A stretch of 41,649 bases of DNA from a virus. Positions 1 through 41,649 of this stretch are shown in pieces. The translations under genes and the position numbers were made by a program. The notes beneath the pieces were generated by a model. That model saw only the letters and a list, made by a program, of their open reading frames with translations, did no database searches and was not told the DNA's origin. The stretch is from positions 1-41,649 of IMG/VR virus record IMGVR_UViG_3300044726_000200. One strand, given 5' to 3'. How positions within the stretch are numbered: position 1 is the first letter of the stretch; each line of letters opens with the position of its first letter.

Positions 1-127
1 GATTGTTGAGAGACAGCTATGGGCGCTGTTGACTGGAGTTCGTCGACGGTCAGGCCAGACGAGGCCCGCGTGATACCTGTTCGGCTCTCGCGGATGGTCT
101 CGAGGACCTGCATGACGGGCAGGGCTT
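1..127. repeat. Terminal direct repeat (assembly closure), left copy
   Basis: These 127 bases are identical to the last 127 bases of the window. The repeat lies inside the portal coding sequence, and joining the two ends restores one open portal frame. The length equals a common maximum assembly k-mer. I read it as the overlap of a circular contig, not as biological terminal redundancy. Confidence 0.95.
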
Positions 128-1742
128 CCTTGCCCATGAAGGGCTTGGTCAATTCCTGGACCGCACCTTGCTGCGCCACGCGAATGATCGAGCCGATCGC
201 GGTCTGGCGGGTGTCGGCGAGATTGGCCTGGCCCACGACGACGGTGGTGCGCGGGAACATCGACTGACCGAGACTGTCCAGCACGCCGCGCATGACGCGG
301 CTCTCGATCCGTTGCAGATCCATCACCATGTCGGCCTGGGACTGGCCGATGACGCGCCCGGGTTCACGATAAGGGGTGAAGCAGGCGAGCGGGATCTCGT
401 CCGCGCGCTCCCACGAGACGAGGGTCTGGGACGCGCCGAGGAGATGGACGTGCAACAGTTCCGAAACATTATCGCCGTCCGCGTCGCAGCGGATCCAACC
501 CTCGACGTGGCGCACGATCGACTGGGACTTATCGTTGGGCGGGCTCCCCGCGACATTGTGACCCTGCGCGCCGGAGCGCGCGATGAGTTCGGTCCGCTGC
601 CTTTGGGTGGTGCCGCGGCCGGAAGAGAGGTTGGCGAGGATCTTGTCTTCCGGCAGGCCCGCCTCGATCAGGTCGGAGACGGTACTGTCCTGCACGATGA
701 AGAGGGCGGGGGTTTGTTCGACGGACGCGGCCGAGGGGTCGATCCAGACGCATTCGGCGAGGACGTGAGAGACCTGGGGCCACGCTTTCGTGGCCGATCG
801 GGTGATCGTGGCGCTCCAGTATTCGGCGGGGGCGCCTTGCTGGAGATACATGCGGCCCTCGGGGGTTTTGGCGAGGGCCTGGGTTTCCGCCGGCGTCATG
901 GGGCGGCGGACGATGCGGGAGGCTTCGATACCGGGCTCGGAGAGCAGCATCTGGAGTTGCGGCAGCAGCAGACCGTGGGCGACCTCGGTCCTGGTGTGCT
1001 TCAGGGACCCCCAGTGCCACCTGACCCAGCCGGCCTTGCGGGTCAGGGCGTCGAGCAGGGCGTCGTGCAGGATCGTCCAGCCGGGATTGGCGGTGAACAG
1101 CGCCCAGCGCGCGTAGTCCGTCGCCTGTCTCGCGAGGGCGGTCGCCAGTTGGTCGTCGGCGGCGGCGGCGGTGACGTGATCGGAGGAGAGGGGTTGGAAG
1201 GAGACCGGGTCTTCCACGCCGGTGAAGATGCGCAGCATGGACGGCAGCGTCTGGCGGATGGTGTCGCGCACGACGGTCAGGGTGATGTTGCTGCGGCCCT
1301 CGATCTTCGGGGCGTCGGGCTCACCCGCGTAGTAATTCGAGGCGGTGACGCGCTCGCGCGAGAGATACGCGTCGTAGTTCCGCGCCGCCTGGAAGTAAAA
1401 CCGCGCGACGGCGTTGATCTCCACGTCCGTCTTCCCGAGACGCTCGAAAACGATCTCCTGGCTCCACGGCGCGGCGGCCGGTTTGAGAGTCGGGCGCAGG
1501 CCGGCGGCGTAACGGCGGAGTTGAAGAGGGAGAGAGCTATCGGCGTCGGGCGGATCGTCGTCATGGGAGGGCGGCAGCAGGAACGCCAGCATCTGCTCGG
1601 AGGGGGAGGCGGACAGAGGGGTGGGCCGCATCCCCTGGGGGATCAGGCCGGGGATGGGCGGAAGAGGCGTGGGAGTGTTGGGATTTATCTGTTGGGGCGC
1701 CAGCAGGCCGCCCTGGAGCGGCGGGGCGAGGGTGGTGCTCAT
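1..1742 (-). CDS. Portal protein, N-terminal part (continues at the right end of the window)
   Basis: This is the first 580 codons of the portal, the dodecameric ring at the capsid vertex through which DNA is packaged and ejected. The start is the ATG at 1742, which overlaps the terminase stop in an ATGA and has a GGGAG Shine-Dalgarno 7 nt upstream. The frame stays open to base 1 and resumes at 41522. The joined gene is 2730 nt (909 aa). Residues 1-60 are proline-rich. The next part (SNITLTVVRDTIRQ, DLIEAGLPEDKI, then a region before FTPYREPGRVIG) resembles the P22-type podovirus portal family. Position directly after the large terminase and before the scaffold and capsid genes supports the call. 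The protein is longer than P22 gp1 (about 725 aa), mainly because of a proline-rich tail. Confidence 0.85.
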   Translation of the reverse strand, partial: MSTTLAPPLQGGLLAPQQINPNTPTPLPPIPGLIPQGMRPTPLSASPSEQMLAFLLPPSHDDDPPDADSSLPLQLRRYAAGLRPTLKPAAAPWSQEIVFERLGKTDVEINAVARFYFQAARNYDAYLSRERVTASNYYAGEPDAPKIEGRSNITLTVVRDTIRQTLPSMLRIFTGVEDPVSFQPLSSDHVTAAAADDQLATALARQATDYARWALFTANPGWTILHDALLDALTRKAGWVRWHWGSLKHTRTEVAHGLLLPQLQMLLSEPGIEASRIVRRPMTPAETQALAKTPEGRMYLQQGAPAEYWSATITRSATKAWPQVSHVLAECVWIDPSAASVEQTPALFIVQDSTVSDLIEAGLPEDKILANLSSGRGTTQRQRTELIARSGAQGHNVAGSPPNDKSQSIVRHVEGWIRCDADGDNVSELLHVHLLGASQTLVSWERADEIPLACFTPYREPGRVIGQSQADMVMDLQRIESRVMRGVLDSLGQSMFPRTTVVVGQANLADTRQTAIGSIIRVAQQGAVQELTKPFMGKEALPVMQVLETIRESRTGITRASSGLTVDELQSTAPIAVSQQ

Positions 1743-3160
1743 ACCAGATCTCCCTGGGTCAGGCTCATGTGCATCGGGCTTTTGTCGAACAGGCCGGAGG
1801 TCTGGCCGCTGGCGACACCGAGGCCCTGCTCGCAGAACGTAAGGTTCAGGGCGTCGGCGTGATCGCAGCTGGGGAGGCCGCGAGAACGCATGCTTTGCTT
1901 GCTTTCGACCTGGAGACGACCATCGGAGAGGAAGGCATAGCGCGGCATGAGGAGGTCGTCGCGGAGGCGATCGTGACGCGGCAGACGCACGTTGCGGTTG
2001 CCAAGCCACTCTTTGCAGCGCACCCATAACTCGTCTCGTAGGCGGGCGTATCTACCTGTGGTTGAGGCTGTTTCGGAGACATTGACGCCCAGAATGGGCA
2101 GGTTTTGCTCGTGCAGACGGTCGACGACGCCGGATCCGATACCGATCACGTCGATGCATATAAGAGAGGGGCGGGTGGCCGGAGAGGCGATATCCCATTC
2201 GGCCTTGATGGCGCCGGCCACTTGCATGGTATCCATGCCATGCCAGGCGCGCGGCATCTCGGTCACGACGCGACCCTTGCGTTTCACGAGAACGGAGGCG
2301 TCGGTGCCGAATCGGGCGATATCGACGCCCCAGATCTCGGCCGCCGTTGGATCGATCTCGATATCGCGCAGCATGGCGCTATCGACGAGGTCGGCGCCGA
2401 TGAGGGTATTATCGTCGGCGAGCGGAAACTCGCCGAGAACGCGGACGCGGAAGGCATTACTGTCCATGCCGTATCTGTTGGCGACCTCGTTCACGAAGTC
2501 CGACGTAACGCGCGATGAGGAAGCGGAAGAGACCTTTTGGGTATACCAGCGATCGCGCTCCATCATATGGGCGCGGTAGAAGAAGCCGGTACTACGTGTC
2601 GCGTTGCCGATCAGCAGCGTTATCGCGCCGTGCGACGACATGCTGCCGGACGCGGCCTCGAAGACCGATTCGGGAATGCCCGACGCCTCGTCGGCGATGA
2701 GAAGAACATGGGCGCTATGGAGCCCGGCCATCGCCTCCGGCGTATCAGGCCGTGACGTTCTCGCGGTGACGAAACATTCCTGGTCAGCCTTCAGCGTCAC
2801 GCGATCGGATCGAATATCCCACAGGTCGCGCCAGCCGGAGGGAAGAATGCTCAACCATTTGATGAACTCGGGCCACAGCGCGTCGAACAACTGGGATGAC
2901 GATGGCGCGGTGATGGCGACCTTGAACGGCGCGCGGGTGCAGATGAACCATACGCACAGCCACGCGGCGAAGCACGTCTTGCCCACGCCATGGCCAGAGC
3001 GAATAGCCAGGCGGGTGTGGCCGCGCGCGACCGCGCGCAGTGCCTCCAATTGCCACGGATCCGGCTCCGCGCCGAGAATGTCCCGCACGAACGCGATCGG
3101 CGCGCGGGCATGTTTTTCAATCGCCGCGTGGAACGGGTTGGTTTCGAGGGTGGCACTCAC
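1739..3160 (-). CDS. terL: Terminase large subunit
   Basis: This is the ATP-driven motor and nuclease that packages DNA into the prohead. The protein is 473 aa. The ATPase domain has Walker A SGHGVGKT at about 55-62 and Walker B VLLIADEAS with DE at 157-158. The C-terminal RNase H-like nuclease shows GVDIARFGTD (D280, D287), ICIDVIG (D337) and SCDHADAL (D433, D436), which gives a full set of metal-binding acids. The start is GTG at 3160, with no strong Shine-Dalgarno. A perfect TATAAT lies about 25 bases upstream on the coding strand. The stop overlaps the portal start (ATGA). The gene is intact and typical in length. Confidence 0.95.
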   Translation of the reverse strand: MSATLETNPFHAAIEKHARAPIAFVRDILGAEPDPWQLEALRAVARGHTRLAIRSGHGVGKTCFAAWLCVWFICTRAPFKVAITAPSSSQLFDALWPEFIKWLSILPSGWRDLWDIRSDRVTLKADQECFVTARTSRPDTPEAMAGLHSAHVLLIADEASGIPESVFEAASGSMSSHGAITLLIGNATRSTGFFYRAHMMERDRWYTQKVSSASSSRVTSDFVNEVANRYGMDSNAFRVRVLGEFPLADDNTLIGADLVDSAMLRDIEIDPTAAEIWGVDIARFGTDASVLVKRKGRVVTEMPRAWHGMDTMQVAGAIKAEWDIASPATRPSLICIDVIGIGSGVVDRLHEQNLPILGVNVSETASTTGRYARLRDELWVRCKEWLGNRNVRLPRHDRLRDDLLMPRYAFLSDGRLQVESKQSMRSRGLPSCDHADALNLTFCEQGLGVASGQTSGLFDKSPMHMSLTQGDLV

Positions 3161-3433
3161 CGTTCACGTTCCGGACATTCAACCATTATAGTTGTTAATT
3201 TATCGTAACGTGTTTTGGATGAAGCTGAAGGAATTTTCGGAGGGGGTGCCAGTGCCATCGCCCCACGCGCGGGCAGGGGGGCGGGTGCCCGCCCGCGCGC
3301 CTGGGCGCGCACACGCGCATACGCGCCCGAACGCGCGATCATGCTGTGTGTGGCTTGATGTTTGGCATCGGCCACCTGTTCAAACGGACGATTGGTGACG
3401 CACTCCACGATTGAATGATATGTCATTACACTA
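3161..3433. other. Gap between small and large terminase genes with CG-alternating tract and AT-rich island
   Basis: About 270 bases lie between the two terminase genes. From 3182 to 3220 there is an AT-rich island holding a minus-strand TATAAT. From about 3270 to 3345 there is a tract of alternating purines and pyrimidines rich in CGCG, CACACG and CATACG steps. A minus-strand frame from the ATG at 3426 to 3157 is open for 89 codons, and its stop overlaps the terminase GTG (GTGA). Its middle is low-complexity Ala/Pro/Arg from the CG tract and its end runs through the promoter-like island. I do not call it a gene, although the GTGA overlap keeps it possible. Confidence 0.5.
3185..3190 (-). promoter_or_regulatory. 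Candidate late-operon -10 box (TATAAT)
   Basis: On the minus strand this reads TATAAT, the exact sigma-70 -10 consensus, inside an AT-rich island in a GC-rich genome. Transcription would start near 3178, leaving an 18-nt leader to the terminase GTG at 3160. No convincing -35 box is seen 16-18 bp upstream, so a phage or host activator may be needed. Confidence 0.4.
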
Positions 3434-3439
3434 TCATTC
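3413..3439. repeat. 8-bp inverted repeat overlapping the end of the small terminase gene
   Basis: GAATGATA (3413-3420) and TATCATTC (3432-3439) are perfect inverted copies separated by 11 bases. The right arm includes the stop of the DUF5681 gene. No T-run follows on either strand, so it is not a standard terminator. It could be an operator or an RNA-stability hairpin. Confidence 0.35.
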
Positions 3440-3826
3440 CGTTGGGATATCTGTTGATGTGGACTCAATGGCTTCAATAACCGGCGTTTGTTGATGCTCA
3501 ATGAGGGATGCGCTAATAGCTCGAGCGGCCACGAGATGGAGTTCGATGGTTGAGTTGGAGTTGATATCCATCTCTTGCTTCGGCCGGCCGAAACCACGAT
3601 CAAGCAGCGCGATGGCGGCGGCCAGACGTAGCTTGTGATCATCGGACGAAAGCAGCTCCACGACTACCTTGACGCAGCGCGGACCGTGCTCACGAGCAAG
3701 CGCCGCGATATCAACTTCCGCTTTCGGACGCCCGCCCGGATTGCCGGAACGCCCAGGCTTCCACGATGAATTGCGTAAGCCACCGCGACCTTTCGGCACA
3801 ATCCGATCGTTGTCTGCTTGTTGCAT
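3434..3826 (-). CDS. DUF5681-type protein, putative terminase small subunit
   Basis: The product is 130 aa with the hallmark WKPGRSGNPGGRPK at about residues 23-36, the signature of DUF5681. That domain is common next to phage terminases. The middle (REHGPRCVKVVVELLSSDD, then LRLAAAIALLDRGFGRPKQ) is helical and ends in a second GRPKQ-type basic motif. Position just upstream of terL suggests it recognises packaging DNA, which is inference from context. I start at the ATG at 3826. A longer frame back to 4024 exists but would run through the divergent promoter region and overlap the plus-strand gene at 3993. The local base composition is less GC-rich than the neighbours. Confidence 0.7.
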   Translation of the reverse strand: MQQADNDRIVPKGRGGLRNSSWKPGRSGNPGGRPKAEVDIAALAREHGPRCVKVVVELLSSDDHKLRLAAAIALLDRGFGRPKQEMDINSNSTIELHLVAARAISASLIEHQQTPVIEAIESTSTDIPTE

Positions 3827-3928
3827 GCTATGAGACAATTGAGACACAATCCCATGCGGTGATACAGTTCTGACATGGCATGATTTGCCTGTTCCGACAA
3901 CTATCTTCGTCCTACCCCGAAATACCCA

Positions 3929-3959
3929 TTGACCTATGAACGCAACGGGTCCATATAAG
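3929..3959 (+). promoter_or_regulatory. Candidate plus-strand promoter
   Basis: TTGACC (3929-3934) and TATAAG (3954-3959) match sigma-70 boxes, but with a 19-base spacer that is longer than ideal. The next ATG with a good Shine-Dalgarno is at 3993. An ATG at 3936 falls between the two boxes and would not be transcribed from this promoter. Confidence 0.45.
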
Positions 3960-3992
3960 GATGGTATTAAACAGTTGAACAGGACCAAACAA

Positions 3993-4199
3993 ATGCGCGA
4001 CTTCACATACTTTGTCGATCTCAATCCGTTGTATCCCTCGAGGGGACAACACCGTTGGGCCGTGCTCTACAAAGGCGCCACGACCCGTGTAGTCGCCAGT
4101 TACACGCGGCGCCAATTCGCCGAATCACACGCGAAAGCGTGGAACGAAGCGGAACGCGACCCGTTCGCGGACACGCTCCGCCCCGAGTTGGAAGGCTGA
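3993..4199 (+). CDS. Hypothetical protein, 68 aa
   Basis: This small protein is not a family I recognise. It has an N-terminal stretch with a DFTYFVDLNP motif, a basic middle (YTRRQFAESHAKAW) and an acidic C-terminus. The start at 3993 is preceded by AGGA with 8-nt spacing in the leader AACAGGACCAAACAA, which closely matches the leader of the next gene. It is the first gene of the short plus-strand unit that diverges from the terminase genes. Its place beside the late-gene region would fit a regulator or host-takeover protein, but nothing in the sequence proves that. Confidence 0.65.
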   Translation: MRDFTYFVDLNPLYPSRGQHRWAVLYKGATTRVVASYTRRQFAESHAKAWNEAERDPFADTLRPELEG

Positions 4200-4212
4200 T
4201 ACCCCTCCCGAA

Positions 4213-4268
4213 CAACTCAAACAGTCAACCAGTCAAACAGCTCAATCAGTCAAACAGGACAAACAGTC
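4213..4268 (+). repeat. CAGTCAA/AAACAG short repeat leader
   Basis: The gap before the gene at 4269 holds three exact CAGTCAA copies (4222-4228, 4230-4236, 4247-4253) and several AACAG units. It ends in AAACAGGACAAACAGTC just before the ATG. It is rich in A and C, poor in G, and unlikely to fold, as expected for an open leader that favours ribosome loading. It may also be a protein-binding array. Confidence 0.5.
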
Positions 4269-5042
4269 ATGATCGTATACCAAGGGCCATCGATGCTGGA
4301 CGGATCGCCGATCGTCATGATCGTGACCGGCTTCAAGGGATCGTCAAACAAGAAAACCGGCGCGAAATTGCTCCAGACATACATTCTGCGCGATGACATG
4401 CATCCCGTTGAAGCATCGCGTAACGGCGCGGACCAGGCCATTTGCGGCGATTGCAAACATCAGGGGAAGCGAGATGATGATGGTACGAGGATAGAGGGCT
4501 CGCGCGAGTGCTACGTGAACCTCGGCCAGGGTGTGAGCGTTGTCTATAAATCCCACGCTCGTGATCATTATGAGACATGCGCCGAAGCGGATCTGGCCGA
4601 TACGTTCGAAGACCTGTTGATCCGCTTCGGCACCTACGGCGATCCGGCCGCCGTTCCCCAACGGATCTGGACGGCCATGGCGAGCAAGAGCGCTGGTCGT
4701 ACCGGTTATACCCATCAATGGCGTGATGTCCGTTTCGCCTGGCTGAAGGCGTACGTCATGGCCAGCGTTGATACGCCGGAAGAGGCGGCCGAGGCGCGAG
4801 CCGCTGGCTGGCGTACGTTCCGCGTGGCGCCCGCCGTTGGATGGACACGGGAAAACACCGAGTCACTGTGTCCCGCGTCGGAGAAGGGTGGCAAGGTGAC
4901 GACGTGTGACGATTGCCAGCTCTGTTCAGGAACCGAGGGCAAGGGACGCCGGAACGTCATGATCCCGAATCACTCAACCCAGGCTCGCGCCGTGAAGCGC
5001 CGTGCCGGTGTCACGTTCAGGCGGAATGGGATAGCGGCGTGA
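4269..5042 (+). CDS. Conserved phage protein with Cys clusters, 257 aa
   Basis: The protein has two cysteine groups of metal-binding type. One is near residues 59-82 (ICGDCKHQG, then RECYVNLGQG). The other is near the C-terminus (SLCPAS..., TTCDDCQLCSG) and is followed by NVMIPNHS. I recognise this arrangement from uncharacterised proteins of many phages and prophages, with no known activity. The middle region (DLADTFEDLLIRFGTYGDPAAVP) is typical of those relatives. AGGA sits 9 nt before the ATG. The gene is second in the short plus-strand unit and is followed 25 nt later by a strong terminator. A zinc- or iron-binding role is inferred from the cysteines only. Confidence 0.8.
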   Translation: MIVYQGPSMLDGSPIVMIVTGFKGSSNKKTGAKLLQTYILRDDMHPVEASRNGADQAICGDCKHQGKRDDDGTRIEGSRECYVNLGQGVSVVYKSHARDHYETCAEADLADTFEDLLIRFGTYGDPAAVPQRIWTAMASKSAGRTGYTHQWRDVRFAWLKAYVMASVDTPEEAAEARAAGWRTFRVAPAVGWTRENTESLCPASEKGGKVTTCDDCQLCSGTEGKGRRNVMIPNHSTQARAVKRRAGVTFRRNGIAA

Positions 5043-5067
5043 GCGCCGCGCGATTGATCGAAAACGA

Positions 5068-5091
5068 AAGGCGCCTTCGGGCGCCTTTTTT
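5068..5091 (+). terminator. Bidirectional rho-independent terminator
   Basis: AAGGCGCC (5068-5075), loop TTCG, GGCGCCTT (5080-5087), then a T-run to 5091. The UUCG tetraloop makes it very stable. It ends the plus-strand unit, and on the other strand it overlaps the stop of the resolvase gene, so it can serve both convergent transcripts. Confidence 0.9.
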
Positions 5092-5536
5092 ATTCATGGC
5101 GAATGATATTCCGCCAGCCATACCACGCCAGCAGCACCGCGTCCGCCTCGTCATGCGTCAAGGGTCGTTCAGGCTCTCGCAGGATCTCCCTGGCCATGGC
5201 GATCCCCGCCGCCTTGCCCTCGGCGCCTCCCCCGAGCCCGTAGGAGCCCCTCCAGACCGAAGGCTGGACATATTCCACCCTCGGATGGGCGAGGACCGCC
5301 AACGCGCCTCGGACGCCGCCGTGGGCCATCCCAAGGTTGAAAGCGGAGCGTACGCCCATCTGGGGAGAGGCGTGCTGCGCCTCGACGACAACAAGGCCCG
5401 CCGTGGTCACCATTCGCGCCAGCCCATGGCCCAGATCGATCAGCCCGACATGGCATCGGGCGATAGCGCCAGCCTCGACGCGAATAAGCGCGGCAGCGCC
5501 ATTAATACCCGGATCCACGCCAAGGATAAGGACCAT
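5090..5536 (-). CDS. RuvC-like Holliday junction resolvase
   Basis: This is a 148-aa RNase H-fold endonuclease of the RuvC type. Such enzymes cut four-way or branched DNA left by replication and recombination before packaging. The acidic tetrad is visible: LGVDPG (D8), VVVEAQ (E52) and HDEADA near the end (D129, D132). KAAGIAMAREI lies between, as in relatives. The length fits phage members. The gene is the last of the minus-strand block, lies downstream of the primase across a gap with an inverted repeat, and ends on the bidirectional terminator. The Shine-Dalgarno (AAAGA) is weak. Confidence 0.85.
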   Translation of the reverse strand: MVLILGVDPGINGAAALIRVEAGAIARCHVGLIDLGHGLARMVTTAGLVVVEAQHASPQMGVRSAFNLGMAHGGVRGALAVLAHPRVEYVQPSVWRGSYGLGGGAEGKAAGIAMAREILREPERPLTHDEADAVLLAWYGWRNIIRHE

Positions 5537-5563
5537 TATTTATCTTTCATCAATAAAGGGCAT

Positions 5564-5647
5564 GGAAGGGCGGGTCATATACAATAGTGTTCACACGCGC
5601 GCGCGCGCCCATGGGTGTAGAGCCTTTCGTATATGACCCGCCCTTCC
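5564..5647. repeat. Perfect 19-bp inverted repeat around a CG-alternating spacer (candidate origin)
   Basis: GGAAGGGCGGGTCATATAC (5564-5582) is repeated inverted and exactly as GTATATGACCCGCCCTTCC (5629-5647). The spacer is 46 bases and includes an alternating CACACGCGCGCGCGCGCC tract. The element lies between the resolvase and primase/helicase genes and is not coding in either strand. No T-run follows, so it does not look like a plain terminator. A replication origin, a recombination target or a large cruciform are all possible; I favour origin-type function from the neighbours. Confidence 0.85.
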
Positions 5648-5667
5648 CTGCCCCAAATTGCGTAATG

Positions 5668-8082
5668 TCAAAAGTCCCCAGGGGCCTTGTTCGTCTCCGC
5701 GCCTTCGCTCGCGGCCGTTGTTCCTTTCAGTTCAATTCCACTGACAATGCGATTTCCATCGGTTTTCGCGTAATAGACGCCTTTGACCTTCTCCAGCGCT
5801 CCCCGCAGGCGGCGACTGTCCGTCATTTCTTCCCTGTTCTCCCTGCACCAGTCCTCGAAGCTCCGCAGGAGCGCGGCGGGCGTGGATTTCAACCCCCATC
5901 CGAGGTTGCATCGATCCTCGATCCACCGTCCGAAGAAATCCTGCGACTCGAAATAATCATCCGTCGCCGCCGCGACCGAGGCGGGCGCGCCAAGACCGAT
6001 CCGTTGCCATTCCAGGCACCCATTGATCATCCACCGCAGGATGCCGGCCCATTCCGTTTTCAGCTTCTCGGGCAACTCCGGGTCGGGCAGCGCCGGGCGG
6101 CGGTTGAAGGGAACGATATTGAACCGCCTCCGGGTGGCGTTATCGACACCCCGCAACGCCGGTTTGTGGTTGCCGCTGATCGTCAATTTGAATTTCGGCG
6201 TGTAGGTGAAATTATCCTGGCGCATGAAGCGGGCCGTTATCGGATCTCCGCCCGTGATGGCCTTTATCCTCGCCTCGGCCCAGGTCTGGCCTTCCTCCAC
6301 TTCCGACGCCATGACCATTCGCGCCCCGTCCAACATCGCCAGATCCGTCGAATGCTTGTCGCCGCGCGTGACGACGAACGTTTCCATGGCCGCGTTCACC
6401 GCGTGATCCCCCAGGATCCCAAAGACGGTATTCATCACCACGCCCTTGCCGTTCCCGCCGTCACCGTGGATGAAAACCAAAGCGTGTTCCTGGGTGATTC
6501 CGGTGAGGCAATAGCCAAACCACCGCCGCAGAAATCCGATCATCCCCTGATCATTTCCGGTCGCTTCCCCGAGGAACTTCAGCCACAACGGGCAATCCTC
6601 CCCCATGACGGGCGCGACGGCCGTCAGGCGGGTGATGTAATCCTCGGGCCGCGCGTCCCTCGTCGTTCCCGTCCGCAGGTCGATGACGCCGGCGGGCGTC
6701 CCCAACGACCACGGGTCATTGTCCCATGCCTCGTGCGTGACCGCGAACGCCCGATCGGCCTGGGCCAGCCGCTCCACGCCCGCCGCGAACGACGCCCTTC
6801 CGGCCCGCTCCACGACGCTCTTCCCCTTCCCCACCGCCAGCCGCCGCGCCTCCGCGTGCGCCCACCGATAGGCCAGCTTCGTCTCTTCCCGCTTCCACCG
6901 CGCGCCGTCCCATAGCGACCACTTGCCGCGCGTATGATCGAACCGGAGGGCGTCCGCGTGAGCGGCCGCGAAGGCGTCCGCCGTGTTCCCCTCGGTGACG
7001 ACCCCGCCAACGCCTCCGGCGGGCCGGTTTCCGCCGCTACCACCAAAAGGCCGTTGCGATGGCCTCACCCATCCAGGCTGGGCCCTCTCCGCCTCGATCA
7101 TCAGTTTGCCGATACCGATCCGGTCGCCTGGGTGGCGCTTCCAGTGCTCCCAGTGGTCGCGGCAGTCGCTGGCACCTCTTCGGTTATGACTACCGCTCTT
7201 CGCGGACCACTTCTCGAATGCCTCCCACCCCGTCTCACTCCCCTTGCTGGCGTTCACCGTCGCCAGCCCCATGGCCATCCAGTCATTCCAGTGCAGATCA
7301 TCATTCGGGATGATCTCCAGGGCCGCGATCACGTCCTCGATATGCCCGATCAGCGACAACCCCTCGTCATCGGCGGCGCTCGCGTGCCCCTTGATCGTTT
7401 TCTTGCTCGCCCGTTCCATCAGCCATTCGACGAGCTCGCCGATATCGACCTCGCAATCCCCGACCCCCTCCCACCCCGTGACCGTGATGAACCGGGCGCA
7501 GGCGTGGAAGATCTCCACCGCCGCCCCGGTCCGTATCGTCCCGCCACCCCACCACGCCCGCTCCTCGGCGCTGTCGGGGCCCTCCAGCCCCTTGACCCAC
7601 TCTCCCACCCGTAGCCACCCCTGGAACGCCTCCGGACCGCCTCCAGGCCCTCCCAGGCGCCCGATGATCCGCATCCCGGTCCCCGAGGGCGTCACCTCCC
7701 GGTAAGCCCCTGGCGCCGCCGCCAGGATCGCCAGCGCCCACGCGTCGATCTTCCCCGTCCGCGCGTCCCGACAATGATCGAGATCGAGCGCCGCTCGTCC
7801 GAGATCTCCGACCATCCGCCATCCGACGCCGTGCGCCCCCTCGGTCTCCGCCAGCACACCGGCCACGGCGGCGTCATACCCCGCGACCCCCACCAGCCCG
7901 TTGACCTGGACCCCGATCCCCGTTCCGGGGATCACGGGAACTTTCGTCCGCGCTTTCGTCCCGTCCTTCCGCTCGATGACGCGCCAGTACCAGCAGCACC
8001 ACCGCTCGACCGCCAGCATCGCGGCCAACCCCGGTATGTCCCGCAGGTTCACGCCGCGTGTTCTGTCTTCGTTCTTCGTCAT
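5668..8082 (-). CDS. Primase-polymerase/helicase (P4-alpha/D5-like)
   Basis: This large replication protein makes primers and unwinds DNA at the fork. The N-terminal 200 aa look like an AEP prim-pol domain, with ALDLDHCRD near 99-106 and TPSGTGMRIIG near 131-141. Residues about 243-330 resemble PriCT-2 (DDLHWNDWMAMGLA). The C-terminal half is a superfamily 3 helicase of the D5 type: Walker A HGDGGNGKG at about 539-547, an acidic Walker B (MVMASEVEEG), sensor LTISGNHKP and arginine finger region ATRRRFNIVPF. I start at the ATG at 8082, which has GGGG 6 nt upstream; a GTG one codon earlier is possible. At 804 aa the gene is full length. Confidence 0.92.
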   Translation of the reverse strand: MTKNEDRTRGVNLRDIPGLAAMLAVERWCCWYWRVIERKDGTKARTKVPVIPGTGIGVQVNGLVGVAGYDAAVAGVLAETEGAHGVGWRMVGDLGRAALDLDHCRDARTGKIDAWALAILAAAPGAYREVTPSGTGMRIIGRLGGPGGGPEAFQGWLRVGEWVKGLEGPDSAEERAWWGGGTIRTGAAVEIFHACARFITVTGWEGVGDCEVDIGELVEWLMERASKKTIKGHASAADDEGLSLIGHIEDVIAALEIIPNDDLHWNDWMAMGLATVNASKGSETGWEAFEKWSAKSGSHNRRGASDCRDHWEHWKRHPGDRIGIGKLMIEAERAQPGWVRPSQRPFGGSGGNRPAGGVGGVVTEGNTADAFAAAHADALRFDHTRGKWSLWDGARWKREETKLAYRWAHAEARRLAVGKGKSVVERAGRASFAAGVERLAQADRAFAVTHEAWDNDPWSLGTPAGVIDLRTGTTRDARPEDYITRLTAVAPVMGEDCPLWLKFLGEATGNDQGMIGFLRRWFGYCLTGITQEHALVFIHGDGGNGKGVVMNTVFGILGDHAVNAAMETFVVTRGDKHSTDLAMLDGARMVMASEVEEGQTWAEARIKAITGGDPITARFMRQDNFTYTPKFKLTISGNHKPALRGVDNATRRRFNIVPFNRRPALPDPELPEKLKTEWAGILRWMINGCLEWQRIGLGAPASVAAATDDYFESQDFFGRWIEDRCNLGWGLKSTPAALLRSFEDWCRENREEMTDSRRLRGALEKVKGVYYAKTDGNRIVSGIELKGTTAASEGAETNKAPGDF

Positions 8083-8117
8083 CACTCACCCCTCTCCGCG
8101 CGCCACTCTGGACGCGA

Positions 8118-8145
8118 AAAGGGCGCCGGTCTCCCGGCGCCCTTT
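8118..8145 (-). terminator. Hairpin upstream of primase (terminator or attenuator)
   Basis: AAAGGGCGCCGG (8118-8129) pairs perfectly with CCGGCGCCCTTT (8134-8145) around a 4-base loop. Read on the minus strand it ends in TTTT at 8120-8117. It lies between the HTH gene and the primase, so it would reduce transcription into the primase gene from upstream promoters. Confidence 0.6.
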
Positions 8146-8181
8146 CTCCCGTTCTTCTCCATCATTTCACCCGCTTTTCCC

Positions 8182-8475
8182 TCATCCCCAATCGGCCCAC
8201 TCGTCCACCTCCCCCGAGGGCCGATGCCCGACCTTCACCCGCCGCGGCGGCGGCCCGACGCCTTCGACCGCCCGCGCCATGCCCTCGACCCAGTCCATCA
8301 CCGCGTCCGGGACCGGATACAGCCCTTCCCGCCACCTCCGCGCGGTGCTGACGCCGACGCCGAGCACGTCGGCCAGATCCGCCGACGTCCAGCGCAACGC
8401 CGTCAGCGCCGCGTCCAGGCGCCGGGAACGGTCATCTTCGATCACCCCCACCACCCGCTCCAACTCCTCGCTCAT
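8182..8475 (-). CDS. Helix-turn-helix DNA-binding protein, 97 aa
   Basis: Residues about 27-50 (LRWTSADLADVLGVGVST, then ARRWREG) form a clear helix-turn-helix of the XRE/Cro-like type, in which a helical resolve-and-read pair contacts DNA. A second helix (DAVMDWVEGMARAV) follows, then a charged C-terminal tail. The start at 8475 overlaps the stop of the upstream 55-aa gene in an ATGA. The gene is the last of a four-gene run of small proteins ahead of the primase and is followed by a hairpin. A role as a regulator of the early region is likely from the fold and place. Its operator is not identified. Confidence 0.75.
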   Translation of the reverse strand: MSEELERVVGVIEDDRSRRLDAALTALRWTSADLADVLGVGVSTARRWREGLYPVPDAVMDWVEGMARAVEGVGPPPRRVKVGHRPSGEVDEWADWG

Positions 8476-8639
8476 TTCCCGTCCTCCACCGTCACGTCCG
8501 AGAGCGCCGCGCGCAGCAGCGCGTCGCGGATCACGCGGACGCTCTCCCGCCGGATGGCCGGGTGATCGCCGTGCTTCTCGATGACATCCAACTCCGCCAG
8601 CAGCGCGCGGATGTCGCGCGCCGTGAGACGCCCGCTCAT
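8472..8639 (-). CDS. Hypothetical protein, 55 aa
   Basis: This is a small protein with an alternating helical pattern (LTARDIRALLAELDVIEKHG, then ESVRVIRDALLRAALSD) and no known domain. It is held between two ATGA overlaps, one with the Zn-ribbon gene before it and one with the HTH gene after it. That is strong support for it being translated. Function is not known. Its helix-rich form and place suggest a small partner of the neighbours. Confidence 0.7.
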   Translation of the reverse strand: MSGRLTARDIRALLAELDVIEKHGDHPAIRRESVRVIRDALLRAALSDVTVEDGK

Positions 8640-8881
8640 GCCGTCTCCTCCGCCCGTGCCTCGGTGGCGTGTTCGGCGCACAGGAACATTCCATCCCAGA
8701 CTTCCGTCGCTTTCTCGCGGCAGCGTTCGCACGCGGCGGGGCTCTCTCCGGTCCCTCCGCACGCCTCGCATTCCATCGTCCGCCCGTACGGGTCGTTGGG
8801 GTGGTCGAGGCTTCGCCGCCCATCTCCGCCGCATTCGGGGCACTGGGTCACCAGCACCATGCTTGCCTCGTTCGTTGTCAT
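8636..8881 (-). CDS. Zn-ribbon protein, DnaJ-type CxxCGG motifs, 81 aa
   Basis: The sequence holds CPECGGDG and CEACGGTG, the paired zinc-binding motifs seen in DnaJ-type and other treble-clef ribbons. Two further cysteines follow (ACERCREK) and a late Cys/His (LCAEHA). The fold would bind one or two zinc ions and could contact nucleic acid or protein. I start at the ATG at 8881, with AAGGA 10 nt upstream; an upstream ATG at 8905 would add 8 residues. The stop overlaps the next gene's ATG. This is one of several very small cysteine proteins in this phage. Confidence 0.75.
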   Translation of the reverse strand: MTTNEASMVLVTQCPECGGDGRRSLDHPNDPYGRTMECEACGGTGESPAACERCREKATEVWDGMFLCAEHATEARAEETA

Positions 8882-8923
8882 CCGCTTACATTCCTTCACT
8901 TGCATTCACCGACCCAACTCCGA

Positions 8924-8955
8924 CCGGCGGCGCGTCTCCCGCGCCGCCGGTTTTT
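8924..8955 (+). terminator. Strong hairpin with T-run on the plus strand
   Basis: CCGGCGGCGCG (8924-8934) pairs with CGCGCCGCCGG (8940-8950) around a 5-base loop, followed by TTTTT (8951-8955). This is a terminator reading rightward, yet all genes from 5090 to 9695 read leftward. It may block antisense transcription, or act only as an RNA hairpin between the 61-aa gene and the Zn-ribbon gene. Confidence 0.6.
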
Positions 8956-8964
8956 CTTCGCCCT

Positions 8965-9150
8965 TCAGGCGAACGCGTCGACCGTGTGGTCCCGGATGGC
9001 CAGATACAGTTTCGTCTCAAATTCGGAGGCATCGCGTTTCGTGACGCAATGGAACTTCAGGAGGGCGTGATCCTGGTCCGAACAAACCAGGACATTCCAG
9101 ACCCTGGAGCCGTCCGAGAGGATCTCTTCTTGTGTCGTGATACAGGCCAT
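8965..9150 (-). CDS. Hypothetical protein, 61 aa
   Basis: The product is a small, soluble-looking protein with a beta-rich N-terminal half (GSRVWNVLVCSDQDHALLKF) and a helical C-terminal half (ASEFETKLYLAIRDHTVD). No family is recognised. The ATG at 9150 has AAGGA 7 nt upstream, a good ribosome site. A 72-bp gap separates it from the 74-aa gene and includes a possible -35 sequence CTTGTGCTAT that also occurs in the promoter before 9742. A stable hairpin lies just after its stop. Confidence 0.7.
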   Translation of the reverse strand: MACITTQEEILSDGSRVWNVLVCSDQDHALLKFHCVTKRDASEFETKLYLAIRDHTVDAFA

Positions 9151-9222
9151 TCGCTTATCCTTTTCATCGGTTCGTCGTGTTGACCTCCCCTATATGAACC
9201 ACCTTCAACCATAGCACAAGCA

Positions 9223-9447
9223 CTATTCGCTATCTTCGCCATCTTTTCTTTTATACGCCTCGAACGCCTCCGCCATCCGCTTCTGGATCATGACCTCCTC
9301 CCTGATCACTTCCGCCAGATTATGCAGGAAAAACGGCTCGATCCCGCGCGGTCCCACGGTACTGACCACCGCGTCATAGCGTTTCTCCATCTCCGCCAGA
9401 TCCTCGTCATCCGCCCCTGGCGTGTTCTCCCGCGTGAATCTCATCAT
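9223..9447 (-). CDS. Hypothetical protein, 74 aa
   Basis: This is an acidic, helix-rich small protein (DEDLAEMEKRYDAVVS, then LAEVIREEVMIQKRMAEAFEAY) with no recognised domain. The start at 9447 overlaps the stop of the 83-aa gene in an ATGA and has AAGG about 7 nt upstream. A longer frame back to 9594 is open only because it shadows the upstream gene. It is the second gene of the leftward block that begins at 9695. It may pair with its upstream neighbour. Confidence 0.7.
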   Translation of the reverse strand: MMRFTRENTPGADDEDLAEMEKRYDAVVSTVGPRGIEPFFLHNLAEVIREEVMIQKRMAEAFEAYKRKDGEDSE

Positions 9448-9695
9448 CGTTTCGCCTTCTTCGCCCACTCGTCCCCTCGCCGGTCCATTGATGCCGCCGC
9501 CTCGGCGCGTGAAATGTTCGACCCATCCCATAAAACAATTGGCGGCCAGCCAAGAGCCGCTTCGCGCCGCATGTCGGAAGCCAGTTTCCGACACGCGCGT
9601 ACCATCGCCTCCGGCGTGAACGGACGGAACTGGGCGGCCGTCTTGCCGCGCATGCGCGGATGCATGAGAGCCTCCTTGGCTGATCGACGCGGCAT
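9444..9695 (-). CDS. Hypothetical protein, 83 aa
   Basis: This basic small protein (about one residue in five is Arg or Lys) is the first gene of the leftward early block. AGGGG lies 7 nt before the ATG at 9695. The segment PFTPEAMVRACRKLASDM is helical and WPPIVLWDGSNIS is likely strand-rich. I do not recognise it. It diverges from the excisionase-like HTH gene at 9742, with only 46 bases between the two starts, so both are likely under the same control. Confidence 0.7.
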   Translation of the reverse strand: MPRRSAKEALMHPRMRGKTAAQFRPFTPEAMVRACRKLASDMRREAALGWPPIVLWDGSNISRAEAAASMDRRGDEWAKKAKR

Positions 9696-9706
9696 CGCTT
9701 TTCCCC

Positions 9707-9735
9707 TTGTGCTATCTTCGCCACCTGTTTATACC
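9707..9735 (+). promoter_or_regulatory. Promoter for the replication operon, possibly giving a leaderless message
   Basis: TTGTGC (9707-9712), a 17-base spacer and TATACC (9730-9735) form a good sigma-70 promoter. The ATG at 9742 lies where transcription should begin, and there is no Shine-Dalgarno before it. The message may therefore be leaderless. On the minus strand the same bases give GTATAAAC, a possible -10 for the divergent 9695 gene, so the two promoters overlap. Confidence 0.55.
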
Positions 9736-9741
9736 CCGCTC

Positions 9742-9966
9742 ATGGCTAAGACAACAGCGACACAGACCTATTCCATCGCCCAGGCCGCCAAAGTTCTCGG
9801 TGTTCCGCCGAGGACGATCTACGGCCAGGTCGCCAGGGGTGAGCTGCCGGCCATTCGTCTCTCGGGGCGTCTCCTCATATTGCGCGCGGTGATCGACGGG
9901 ATTCTGCTGTTGGGACTGCCGAAAGAACCAGCGGTTCCGGTCGAGGCGGATGACGAACAATGGTAG
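9742..9966 (+). CDS. Excisionase/MerR-like helix-turn-helix protein, 74 aa
   Basis: Residues about 9-45 (SIAQAAKVLGVPPRTIYGQV, then LPAIRLSGRLLI) match the excisionase-family winged HTH (HTH_17 type) that binds DNA with a short wing. There is no integrase in the genome, so it is unlikely to be an Xis for a local recombinase. I infer a role as a transcription regulator at the divergent promoter or as an origin-binding helper. It is the first gene of the long rightward replication operon. Its ATG coincides with the predicted transcript start. Its stop overlaps the next gene (ATGGTAG). Confidence 0.75.
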   Translation: MAKTTATQTYSIAQAAKVLGVPPRTIYGQVARGELPAIRLSGRLLILRAVIDGILLLGLPKEPAVPVEADDEQW

Positions 9967-10166
9967 CCCTCCTCGCCGACGTGGTGTCGCCTTACACATG
10001 CGCCCATTGCGGTCGCCACGGCGCGGCCTGGAAGTTCGAGATGGCGGGGCCCGACACGTCGTGGCTCTGCTACCGGTTCTTTTGTGACGCCGCCTGCCTG
10101 GCCAGGCACGGGACGAACCAACCCGCACCGGCCGCGCGTGACGCGAGGAGCGAGCCGTGGTGGTAG
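9960..10166 (+). CDS. Small Cys-rich (zinc-finger-like) protein, 68 aa
   Basis: YTCAHCGRHG near residues 12-21 and FFCDAACLARHG near 40-51 give two cysteine pairs with nearby histidines, consistent with one zinc site. The start at 9960 overlaps the end of the HTH gene and the stop overlaps the next start, so it is packed in the operon. The Shine-Dalgarno is weak, which suggests translational coupling. The family is not recognised. It may bind nucleic acid or protein. Confidence 0.65.
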   Translation: MVALLADVVSPYTCAHCGRHGAAWKFEMAGPDTSWLCYRFFCDAACLARHGTNQPAPAARDARSEPWW

Positions 10167-10363
10167 ACCTGACTGATATCGTGACCATGCTGCGGAAAAC
10201 CGATGCTTTCCACGATCCATCCGAGGCGAATGCTTTATTGACGGCGGCGGCGGACGAAGTGGCGCGGCTTCGCTCGCTTGTTCGTTTACTTGTCAAATCC
10301 GATAATCCGACGCCGCGCGACGCGGGACCTTACTGGCATCCCGTGGGCGGGGGCCGGTGGTGA
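10157..10363 (+). CDS. Hypothetical protein, 68 aa
   Basis: The start is GTG at 10157 with a strong GAGGAG 6 nt upstream. The middle is helical (ANALLTAAADEVARLRSLVR) with a leucine pattern that could form a short coiled coil. The end is Trp/Gly/Pro-rich. The stop overlaps the start of the helicase gene (GTGA). No family is recognised. It may be a small accessory of the helicase. Confidence 0.65.
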   Translation: MVVDLTDIVTMLRKTDAFHDPSEANALLTAAADEVARLRSLVRLLVKSDNPTPRDAGPYWHPVGGGRW

Positions 10364-11718
10364 CCTCCTCCCTTGCTCTCTGGGCGCATCAGCGCGCCGT
10401 CATCCCGGCTCTCGTGAAGGGTCACTTCCTGCTGCTGTGGGATCCCGGCAGCGGCAAGACCGCCTCCCTGATCCGCGCTGGCGCCGTCGTGGGCGGGCGT
10501 CAGCTGTGGGTTACCCACGCCGTGCTGATCCCCCAGACCATGGCCGACATCGCCGTCTGGCGCCCCGGCGTCCGCGTCCAGCGGATCGTCACCGGCCGCT
10601 CGATCGTCGATCCGAACGCCGATATCGTGATCGTCAGTTATGATTTGATGCGGCGGGTGGAGATCTGGAAGCAGCTCTACCGTCTCCAATGGGACTCGAT
10701 GGTGGCCGACGAGGGCCACGCCCTCGGTCATGGGAGCACGGCGCGCACCCGCGCGTTCTATGGCGCCACGATCTACAGTAAAGGCGCTCTGTTCACGCGT
10801 TCCGGCCGCGTATGGATCGCCACCGGCACGCCGGTGCTCAATTCGCCCGACGAATTGCATCCACACCTGAGCCGGCTTTTCCCCAATCTTATCCCCGATT
10901 TCGTTCATAAACAGAGATTCCTGGAGCGTTTCTGCGTCACCATCCAGAAAACATTCGGCCCGGTGATCGTCGGCGCGCGAAATGTCGATGAATTACGAGC
11001 GGTTTTGAGCAAATGCGCGTCGCGGATCAAACTCTCCGATGTCACCGACCTGCCGCCGCTCACCGTCGATACGCTGCCCGTCGAGATCTCCGCCTCCGAC
11101 CGCCGCGCGATAGAACAAACCATGACCGACGAACAACGCGCCGAATTGAACGTCGTCCTGACGCAGCTGGAGCGGACCGATGGGGATGCGGCGGAGGCAT
11201 CGTGGCAGCGCCTCCAGGCGATGCTGCTCCCGCTCGCCTCCACGCGCCGCGTGCTCGCCCTGGCGAAGTCCCGCGCCGCCGTGGATCTCATCAAATCCGA
11301 GATCGATGGTGGGGCCGATCGGATCGTCCTGTTCGGCGTCCACGTGACCGCTCTCGCCTCCATCGCCGATGCCTGCCGTGGGATGGGCGCGCGGCTTCTG
11401 ATGGGGGAAACCCCGCCCTGGATGCGTACCGGAGCGCTCGCCGCGTTCGAGGCCGGCAACGCCAAAGTTCTCGTGGCATCGGTCCGGGTCGCCGGGTTTG
11501 GCCTCAATCTCCAGTCCGCCCGGCGGGCGATATTCCTCGAGACCGACTGGACGGCGGCCTCGATCGACCAGGCCATCGCGCGCCTGTATCGCGCCGGCCA
11601 GACCCGTCCCGTCCGGGTCTCCATCCTCACGGTCGCGGACTCAATCGACGCCCGTGTCGCCGACATCGTCCGCCGCAAGCGGCGCATCGTCACTGAACTT
11701 TTGGAAGAGACAGCATGA
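10360..11718 (+). CDS. SNF2/DEAD-like helicase, 452 aa
   Basis: This is an ATP-driven DNA translocase or helicase of superfamily 2. Motif I is WDPGSGKT (about 28-35), motif II DEGH in VADEGHALG, motif III ATGTPVLNSPDE, motif V region VASVRVAGFGLNLQSA and motif VI IDQAIARLYRAGQTRPV. All of these are typical of the SNF2 branch. It is shorter than cellular SNF2 proteins and has no extra domains, as in other phage forms. The GTG at 10360 overlaps the previous stop (GTGA). It is likely to help replication or recombination with the nuclease and polymerase of the same operon. Confidence 0.88.
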   Translation: MTSSLALWAHQRAVIPALVKGHFLLLWDPGSGKTASLIRAGAVVGGRQLWVTHAVLIPQTMADIAVWRPGVRVQRIVTGRSIVDPNADIVIVSYDLMRRVEIWKQLYRLQWDSMVADEGHALGHGSTARTRAFYGATIYSKGALFTRSGRVWIATGTPVLNSPDELHPHLSRLFPNLIPDFVHKQRFLERFCVTIQKTFGPVIVGARNVDELRAVLSKCASRIKLSDVTDLPPLTVDTLPVEISASDRRAIEQTMTDEQRAELNVVLTQLERTDGDAAEASWQRLQAMLLPLASTRRVLALAKSRAAVDLIKSEIDGGADRIVLFGVHVTALASIADACRGMGARLLMGETPPWMRTGALAAFEAGNAKVLVASVRVAGFGLNLQSARRAIFLETDWTAASIDQAIARLYRAGQTRPVRVSILTVADSIDARVADIVRRKRRIVTELLEETA

Positions 11719-12263
11719 GCATCACTGTTAATTGCGTGATCGACCTGACCGAGGAGGAGCTGTTCCAGGTTCTGCTTCGTCGTCACGGCGGGGTCATCAA
11801 ATACCCCACGATCAGTACGGGACCGGAGGAGACGGCGGCGGCCGCGTCGGTTGGACCGATTCTCACGCCGGAGCAGCTCGCCAACATCGCTCGCGAAGAA
11901 GAGGAACTGGCGGCGGCTCACGCGTCGATCGACGTGGCGGAGCCCGTTGTACAGGCTCCGGTGGAACCCCCGCCTTTGCCGCCAAAGCAACCCCGCGGCC
12001 GCGCCTCGCGCGTCAACGGCGCGGCGGCGGGCGGCGAGGTCAATTCCACGCCGATCGCCTCGCCGCCGGTCAACCGCCTGGACGAGGCGTCGATGCGCTC
12101 TCTCTTGTCCAAGGTCGGCGCGGTGCATCCGCTCAAGGTCAAAGCCATCACCAATATCCTGGAAGCCCACGGCGGCAGGCGCCGCTTGTCCGAGTGCGAT
12201 CCCGTGACATGGCCCGCCATCGCCGAGGAAGCCCAGAAGATTTTGGCGGAGTATGGGGCGTGA
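11715..12263 (+). CDS. Hypothetical replication-operon protein, 182 aa
   Basis: Three parts are seen: an N-terminal region of about 45 aa (VIDLTEEELFQVLL), a proline-rich linker (about 70-120, with PPPLPPKQPRGR) and a C-terminal helical domain (EASMRSLLSKVGAVHPLKVK, then ITNILEAHGG). The C-terminal part resembles small helical domains found in phage replication operons, but I cannot name it. The ATG at 11715 overlaps the helicase stop and has GGAAGAG upstream. The flexible linker suggests it tethers two partners. Confidence 0.75.
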   Translation: MSITVNCVIDLTEEELFQVLLRRHGGVIKYPTISTGPEETAAAASVGPILTPEQLANIAREEEELAAAHASIDVAEPVVQAPVEPPPLPPKQPRGRASRVNGAAAGGEVNSTPIASPPVNRLDEASMRSLLSKVGAVHPLKVKAITNILEAHGGRRRLSECDPVTWPAIAEEAQKILAEYGA

Positions 12264-12511
12264 GTGTTCAATCTCAGATCGCCGCCGGGATTGAGCCAAA
12301 AGCAACCGGGTTTGGCGACGATACACCCTTGATGTCGATCGCCGTCAGCCTGAAGCGTATCGCGGATTGCCTTGACCCGCCCGATGTTCCGCCGCGCCTG
12401 CATGATATGGCGGAATCCATGGCCACCATGGCTGAGTTGATGGATATTATCGTCGTTCACGCGGGCGATATGGCGAGACGGTTGAACAATATAGAAAGCG
12501 CCCTGACGTGA
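12260..12511 (+). CDS. Hypothetical protein, 83 aa
   Basis: The start is GTG at 12260, overlapping the previous stop (GTGA), with GGAG 8 nt upstream. The C-terminal half is one long amphipathic region (LMSIAVSLKRIADCL, then MAESMATMAELMDIIVVHAGDMARRL) that should form a coiled coil or helical bundle. The family is not recognised. Its stop overlaps the nuclease start. The pattern suggests a small oligomeric partner in the replication operon. Confidence 0.7.
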   Translation: MSVQSQIAAGIEPKATGFGDDTPLMSIAVSLKRIADCLDPPDVPPRLHDMAESMATMAELMDIIVVHAGDMARRLNNIESALT

Positions 12512-13683
12512 ACGACACACCCCCCTTCCCAAGAGGCCATTCACCCCTTGGCATGAGCGTCCTTGAACGCCGCTTCATGTGTCCCGGATCGATGGCGGCC
12601 GAGGAAGGCAGACCCAACACCACCAGCGTTTACGCGAAGCGCGGGACCAATCTGCACGAGGTCGCCGCCGTCTGCCTGCGTCAGAACCTCAACCCCCTGG
12701 AGGTTATCTCCGAAGACCCCGAGGGCGCCGAACTGGTTCTTGCTTACATCATTGAAGTCCAGTCCGCGTATGATCGTCTCCGCGGCGATCTGCTGGTCGA
12801 GCACCCGTTCGAGATCGCGTCCCTGTCCGACCTTTACTGGGGGACCGCCGACGCGGTGATCATTTCCCCGCCGGTCCTCTACGTCGCGGATTTCAAGACC
12901 GGCCGGGGTCACGCCGTCCCCGTCCGCCGTCCCGACGGAAGGGTCAACCTGCAGCTGGGTGGCTACGGTTTGGGGGCGCTGCACGGCCTGCCGGCGGGCC
13001 TCGCCCATGAGATCACGAAGATCGAACTCGTTGTCGTCCAGCCCGCCCTTGGGCCGCCCCAGAGGACCGTGATGACGACGGCCGAGGTGCAGGATCTCGC
13101 CGCCGACCTGATCGAGATCGCGGAACGCGCCCTGGATCCCGACGCCGTCAGGATCGCGGGTGATCACTGCCGGTTCTGCCGCGCCGCTGGCGACTGCCCC
13201 GCGTTCCGCGCCCGCGCCGTCGCGGCCATTGGACTGGAGTTCGAAGTGGAAATCGAGAACGCCGTCACCGTTCTTCCCGATCCGGCGAAGATATCCCGTG
13301 AGCGGCTGGGAGGGATCCTGGAAGGCGCCGAGATCATCGATGAGTGGCTGACGGCGGTTCGCGCCCACGCCAAGGCGCTCGCGGACAAGGGCGAGGAGAT
13401 CCCCGGCTGGAAGCTGGTCGATAAGCGCGGCAGGCGGGTATGGGCCGACGAGCGCGCGGCGATCGCGTTCTTCGAGAAAACACCGGAGGCGTTCGTCGAG
13501 AAACTGCATTCGCCCACGCAGCTGGAGAAAGTGCTGAAACAGCTGAAGCGGAAGAAACCAGCGGAATGGAATACGCTGGTCACGATGTCTGATCCCGGAA
13601 CCGCCCTGGTTCCGGCGTCCGACCCGCGCGCGGCGGTCGCTCCGCGCATCGAGTTTGAACAGGTTAAACAGGAGGAACAATGA
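12508..13683 (+). CDS. DUF2800 protein, PD-(D/E)XK nuclease
   Basis: This 391-aa protein belongs to the DUF2800 family, which has the RecB/Cas4-like nuclease core. GTNLHEVAA (about 47-55) gives the motif I histidine. WGTADAVI (D115) and VADFKTG (D128, K130) give the metal site. CRFCRAAGDCPAF near 220-232, together with C25 (RRFMCPGS), is the layout of a four-cysteine iron-sulfur site as in Cas4 and AddB. It probably trims or resects DNA ends. DUF2800, DUF2815 and polymerase A occur together in many phages, as here. The GTG start overlaps the previous stop; a downstream ATG (residue 16) is another option. Confidence 0.88.
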   Translation: MNDTPPFPRGHSPLGMSVLERRFMCPGSMAAEEGRPNTTSVYAKRGTNLHEVAAVCLRQNLNPLEVISEDPEGAELVLAYIIEVQSAYDRLRGDLLVEHPFEIASLSDLYWGTADAVIISPPVLYVADFKTGRGHAVPVRRPDGRVNLQLGGYGLGALHGLPAGLAHEITKIELVVVQPALGPPQRTVMTTAEVQDLAADLIEIAERALDPDAVRIAGDHCRFCRAAGDCPAFRARAVAAIGLEFEVEIENAVTVLPDPAKISRERLGGILEGAEIIDEWLTAVRAHAKALADKGEEIPGWKLVDKRGRRVWADERAAIAFFEKTPEAFVEKLHSPTQLEKVLKQLKRKKPAEWNTLVTMSDPGTALVPASDPRAAVAPRIEFEQVKQEEQ

Positions 13684-13886
13684 AACCGCATGACAGCATA
13701 ACCGCCGAACGCGTCATGGAGGCGTGTGAACGCCACGCGACCGGGCTGGACAATCCCGGCTTCTGCTTCGCCTGTGGCGCCGACGCCGAGGGTGTCGAGC
13801 CGGATGCCCGCCGATACGAGTGCGAGGCATGTGGCGCGCGTGAAGTATACGGCGCCGAGGAATGCCTCATGATGCTACCCATCTGA
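13680..13886 (+). CDS. Zn-ribbon protein, 68 aa
   Basis: FCFACGAD and YECEACGARE, about 20 aa apart, form a classic four-cysteine zinc ribbon. A strong AGGAGG sits 4 nt upstream of the ATG at 13680, in the leader TTAAACAGGAGGAACA. The start overlaps the nuclease stop. The place between nuclease and SSB-like genes suggests a DNA-binding helper, but that is inferred from fold and context only. Confidence 0.8.
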   Translation: MKPHDSITAERVMEACERHATGLDNPGFCFACGADAEGVEPDARRYECEACGAREVYGAEECLMMLPI

Positions 13887-13911
13887 ACCGTTAACCAAGG
13901 AAAACAGTGAA

Positions 13912-14457
13912 ATGGCCAGCAAACCAACGGTCGCCACGATCCGCCTCGGCCCCGGCAGGCTCTCCTTCCCTTCGTTGATCGAGCCGTCCTCGTTCAATGG
14001 CGGCGACGAGAAATACACCACGACATTACTGCTACCGCCCTCTTTCGACATCGCTCCGGTCATGAAGGCGCTCAACGATTTGTGCGTGGAGGTGTGGGGC
14101 AAGGACATGAAGAAGTGGCCGCCCAATGCCCGTCGTCCCGAGAGTGTCGTCCGCCGCGCCGAGGAGAAAGAGCACATGGCGGGCTACGAGGCGGGCTGGC
14201 ACTTCATCTCCGCCTCGTCGAGGGAGAAGCCGCTCATCGTGGACGCGATGCTTGAACCCGTCACCGACCCGCGCGCGGTTTACGCCGGAAGGTGGGCCAA
14301 CATCAGCGTCCGTCCGTTCGTTTATAATAACATTGGCGTTGGGGTCAGTCTTGGCCTCGGCAACGTCCAGCTGCTGAAACACGACGGCGCCTTTGGACGC
14401 ACCTCGGCGCGCCAGGATTTCGACATCGTGGCGGAAGAGATGGAAGACGAGTTCTGA
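13912..14457 (+). CDS. DUF2815 family, putative ssDNA-binding protein
   Basis: This 181-aa protein has the marks of DUF2815: FNGGDEKYTTTLLLPP near residues 29-44, a central charged helix, FVYNNIGVGVSLGLGNVQLL near 140-160 and an acidic C-terminus ending VAEEMEDEF. The fold is OB-like and related to T7 gp2.5. The acidic tail is how such proteins contact polymerase and helicase. It would coat single strands during replication. The ATG at 13912 has AAGGA 10 nt upstream. Its neighbours, DUF2800 and DNA polymerase A, are the usual partners. Confidence 0.82.
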   Translation: MASKPTVATIRLGPGRLSFPSLIEPSSFNGGDEKYTTTLLLPPSFDIAPVMKALNDLCVEVWGKDMKKWPPNARRPESVVRRAEEKEHMAGYEAGWHFISASSREKPLIVDAMLEPVTDPRAVYAGRWANISVRPFVYNNIGVGVSLGLGNVQLLKHDGAFGRTSARQDFDIVAEEMEDEF

Positions 14458-14468
14458 GGGGAACGATC

Positions 14469-14663
14469 ATGTCCGACGAACCGATGATGCAATTCTTCGC
14501 GTACGAACATCTGCCGCCTCACCTCCAGGAGGTCAGCTCCCGGTTTCACGCTTTGGCGGACTGGATCGTCGCGAACCTGCCGCGTAATCCAGAGCGTACG
14601 GTGGCGTTGCGGAAGCTGTTGGAAGCGAAAGATTGCGCCGTGCGCGCGAAGCTCTACCAGTAG
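14469..14663 (+). CDS. Acb2/Tad1-like hairpin-domain protein (candidate anti-CBASS sponge), 64 aa
   Basis: The protein starts with an aromatic motif (FFAYEHLPPHLQ), then a helix (SSRFHALADWIVANLP), the ERTVALRKLLEAKDCAVRA block and little else. This layout, with an aromatic segment, then an LA-x-x-I/L helix, P-R/D-x-x-E-R/K-T/S-x-A-L-x-K-L-x-E-A, is what I recognise as the Acb2/Tad1-type hairpin domain. Characterised Acb2 proteins bind cyclic di- and trinucleotides made by CBASS and so block that defence. Activity here is inference from sequence form. The ATG has GAGGGG 7 nt upstream. It lies in the replication operon between the SSB-like and polymerase genes. Confidence 0.65.
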   Translation: MSDEPMMQFFAYEHLPPHLQEVSSRFHALADWIVANLPRNPERTVALRKLLEAKDCAVRAKLYQ

Positions 14664-14664
14664 C

Positions 14665-14889
14665 ATGCCAGCACCCGCGCTCACGCCATACGAGCAACGC
14701 CGGGATGCGCTCGCCAGGATACTGGCGGCGTTGCTCATGGAGCTGCGTGACGATCCAACCGGCGCCGATCTGCCCCAGGAGTGCTGGTGGCCGACGCGGG
14801 CCAAGGCCGCCGCGATTCTGTTCCTCATTTCGAAAGGCGAAGAGCATGAGGCGGCGAGGCGTGATCTGGGGCTGGAATGGCGGGTATGA
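14665..14889 (+). CDS. Hypothetical protein, 74 aa
   Basis: This small helical protein begins one base after the previous stop and overlaps the polymerase start in an ATGA. A long helix (EQRRDALARILAALLMELRD) is followed by an ECWWPTRAKAAAILFLISKG segment that may be amphipathic rather than a true membrane span. It is not recognised. The tight spacing suggests it is made with the polymerase in a fixed ratio. Confidence 0.7.
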   Translation: MPAPALTPYEQRRDALARILAALLMELRDDPTGADLPQECWWPTRAKAAAILFLISKGEEHEAARRDLGLEWRV

Positions 14890-16925
14890 CCGACATCAAC
14901 GATCTTCTCTTCCTCGATCTTGAAACCCGGTCAACCGTCGATCTCAGGAAGACCGGCGCGTACGTTTACGCGTCGGACCCGTCCACGTCGGTCACCGTCG
15001 CCCGCCTCGCTCTCGGCGCGGAGGAGCCGTGGGAATGGCGGCCGGGGCGAGACCTCCTCCCGAAATACCGCGACCACCTGGAAGACCCCACGAAAGAGGT
15101 CGTCGCCCATAACGCCCAGTTTGAGCGGTTGATGATCGAGGGCGTCCTCCACCCACGTCATGGCTGGCCGCTCGTGCCGATCGACCGGTGGACCTGCACG
15201 ATGGCCCGCGTCCGCGCCCAGGGTCTGCCCGCCTCGCTCGACGGCGCGGGAATGGCCCTCGGCCTGCCGATCAAGAAAGACGGCGACGGCTGGCGCCTCA
15301 TGCTCCAGATGTGCAAGCCCCGCCGGATGGCGGACGGCTCCCTGGCGTGGTGGGAGGACGCGGATCGCATGGCGCGCCTGTCCGATTACTGCTCCGTCGA
15401 TGTGAAGGTGGAGCGCCAGGTTTTCCGCTCGACATCCGCCCTGACCCAGGCGGAACTCGATGTATGGGATCTGACCGAGACGATGAACGACCGGGGCGTT
15501 CGGTTCGATCTCGATTTCGTCGCCGCGGCCTCTGTCGTCGCCGGGGAGACGGTGAAGCTGCTTAATCACGACATGAACCTGTTGACCGTCGGCGCCGTGA
15601 AGGCCGCGTCGAATGTCGGCGCGCTCAAGAAGTGGCTCATGGGGCGCGGCGTGGACCTGGCCCCGCCGCCGGATCTCGCTCGCGAGGGGGAGCTGCTCGA
15701 CGAGCTGGAAGAAGTCGAGGAGGAAGAGGAGAAAATCCCCGACCTGCGGCGCCGCGATGTCCAGCGCCTGATCGCCGATCCCCGCGTGGGGCCGCTGGAA
15801 AAGGCCGTCCTGAAGAACCGCCTGGAGGCCGGCAAGATCTCGGTCAAGAAACTGGCGGCCATCCATGAGCGGTCGAACGAAGACGGCCGCGTGCGGGGCC
15901 TGCTGGGCTACCACGGGGCGTCCACCGGGCGGTATATCAGCCAAGGGTTACAGATACAGAACTTCCCGCGTGACGTTGTCCACGACTGGGAAGGCCACCG
16001 CGAACTGCTCGACCACGGCGCCGCCATGGTGGACGCGATCGCCGGCCCGCCGCTCGATGTCATCTCGAAGATGCTGCGCGGCGCGATCATTCCGGCGGAT
16101 GGTCACGAGATCGCGGCGGGCGATTTCGCCTCCGTCGAGGCGGTGGGCGTGGCGTGGCTGGCGGGTCAGGATGATCTGGTCGAAGCCTTCCGCGCGAAGC
16201 GGAAGGTCTACGAGGAGATGGGCGGCCGCGTTTACGGGATCGATCCGGCGACGATCAGAAAGGACAGCACCCCCAGACACGTCGGAAAAACACTTTTGCT
16301 TGGCTGCGGCTACCAGATGGGATGGTACAAGTTCCGCGAAACCGTCATCGCCCAGGTCGGTACCATCCTCGCCCCGGAAGAGGCGGAACGCGCGGTCAAC
16401 GTCTATCGCGAGACCTACGCGCGGATCCCTTTACTGTGGCGCGACATGAACCAGGCGGCGCTCGACGCCGCGCGCCATCCCGGAACGACGACCACCGTGG
16501 CGGGTGGACGCATCAGGTTCCGGCAGGACCGTAAGTGGCTGCGGATGCGCCTGCCGTCGGGGAGATACATCTGGTACTCCCAGCCCCTGATCGAGCAAGG
16601 TCGTTTCGGTAACGATTGCGTGACCTACATGGCGGTCAATTCGCTGAACAAGAAATGGGAACGGCAATCAACCTACGGCGGCAGGCTGACGGAGAACGCC
16701 GTGCAGGGCCTCTGCCGCGACCTCCTCGTCCACGCCGCGCTGCGCCTGGAACGGGAGGGCTACCGCCCGCTCACGCTGATCCACGACGAGGTCGTCTGCG
16801 AGCCACCCGCGGGCTTCGGGAGCGTGGACTCTATGTGCGCGCTCATGAGTGAGCTACCGGCGTGGGCGGAGGGCTTCGCCCTGCGGGCGGAAGGCTCGCG
16901 CGGGCCAAGGTATATGAAGTCATGA
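14886..16925 (+). CDS. DNA polymerase, family A with 3'-5' exonuclease
   Basis: This is the phage replicative polymerase, 679 aa. The exonuclease domain shows FLDLET (D11, E13), AHNAQFE (about 74-80) and YCSVDVKVE (Y168, D172), so proofreading looks intact. Polymerase motif A is AGDFASVEAVG (D413), motif B is RHVGKTLLLGCGYQ (about 464-477), and motif C is LIHDEVV (H633, D634, E635). An acidic insert (DELEEVEEEEE, about 272-282) sits between exonuclease and polymerase parts. There is no 5'-3' exonuclease domain. I start at 14886 because the ATG overlaps the previous stop (ATGA); an ATG at 14877 would add three residues. Confidence 0.94.
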   Translation: MTDINDLLFLDLETRSTVDLRKTGAYVYASDPSTSVTVARLALGAEEPWEWRPGRDLLPKYRDHLEDPTKEVVAHNAQFERLMIEGVLHPRHGWPLVPIDRWTCTMARVRAQGLPASLDGAGMALGLPIKKDGDGWRLMLQMCKPRRMADGSLAWWEDADRMARLSDYCSVDVKVERQVFRSTSALTQAELDVWDLTETMNDRGVRFDLDFVAAASVVAGETVKLLNHDMNLLTVGAVKAASNVGALKKWLMGRGVDLAPPPDLAREGELLDELEEVEEEEEKIPDLRRRDVQRLIADPRVGPLEKAVLKNRLEAGKISVKKLAAIHERSNEDGRVRGLLGYHGASTGRYISQGLQIQNFPRDVVHDWEGHRELLDHGAAMVDAIAGPPLDVISKMLRGAIIPADGHEIAAGDFASVEAVGVAWLAGQDDLVEAFRAKRKVYEEMGGRVYGIDPATIRKDSTPRHVGKTLLLGCGYQMGWYKFRETVIAQVGTILAPEEAERAVNVYRETYARIPLLWRDMNQAALDAARHPGTTTTVAGGRIRFRQDRKWLRMRLPSGRYIWYSQPLIEQGRFGNDCVTYMAVNSLNKKWERQSTYGGRLTENAVQGLCRDLLVHAALRLEREGYRPLTLIHDEVVCEPPAGFGSVDSMCALMSELPAWAEGFALRAEGSRGPRYMKS

Positions 16926-17095
16926 GAGCCGTTTGCCTCCTCGGCCTGTTGCTTCTCGCCTCTTGCGTCGTCAGCCAGAAGAATCTGGACATGCGACTGG
17001 GGTGGGAAGAGCAGAACAGGCTCCAGCGCGACATGCTGGAGGTGCAGCGTAAGCAACTATTGTTGAATGAAATACAGCAAGGGCGGCGGCGATGA
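16922..17095 (+). CDS. Small lipoprotein, 57 aa
   Basis: The N-terminus is a short basic start, a hydrophobic core (LLGLLLLAS) and a lipobox-like LLASC, so Cys15 should be lipidated and the mature protein held in a membrane. The mature part is about 43 aa, hydrophilic and helical (LGWEEQNRLQRDMLEVQRKQ). Such tiny phage lipoproteins can be o-spanins (Rz1-like) or superinfection-exclusion proteins. It lacks the proline-rich tail common in Rz1. The start overlaps the polymerase stop (ATGA). It opens a set of membrane/secreted genes at the end of the operon. Confidence 0.7.
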   Translation: MRAVCLLGLLLLASCVVSQKNLDMRLGWEEQNRLQRDMLEVQRKQLLLNEIQQGRRR

Positions 17096-17511
17096 TGATG
17101 GTTCCCGATCTCGTGGGCGATTTGCGCCGCCGGGTCGCGGAGCTGGAGCGGGAGCTTGAAGAAGTTACCACTGAATGGAGTGTTCTGCTCCAGGAACTTG
17201 AAGAGATTGGCTCCCGGCCGTCCCCCGTTTCGGGAGCCGATGACGAGGCGGGCGTGAACCCGTCACGGACTCCCTCCGGCGCGTCGTATGCGCCGGAGGG
17301 TTTTTTAACCAGACAAAAGGATAATCGAATGCAAGCGAAAGAAACGACAATCCGTTACGGTATCGTCAGAGCGGAAGGACCGGACGAGAGCGCCCATTAC
17401 GATATCGTCCGTCATGCCCCCGGACAGGTCGACGAGATCCTGACGCGCGGGGCGACGTACGCGGGCGCCACCGAGATCGTGGCGCTGCTCAACGCGGGGG
17501 TGGGATCATGA
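17092..17511 (+). CDS. Coiled-coil ORF, 139 codons, running through a terminator; may be two genes
   Basis: Three ATGs in a row (17092-17100) overlap the lipoprotein stop. Residues 8-42 form a coiled coil (RRRVAELERELEEV). The frame then runs without a stop through a perfect terminator hairpin (17272-17306) and on into a 60-codon stretch with its own Shine-Dalgarno and ATG at 17329. Either one protein is made from messages that read through the hairpin, or the first gene is cut short by termination and the second is made separately. The middle (residues 50-72) is low-complexity Pro/Gly/Ser, as expected of sequence that is not selected as protein. Function unknown. Confidence 0.5.
   Translation: MMMVPDLVGDLRRRVAELERELEEVTTEWSVLLQELEEIGSRPSPVSGADDEAGVNPSRTPSGASYAPEGFLTRQKDNRMQAKETTIRYGIVRAEGPDESAHYDIVRHAPGQVDEILTRGATYAGATEIVALLNAGVGS
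17272..17306 (+). terminator. Rho-independent terminator inside an open frame
   Basis: CCCTCCGGCGC (17272-17282) pairs perfectly with GCGCCGGAGGG (17290-17300) around a 7-base loop, then TTTTTT (17301-17306). It is a strong rightward terminator at the end of the replication operon proper. Confidence 0.88.
17329..17511 (+). CDS. Hypothetical protein, 60 aa (in-frame start after the terminator)
   Basis: The ATG at 17329 is preceded by AAAAGGATAATCGA, a good ribosome site, just after the terminator. The product (ETTIRYGIVRAEGPDE, then HYDIVRHAPGQVDEI) looks like a small alpha/beta fold and differs from the coiled coil encoded upstream in the same frame. This is my preferred reading for the right-hand part of the 139-codon frame. 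The stop overlaps the next gene (ATGA). Family not recognised. Confidence 0.55.
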   Translation: MQAKETTIRYGIVRAEGPDESAHYDIVRHAPGQVDEILTRGATYAGATEIVALLNAGVGS

Positions 17512-17759
17512 GGGCGCTCACGGTCATCACCTGCCTGGTCCTGATCGGCGCCGTGATCACCATCGTGTTCATGGTGACGGCCGCCCACGCCCAGGTGGGG
17601 CCGAACGGCCCGTGGGCGCCGCGTCCACTGGTGGCGCCGCGTGACGGCGGGAGCCTGCCCGACTGGATGCCCCGGACGTACCCGCCAGGCCATCCGGCGG
17701 TCACCATCCCAATGCCGGTGACGCCGCCGTACCAGCCCTACGTGGCGCCGCGGCCATGA
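17508..17759 (+). CDS. Secreted proline-rich protein, 83 aa
   Basis: Residues 1-28 form a signal peptide with a hydrophobic core (LTVITCLVLIGAVITIVFMV) and a likely cleavage site after AHA. The mature part, about 55 aa, is rich in proline and tyrosine (PYQPYVAPRP at the end) and probably unstructured. It would lie in the periplasm. Together with the adjoining lipoprotein and membrane protein it may act on the envelope, for example as a spanin-like or exclusion protein. The start overlaps the previous stop (ATGA) and is preceded by GGGGGTGGG. Confidence 0.65.
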   Translation: MRALTVITCLVLIGAVITIVFMVTAAHAQVGPNGPWAPRPLVAPRDGGSLPDWMPRTYPPGHPAVTIPMPVTPPYQPYVAPRP

Positions 17760-17932
17760 TCGAAATCCTGGTCTGCCTCTTCGTCGTCTTCGTGGTGCTA
17801 CCGCTCGCCGTCACGTTGCTTCGCTTGTTGTTCCTGTTTCTGGGGCTGGCGGTTCGCGGCCTTGAGCCTCCGCGTCAGCCGTCGGGTCTGCCACCTCACA
17901 CCAAAAGCGCGCCCTGGCGCCCTCAACGTTGA
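17756..17932 (+). CDS. Small membrane protein, 58 aa
   Basis: One or two closely spaced membrane spans fill residues 3-33 (ILVCLFVVFVVLPLAVTLL, then LLFLFLGLAV). A short proline-rich, basic tail follows. The ATG overlaps the previous stop (ATGA). It is the last gene of the rightward operon and its final 10 bases overlap the end of the leftward late operon in a palindrome. It could be a holin or another envelope protein; size and topology permit it, but nothing is decisive. Confidence 0.6.
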   Translation: MIEILVCLFVVFVVLPLAVTLLRLLFLFLGLAVRGLEPPRQPSGLPPHTKSAPWRPQR

Positions 17933-17933
17933 G
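17922..17933. repeat. Palindrome shared by two convergent stop codons
   Basis: CTCAACGTTGAG is a perfect 12-bp palindrome. Its TGA is the stop of the rightward membrane-protein gene and its TCA is the stop of the leftward ejection-protein gene. No T-run lies near it, so the convergent transcripts are not separated by an evident terminator here. Confidence 0.75.
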
Positions 17934-19632
17934 CGTCGAGACCCAGTAAACTCGTGACCGGCACCGCCCGGCTAATGTCGGGCACCGGGGCGCCCAGTGA
18001 TGTGTCGATCACGCGTCGGGCCACTGTTGGGTTGTCCAGCCATGCCCGCAGGGGACGCCCAAATACCATGCCGGGTATGAACCCCGCCGTGGTGGCGAGG
18101 GGGTGCTGCGCGAAGCTGTAAGCCTGCGTGCGTGGTGCCGTGCCGCTTTCGGGAATATGACCAAAGAACTGCTTCCCGATCCGGCCCAGTTCCGTCAATG
18201 GCTCGTTATTGAACGCCACGCCGCTGACCGGGCCGTCGAACTTACGGGATTGATTGATCGTTGATTGCAGGAGCGCCGACGGCTGGATGTCGCCAACCGT
18301 CGACTTTTCCGCCAGGGGGCGGATGGTGTGCATCGCGCGCCATTCCCGGTCCAGGCGCAGCAGGTCGGCGGCGGTGCCGGGCGGGGCGGAGCGGGTGAGT
18401 TGTTGGCGCAGCGCGTCCCTGATCTGTTGTAAATACGGCGCGGCATCGTCTCCCGCGAGTCTCTCGATCTCGGCCAGCGGTCCCTTGGAGCCAGTCAGGG
18501 ATTTGTAGTTCGCCCCGGTGAACCCGCCATGCCTGGCCGCCAGCCCGAACTGATTATTGACCTCTCTGATGGCGTCTCCCACGTAGCCCAGGGTTTCAGT
18601 GTTCCGTAGTCTCGCCGTCGCGTTGGCTCCGACATTCGACAGGTCGTTTATGAGCTGAGGGCCATGCGGAATGGCCGTCACCTGGTTGAGCGCGGCGTCG
18701 TAGCCATTGCTGATCCGGTTTCGCATCGCGGTCATCTCGGCGTTGCCCATCGTGGTCGCGGTGGAACCCGCCTCACGATTCAGAGCCCCCTGGAACTGCC
18801 GTTGCCGCGCCAGCGCGGCGGCATCCTCGCCCGTCCCCGGCAAACGTCGCAAGGCATCCACGAACATCTTAAGCTGCGGATTGGTCATCATGCCGCTGAC
18901 CGGGATATTGATGCCTCTCTGCATCGCCCTGTCGGCCAACGCGGCGATCTCCGGCCGAATACCGCCGTAGAACCCGCGCAGCACATCGATCGCCCTCGTC
19001 AGTCCTCCGGCGACCGGCCCCGCCACGCCACCGGCGATGGCACCCTCGGCGACCTGTTCTCCAGTTGATTTATCAGAGGCGGAAGCGGTCATGGCCGCCT
19101 GCGCGCCGCCCTGCGCCGCGCCTTGCGTCAACAGTCGGAGCGCGGCTGGCAGGCCCTGGGTGGCGAGGCCAATGCCTCTCCCGATCAGGCCGACCGGCCC
19201 CGCCGTCGAGGCGAGTTGCCCGGTGAAGCGCCCCGCCCCAGCGGCGGTGCTGTCGCCGTATTTCTTATTCCACTCGTCGCGGTCGGCGGCGAGACGGGCG
19301 CGCGTGGCGTCCGCGTCCGCCTTCGTGGAGAAGACCGACCCCAGGACGTTCGTGCCCGTATCAGCCGTATCCAGGACGCCGCGTATCAGACCGGAAACAA
19401 GCGGCATTCCCTGGGAACCCGGCTTGCCGCCCCATTCATCCTGGTCCGGTGTCGTCGCCCACGGCACGGGTGCTCCGTTCTGGTAAGCCGTCTTTAGCGG
19501 GCTGGCCTGTCGCTTCTCCGCTTCCACCAGGGGGTCGTAGTCGGACGACGGCGACGAGGCGGCGACGTTCGACGGTGGGTCGTTCGCCTTGATCGCTTCC
19601 GCCAGCGGATCGTAGTCGGGGGCGAGGGCCAT
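17923..19632 (-). CDS. Internal virion/ejection-type protein, 569 aa
   Basis: This is the last gene of the late operon. The N-terminus repeats a short motif (DYDPLAEAIK and DYDPLVEAEK), as often seen in phage inner-virion proteins. Residues about 75-190 are Gly/Ala-rich with hydrophobic helices (GLIRGVLDTADTGTNVLGSV) that could insert in membranes. A long helical region follows. Position after the transglycosylase-bearing protein, in tandem with it, matches the set of three ejection proteins of podoviruses. I infer that it leaves the virion with the DNA to help form the channel. The start overlaps the previous stop by one base (TAATG). Confidence 0.72.
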   Translation of the reverse strand: MALAPDYDPLAEAIKANDPPSNVAASSPSSDYDPLVEAEKRQASPLKTAYQNGAPVPWATTPDQDEWGGKPGSQGMPLVSGLIRGVLDTADTGTNVLGSVFSTKADADATRARLAADRDEWNKKYGDSTAAGAGRFTGQLASTAGPVGLIGRGIGLATQGLPAALRLLTQGAAQGGAQAAMTASASDKSTGEQVAEGAIAGGVAGPVAGGLTRAIDVLRGFYGGIRPEIAALADRAMQRGINIPVSGMMTNPQLKMFVDALRRLPGTGEDAAALARQRQFQGALNREAGSTATTMGNAEMTAMRNRISNGYDAALNQVTAIPHGPQLINDLSNVGANATARLRNTETLGYVGDAIREVNNQFGLAARHGGFTGANYKSLTGSKGPLAEIERLAGDDAAPYLQQIRDALRQQLTRSAPPGTAADLLRLDREWRAMHTIRPLAEKSTVGDIQPSALLQSTINQSRKFDGPVSGVAFNNEPLTELGRIGKQFFGHIPESGTAPRTQAYSFAQHPLATTAGFIPGMVFGRPLRAWLDNPTVARRVIDTSLGAPVPDISRAVPVTSLLGLDAQR

Positions 19633-21983
19633 TACTTTTGTGGGGCCTCCGGTATCTGAATGATATGGCCGCGCCGGACGATCTTACCGTTGTCGTCCAG
19701 TTCATCCATCGTGCGGAGCAGCGTGTGCGGTGGCGCGTTCGTCCTGAACCATTCCAGCTTTTGTTCCGCCGTCATGCTCTTATACGACTGTGGCACCTGC
19801 GGAACGATGTCGCCCATCTGCTTGTCGGCCTCGACCTTGGCCTTTTCCCAGGACAGGCCCTTCCCCTGGTCCCAGAGCTGATGCACGCGGTCGATGTATT
19901 CACGCTGCCGGGAGTGGATCTGCTCTATGGTGCCGAGGATGGCGGCGCGGGCCTCGGGATTGACCGACCCTTTGGGAACGAGCCTCTGCACGGCCAGGAG
20001 ATCCCTGTCGCTGAGGCTGCCCATCTGCACACCCCTGCGGAGTTCGAACACCATCTGCGTCGCCGCCGCCTCATACGCCTGCTGGGCGTTCAGGTGCTTC
20101 AGCGTCGCTTCGCTGCCCAGGCCGTTCTGCACCATGAGATCCCGTATGGTCTGACCATTCGGCAGGGTTATGTTTTCAATCGTCGTCGCGGTGCCGGCCC
20201 GGTCGGACAAGGCGCGCAGGATATGCACCTGGTCGATCGACTGGCGCGTGGCGTCACGGGCTTTCGCCATGTCCTTGCGCTCGTCGACGATGACCATGCC
20301 TTCCTGCTTCGCCGCCTCGGTCTCGCGCGTGGCGGCGGCCGTGCGGTCTATCTTCTCCATTTCATGGGTCTGCGTCTGCGCCGCCTTCGCCGCCGCGTCG
20401 TACGCGGCGCGCTCTTTCTCGTAACGCGCGTCGATGCGGGTGTACTGTTCCTTATCATAGGCTGATCGCGCGACGGCGGCCTTCTGTGCCTTCTCCTGCG
20501 CCGCCAACTCGACCTTCGCTCTCAACTCCTCTCGCCCGGCCCTGATGTCCGCGACCACTTTCAGGTCGGGGTTTGTTTTGGCTCGCTCCACGAGGGCTCT
20601 TTGATCGAGCGCTTTGCCCTCGGCGGCGAACGCCGCCTGCTGCCTCGCCGTGAGGTTCGGATTGTAGTCCTCGGTCTGAGGCGGCGGGGCATACTCGCGC
20701 GCGTGAAACTCGGAAGCGGAACCGGGATGCGCGACGACGATGCCCCCGGCGATCGGGATGGGCGGGTATCGCGCCGCTGTTGCCGGTTGCCCGCCCGCCT
20801 GGGCGGTGACGACGGCCCCTGGTTGCCCCCCGCCCCTCGTGGGCGAGGCGGCTCGGCCTTCCTCGATCGCGGCCACGGTGGCCTCGCTGCCGGGGGGCGA
20901 GGGCGGGATGACGGTGCCGGTGGGGGCTCCGACATCGCCCGCTGTTTGGGCGGTACCGTCCGTCAACAGAGGTGGCTCCGGGGACGGCGAGGCCGCCTGT
21001 CCCGGCGCGGGCGCGGACGCGGGTGGCGCGGCGCCACCCGCCAGTGCCTTCTGGGCGCCGGGGACATAGCGCAGGACATTCTGGGCGTAGTTGGGATCAC
21101 CGCCGCCATTGTAGGCTCTGAGCGCCTTGACGGTCCCTTCCGGTGTCTTGAAGTCGGCGCCCGCCGCTTTCGCGCGCGCGGCGAGATAATCGGCGGAGAA
21201 ACGGATGTTCGCGGCTGGTGTGCGCAGTGCTCCGGGATCAACACCCGCCATGCCGAAACCGGGAGACTTCGCCGTCGAGGGCAGGATCTGGCCGAGGCCA
21301 ACCTCGCCCGCGCCGCCTGTCGCGCCGGGGTTCAGGTTGCTCTCCTGCTTGTGCTGGGCGATGAGCAGCTCGACGGGCACGCCCGTGCGCTCCGCTTCCG
21401 CTTTGTAGATCGGCAGGAGGTCAGCGGGAACGGAGTAATCGCCGGCGGTCCCGATACTGCCTCCGGTTCCGATGCTGGTTTTGTTCTCTGGCTTCAGCAG
21501 CTCCCGTGCCCGCTCCGCCGCGCGCCGCTGCTCTTGCAGGTTCAGGTAAGGCAAAGCTTCCTTGAGCCGCGCGATCTGGTCCTGTTGCGCCTGGTGCGCG
21601 TAGTCCTGTGCCGCGTACTGACGCGCCGCGCTGACCGCCTGCGTCTGTCCCAGGCTGCCGCGCGCCGCCTCCAGCCCCTGGCCCAGGATCGAGCCGAACG
21701 TATGCGGCATCGTGCTCCAGTCGGACGCCTGAAGCATTCTGGCGCCCAGGGCGCCGAGGGCCGCGTAACCGCCCTGCTCTCGATCCGAGGTGGATCCGTA
21801 TCGCGCGCCGCCGCCGACGGCTTCACCAAGTAGTGACCCGACACTACGACCCTCGCGCGAGGAGGGGCCGGCGTTGGGGTCCACGGCCGGCCGCGCCGTC
21901 TGACCGGACAGCAACTGCCTGATGATCTGGTTCAGTTGGTCGTCGGGGATCGCCGGCGTAGCGGGTGCGGTTTCATCTGCCAT
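19632..21983 (-). CDS. Ejection protein with lytic transglycosylase (SLT) domain, 783 aa
   Basis: Residues about 185-310 form an SLT-type domain: LLIAQHKQESNLNP with catalytic Glu214, GEVGLGQILPSTA, ANIRFSADYLAARA and ALRAYNGGGDPNYAQNV. The enzyme cuts peptidoglycan between MurNAc and GlcNAc. Proline- and Ala-rich stretches lie around 310-440, and the C-terminal half is a long coiled coil (KAAKA/EKE-type repeats). This is the usual make-up of T7 gp16- or P22-type ejected proteins that open the cell wall during DNA entry. It is not a stand-alone endolysin. The start has a short gap of 11 bases after the 129-aa gene. Confidence 0.85.
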   Translation of the reverse strand: MADETAPATPAIPDDQLNQIIRQLLSGQTARPAVDPNAGPSSREGRSVGSLLGEAVGGGARYGSTSDREQGGYAALGALGARMLQASDWSTMPHTFGSILGQGLEAARGSLGQTQAVSAARQYAAQDYAHQAQQDQIARLKEALPYLNLQEQRRAAERARELLKPENKTSIGTGGSIGTAGDYSVPADLLPIYKAEAERTGVPVELLIAQHKQESNLNPGATGGAGEVGLGQILPSTAKSPGFGMAGVDPGALRTPAANIRFSADYLAARAKAAGADFKTPEGTVKALRAYNGGGDPNYAQNVLRYVPGAQKALAGGAAPPASAPAPGQAASPSPEPPLLTDGTAQTAGDVGAPTGTVIPPSPPGSEATVAAIEEGRAASPTRGGGQPGAVVTAQAGGQPATAARYPPIPIAGGIVVAHPGSASEFHAREYAPPPQTEDYNPNLTARQQAAFAAEGKALDQRALVERAKTNPDLKVVADIRAGREELRAKVELAAQEKAQKAAVARSAYDKEQYTRIDARYEKERAAYDAAAKAAQTQTHEMEKIDRTAAATRETEAAKQEGMVIVDERKDMAKARDATRQSIDQVHILRALSDRAGTATTIENITLPNGQTIRDLMVQNGLGSEATLKHLNAQQAYEAAATQMVFELRRGVQMGSLSDRDLLAVQRLVPKGSVNPEARAAILGTIEQIHSRQREYIDRVHQLWDQGKGLSWEKAKVEADKQMGDIVPQVPQSYKSMTAEQKLEWFRTNAPPHTLLRTMDELDDNGKIVRRGHIIQIPEAPQK

Positions 21984-21994
21984 TTCATCGCGCC

Positions 21995-22384
21995 TTAGAA
22001 ACCGAGGAGCCCAATTGTCCGTGGCGGAGCGTAAGGTTCCGCCTTCCCGCCCGGTGTCATGGCGGACGCGTAGAGCGTGTCTCGTTGCTTGTTGAGCATC
22101 TGCGCCAGTTGGTCGATGGACACGCGGCGCATCGGCGAACCAGGAGCGGCGGACTGGGGCGAGAGGAACCCGGGGTCTTTGTCTGTTTGCGCGCTGGCCG
22201 TCTTGCCGGCGGCGTTGAGAGCGGAAACAAGATCCTTGCTGGAGACATCACCAAAGTTTCGTTCCCACCAGCCTTGTGGCTGTGTCCAGCTACCGCTGTC
22301 CACGACGCCGCTCGACGCGAACCCGGTTGGAGTGAACTCCACCGGGCCGCCCCAGGAGCCCCCGGCGATATAGCCTTCAGCCAT
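21995..22384 (-). CDS. Small virion-associated protein, 129 aa
   Basis: This glycine- and tryptophan-containing protein has an N-terminal Gly/Ser-rich region, a central FGDVSSKDLVSALNAAGKTA helix and SPMRRVSIDQLAQMLNKQRD near 84-103. It is not recognised. Its place between two large ejection-type genes, with a one-base overlap to the upstream stop (TAATG), suggests a part of the inner-virion complex. Confidence 0.65.
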   Translation of the reverse strand: MAEGYIAGGSWGGPVEFTPTGFASSGVVDSGSWTQPQGWWERNFGDVSSKDLVSALNAAGKTASAQTDKDPGFLSPQSAAPGSPMRRVSIDQLAQMLNKQRDTLYASAMTPGGKAEPYAPPRTIGLLGF

Positions 22385-23535
22385 TAACTAAGTCCTCCAA
22401 GAATGCCGCCCGCCACGGCGCCCACGGCGGTCCCCCATCCTGGAACGACGGACCCCGCGGCGGCGCCCGACGCGGCCCCACCGAGCACACCGGCGGCGAC
22501 GTTCTTGTTGAGGGTCCGCGTCGAGGAACCCGCTCCCGTCGTGGAATACGGCACGCCGCCGAGCGTGCCCAGCAACAGGTCCAGGTTCTGCACGTCCCAG
22601 TTCTGTCGCTGGTAGTCCTCGCCCATCGCCGCGTTGATGTTCTGCTGGATCCAGTTTTGATCCGCCGCGCCGATCGATTGCAGCAGGGAGGCGTCTTTCT
22701 GGCCGTAGCCCTGCCACGCGCCCGCGACAGTGGGTAATTGACCGGCGGCGGTGAGACCCGCCTGGAGGTTGGTGTTGGCGAGACCCTGCCCCGCCTGGGC
22801 CGCGTTGGCGTAGCCTTGCGCACCCATGTTCGCGAGGCCCGTGGCCGCGCCGTAGCCCTGCTGGCCCGCCTGGAGGCCGAGCTGGGTGCCGGAGTTGAGC
22901 GCCTGGCCCCAGCCTTGTTGCAGCATCTGGCCGATTTGTTGCTGCGTCCCGAGCAATGTTTGCGCGTCCGACACACCCTCGGCGACACCCTGCCTGGAGC
23001 CACCGAACGCGCCGACATTGGCGGCGTTGCCCGCGATTTTCTGGCGCGCGATCTCGCGGGCCTGTTCCCCCGCGGCCAGCGTGGGATCGATGACGTTCTG
23101 GGCGTAGGGCGACATCAGCGTCTGGGCGTTCATGCCGACCTGCTGGGCGGTCGCCGGCCCGCCGTTGAGGTAGGACCCAAGCAGCCCTTGCGCGGGTCGC
23201 ATCACGTTCTGATTGTAGTTGCCGTAGAGCTGATTGGTGTTGGCGTTGACGCCGCTGGTGGTGAGGGGCTGGGCCTGACCGACAAGACCACCGTAGGCGC
23301 CAAGGGATTGCTGGAAGGCCGGATCGCCGCGGCCCTGGAGGTCGCGCACCTGCTGATAGCTCTGGTAGGTGTCCTGGGTCTGGGGGGCCACGTAGGGACC
23401 ACCCTGGTATGGGTCATACGCGCGATTGGACAGTTCCTCGCCGCGGCTGACCGCGCGTTCTCCGGCGCTCTCCAGCCATTGCGGGATTTGCGTCGAGGTG
23501 TCGGTGGACTGGGTCTGCGGTTGGGATTTGCCCAT
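22384..23535 (-). CDS. Internal virion/ejection-type protein, 383 aa
   Basis: The protein is rich in Gln, Gly, Ala and Asn with long runs of short helical repeats (QQIGQMLQQGWGQALNSGTQ; GLANMGAQGYANAAQAGQGL). It ends in a Gly/Ala hydrophobic stretch (GVLGGAASGAAAGSVVPG, then AVGAVAGGILGGL) that looks able to span a membrane. Proteins of this form are common as the first ejection protein in podovirus late operons (the T7 gp14-like role). The order, with the transglycosylase gene and a third large gene downstream, fits this. Function is inferred from composition and context. Confidence 0.72.
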   Translation of the reverse strand: MGKSQPQTQSTDTSTQIPQWLESAGERAVSRGEELSNRAYDPYQGGPYVAPQTQDTYQSYQQVRDLQGRGDPAFQQSLGAYGGLVGQAQPLTTSGVNANTNQLYGNYNQNVMRPAQGLLGSYLNGGPATAQQVGMNAQTLMSPYAQNVIDPTLAAGEQAREIARQKIAGNAANVGAFGGSRQGVAEGVSDAQTLLGTQQQIGQMLQQGWGQALNSGTQLGLQAGQQGYGAATGLANMGAQGYANAAQAGQGLANTNLQAGLTAAGQLPTVAGAWQGYGQKDASLLQSIGAADQNWIQQNINAAMGEDYQRQNWDVQNLDLLLGTLGGVPYSTTGAGSSTRTLNKNVAAGVLGGAASGAAAGSVVPGWGTAVGAVAGGILGGLS

Positions 23536-23538
23536 CGG

Positions 23539-23901
23539 TCACACCAGCGGTTTGTGGAAGGTATACATGTGCGGCCGCCATCCCAGCGAGGCGGAAACCC
23601 GGCCCCAGCCTTTCCGTCCGACCGCCGTCGCCTCGGTGCAGCCGTGCTCGCCCACCGCCCATGAGACGATGTCGCGGTCCAGATCCAGACAATCCTGGAG
23701 GGCTCCACTGATCAACCAGTAGTGAACGGCTTTGAGACGTGGATATTCATGGATCTCGGTGACGATCGCGCCGTCGCCGTTTTCCCAGAACTGGGCTTTA
23801 CCGGATTTCACGAGGTCGATCACGTCGGCGAGCGCGTGCGTGCCGCCGCCGTATTCGAGGGCCTTCCGGAGCCGCGCCCGCTTCTCTTCCGGGGACAGCA
23901 T
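23539..23901 (-). CDS. GNAT-like conserved phage protein, 120 aa
   Basis: The pattern GKAQFWENGDGAIVTEIHEYPR, HYWLISG and the C-terminal EATAVGRKGWGRVSASLGWR is found in small podovirus proteins with a GNAT acyltransferase-like core, placed beside the ejection-protein genes. T7-type phages have such a protein near gp13. No acetyl-CoA loop can be stated with certainty, so it may be structural. The gene starts directly after the previous stop (TGAATG) and is in the tail/ejection part of the late operon. Confidence 0.7.
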   Translation of the reverse strand: MLSPEEKRARLRKALEYGGGTHALADVIDLVKSGKAQFWENGDGAIVTEIHEYPRLKAVHYWLISGALQDCLDLDRDIVSWAVGEHGCTEATAVGRKGWGRVSASLGWRPHMYTFHKPLV

Positions 23902-24090
23902 TCAGGTAACGATACGATCCAGGAGGAGCGTCCCCATCGGCGTCACATGGACGCGCCACACGCCGCCGTCGGTCGCGCGAAAGTTGATCGCGTCGAACGT
24001 CGGAATGGGATCGGGCGGCGGGGGCGGGACCACCGCCGGAGGCGGAGTGAGGGTGAAGGGCTCCGGCGTGGATCGTTTTGGGAGTGTCAT
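23902..24090 (-). CDS. Small tail-region protein, 62 aa (paralog of next gene upstream)
   Basis: A proline-rich linker (PPPAVVPPPPPDPIP) leads to a C-terminal domain ATDGGVWRVHVTPMGTLLLD. The same domain pattern (D-G-x-x-W-R-V-x-V-x-x-x-G-T-x-L) closes the 76-aa gene just upstream, so the two are tandem relatives. The start overlaps the upstream stop (ATGA). They sit between the gp10-like tail gene and the GNAT-like gene and probably decorate the tail. Confidence 0.7.
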   Translation of the reverse strand: MTLPKRSTPEPFTLTPPPAVVPPPPPDPIPTFDAINFRATDGGVWRVHVTPMGTLLLDRIVT

Positions 24091-24317
24091 ATCCTGGGGA
24101 CCTGTTCTGTCAGTATTGTTCCGGTATCGCTGACGGTCACGCGCCATGTGGACCCGTCGGGCGAAATCAGCCCGATGAACCGGAAGGCGGGACCCGCCAG
24201 ACCGGCGTTGGCCTTCTTGTTCAGTTCGGCCGCTATCGCCGCCAGCCGCTGGTCGAGATCGCCGGAGGCGGGGACGGTGAACGGCGCGGGCGGGCGGGAG
24301 ACGGGACGAACGCTCAT
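24087..24317 (-). CDS. Small tail-region protein, 76 aa
   Basis: A helical segment (DLDQRLAAIAAELNKKANA) is followed by a beta-rich C-terminal domain (SPDGSTWRVTVSDTGTILTE) that is repeated in the next gene. The N-terminus is proline-rich. ATGA overlaps join it to the gp10-like gene upstream and the 62-aa gene downstream. Function unknown; a minor tail component is likely from position. Confidence 0.7.
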   Translation of the reverse strand: MSVRPVSRPPAPFTVPASGDLDQRLAAIAAELNKKANAGLAGPAFRFIGLISPDGSTWRVTVSDTGTILTEQVPRI

Positions 24318-25858
24318 CGGCGGCCGCCGCCTTTCATCTCCAGCCTCGGGCGGCCCACGGCGAAGGGGCCATCAGCGGTCGCCTCCATGCGCATGCGGAC
24401 GGAGCGGCCGGAGAAACGCATGTCCATCAGCCCGCCGTGGATGACGGTGTAGAGGCCGGTATCGTACTCACTGGCGTCATCGCGCGGCTGCTCGCGCGCG
24501 AAGAACCTGTATCCGAGAACATCTGGCGGGCCATCGGCGTCGAAGACCAGTTGTTTCACATGAAACCTTTTATCCCCCTCGCCTGAGACGATATCGCCGC
24601 TCTCGGCGTAGATAAGGCCGTATGGCGCGCGCGGGACGCCGTTGTCGGTCCAGCCATACTCGTGCAGGAACAACGCCCCGCCCGTGCCGAGAGGGCCTCC
24701 CAGCGTCGGGAAGTCCATGGTCCCGCTGGGGTCCGTCGCCGTTCGCGTGCGAACGCCGATGATCCACGGGTGCGCCGGATCGGCGAAGTTGAGCGCCAGG
24801 TAACGATTACACTCGCTCGACCCCTCGTCGGGCCAGTCCCACCAGAGTTCCGAGAACGCCTGGTTGGGGCCGCCGAACACGCGCCCCGCCATGTCGCGGT
24901 TGACGAGGCTGTAGAACCAGTCGCCCACCGGACACGGCAGCGGCTGGACATTACCCTGATACATCCAGAAACCTTGCACCCCCGGCCACGCGACGAGGCT
25001 GCCGACCTGGGCGATGGCGCGCGGCGACAGAGGGCCGCAGGCGGTGGCTATTTGAACAATTCCGTAAGCGTAAGGCGCGCCCACGTAGGTCATTTTATGC
25101 ACGTCGTTCGACGTGAAGACCAGGATACCGTCCGATACCTTCACGGCTGACCAGATATGGCCCTGGGTCACCAGGATCTTGTCGCCGGCGAGGTTCGTGA
25201 CATCCGGCGCCCAGGTATTCGGATCTTCCTGATCGGACCACGCGACCCGGCGCGGATCGCCGCCCGCGGCGAGCAACACGACGTGGCGTTGGTCGGTGAC
25301 GATGACGCCCATGTTCTCGATGGGGGCGCCCGCCACGACGACGGGCAACACCGCGGGCGTCGTCGGTGTCCAGCGAAACAACCGCCCGTCCTGCGTCGGC
25401 ACGATCAACAGGTCCTCGCCGAACGTATCGAGGCTCCAGCGATCTCCCATCCTGGCGGCGATATCGGAGACGCCGATATCGCCCGAGGAGCGCGTCGTGC
25501 CGTAGGTCTCCTCGCCGTAGTCCCCGAGGCCGTAGCCGTTGAACGTGCCAGGCGGATCGAGCGCGCCAACACCGGCGGGGGTGATGTCGGTCAACGTCTG
25601 GAGGTCGAAGTTGTAGGCGAACAGCTTGCTGTCGGTGCCGATCGCCGCCCAGTGCGCCGCGCTGTTGTCGTGCCACATCAGGACATCGCGCGGCAGGTCG
25701 GGAAAGACGGCGTTGGGCAGCGCGGCGTTGCCGCCGATCGGCTGCAGCTGCCCGCCCCGGAAACGGATCAGGTTCGTATCGTACCATTTTCCGGGCGTGG
25801 CTTCGGGTGTCGCGTTCCGATACACGCCGGGGGGCGGTGCCTGGGCTACGCGCGGCAT
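24314..25858 (-). CDS. Tail stabilisation/hub protein, P22 gp10-like
   Basis: This 514-aa beta-rich protein starts with the segment ATPGKWYDTNLIRFRGGQLQ that is common to phage stabilisation/tail accessory proteins of the P22 gp10 group, where it plugs the portal and carries the tail needle and spikes. Repeated beta-propeller-like stretches follow (GDPRRVAWSDQEDPNTW; GDKILVTQGHIWSAVKVSDG). Position in the late operon between the collar gene and the ejection genes supports a tail hub role. The start overlaps the collar stop by one base (TAATG). Confidence 0.75.
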   Translation of the reverse strand: MPRVAQAPPPGVYRNATPEATPGKWYDTNLIRFRGGQLQPIGGNAALPNAVFPDLPRDVLMWHDNSAAHWAAIGTDSKLFAYNFDLQTLTDITPAGVGALDPPGTFNGYGLGDYGEETYGTTRSSGDIGVSDIAARMGDRWSLDTFGEDLLIVPTQDGRLFRWTPTTPAVLPVVVAGAPIENMGVIVTDQRHVVLLAAGGDPRRVAWSDQEDPNTWAPDVTNLAGDKILVTQGHIWSAVKVSDGILVFTSNDVHKMTYVGAPYAYGIVQIATACGPLSPRAIAQVGSLVAWPGVQGFWMYQGNVQPLPCPVGDWFYSLVNRDMAGRVFGGPNQAFSELWWDWPDEGSSECNRYLALNFADPAHPWIIGVRTRTATDPSGTMDFPTLGGPLGTGGALFLHEYGWTDNGVPRAPYGLIYAESGDIVSGEGDKRFHVKQLVFDADGPPDVLGYRFFAREQPRDDASEYDTGLYTVIHGGLMDMRFSGRSVRMRMEATADGPFAVGRPRLEMKGGGRR

Positions 25859-26799
25859 TAGTGCGGCCCTCTGTTTGGCGCCGACAGCATCCTGGCGCGC
25901 GGCGTCTCGAACAACGCCCGCAGCGCGGTGATCTCCTCGCGCAGGCTCTCGATCTCCCGGTGAAGATCAGTCGATCCAGGCGCGGTCGGGACATCGGCCG
26001 CCGTGACGATCGCCGCTTCCTGGCCGGCGTAGATGATTTTGGTTACGGTGAGAAACGGGTTGAGCACGGTCATCGGAACGCCGCCGCCGCCGAGGCTGAC
26101 GCTGTGCGCGTGGTCGCCCGTGGCGTAGACCGTGATACTGTGCGTGTGGAAACCGGCCGGCTGCATGGAGTGCGTATGCGCCCCGGCGGGGTCGGTCGCC
26201 GAATAGATCGAGCCGGACGCGGTGTTCCAGACCGGGAAAATACTGGTGAAGTTCGGCGTCGAGTACGGCACGGCGATGCCGTGCTGATGATCGCCGGCAG
26301 CGTCCACCACATGCGCATGCGAGCCCTCGCCGCTCATTCCGGCGACGTGGGTGTGGTTGCCCCGCGTGTCGGTGGTCAGCGTGTAATTGGGCAGATTGAG
26401 TTGCATGATGGGGCTGTAAACGTAGCCCTGCGCCTGCGTGAAGCTGAACCCGTACGTCAGGCCGCCCTGATCGGTGACGGTGCCGGGACCGAGCAGGGAA
26501 CGCCCGGCGGTGTTGGGCAGGCGGAACGTCGTGGACCCGTCTCCAGCGCCCCAATAAGTGCCGATCACGGCGAACAATTTGGCGTATGTCGTGCGGGAAA
26601 TTGTTCGGCCATCGCAAATCAGCCACCCACTCGGCGCGGTGGGACCAGCGAAGTCCGCGATGATGCCGATCTGGCAGAACTGGCTCACGAACTGGTCGAT
26701 GATCGTCGCGTTATCGTTCCATTTCGCGCCCCAGGTATCGCGCGAGGCGCCCACCTCCGGCTGGATCAGCGCGAGTTGGGGCGTGTAGGCGTCGGGCAT
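25858..26799 (-). CDS. Phage tail collar-domain fibre protein with HxH motifs, 313 aa
   Basis: Residues 1-35 carry the fibre N-terminal motif (YTPQLALIQPEVGASRDTWG, then WNDNATIIDQF). Next is a tail collar domain (FAGPTAPSGWLICDGRTISR, then YAKLFAVIGTYWGAGDG, FRLPNTAGR). The C-terminal half has at least five HxH motifs (HTHV, HAHV, HQHG, HTHS twice, HAHS), as in T4 gp37-type needles where they bind iron along the trimer axis. The C-terminal end (REIESLREEITALRALF) is a coiled coil. It is likely a trimeric receptor-binding or tail-tip protein. Confidence 0.85.
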   Translation of the reverse strand: MPDAYTPQLALIQPEVGASRDTWGAKWNDNATIIDQFVSQFCQIGIIADFAGPTAPSGWLICDGRTISRTTYAKLFAVIGTYWGAGDGSTTFRLPNTAGRSLLGPGTVTDQGGLTYGFSFTQAQGYVYSPIMQLNLPNYTLTTDTRGNHTHVAGMSGEGSHAHVVDAAGDHQHGIAVPYSTPNFTSIFPVWNTASGSIYSATDPAGAHTHSMQPAGFHTHSITVYATGDHAHSVSLGGGGVPMTVLNPFLTVTKIIYAGQEAAIVTAADVPTAPGSTDLHREIESLREEITALRALFETPRARMLSAPNRGPH

Positions 26800-27114
26800 T
26801 CATTTCACCCCGGTCGGCGGATTGTTGGCGGTGTTGGTCACGCCCGAGGGCGCGTCGGAACTGTCATCGGTCGTCGCCACGTACCATGTGGCGCCGGTCG
26901 GCAGTTTGACGTGCCAGCCGCCGATCCCGGATGTCCTGTTGAACCCCATTTTGAGCACCCAGTCCCGGTAGGTGCCATAGGACGTGCCGGTGTGAGGGCG
27001 ATTGGTCTGCGGCGCGTAGGGTGCCTGGAAGCCCCAGACGATGGCGCCGTTAGCGGCGCGCCACTGCGGGTTCCCGGTGGGTGTCTGGGTCATCTGTCCG
27101 GCTGTGCTGGGCAC
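26800..27114 (-). CDS. Small tail-region protein, 104 aa
   Basis: A beta-rich, Thr/Gly/Pro-rich protein with W-rich parts (PQWRAANGAIVWGFQAPYAP; GGWHVKLPTGATWYVATTDD). The start is GTG at 27114. It lies between a fibre-linked small gene and the collar gene. No family is recognised; it is likely a fibre or baseplate accessory. Confidence 0.6.
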   Translation of the reverse strand: MPSTAGQMTQTPTGNPQWRAANGAIVWGFQAPYAPQTNRPHTGTSYGTYRDWVLKMGFNRTSGIGGWHVKLPTGATWYVATTDDSSDAPSGVTNTANNPPTGVK

Positions 27115-27117
27115 TGG

Positions 27118-27321
27118 CTATTCTCCCGCTTCTTGTTGATCACGCGACACGAGGGCGAGCGGCGGCTGTTCCTCGGCCTGTTGTCTTGTGCATTGCTGCT
27201 GTATCGCGGCGATGAGCGGCGCGGTGACCGCGTAGGCGACCGGCGCCTGCGCGATCACGCGGAGGATCGTCTCCCAGGTCTGGGCTTCGAGGGTGATGCT
27301 GATGCGGTCGGTGGGGTTCAT
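27118..27321 (-). CDS. Small fibre-linked protein, 67 aa (paralog at 30322)
   Basis: It begins with MNPTDRISITLEAQTWETIL, nearly the same as the 54-aa protein at 30322-30486 (MTPTDKIPVTLEAQSWEQIM), and both have a matching APLIA-x-IQ-x-QC segment. Both genes start at the stop of a long fibre gene. This pairing suggests a fibre-specific partner such as an assembly helper. The start overlaps the fibre stop by one base. The C-terminus is longer and polar here. Confidence 0.7.
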   Translation of the reverse strand: MNPTDRISITLEAQTWETILRVIAQAPVAYAVTAPLIAAIQQQCTRQQAEEQPPLALVSRDQQEAGE

Positions 27322-29309
27322 CACGAGAGCCGATACAGGCCGCTGTCGCCGGGATTGCAGATCACGGCGAACCCCTGCCCGGCCGCCAGCGACGACGGCA
27401 GCCCCGGCCCAATACCAGCCGCCACGGCGGAGATCGTTAGCGCCGTGATCGCCGCGGACGTGCTGAACCGCCACTCCTGCCCGCCGGTCGAGGCGTCGCA
27501 GGTTGGGAACCTGATGGTCAGCGCCGCGAGCGTTCCCGCGGGTGTCATAATCGTGGTGTGCGTGTTCTGCGCGACGGTAACGGTGGACCCGCTGGTTGGC
27601 GTCACCTTGACTATGGCGAAGTCGCGAATGACGCCAATGTTGACGGGGTTGAGGAATGTGAACTGAGGGGCCGCCGCCCTCATGTCGAAGTATGCGACGT
27701 TCTGCCCAGACGAGCTTTTAAACACCATGTTGCTGCCGCTTCCACCAAGCACCCCGTAACCACCAGACCCATCCGTTAGCTGAAACCCAGACGGTCCCGA
27801 CACGAAACCCGCGTTCGCGCCGCTGACGATGTTGCTGTTCGGCCCGGAAATGATCGCGCCAGCGTCCATGGTGATCAGGCTGGTCCCGGACCCAATCGTC
27901 ACCCGACCGGCGGTGGGCGCCAGACTGATCGAGGGTTTGCCAGATCCGCCGTCCGCGTGATCCACCCACGTCAGCGTGACGGTGTTCGTTCCGTGTCCGT
28001 TGAATTTCGCCGCCGTGCCCATCGTGGCGCTGGCGTTGTTCACGGCGGCGGCGGCGCTTGAGTAGCCTTTGTCGAGCACCTGTAACGCGGTTGGCGTGCC
28101 CGTCACACCCGGCGTCGTCGCGCCATTCACCGCTGTTACCTTTAGGATTGCTCCTGGCACGGTGCCCTCGGTGTAACTACCATAAAGCAGTTCACCAACC
28201 TGAAACTGGTTGGCGAGATTGCCGTTCACGTAAGTCGCCGCCGAGATGAAGGAACCACCAACATCGATTGTCCCTCCCTGGTCCACCGGCTTGATCGACA
28301 GGTTGCCTACTTGTGTCTCACCCGTGCCTTTCACGACGAACCCCGGCGAGCGCATCACCTCGTTGTTGATGTGGATGTTCCCCATCTGGAACCAATCCCA
28401 CGAGGTCTGTGGCTTGATCATCGCCGGGCCAATCGTCGCCGGACAATTGTTCACTCCGACCGTGCAACCATTGCCATTGGCATAAACCTGGGGAAACGAG
28501 AACAGAAACGCGCCATTGTCTGGATCAAAGGTGGTTTCCTGACCCATTCCGCCCATGACTAACTGCGAGCGAAAGCCTGGAAGGTTCTTACCCGATGAGG
28601 CGGTCATGGACGCGGTGGATGAAGTATCCAGGCCAGGAGATTGACTGGTGACCCAAATACCATACCGCCCCTGGAACTGATTGGCGCCAGGAGTGTCAAC
28701 GTGTCCCCAGTCGGTGCCAAGTCGCGCGAACTGAGCGCCATTGCTGAGGATCGAGGCACCGCCGTGCATGACTTCCCAGTTGATCTCGCCCAGACCGCTG
28801 ACGTTCGCGAGGTAGCCGGACTTACCGGTGGCAATGGCATAGATGCTCGTGCCATCGACCTGACCAACCGCCTTGGTCGGATAGACCGACCCGCCCATCG
28901 GCGCATCAGCGGTGGCGCGTGCCTGGATCGCCATGTGGAAGCCGTTGTCAACGGTGCCGCTACCGGTCAGCAGACTACCCACGTTCAGACCTGCCCGCGT
29001 CCCGCCCGCGCCCTCATAGCCGTAGGTATAAAACAGATCCATACAACCAATGATGCCGCCACCGGGCGGGGACTTCGCCGTGTCGGAGTAGCATTGCACA
29101 CGCATCGGGGCGCTGGCCCCCGCCTCCCCGAGCCATGTCCCGGTGATCGGCCCCATATTGAATTGCAGGGGTGTGGTCAGATTGGACATGGTCCCGGCGT
29201 CGAGCGGCTTTGTCGTCAGGTGGATACCATTCATCGTCGGGATCATCGGCGCCTGCGCGTGCGCGATGATCGGCCAGAGCAGAGCCGCGAGTGTTACTGC
29301 ACGACGCAC
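27321..29309 (-). CDS. Tail fibre/spike-like protein with N-terminal signal peptide-like segment, 662 aa
   Basis: This Gly/Ser/Thr/Asn-rich, beta-repeat protein has the composition and length of a tail spike or fibre. The middle (LGEINWEVMHGGASILSNGA) and C-terminal beta-helix-like stretches (GRVTIGSGTSLITMDAGAI) are related in style to the 622-aa fibre at 30483. Unusually, the first 19 residues (RRAVTLAALLWPIIAHAQA) look like a cleavable signal peptide with an AHA site. The GTG at 29309 has GGGGG 6 nt upstream and overlaps the previous gene by 16 bases. An internal ATG (residue 22) would avoid the signal. A receptor-binding role is inferred. Confidence 0.75.
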   Translation of the reverse strand: MRRAVTLAALLWPIIAHAQAPMIPTMNGIHLTTKPLDAGTMSNLTTPLQFNMGPITGTWLGEAGASAPMRVQCYSDTAKSPPGGGIIGCMDLFYTYGYEGAGGTRAGLNVGSLLTGSGTVDNGFHMAIQARATADAPMGGSVYPTKAVGQVDGTSIYAIATGKSGYLANVSGLGEINWEVMHGGASILSNGAQFARLGTDWGHVDTPGANQFQGRYGIWVTSQSPGLDTSSTASMTASSGKNLPGFRSQLVMGGMGQETTFDPDNGAFLFSFPQVYANGNGCTVGVNNCPATIGPAMIKPQTSWDWFQMGNIHINNEVMRSPGFVVKGTGETQVGNLSIKPVDQGGTIDVGGSFISAATYVNGNLANQFQVGELLYGSYTEGTVPGAILKVTAVNGATTPGVTGTPTALQVLDKGYSSAAAAVNNASATMGTAAKFNGHGTNTVTLTWVDHADGGSGKPSISLAPTAGRVTIGSGTSLITMDAGAIISGPNSNIVSGANAGFVSGPSGFQLTDGSGGYGVLGGSGSNMVFKSSSGQNVAYFDMRAAAPQFTFLNPVNIGVIRDFAIVKVTPTSGSTVTVAQNTHTTIMTPAGTLAALTIRFPTCDASTGGQEWRFSTSAAITALTISAVAAGIGPGLPSSLAAGQGFAVICNPGDSGLYRLS

Positions 29310-29500
29310 AGGAAGCCCCCATTGATCCAGAGGTCACCAGGCTGAAGCCCGACGGAGGATGTCGGCAGGTTCACGCCTTTGGTGGTCAGAACCTTAGTGT
29401 CCAAAACGTCCGCGTTTTGGTTCCACATATTCCCCCACGAATCATCATCGGCGCCAACGGTGGGCTTGGTCAGCCCGAGAACAGGTGTGGTCGTGGCCAT
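29294..29500 (-). CDS. Small fibre N-domain protein, 68 aa
   Basis: It contains the fibre attachment motif (LGLTKPTVGADDDSWGNMWN) that also opens the 313-aa collar protein, then ends with NLPTSSVGLQPGDLWINGGF, a C-terminal motif shared with the 622-aa fibre. So it is an N-terminal and a C-terminal fibre module with nothing between. AAAGGCGG lies 4 nt before the ATG. It may be a short fibre, an adaptor, or the remnant of a longer fibre. Confidence 0.7.
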   Translation of the reverse strand: MATTTPVLGLTKPTVGADDDSWGNMWNQNADVLDTKVLTTKGVNLPTSSVGLQPGDLWINGGFLCVVQ

Positions 29501-30021
29501 TATGCCGCCTTTGCCCAGACGCCGGGTGAACAGACATGAACCTGATCGAACGCCCGCTCGAGCGGCACGCCGATGATGGTGCCGTAGCCGCGCGGGCCGA
29601 ACGCGCCGGTGCCGCCGAGGATGATCGTGTCGAACGGGGTGACCGCCACCACCGGCTTCCAGGCCCACTCGCCCCTGCCGTAAGGGCCGGTGCCGTATGG
29701 TCCCATGCCGTAGGGTCGGCTGGTCAGTGCCAAAGCCATGGCGATGCCGGAGGCCGGAATGCGCGCGATGTCATACATGCGGATCTCGATTGGCGTGACG
29801 GTCGGCAACGTGGCGATGAGCGTTCCACCGGTCATGGCATCGTAGAGCAGCACCGTATCGATGACGCCCCAGTAGGCCGTGGCGGTGGGCCACGCGATGC
29901 TGGCGATGTTGCACAGCGTGGTGCCATCCGAGGCGTAGGCGAGCGTCGTGGGCCGCCGCGCGTAGCCGCTCACCGTGACCTCGACGTCGGCGATCGCGAG
30001 GGCGACGAAGGCGGCGGTCAC
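29500..30021 (-). CDS. Tail-region structural protein, 173 aa
   Basis: This is a beta-rich protein with a start GTG at 30021 overlapping the previous stop (GTGA). It has a hallmark Gly/Tyr-rich repeat (RPYGMGPYGTGPYGRGEW, about 103-120) near the middle and a C-terminal IGVPLERAFDQVHVCSPGVW. No family is recognised. Position in the fibre cluster suggests a tail component or receptor-binding adaptor. Confidence 0.65.
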   Translation of the reverse strand: MTAAFVALAIADVEVTVSGYARRPTTLAYASDGTTLCNIASIAWPTATAYWGVIDTVLLYDAMTGGTLIATLPTVTPIEIRMYDIARIPASGIAMALALTSRPYGMGPYGTGPYGRGEWAWKPVVAVTPFDTIILGGTGAFGPRGYGTIIGVPLERAFDQVHVCSPGVWAKAA

Positions 30022-30320
30022 GGCTTCCGTTCCAGTGCTTTGATGCGTTCCTCTACCCGCCCGAGGCCCTCGCGCACCGTGGCGTCGGTCGCCTCCAGCG
30101 AGCGGCGGACATCGCCGACCAGCACGCGGTTCTGGTCCATGGTTGTTCTCATGGTGTCGATCTCGTGGCGCAGCACGTCAACGCGCCGCTCCAGGTGATG
30201 GACGCTCGCGAGCCACGACGCGGCGGCGATGGCACTGCCCGCGAGCGTTCCGACGATCGCGAGGACGCCGGCGGCGAGACCGACGTTGCTGCGCAGCCAG
30301 GAGGAGACATCATCGACCAC
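30018..30320 (-). CDS. Membrane-anchored coiled-coil protein (holin/spanin candidate), 100 aa
   Basis: One membrane span (residues about 14-38, GLAAGVLAIVGTLAGSAIAA) follows a short polar N-terminus. A long coiled coil then fills the rest (HHLERRVDVLRHEIDTM, then LVGDVRRSLEATDATVREGL). This topology is found in phage holins and in i-spanins (Rz-like), which are often in late operons. It starts one base after the previous stop. It is the best lysis candidate in the late region, but there is no endolysin gene beside it. Confidence 0.65.
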   Translation of the reverse strand: MVDDVSSWLRSNVGLAAGVLAIVGTLAGSAIAAASWLASVHHLERRVDVLRHEIDTMRTTMDQNRVLVGDVRRSLEATDATVREGLGRVEERIKALERKP

Positions 30321-30321
30321 A

Positions 30322-30486
30322 TCAGTCCGTCGCCTCCGGTGTGGTTTGCCGTTGCCGCGCGCACTGGTTCTGTATCTCGGCGATGAGCGGCGCGACCACC
30401 CTGAAAGGCGCGTCGGCCAGCACGCGCATGATCTGCTCCCAGGACTGGGCTTCGAGCGTCACGGGGATTTTGTCGGTGGGGGTCAT
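30322..30486 (-). CDS. Small fibre-linked protein, 54 aa (paralog at 27118)
   Basis: It starts MTPTDKIPVTLEAQSWEQIM and matches the 67-aa protein at 27118-27321 over its full length. The start overlaps the stop of the 622-aa fibre gene in an ATGA. The predicted form is a strand then two helices (QIMRVLADAP; PLIAEIQNQCARQRQ). A link with the fibre just upstream, such as folding or assembly, is inferred from both copies having the same neighbour type. Confidence 0.7.
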   Translation of the reverse strand: MTPTDKIPVTLEAQSWEQIMRVLADAPFRVVAPLIAEIQNQCARQRQTTPEATD

Positions 30487-32351
30487 ACGATGTTCAACGC
30501 GGCGCCGTTGCGCCACACGTCACCGGCCACCAGACCAGCGGCGGAAGTCGGTAGATTGGACATGTTGATCGACCCGGCCGTGGGGTTGAGCGACAACTTG
30601 CGTCCCGCCGCCGGCCACGTCACGGTCAGGGTCAGGCCAATGCCGGAGCCGCCGAAGGTCGCGAGCGGATTGGCGGGCGTCGCTCCGACCGTCCCCGGAT
30701 AAACCAGGACACTCAGCGTCGTCACCGCGCCCGTCGCCGGATTGATCGCCGTCACCTCATACTGACCGCCGTAAGCGTCCTGGATGAGATCGCCGACGAA
30801 GTAATTATTGACCGCCGACCCCGCCCCGCCACCGCCACCAGACGCAACCGCGACGGCGCTCGCCATCTTGCCGGGGACATCGAGCGCGACGCCCGCCGAA
30901 GACGCCGTGAGCACGGTGTTCTTGACCTCCAGCACGCCGTTGCCTCGATCGACGAACCCCGGCGACCAATAGGCCGCGCCGTTCGCTTTCGTGTAGTTGG
31001 CGTAATGGAGGTCCACCCCATAGGCGCAGAGCTGCGGCGGAAACGGATCGCTGCGCCCGGTGGACATATGCGCGATTTGCGGTGCCGCGATACCAAATAC
31101 GGTGCCGTCCCGGCGGATCGACCACTCGCTGGCGACAACTATTCCGTAACGCATTTGCCCACTGGTGGGCGCGCTCTGCGATCCCAGCCCGAGAAAGGCG
31201 GAGTGCCCGCCGCCGTCGCCGCTGTCGCCACTCAGGCGGATCATCGTCGCCATGAACTTATCGTAGACCGAGGCGCCCTGAACGAACGCGCCGAGCGTCA
31301 GCGTAGTTGTCGCGCCACCACTGACCGACACAGACGGCGTAACGGTATCCTGCCCCTGCCAGTGCAGGTTTACCACGTTACCCGACCGCGTGGCGCAGAC
31401 GCGGGCCGCCTGTAGCGCGGCGTTGGCGTTGATCGCGGCGACGAGGTTATTGGCCACCATCGCCAGGGTCTGACCCGATCCGCTCACGAACGAAACGGCG
31501 ACAGGCGACCCCGTGATGACACTCGAGGCCAGCGTGATCGTCAGCGTGTCGCCCGCTGTTACCGTGCCGCCCAGCGTCACCGGACGGGTTGACCCGGCGA
31601 CACCGACATTGATCTCGCCAAGCGCGTTGGCGGAATACCAACTGCTCGCGCCGGGGAGCAAAATCACCTGCGGGTTAAGCCCATATGCGTAGCCGCGCGC
31701 GTCCAGTCCCGCGTTGGCGACGCCCGTGCCGCCGGTATTGTGCTGCATCTGCGCCCAGAACTCGCCGACGACGTGTTGTTGGTTTGTTACCGAGTCGCTG
31801 TAGTTTCCGGCTGTCGTCAGGAATGAACGCATGACAGACCGAGGCCCAATGGTGCCGGGACCGCCGAACTGATGCGTGAACTGCGCGACGGCGAAACCGC
31901 CGCCCGTGGTGTTGCGAAGGTCAGCGGTATCGCCGGATATGCTCCACTGATGCGCCACCATCAGACCGGCCGGCGCGCCCGAAAACAGCCCGGTATAGTT
32001 CGATGTGAAGAATGTCGTCGGCGAAGGCATGGTGGCGCCGAATGTGTAGGTCTGCGACGTTCCACGCAGGTATTGCGTCGTCGTGGTCTCGTAGATGCTC
32101 AGTCCGCGCGCGGTCGTGCTAAAATCGAAATAGCCTATTGATCCGATGCCAAAGTCCGGACTGCCGATGATGACTTTTGTGTTGTTCCCGCCCGACGAAA
32201 TCATCAGGTCGGCGCCGGGGGAAGCGATGAAGTCGGGACCGTGCAACGGCAGGAACGGGCCGGATATATTGTTGGCGATGGCATCGTTCAGCGCCGACGC
32301 GAACAGCGGATCGCCTTCGGACCACGGATAACCGGGGATCGCGCCGCTCAT
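30483..32351 (-). CDS. Tail fibre/spike-like protein, 622 aa
   Basis: The protein is Gly/Ser/Thr-rich and beta-repetitive, with a short N-terminal helical segment (GDPLFASALNDAIANNISG) typical of phage fibre anchors. It closes with SNLPTSAAGLVAGDVWRNG, a C-terminal motif seen also in the 68-aa gene at 29294. An internal stretch (TAGDTLTITLASSVITGSPV, then VANNLVAAINAN) resembles a domain found in carbohydrate-contacting phage proteins. It likely binds the host surface. Catalytic residues for glycan cleavage cannot be picked out by eye. It is followed by the 54-aa partner gene. Confidence 0.75.
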   Translation of the reverse strand: MSGAIPGYPWSEGDPLFASALNDAIANNISGPFLPLHGPDFIASPGADLMISSGGNNTKVIIGSPDFGIGSIGYFDFSTTARGLSIYETTTTQYLRGTSQTYTFGATMPSPTTFFTSNYTGLFSGAPAGLMVAHQWSISGDTADLRNTTGGGFAVAQFTHQFGGPGTIGPRSVMRSFLTTAGNYSDSVTNQQHVVGEFWAQMQHNTGGTGVANAGLDARGYAYGLNPQVILLPGASSWYSANALGEINVGVAGSTRPVTLGGTVTAGDTLTITLASSVITGSPVAVSFVSGSGQTLAMVANNLVAAINANAALQAARVCATRSGNVVNLHWQGQDTVTPSVSVSGGATTTLTLGAFVQGASVYDKFMATMIRLSGDSGDGGGHSAFLGLGSQSAPTSGQMRYGIVVASEWSIRRDGTVFGIAAPQIAHMSTGRSDPFPPQLCAYGVDLHYANYTKANGAAYWSPGFVDRGNGVLEVKNTVLTASSAGVALDVPGKMASAVAVASGGGGGAGSAVNNYFVGDLIQDAYGGQYEVTAINPATGAVTTLSVLVYPGTVGATPANPLATFGGSGIGLTLTVTWPAAGRKLSLNPTAGSINMSNLPTSAAGLVAGDVWRNGAALNIV

Positions 32352-33472
32352 GACCGCATCTCCGCGTCAGTGAGAACACGCGGCCAGTAAGTAATATTTC
32401 GAATGTAACCGCTCGATGATTGCGTCGGCGTTCCCGTTTGAAATATCGCATAGCCACCGGCTGGATAGCCACCCGGAACCATGACCCCGGAAACCACGGC
32501 GCTTCCGTTCGTGGAAATCCTGCCGGTTCCAGGATTGTCGTATGTTGTCGTTACCTTGGTCACCACGTTGGGCGCGACGACAACGACATCTTCCACGGGC
32601 GTGCCGCCGTTCCACTGACCGGCGACACCCGGAGCGCCATCCACGAATACCGGCGTGGGATTGTTGCCGACGCTGTTTATCTGAAGGATGCGACGTGGGT
32701 TGGTATCGACATCGAATTTGATGAACTCGGCGCGCCACGAGCCAAACGTGGGAGAGAACCACGCGCCACCAGATATGACGGGAGCGTCCAGTGCCCTGCT
32801 CGCCGAGGTACCCGTCGTTGGTATCCACGATGTGATGAACGATCCGGCCTCGACCTGCGCGTTCGTCACAGATCCCGTCACCGTGCAGGTGAGCGTCCCG
32901 GCTGTCGCCGTGAACGTCTGCGACACGCGCTGACCCGCGCCCGTTCCGACGAGCGCGCCTGTCGCGGCGCCGCTCTTGGTGATGGTCCCCGTGCCGTAAA
33001 ACGACAGCGTGTAAGCCGTCGCGGTGACCGTGACGCCCTGCGTGACGAGCGTCGCCGAGTTCAGAAACAGGTTCGTCCGCGCCTCCTCGATCAGCAGCCC
33101 GCGCAACACGCCGCCCACGTAATCCCATCGCGGCGCGTTGATCGCGGCGGTCTGGATCGTTCCGGTGCTGTCGGTGTATGTCCCGGTCGAGGCGCGGCTG
33201 AATGTGACGCCGGCGGGCATGGTGCCAGAGGACATGAAGTCGAGCGCCAGCGTGGCGCCGGCGGGGATGCCGCTGGTGACGGTGCTACCGCCGAACTGGG
33301 ACACCATCTGGCGGCTGAAATGCTTGCACCAACCGGCTGGACTGACGGGACCGATGACCTTGCCACAGGAGCGGGGCGGGACGAAGAAGCGGCAGTATCC
33401 GCATTTCTCCCTGCCCCCGGCGTCGGTATAGCGCGCGGCGCTCTTCGTGACCCGGTGGACGACGAAGCTCAT
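32348..33472 (-). CDS. Fibre-like protein with N-terminal four-Cys domain, 374 aa
   Basis: Residues about 20-55 carry four cysteines (C24, C27, C36, C49 in EKCGYCRFF, RSCGKV and GWCKHFS), a layout like small iron-sulfur (HiPIP-type) or zinc modules. The rest is a beta-sandwich/fibre region. It contains VEAGSFITSWIPTTGTSASR, a motif common in phage proteins with lectin-like folds, then SSGYIRNITYWPRVLTDAEM. The fusion of a metal-binding head to a lectin-like part is unusual. The start overlaps the adaptor stop (ATGA) and the stop overlaps the next fibre gene. Confidence 0.7.
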   Translation of the reverse strand: MSFVVHRVTKSAARYTDAGGREKCGYCRFFVPPRSCGKVIGPVSPAGWCKHFSRQMVSQFGGSTVTSGIPAGATLALDFMSSGTMPAGVTFSRASTGTYTDSTGTIQTAAINAPRWDYVGGVLRGLLIEEARTNLFLNSATLVTQGVTVTATAYTLSFYGTGTITKSGAATGALVGTGAGQRVSQTFTATAGTLTCTVTGSVTNAQVEAGSFITSWIPTTGTSASRALDAPVISGGAWFSPTFGSWRAEFIKFDVDTNPRRILQINSVGNNPTPVFVDGAPGVAGQWNGGTPVEDVVVVAPNVVTKVTTTYDNPGTGRISTNGSAVVSGVMVPGGYPAGGYAIFQTGTPTQSSSGYIRNITYWPRVLTDAEMRS

Positions 33473-34137
33473 CCGAACGATACCAGTTCAGCGCGAAGCG
33501 GTGCGCCAGAGTAATTGGATTGCTGGACCCACAGATTTGCCCTGGTCACCACCTGTTGCCACTGGGCATCCGCCTGCGCCGCGCGATCGTCGTCCAGCTC
33601 GAACAACGCGCCGTGCTTGATCACGCCCCAAAGGTATACCGCGTAAAGCTGCTCCAGGATCGGATTGGTGTCGGAGGGGAGGAGGAGAGGCTTCGGCCGC
33701 GCGTACCACTCCATCAACACCTGTTGCGGCATCCAGGCGGGGTCCGGCGGGTCGGGGAGGACGGGGTGGGGGAGAAACTCGATACAGTCCCCCGTCAGCC
33801 TGTAGGCCGTGCACACCTGCCCAACCGCGCCGACCACGGCGCCCTCCCGCCACGCGCTGGAATACGCCCCGGTCCAGTGCCCACTCCAGGCGTCCTTGAG
33901 TTCGAGCAGCTCGCCACTGGTGGCGTCACGGATCGACGCCATCGTGGCGAAGTCAGATGGCAACGCGATGTAGGCCGCGTCGATCGCCTGCATGCCCGAC
34001 GTGACCATGCACCGGGCGCGCAAGGTCTCGGCGATCTCCGTTTCGACCATGAGCACCCAGCCGGGGATCAGGCTGGTCAAATCTCTTCGATTTAACCAGT
34101 TCTGAACGTCATCCTGGAGCTTCTGATAGTCCGCCAC
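33469..34137 (-). CDS. Head-to-tail adaptor, SU10-type
   Basis: This 222-aa protein has the helical pattern of the phage adaptor family (YQKLQDDVQNWLNRRDLTSL, then PGWVLMVETEIAETLRARCM; later IRDATSGELLELKD and an LEQLYAVYLWGVIKHGALFE block). Adaptors form a ring under the portal and join it to the tail. The start is GTG at 34137, directly after the previous stop. With the SU10-type capsid protein found upstream, an SU10-type head-neck module is consistent. Confidence 0.8.
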   Translation of the reverse strand: MADYQKLQDDVQNWLNRRDLTSLIPGWVLMVETEIAETLRARCMVTSGMQAIDAAYIALPSDFATMASIRDATSGELLELKDAWSGHWTGAYSSAWREGAVVGAVGQVCTAYRLTGDCIEFLPHPVLPDPPDPAWMPQQVLMEWYARPKPLLLPSDTNPILEQLYAVYLWGVIKHGALFELDDDRAAQADAQWQQVVTRANLWVQQSNYSGAPLRAELVSFG

Positions 34138-34785
34138 CTACTTCTTGTCGTTCTTCTTGTCGGCCTTCTTGTCGTCATCCTTGTCGTCGTCGTGGGTGAC
34201 GGTCGTCCGCGGCGGCATGGTCACGGATGCCTGCTCGCCGCGCGGCGGCGTGGTCGAGGTGGCCTGCTGTGGCGGCGGGTTCACGCCCGCCCGGTGGGTG
34301 GTTCCTTCAGGCGAGACCGGCGGGTCGTTCTCGCCGGGGCGCGCGCGATGCGTTCCCGCCCCGCGCGCCGTCGGGTCGGAGAAATCCGGGTTGCCGGGGG
34401 CCTGGACGCCGTCCGCGGTGTAATAGGGCTGGGTCAGGCTTTCCTCCGCGATCAGGCCCATCCTGATGCGCTCCTCGGCCGCCGCCATCGCGGCGGCGAC
34501 CGGATCATCGGCGTCGGGATAGAGTTTGCCGAGGAGGGAGCGGTCGAACCCATCGATCAGCACCGGGCGCAGCGGGCCCAGCGGCCTGATCTCGGTCATT
34601 CCGTCCTCGGTGCCTGGCAGCATCCCGATGCCAGCCAGCGGCACCGTGCCGACGCCCGCCGTGCTGCCGGGCGGCATGATGCTGCCTCGGTTCATGTTGT
34701 AGGGTCCCGCCGCGTCGGGGCCGATGCCGGGCGTGCGCCGCATCGGCGCCGGAGGGGGTGTGGTCGTCGAGGTTCCGCTGGCCAT
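34138..34785 (-). CDS. Head/neck-region protein with charged tail, 215 aa
   Basis: The N-terminal third is proline- and glycine-rich. The middle (DDPVAAAMAAAEERIRMGLI) is helical. The C-terminus is a run of Asp and Lys (DDDKDDDKKADKKNDKK), probably disordered. It is not a family I can name. I place the start at the ATG at 34785, just after the upstream stop; an ATG at 34806 is possible. Position between head-completion and adaptor genes suggests a neck or decoration role. Confidence 0.65.
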   Translation of the reverse strand: MASGTSTTTPPPAPMRRTPGIGPDAAGPYNMNRGSIMPPGSTAGVGTVPLAGIGMLPGTEDGMTEIRPLGPLRPVLIDGFDRSLLGKLYPDADDPVAAAMAAAEERIRMGLIAEESLTQPYYTADGVQAPGNPDFSDPTARGAGTHRARPGENDPPVSPEGTTHRAGVNPPPQQATSTTPPRGEQASVTMPPRTTVTHDDDKDDDKKADKKNDKK

Positions 34786-34786
34786 T

Positions 34787-35098
34787 TCAGAGGGTGCTCC
34801 GATCATCGGTTCGGAAGACGCAATTATCCGGGTCGTTCAACCAGGCATTCAGCGCCTTCTCGTCGTTGGTAATCCCGAGTTTCCGTAGGCGGTTCCACAC
34901 CACGAGCGGGATGCGGGCGACGTGGACGGTGTCGCGCCGCACCAGGGGGTCGAAGTCGGACGCGATCTGTTTGGCGCTCTCGACGATCGCTTTGGTATCC
35001 TGCGAGTGGACGAACAGCAGCGTGCCGTCGGCCTCCCGCTCCACCTCGGTCAGGCGACGTGACGAGGGGTTGAAGGACGAATACAGAAGGTTACCCAT
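34787..35098 (-). CDS. Conserved head-region protein, 103 aa
   Basis: The sequence (TLLFVHSQDTKAIVESAKQI, then VHVARIPLVVWNRLRKLGIT, LNDPDNCVFRTDD) matches a small protein that I recognise as regularly following the major capsid gene in related podoviruses. It is thought of as a head completion or conserved hypothetical protein. It lies directly after the HNH insertion, and its start region is next to the HNH gene's upstream sequence. Confidence 0.75.
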   Translation of the reverse strand: MGNLLYSSFNPSSRRLTEVEREADGTLLFVHSQDTKAIVESAKQIASDFDPLVRRDTVHVARIPLVVWNRLRKLGITNDEKALNAWLNDPDNCVFRTDDRSTL

Positions 35099-35183
35099 GG
35101 GCGTATGCCATGTTGAAAACGGAACGCCGCCAGGGGTGATACCCCGGCGACAGTCCCGGCCATGGACCTTGGCGGAGGCCGTG

Positions 35184-35675
35184 ATGGCCATGAACAAACT
35201 GCCCGATACCGACTTCATCCGCGAGTGCCTGGATTATGATCCCGACACCGGAATATTCCGATGGCGTGAACGACCCCGTTCGCATTTCGTCAGCGACAGG
35301 GGTCATCGGCAATGGAATGGCAAATTCGCGGGGAAACCGGCGGGGTCGCGTTCCCGTCCCGGCGGCCATGGTTGTTGGGTCATCCGATTGTCTGGTCATC
35401 TTTGGAGAGCCCACCGCCTCGCGTGGCTCATGATCCATGGGACCGACCCCATTCAAGGGATCGACCACATCGACGGAGACCCGCTGAACGATCGGATCAA
35501 CAACCTCGATGTCAAAGGTGTGACCCTCAGCGGGAACAGGCGCGGTTACGATGCCCATATCGTGGTAGACGGGAAATCGCATTACCTCGGGTATTTCAAG
35601 ACGATCGAGGAGGCCGCCGGAGCGCGGCGAGATGCCGCCATCATGCCGCCTGGAGAGTTCGTCCGTCATAAGTAA
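35184..35675 (+). CDS. HNH homing endonuclease with AP2-like domain, probably defective
   Basis: This gene is on the strand opposite to the late operon it sits in, between the capsid gene and the next head gene. Residues about 90-108 have the HNH core start GIDHIDGDPLNDRINNL. The C-terminus (YDAHIVVDGKSHYLGYFKTI, then EEAAGARRDAA) is the AP2/ISR1-like DNA-binding part. In intact relatives about 20 residues, with the last catalytic Asn/His helix, lie between the NNL and the VKGV. Here they are missing (NNLDVKGVTLSGNRRGY). The frame is open, so cutting is likely lost while DNA binding may persist. GGAGG is 5 nt before the ATG. Confidence 0.8.
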   Translation: MAMNKLPDTDFIRECLDYDPDTGIFRWRERPRSHFVSDRGHRQWNGKFAGKPAGSRSRPGGHGCWVIRLSGHLWRAHRLAWLMIHGTDPIQGIDHIDGDPLNDRINNLDVKGVTLSGNRRGYDAHIVVDGKSHYLGYFKTIEEAAGARRDAAIMPPGEFVRHK

Positions 35676-35697
35676 TCGCCCGTCCAGATCGTTACGA

Positions 35698-36681
35698 TCA
35701 TTGATTTAGGTCAGCTATCCACGCGTGCGCCTTGGGAGCTGTAGGACGAAGCGATCCCTCGAAGATCACCGCGCCCTGTTGGTTGTCGCCGGTCCTGGCG
35801 TAATCCGTTTGGATAACGTCACGCCCCGGCAGTGGCGCCAGTTCGACGTAGTCGGTGGAGACCAGCAGGATCTGTTTGGCGGGGCAAAAGCGATCCGGGG
35901 CGAGTTGAATGGCGCCGAAGTTGGTCCTGTAAACATCGACCGCGCCCATGATGGTTACTTCTTCGCGAGACGTGACGTTCTGAATGTTCTGCGCGACGAC
36001 GGCGTTGCCGGTGCCGCCCTGCGACAGCGTGGCGAAGTAGGCTTTGACGTTGCCGCTCATGATGCCGAGTGTCGGCTTGCCGCCCGCCTGCCAGCACTGC
36101 TGCACGGCGGCGTCGATCATCGCCAGGGTGAGGTCGCGCAAGGTGCCGGCGGTGCCGACGTTGGATCCGTCGCCAATCGGCATCACACCCGCGCCCGCGC
36201 CTCTCGATCCATTCAGGCAATAGGCGGGCAGCCCCGACATATGCCTTGGATCGGTGATGGTGCGGACCAGGGGGCTCGTGCAGGCGAACTCGAGGTCGCG
36301 CTTCACTTCCATGCCGCGTAGGATCAATTGCCTGTCATATTCATCCTCGCCGCCGACCATATCGACCGCGCGCAGCGTGTTGGACACGCCCACCGTGCGG
36401 ACGATGATCTGCGCGATGTTGTTCATACGGACCGGTTTCGTGACCGCCTGCATGCTGGCGGTGAAACCCTCGGGCTGGGCGTTGTCGGCCACGACCCCAA
36501 GCTCCTGGACGATCCACTCGGTGAGGATTTGTTTCGCTTCCACGCTGGGGATCGCCGAGACCAGGGGAGTCTCATCGGGATCGATCTGAAATATCACGTC
36601 GCGGAGATCCTCGCGTACGCCTACCGCGACGGGCTCGAGATACGTATTGGCGGGGGCCGCACCCATGGTGCCAAGGGCCAT
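35698..36681 (-). CDS. Major capsid protein, SU10 type
   Basis: The protein is 327 aa of the SU10_MCP (formerly DUF5309) family, an HK97-fold shell protein. Typical parts are VREDLRDVIFQIDPDETPLV near residues 22-41, ADNAQPEGFTAS, IIVRTVGVSNTLRAVD near 88-103, QLILRGMEVKRDLEFAC and VTSREEVTIMGAVDVYRTNFG. I start at 36681, with GGAG 9 nt upstream; the frame runs back to 36834 but the added residues do not fit the family. It follows the scaffold and winged-helix genes, as expected for a head module. About 200 non-coding bases lie before it. Confidence 0.9.
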   Translation of the reverse strand: MALGTMGAAPANTYLEPVAVGVREDLRDVIFQIDPDETPLVSAIPSVEAKQILTEWIVQELGVVADNAQPEGFTASMQAVTKPVRMNNIAQIIVRTVGVSNTLRAVDMVGGEDEYDRQLILRGMEVKRDLEFACTSPLVRTITDPRHMSGLPAYCLNGSRGAGAGVMPIGDGSNVGTAGTLRDLTLAMIDAAVQQCWQAGGKPTLGIMSGNVKAYFATLSQGGTGNAVVAQNIQNVTSREEVTIMGAVDVYRTNFGAIQLAPDRFCPAKQILLVSTDYVELAPLPGRDVIQTDYARTGDNQQGAVIFEGSLRPTAPKAHAWIADLNQ

Positions 36682-36882
36682 GTCGCATGTCTCCAACGCT
36701 GGCGCGGCGCTCCACGTGGAGCCGCTCGCGCGGTGAAACCGAAGAGGGGATTGGTTTCGCGTTGGTCTCGACACGCCTGGCGTGGTGGGTGATCGCTCAC
36801 TCCACGGGACGGGAAGGGCCTCGGACGACGGCACGGCCCGCTCTCCGGTGGGTGCTTTCGCACTCCATTGAGCGACGGCGGA
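36682..36882 (-). promoter_or_regulatory. Leader of the capsid gene, hairpin-rich
   Basis: About 200 bases separate the winged-helix gene from the capsid gene, the largest gap in the late operon with no coding role. An imperfect hairpin lies at 36781-36806 (CGTGG...GTGA and TCAC...CCACG). Another lies near 36735-36770 (GAAACC and GGTTTC). No T-run or clear promoter is seen. It may hold a processing site or leader that sets the high capsid output. Confidence 0.4.
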
Positions 36883-37344
36883 TTATTGAGACAACACCGC
36901 CCCGTTGTCCAGCGGGAGAATGGCATAGCACTTTTTGGAGACCGGATCGCGCCGCGCCGTGCCGTTTTTCTTCCAGGCGGTCAGTCTCCCCGCGATAGCG
37001 CCGGCCGGCATGCCCGTTACCGTCATCAACTCCGACACGGTCAGACCGTCAGGCGCCGCCATCCGCAGGACTTCATAGAGGGAGTGCGCGTCACCCGTCA
37101 CCACGGGAGCTGGTGGAGGCGGCAGGGGCGGCACGCGGGTCCGCGCTTTTTGTCTGACGCCGCCCGACGGGTAAGGCGGGCCGCGAAAAGACATCGACAC
37201 CGGGCCAAACTCACGTTCCATTTCCAGCAACACGTCACGCCTGCGCGTGAGTGTGTTGAGGTCGTCCTGTATCTTCGCCAGTTCCTCGCGCAGCCAGGAA
37301 TGGACCACGCGCTTCGTATCCGGCTTCAGACCTTTCTTTTTCAT
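36883..37344 (-). CDS. Coiled coil plus winged-helix-like protein, 153 aa
   Basis: The N-terminal half is a coiled coil (VVHSWLREELAKIQDDLNTL, then RRRDVLLEMEREFG). A proline-rich linker follows. The C-terminal part (DGLTVSELMTVTGMPAGAIA, then LTAWKKNGTARRD) has the form of a winged helix that reads DNA. The start overlaps the scaffold stop (ATGA). A DNA-binding protein between scaffold and capsid is unusual. It could regulate the capsid promoter/leader, or bind packaged DNA. Family not recognised. Confidence 0.65.
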   Translation of the reverse strand: MKKKGLKPDTKRVVHSWLREELAKIQDDLNTLTRRRDVLLEMEREFGPVSMSFRGPPYPSGGVRQKARTRVPPLPPPPAPVVTGDAHSLYEVLRMAAPDGLTVSELMTVTGMPAGAIAGRLTAWKKNGTARRDPVSKKCYAILPLDNGAVLSQ

Positions 37345-38501
37345 CTGGCGCCACCGTTCAGCGCCGCGCGGCGCGCCGCCAGCAGCGCGGCTCCGCCCCG
37401 GACATCCGGTTTGGCCTGAAACGCCTCGGTCGCCCGCGCGATGCGCTCCGAGGGCGCCGGAGGCGGCGCCACGCCGCGCGCGGGGAGGGACGAGGACGGC
37501 GGGGCGGAGGTCTTCGCGCCCTCCACCCACCGGTCGAACAGGGCGGCCTTCATCATGGTCTTGAGGTGGTGGGGCGAGGAGAGGCCGCGCAATTCGTCAC
37601 GACTGAAACCACCTTTGTTCGTCGCCCATTCGACGATCTGCTGTTGCGCCTCCAGGCGCTGCTGGGGATCGGCCCAGAACGGCAGCTCTTTGGCGAGCTG
37701 CTCGTTGGCGGCGGCGACCGCCTGCTCCATGGCGCGGGCCTGGGCCTGACCCTGGAGGGAGTTGAGATTGAACAGACGCTGTTGCTCGGCGAGCGCGTGT
37801 TCATACTGGGCGCGTTCCCGCAGGTATTGTTGTTGATCAGTGTCGATGAGGCGCGGATCGGGCGGCTGAGGCGGATTCTGGACCATCTCCTGAAGCCGCA
37901 GCAGTTCCGGTTGGATATGCGGCAGGACTTCGGCCAATGCCCGCTGCTGCGCCTCCAGTTGCTGGCGCTGCTGGGCCAGTCCTTGCCTTTCCGTCGCCAG
38001 TTCCTGCGTTTTCACGGTGTAATCAGCCGATTTATCGGCGGCGTACTTCCGCAGCTCCGCCATGGTCCGCAATTTACGGCCCTCGATCTCGATTTCGCCG
38101 GGTAGCGGGCCGTCGGCGGGGGATGGAGGGGTCTGGGACGTGGATTCCTGGGACAGAGGGGCTGTTGGCGGGACACCAAGCGCCTGTTCCATCGCGCTGA
38201 GGGTCGATGGCGCGGGTGTCGGCGTGGTTCGGGGTGTTTGAGGTGTCGGAGGAGGTGATTTCGCCAGTTCCGCCGCCGGTGGACGCCGTTCGGGGGCCGA
38301 AGGCGGTGGTGGAGGCGGTGCTTCCGCGCGCCGCTGGCGCGAGAGCAGACGCGCCGCCTCGGAGACGGAGATCGGCGGGCGCTCGGTCGCGGGTGGCGAT
38401 ACGCCGGAATCAGTGGTGGTTGTTGGGGCCGGCGCTGGCGTGGGCGTGGCGGCCGGGGCGGGCGTGGAGGAGGGGGTTGGCGCTGATGTGGACTCGGACA
38501 T
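37341..38501 (-). CDS. Capsid scaffolding protein
   Basis: This is a 386-aa protein with a proline/threonine-rich, low-complexity N-terminal third, then a long coiled coil (QELATERQGLAQQRQQLEAQ, QRALAEVLPHIQPELLRLQE), and a helical C-terminus (RGGAALLAARRAAL). Composition, length, and position before the capsid gene fit a scaffold that guides prohead assembly and then exits. No protease motif is seen. The stop overlaps the next start. Confidence 0.78.
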   Translation of the reverse strand: MSESTSAPTPSSTPAPAATPTPAPAPTTTTDSGVSPPATERPPISVSEAARLLSRQRRAEAPPPPPPSAPERRPPAAELAKSPPPTPQTPRTTPTPAPSTLSAMEQALGVPPTAPLSQESTSQTPPSPADGPLPGEIEIEGRKLRTMAELRKYAADKSADYTVKTQELATERQGLAQQRQQLEAQQRALAEVLPHIQPELLRLQEMVQNPPQPPDPRLIDTDQQQYLRERAQYEHALAEQQRLFNLNSLQGQAQARAMEQAVAAANEQLAKELPFWADPQQRLEAQQQIVEWATNKGGFSRDELRGLSSPHHLKTMMKAALFDRWVEGAKTSAPPSSSLPARGVAPPPAPSERIARATEAFQAKPDVRGGAALLAARRAALNGGAR

Positions 38502-38503
38502 GA

Positions 38504-39589
38504 TTATCGCTCTTGTCGGTTTGGCGCGAGGAGACCGCCGCCGCCCAGCATCAGGCCGGCGAGGCCGTAGCGGCGGATGATTTCCATCGTGGCGGGATCG
38601 AAGACAACGACGTTGCGGGTGCCATGGCCCGCGCTACGGCTGTCCTGGTCGAGGTAGCGGATTCCGGGGATACCGACTTCTTTCAGCGCCTGGGAGGCGA
38701 GCGCCGCCGGGTCGCCGCTCTTCGTCGCCATCTCGCGGTTGGTCTCCAGCGCGGCCATGTAATCTTTCACCGACATCCGCATGTCGTGCGGCGGATAAGG
38801 TGTGTTTTTAAGGGCCTTGACGACATCCGGGTGCTGTTCGGAGAGGGGCTTGTCCCAGTTCAAAAACCGTTCCTGGTCCGCGTTGACCCTGACTTCGTAA
38901 ACATGGCCTTTGGTCGGCGGTATGGCGCTCAGTTTGTCCTGAAGCGCCTTGACGGCCTGTTCGTGCGGCGCGGTCGCCGCGTTTACTTCAGGGCTCATAT
39001 AATCAAAGCCCTTCGCCTCCAGGGCGGCCGCTTTTTCATTACCAGCCGCGATCTCCTTCAAAATGGCGTCTTCCACCGCTGTCTTCTCCGGCGACTGAAA
39101 CTTCGCGGCGAGCAGATCGCGATAGCGTAATCCAACCGCTTCCGCTTCTCCGGCGTAATGGCCCATACCGTAAGCCTGCCCGCCCTCGCCCGTGCCGATC
39201 GCACTGTCCCTGAACTCTCCCAACGGGTTCTTTGGCGTCGGATCGAACTTATGCGGAGAGCCGTGATACACGTTGAAAGACGGCTTGCCGCCCGACGACG
39301 TGGTGCCCATGGCCACGCCCTCGGCGGTCTGACGCGCCGCGTCCAACAATCCCCCACGCGTCGGGTGGCCGCCTTCCCAGACCTGTCCGCCTTCCCACAG
39401 ACCACGATCGATCGCGTCCCGTTGTTGCTTCGCGATGTAATCCGAGACCTGTTGGTAGACCTGGCCCGTGGCCTGGGCGAAGGCATCGGCCCGCGGATCG
39501 GACGCGAGAGGACCGCGCTCGTCGGGCGGGGGCGGGATCAGCAGCGGCTGAACAGACCGCTCGTCATCGGGGAACAGCAGGGACGCCAT
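38504..39589 (-). CDS. ADP-ribosyltransferase-like (ART-PolyVal type) protein, 361 aa
   Basis: FNVYHGSPHKFD near residues 105-116 and IGTGEGGQAYGMGHYAGEAE near 131-150 are the family signature of the ART-PolyVal domain in phage proteins, with H109 as the expected NAD-contact. GIRYLDQDSRS and TRNVVVFDPATMEIIRRY close the domain, as usual. In polyvalent proteins this domain is joined to many others, but here it is a short single-domain protein. It lies between head genes, so it may be packaged and injected to modify host proteins. That is inferred from position. Confidence 0.72.
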   Translation of the reverse strand: MASLLFPDDERSVQPLLIPPPPDERGPLASDPRADAFAQATGQVYQQVSDYIAKQQRDAIDRGLWEGGQVWEGGHPTRGGLLDAARQTAEGVAMGTTSSGGKPSFNVYHGSPHKFDPTPKNPLGEFRDSAIGTGEGGQAYGMGHYAGEAEAVGLRYRDLLAAKFQSPEKTAVEDAILKEIAAGNEKAAALEAKGFDYMSPEVNAATAPHEQAVKALQDKLSAIPPTKGHVYEVRVNADQERFLNWDKPLSEQHPDVVKALKNTPYPPHDMRMSVKDYMAALETNREMATKSGDPAALASQALKEVGIPGIRYLDQDSRSAGHGTRNVVVFDPATMEIIRRYGLAGLMLGGGGLLAPNRQER

Positions 39590-39595
39590 GGCTCG

Positions 39596-39853
39596 CTACT
39601 CCATGCTCTGGGCGTGGCGGGCGACCGCCGCGTCCGCCTCGGGGGCCTCGGCGTCGGCCTGGAGTTCCTCCCAGACACGGCGCAGCGCGAGAACCAGCTG
39701 ACGGTTCGCCTCGCGCGCGGCGGTGTCGTCGAGGAAGACCGCGTTCCTGGTCGCCTCCTCGGCGATGCGGTCGATCAGCGCGTTGAAGTGCGGGTCGGCG
39801 AGGAACCGCTTCGCCGCCTCGCACTGGATCAGGCGTTCGGCGCTGAGCGTCAT
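39596..39853 (-). CDS. Small head-module protein, 85 aa
   Basis: This helical protein (RLIQCEAAKRFLADPHFNAL, then REANRQLVLALRRVWEELQA) starts at 39853, overlapping the previous stop (ATGA). No family is recognised. Its place in the run from portal to ART gene, in tandem with other small helical proteins, suggests a role in head assembly. Confidence 0.68.
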   Translation of the reverse strand: MTLSAERLIQCEAAKRFLADPHFNALIDRIAEEATRNAVFLDDTAAREANRQLVLALRRVWEELQADAEAPEADAAVARHAQSME

Positions 39854-40137
39854 CTTCTGGCCCCAAGGGGGCGGCCCTTCTGGCTGGACATGAAAGACCA
39901 CGTCAGCCGACAGAGCGCCTCGATATTCTCTTCCTGATCGTCTCCAGGCGTGGAGGCGATGATGCCGCCGGCGACGAAGGCGAGGGCGACAAGACAGTCC
40001 GCGATGCTCTTACCTTTCAAAACCTCGGACAAAGCGCCCCCCAGCGTGTGGATCACGGCCTCGTCGGCGCCTTTCAACAGCATGGAGACCATCATATCCA
40101 CGACCTCGTCGTCTCGTTCCGAGAGGCTCATGGTCAT
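39850..40137 (-). CDS. Small helical head-module protein, 95 aa
   Basis: Most of the length is helical (ERDDEVVDMMVSMLLKGADE, then DCLVALAFVAGGIIAS). The latter segment is hydrophobic and may sit in a membrane, although it is short. The ATG at 40137 overlaps the previous stop (ATGA); another ATG is two codons later. Function is not recognised. It shares a motif type with the 81-aa protein (40297), both being acidic-helical and of similar size. Confidence 0.65.
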   Translation of the reverse strand: MTMSLSERDDEVVDMMVSMLLKGADEAVIHTLGGALSEVLKGKSIADCLVALAFVAGGIIASTPGDDQEENIEALCRLTWSFMSSQKGRPLGARR

Positions 40138-40292
40138 TGGCCGCGAAACAGAAGGAACAGCACGATCACCACCAGGATCGTGCCGAGACCAATACCAGGA
40201 CCGTAATAACCCCCGTAAGTATTGTGGGTATACCAGCCACCGCCGAGGCCGAAGATCAGCAGCAAGAGGAGGATGATCAGGATGAAGCTCAT
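40134..40292 (-). CDS. DUF3309-type small membrane protein, 52 aa
   Basis: Two hydrophobic segments (FILIILLLLLIFGLG and GTILVVIVLFLLF) flank a Gly/Tyr-rich loop. IGLGTILVVIVLFLLFRG matches DUF3309, a family of tiny membrane proteins frequent in alphaproteobacteria. Finding it in a phage head operon is odd. A lysis or host-envelope role is possible. The start at 40292 has GAGAGG upstream, and its stop overlaps the next start. Confidence 0.75.
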   Translation of the reverse strand: MSFILIILLLLLIFGLGGGWYTHNTYGGYYGPGIGLGTILVVIVLFLLFRGQ

Positions 40293-40296
40293 TTCT

Positions 40297-40542
40297 TCAT
40301 TTCCTCTCGACACGAACGGGCAGCCCAATCCCGGTCGCCAGCGTTTTGATGAAGACGATGGCCACGTCTTTCGTCTGCTCCGGCGTCAGATCAGTGAGCG
40401 CGAACTCGGTCATGATGCCGAGGACACCGAAAAGACGGCTTTTGTCGCCGTCGAGAGCCACCCTCAGCAGCGCCAGGGTGTGCTCCGCCAGATCGATGTT
40501 CCGTTCATTTTCCGGCGTCAGACCGGGGTCTTCCTCATCCAT
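40297..40542 (-). CDS. Small acidic head-module protein, 81 aa
   Basis: The ATG at 40542 lies inside the portal end (8-base overlap) and has AGGAGG 5 nt upstream, the best ribosome site in the late operon. The protein is helical (LAEHTLALLRVALDGDKSRL, then TDLTPEQTKDVAIVFIKTLA). No family is recognised. It is likely made along with the portal. Confidence 0.7.
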   Translation of the reverse strand: MDEEDPGLTPENERNIDLAEHTLALLRVALDGDKSRLFGVLGIMTEFALTDLTPEQTKDVAIVFIKTLATGIGLPVRVERK

Positions 40543-41649
40543 TCTGGCCTCCTGGTTGGGGCAGCGGCGGCCCGCCGGGGCCATTGAGCGGAAAGGCGGA
40601 AGCCCTCTGGGTCAGCTGGCCATAGGCCGTTGGGAGGCGGCCGGTGGCGAGGGACTGGCGGATGGCGTCGGCGGCCTGGGGGTTGATGGGGCCGGCGGGT
40701 AGCGTGGGAGGACGTTGTTGGGGAGAAGGCATCATGGGCGGCCTCGGCGGCCCTGGGGGCATCATCGGCATGCCCTGGGGGCCTGGACGGGGTTGTTGGG
40801 GCGGTGGCGCGCCAACCGCCGGAGGTTGCGGGCTGGTGGGCGGCGGGAGATCGGACAGCAGACCCACCGCCGGGGCGTTCGACTTCATCGCCGCTTTGAA
40901 CTCGTCGAGCGAGGGGACGATCATGCCGGACGTGGTGCCCGCCACCCACGCCTTCACCCACGCGTCGAGGGCGGCGCGGTCCCGCTCGCGATCGTCCTCC
41001 AGGAGGAGGGAAGCGCGTTTGGTCTGCTGATCCGCCCTGGTGTTCTCGATGTCGGCGTTGGTCTTCTTGTTCTGCACATCGGCCAGGATGAGGTCGGTGT
41101 TGGGCGGCGGCGGCGGCGTGGGGGGCGGGGCGAAGTCGGGCGGGAGGGCTTTGAAGTAGGAGCTGATGTCCGCGATGTTCACCGTCTCCAACATTCTCGC
41201 CAGGGTATTGCGATACTCGGGGAGACCGACGAGGGGGTTGCTCATGCCGCCCTGCTGGATGATCTGCTCCTGCTTCTGGGCGATGGCGGAGAGCATCTGG
41301 AGACGCTCCTGGGGCATGCCCTTGCCGCCGACATTGACACTGGTCTCCCATTGCGTGGCCAGCGCGCGCGGGTCGATCGGGATCCACTTCTGACGGATCC
41401 GGATGACATTGGGGCGGTCCTGCTGGCGGGCCAGCATTTTCAGAAGACCCTTATACAAGGGGGCCAGACCGGTCTCGGCGAGCGTGCGGGCCACCATGTC
41501 GAGGCGGTCCTGGGCCGCGGATGATTGTTGAGAGACAGCTATGGGCGCTGTTGACTGGAGTTCGTCGACGGTCAGGCCAGACGAGGCCCGCGTGATACCT
41601 GTTCGGCTCTCGCGGATGGTCTCGAGGACCTGCATGACGGGCAGGGCTT
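40535..41649 (-). CDS. Portal protein, C-terminal part (continues from the left end of the window)
   Basis: This frame is the rest of the portal gene that begins at 1742. Bases 41523-41649 repeat 1-127, so unique coding here is 40535-41522. The sequence (TRASSGLTVDELQ, then DRLDMVARTLAETGLAPLYK, KGMPQERLQMLSAIAQKQEQ) is the crown/wing region of P22-type portals. Residues near the end are rich in Pro, Gln and Gly (PRPGPQGMPMMPPGPPRPPM), probably a flexible tail. The start is not in this segment. Confidence 0.85.
   Translation of the reverse strand, partial: ALPVMQVLETIRESRTGITRASSGLTVDELQSTAPIAVSQQSSAAQDRLDMVARTLAETGLAPLYKGLLKMLARQQDRPNVIRIRQKWIPIDPRALATQWETSVNVGGKGMPQERLQMLSAIAQKQEQIIQQGGMSNPLVGLPEYRNTLARMLETVNIADISSYFKALPPDFAPPPTPPPPPNTDLILADVQNKKTNADIENTRADQQTKRASLLLEDDRERDRAALDAWVKAWVAGTTSGMIVPSLDEFKAAMKSNAPAVGLLSDLPPPTSPQPPAVGAPPPQQPRPGPQGMPMMPPGPPRPPMMPSPQQRPPTLPAGPINPQAADAIRQSLATGRLPTAYGQLTQRASAFPLNGPGGPPLPQPGGQNG
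41523..41649. repeat. Terminal direct repeat (assembly closure), right copy
   Basis: Exact copy of bases 1-127. See the left copy. Removing one copy and joining the ends gives a 41,522-bp circle with an unbroken portal gene. Confidence 0.95.

Follow-up and report, generated by a model that had tools for sequence, protein, structure and literature searches.

A 64-residue protein of a widespread phage family and its probable distant kinship with the Acb2/Tad1 hairpin

Known hairpin sponges and the 64-aa gene

Sponges are one of the main means by which phages switch off immunity that works through nucleotide signals; every sponge family known so far has shown which signals matter. The Acb2 proteins T4 Vs.4 (PDB 7uq2) and p26 Acb2 (PDB 8h2j, 8h2x) consist of a short N-terminal helix and two antiparallel helices, the layout also predicted for the protein studied here, but are 88–93 aa long and carry a long insertion between the helices that has no counterpart in the 64-aa protein. 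Tad1 (PDB 7uav, 8kbe) has a C-terminal hairpin that Pfam places in one domain with Acb2 and that is related to the family described below; it carries an extra N-terminal beta-sheet domain (123–138 aa), whereas the 64-aa protein is hairpin only. Acb2 and Tad1 differ widely in sequence and overlap in their ligands (review PMC12043709). Closest in size are the short Acb2/Tad1-hairpin proteins (PF24729, phrog_1454), most of which, among those retrieved, are 65–80 aa long; the nearest solved structure among them is 'Acb2 homolog 43' (PDB 9ptq, 76 aa). The sequence-only reading had called the 64-aa protein an unusually short member, which does not hold because gp101 of mycobacteriophage Xandras, a phage reported to encode a protein that sequesters cyclic nucleotides (PMC11953737), has 65 aa and matches PF24729 at 5e-16.

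The window, i.e. the whole stretch of DNA analysed, is a 41.6-kb IMG/VR virus record. Its 64-aa ORF (Table 1) runs from an ATG to a TAG codon and contains the FAYEHLPP and ERTVALRKLLEAKDCAVRA motifs, with position, length and motifs exactly as first reported. It is a real gene and not a chance ORF, because relatives occur at no fewer than 595 viral loci as well as in phage, bacterial and plasmid records. The gene is part of a tightly packed operon, separated by 11 bases from the upstream ssDNA-binding gene and by one base from the downstream 74-aa ORF, and genes for an SNF2-type helicase and a DUF2800 exonuclease are found further upstream of the ssDNA-binding gene. The location between SSB-like and polymerase genes was likewise read correctly (PF10991 upstream, PF00476 downstream), with the 74-aa ORF preceding the polymerase. 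A promoter scan of the operon found none. Two other small genes were observed in the window: a 68-aa ORF (13680–13886) with two CxxC pairs (zinc-ribbon-like), located between the exonuclease and ssDNA-binding genes and without a Pfam or PHROG match, and, upstream of the helicase, a gene for an excisionase-like helix-turn-helix protein (9730–9966; HTH_17, 3e-10).

Table 1. Features of the 64-aa gene and its neighbours (window coordinates).
Feature	Position	Strand	Basis
Window-family gene, 64 aa	14469..14663	+	PHROG 1761/5120; very probably a distant homologue of the Acb2/Tad1 hairpin
GAGGGG, ribosome-binding-site-like, ending seven bases 5' of the ATG	14456..14461	+	Sequence; putative function
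Codons 5–10, predicted short N-terminal helix	14481..14498	+	AlphaFold2 model
FAYEHLPP, residues 10–17, contains His14	14496..14519	+	Family conservation and joint alignments
Codons 17–36, predicted long helix 1, contains near-invariant Ser23	14517..14576	+	AlphaFold2 model, alignments
Codons 41–60, predicted long helix 2; signature RKLLEAKD(C/A)xVRA (residues 48–60)	14589..14648	+	AlphaFold2 model, alignments
Enc34-type (Gp2.5-like) ssDNA-binding protein, upstream neighbour	13912..14457	+	PF10991 1.6e-26, phrog_112 6e-36
74-aa ORF of unknown function, downstream neighbour	14665..14889	+	No PHROG match; no Pfam match above cut-off
Family-A DNA polymerase, further downstream	14877..16925	+	PF00476 4e-15, phrog_17 4e-87

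Family spread, annotation and gene context

The 64-aa protein is a full member of phrog_1761 (1e-27) and phrog_5120 (2e-20), two groups with no function assigned in PHROG, and it contains both signatures of what we call the window family, RKLLEAKD(C/A)xVR and F-x-Y-x-HLP. Relatives were present at a minimum of 595 viral-contig loci, with identities of up to 84% among the matches listed, in 322 of 50,697 phage records, in 65 bacterial contigs and in 25 plasmid records, and are carried by phages and prophages of many phyla. Across the family, the charged residues of helix 2 (RKxxEAKDxxVR) are about 99% conserved. Members are almost always annotated as hypothetical; a few bear the names 'anti-TRAP' or 'occludin', apparently by mistake, among them a protein of Acinetobacter phage Acba_15 ('occludin homology domain protein'), whose label apparently goes back to a weak chance Pfam match. 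A literature search that stopped short of the recent sponge surveys (e.g. Tal 2026; Hadary 2025) found no paper naming PHROG 1761/5120 or PF24729.

The window family is not tied to replication genes. Replication genes of the window type were found near only 4 of 145 related loci, so that the position in a replication operon, which had been taken as meaningful, is not a trait of the family; the argument that this position would provide early expression is weak because the gene occupies many different phage modules. Its neighbours vary by phage and include terminase, holin, DNA topoisomerase subunit, baseplate and methyltransferase-like genes; a search across the related loci for a constant partner gene found none, and a separate PF24729 gene above the cut-off was absent from all 14 annotated phages that encode a family protein. 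A tiny, near-invariant protein that is spread over many phyla and has no fixed neighbours is what would be expected of an accessory protein directed against an unchanging small molecule. The cargo-like position and the extreme conservation fit such a target, with a conserved host protein as the main alternative.

Some relatives have additional segments. In Ochrobactrum phage OH (L203:765-1133, 122 aa, annotated 'anti-TRAP') an N-terminal CxxCxG zinc-finger-like segment, which had no match above cut-off, is fused to the hairpin, and the phrog_1761 model, with 148 positions, has space for an N-terminal part of this kind. At two viral-contig loci (L298 and L299, match at 601-804) the frame continues for about 200 residues past the hairpin into a prohead-protease-like sequence, a possible fusion.

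Profile and fold comparisons with Acb2/Tad1

The sequence-only reading led to the expectation of a match to an Acb2/Tad1 profile, which was not found: PF24729 (Acb2/Tad1 hairpin domain, curated cut-off 27 bits) did not match the 64-aa protein even at E 10, and gave no match across its own virus record or in another 19 virus records in which the window family occurs. The best family member, from Brevibacterium phage AGM5, reached 16.4 bits (E 0.011) and that of Vibrio phage martha E 0.057, both below the cut-off; in each of the two proteins this sub-cut-off match to PF24729 was the sole Pfam match. Genuine Acb2 proteins were recognised by the same profile, including T4 Vs.4 (7e-20), the Xandras protein mentioned above and the Acb2 of Microbacterium phage NoodlelyBoi (4e-14). 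Single-sequence searches of Pfam, NCBIfam and PDB with the 64-aa protein returned nothing useful; a Dps match in NCBIfam (0.014) was far below the cut-off, and a weak match to FICD was dismissed as far below cut-off or noise.

Comparisons of protein families were more informative. The 64-aa protein matched phrog_1454 at 7.4e-5, and this group contains the short Acb2s (Xandras gp101 1.3e-29, T4 Vs.4 7e-4); reciprocally, a viral-contig protein (L120), a short Acb2 whose signature is complete, matched phrog_1761 of the window family at 1.3e-4, and the NoodlelyBoi Acb2 matched it weakly (0.056). When 30 or 63 window-family proteins were compared with 28 short Acb2s by hhalign, the probability was 92–94%, with an ungapped alignment over 34–35 columns that extends from helix 1 across the LP..(R)E turn into helix 2. 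Decoys built from neighbouring ORFs (129 families) reached at most 7.6% against the window family and 10% against Acb2; shuffling the columns of the Acb2 alignment 200 times never yielded more than 13%. Among 16,922 ORFs plus Acb2s, the window-family HMM retrieved 71 Acb2 proteins at E<1 beyond the family itself, and the other 7 ORFs at E<1 were family members or fragments by inspection or score. In the reverse search at E<1, the Acb2 HMM found 78 ORFs of the window family and 8 further ORFs; all of the non-labelled ORFs among the matches listed were family members except one unrelated ORF (0.14). These cross-matches have modest E-values (2e-4 to 1), and closely related sequences make up many of the Acb2 rows, yet the matches rank cleanly. 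A profile of Vs.4 only gave 0.4% against the window family, which marks a limit of power because Vs.4 reached just 29% against the short Acb2s themselves; in profile searches of the PDB, Acb2 homolog 43 ranked third and fourth at E-values (0.56–0.73) that are not significant.

The AlphaFold2 monomer model of the 64-aa protein (63-sequence alignment) has a mean pLDDT of 95.2 and contains the paired helices that had been anticipated, preceded by a short N-terminal helix (residues 5–10, 17–36 and 41–60). A short Acb2 modelled likewise has helices at 3–7, 16–39 and 44–66, and the predicted layout, a short N-terminal helix followed by an antiparallel two-helix hairpin, is that of Acb2 (comparison PMC12043709). 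In a fold search of BFVD, the first six matches look like the window family, three of them from named phages also found by sequence, and most of the named matches after these were 'Acb2/Tad1 hairpin domain-containing protein', the first two at E 0.046 and 0.072 with probability 1.00 and later ones at E 0.3–1.5; as these E-values alone are not significant, the evidence lies in the clustering of Acb2/Tad1 names. A Foldseek search of the PDB with the 64-aa model returned no Acb2/Tad1 chain, only assorted helical hairpins, and is a weak test: it has little power for small hairpins because the model of a genuine short Acb2, used as a control, placed Vs.4, Tad1 and Acb2 near the top only at E>=0.83.

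From these profile comparisons, the window family is very probably a distant homologue of the Acb2/Tad1 hairpin. At the computational level, the profiles and models together show that the two families have a common ancestor in the two-helix hairpin and that their protomers are predicted to share one fold.

Pocket residues and candidate functions

The short Acb2s and the 64-aa protein have in common a Phe...His-x-Pro N-terminal motif, an LA..I...LP turn followed by E, an A-x-L/T-K-L-x-E-A stretch in helix 2 and the predicted helix layout; helix 2 of T4 Vs.4 and p26 Acb2 also aligns with the window protein, KTKLKEASMWACRA with LRKLLEAKDCAVRA. They differ in their signatures, which read (G)REK..A.TKLEEAMFWANAAIAR in the short Acb2s and (N)PERT.ALRKLLEAKDCAVRA in the window family, i.e. 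Thr is exchanged for Arg, Trp for Cys/Ala and the helix-1 Arg for Ser, and the window family stays below the Pfam cut-off. Residue equivalences were taken from two joint alignments of the window family with Acb2s. Acb2s have a basic residue where helix 1 starts, and the window family does not: its Ser23 (97%) aligns with an invariant Arg of the short Acb2s (Arg23), with Lys23 of T4 and with Lys26 of p26, the last of which we take to contact phosphate. The Trp of the Acb2 EEAMFWAN signature is Cys/Ala56, and the loop preceding helix 1 is about six residues shorter than in the short Acb2s. The aromatic position of the N-terminal loop (Tyr8 in T4 Acb2, where exchange for Ala makes the protein binding-deficient; PMC12657230) is a near-invariant His in the window family, His14 (99%), which aligns with the conserved His of the short Acb2s. 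Arg48 (99%) aligns with the invariant Thr of the short Acb2s and with Thr68 of T4 Acb2, the mutation T68M of which lowers binding (PMC12657230), so that the 64-aa protein has His and Arg at the two T4 positions needed for full binding. Helix 2 is conserved to an equal degree in Acb2 and in the window family.

As judged from these alignments, the window family retains the scaffold along with one binding position and has other near-invariant residues at no fewer than three conserved Acb2 positions, which points to a functional site with different chemistry and not to decay. The ligand is probably not identical to that of Acb2, because the pocket residues differ in a conserved way. What stood of the Acb2/Tad1 identity first proposed is the hairpin, on the strength of the reciprocal PHROG matches, the decoy-controlled profiles and the predicted fold; what the data did not support is membership of Acb2 itself, and with it binding of 3',3'-cGAMP or cA3, given the failure of PF24729 and the replaced pocket residues. 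As near-invariant Arg, Cys/Ala and Ser stand in place of the signature Thr, Trp and helix-1 basic residue, the sequence argues that the 64-aa protein should not be filed as Acb2, and we propose the name 'Acb2/Tad1-related hairpin protein'.

Two-helix hairpins are simple, common folds, and together with the weak, far sub-cut-off Dps match in NCBIfam (0.014) and the assorted helical hairpins returned from the PDB this could mean that any charged two-helix hairpin would resemble Acb2/Tad1 by convergence or composition; we regard this as very improbable, since decoys and shuffles reached a maximum of 13% as against 92%, unrelated ORFs were absent among the Acb2-ranked matches of the window-family HMM, and no gap interrupts the alignment from helix 1 across the turn to helix 2, with the LP..(R)E turn present in both families. 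If the relationship is accepted, the protein might be an Acb2 in function, binding 3',3'-cGAMP and cA3 with altered residues that represent another solution for the same ligands. The common fold and homology, His14 at the Tyr/His position required for binding, and the precedent of Acb2 and Tad1, which diverge in sequence yet overlap in ligands (PMC12043709), speak for this; it is nevertheless unlikely, as the position of T4 Thr68, where mutation weakens T4 Acb2 (PMC12657230), is an almost invariant Arg, neither the Trp nor the basic residue of helix 1 has been kept and PF24729 does not match. We doubt that either of these classical molecules is the main ligand.

The hairpin could also act as a scaffold on a conserved host or phage protein (e.g. 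a transcription, replication or stress-signalling factor) instead of a nucleotide, with the highly conserved charges of helix 2 forming a protein contact face, and the placement of the gene among replication genes in the window would suit such a role. That these genes recur at only 4 of the 145 related loci, that there is no constant partner gene and that Acb2, a small-molecule binder, is equally conserved in the same helix makes a protein target unlikely. The explanation we favour, to which we give about equal weight for and against, is that the 64-aa protein comes from a large, as yet uncharacterised family of phage proteins that is sister to the Acb2/Tad1 hairpin and consists of sponges with an altered ligand. 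By analogy with Acb2 and Tad1, it would form a small oligomer with inter-protomer pockets lined by His14 of the N-terminal loop and by Arg48, Lys49, Glu52, Lys54, Asp55 and Arg59 of helix 2; these pockets would capture and retain an alarm signal of the host, of nucleotide type, so that CBASS, Thoeris, Pycsar or a similar defence is not set off. A role as a nucleotide-signal sponge or as another counter-defence protein appears to us evenly balanced with other roles. More tentatively, and with the balance leaning against it, the family may be a new, very widespread sponge class on the Acb2/Tad1 hairpin that captures a different host immune nucleotide, for which the candidates would include cyclic mononucleotides, derivatives of ADP-ribose or an as yet undescribed signal, with the conserved Arg/Lys/Asp/Arg face of the helix together with His14 as the binding surface. 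Hundreds of phages and prophages thus carry a mostly unannotated family that is now linked with controls to the Acb2/Tad1 fold and whose conserved pocket changes predict a different ligand, which makes the function of the family, and possibly also an unknown immune signal, accessible to direct tests with the 64-aa protein.

Two phrog_5120 members, Mycobacterium phage JAMaL gp69 (L442:1075-1314) and gene 94 of prophage prophi79-1 (L444:454-717), have kept the core DGPELxAGLRKLLEA(K/R)DCF and lost the FxYxHLPP motif, which suggests that helix 2 is the essential part. In prophi79-1 a gene with a PAPS-reductase domain, annotated as a nucleotidyltransferase, adjoins the family gene (L444:710-1296), and in a Labrenzia phage a PAPS-reductase-domain gene (L202:1803-2579) lies 1.4 kb from it.
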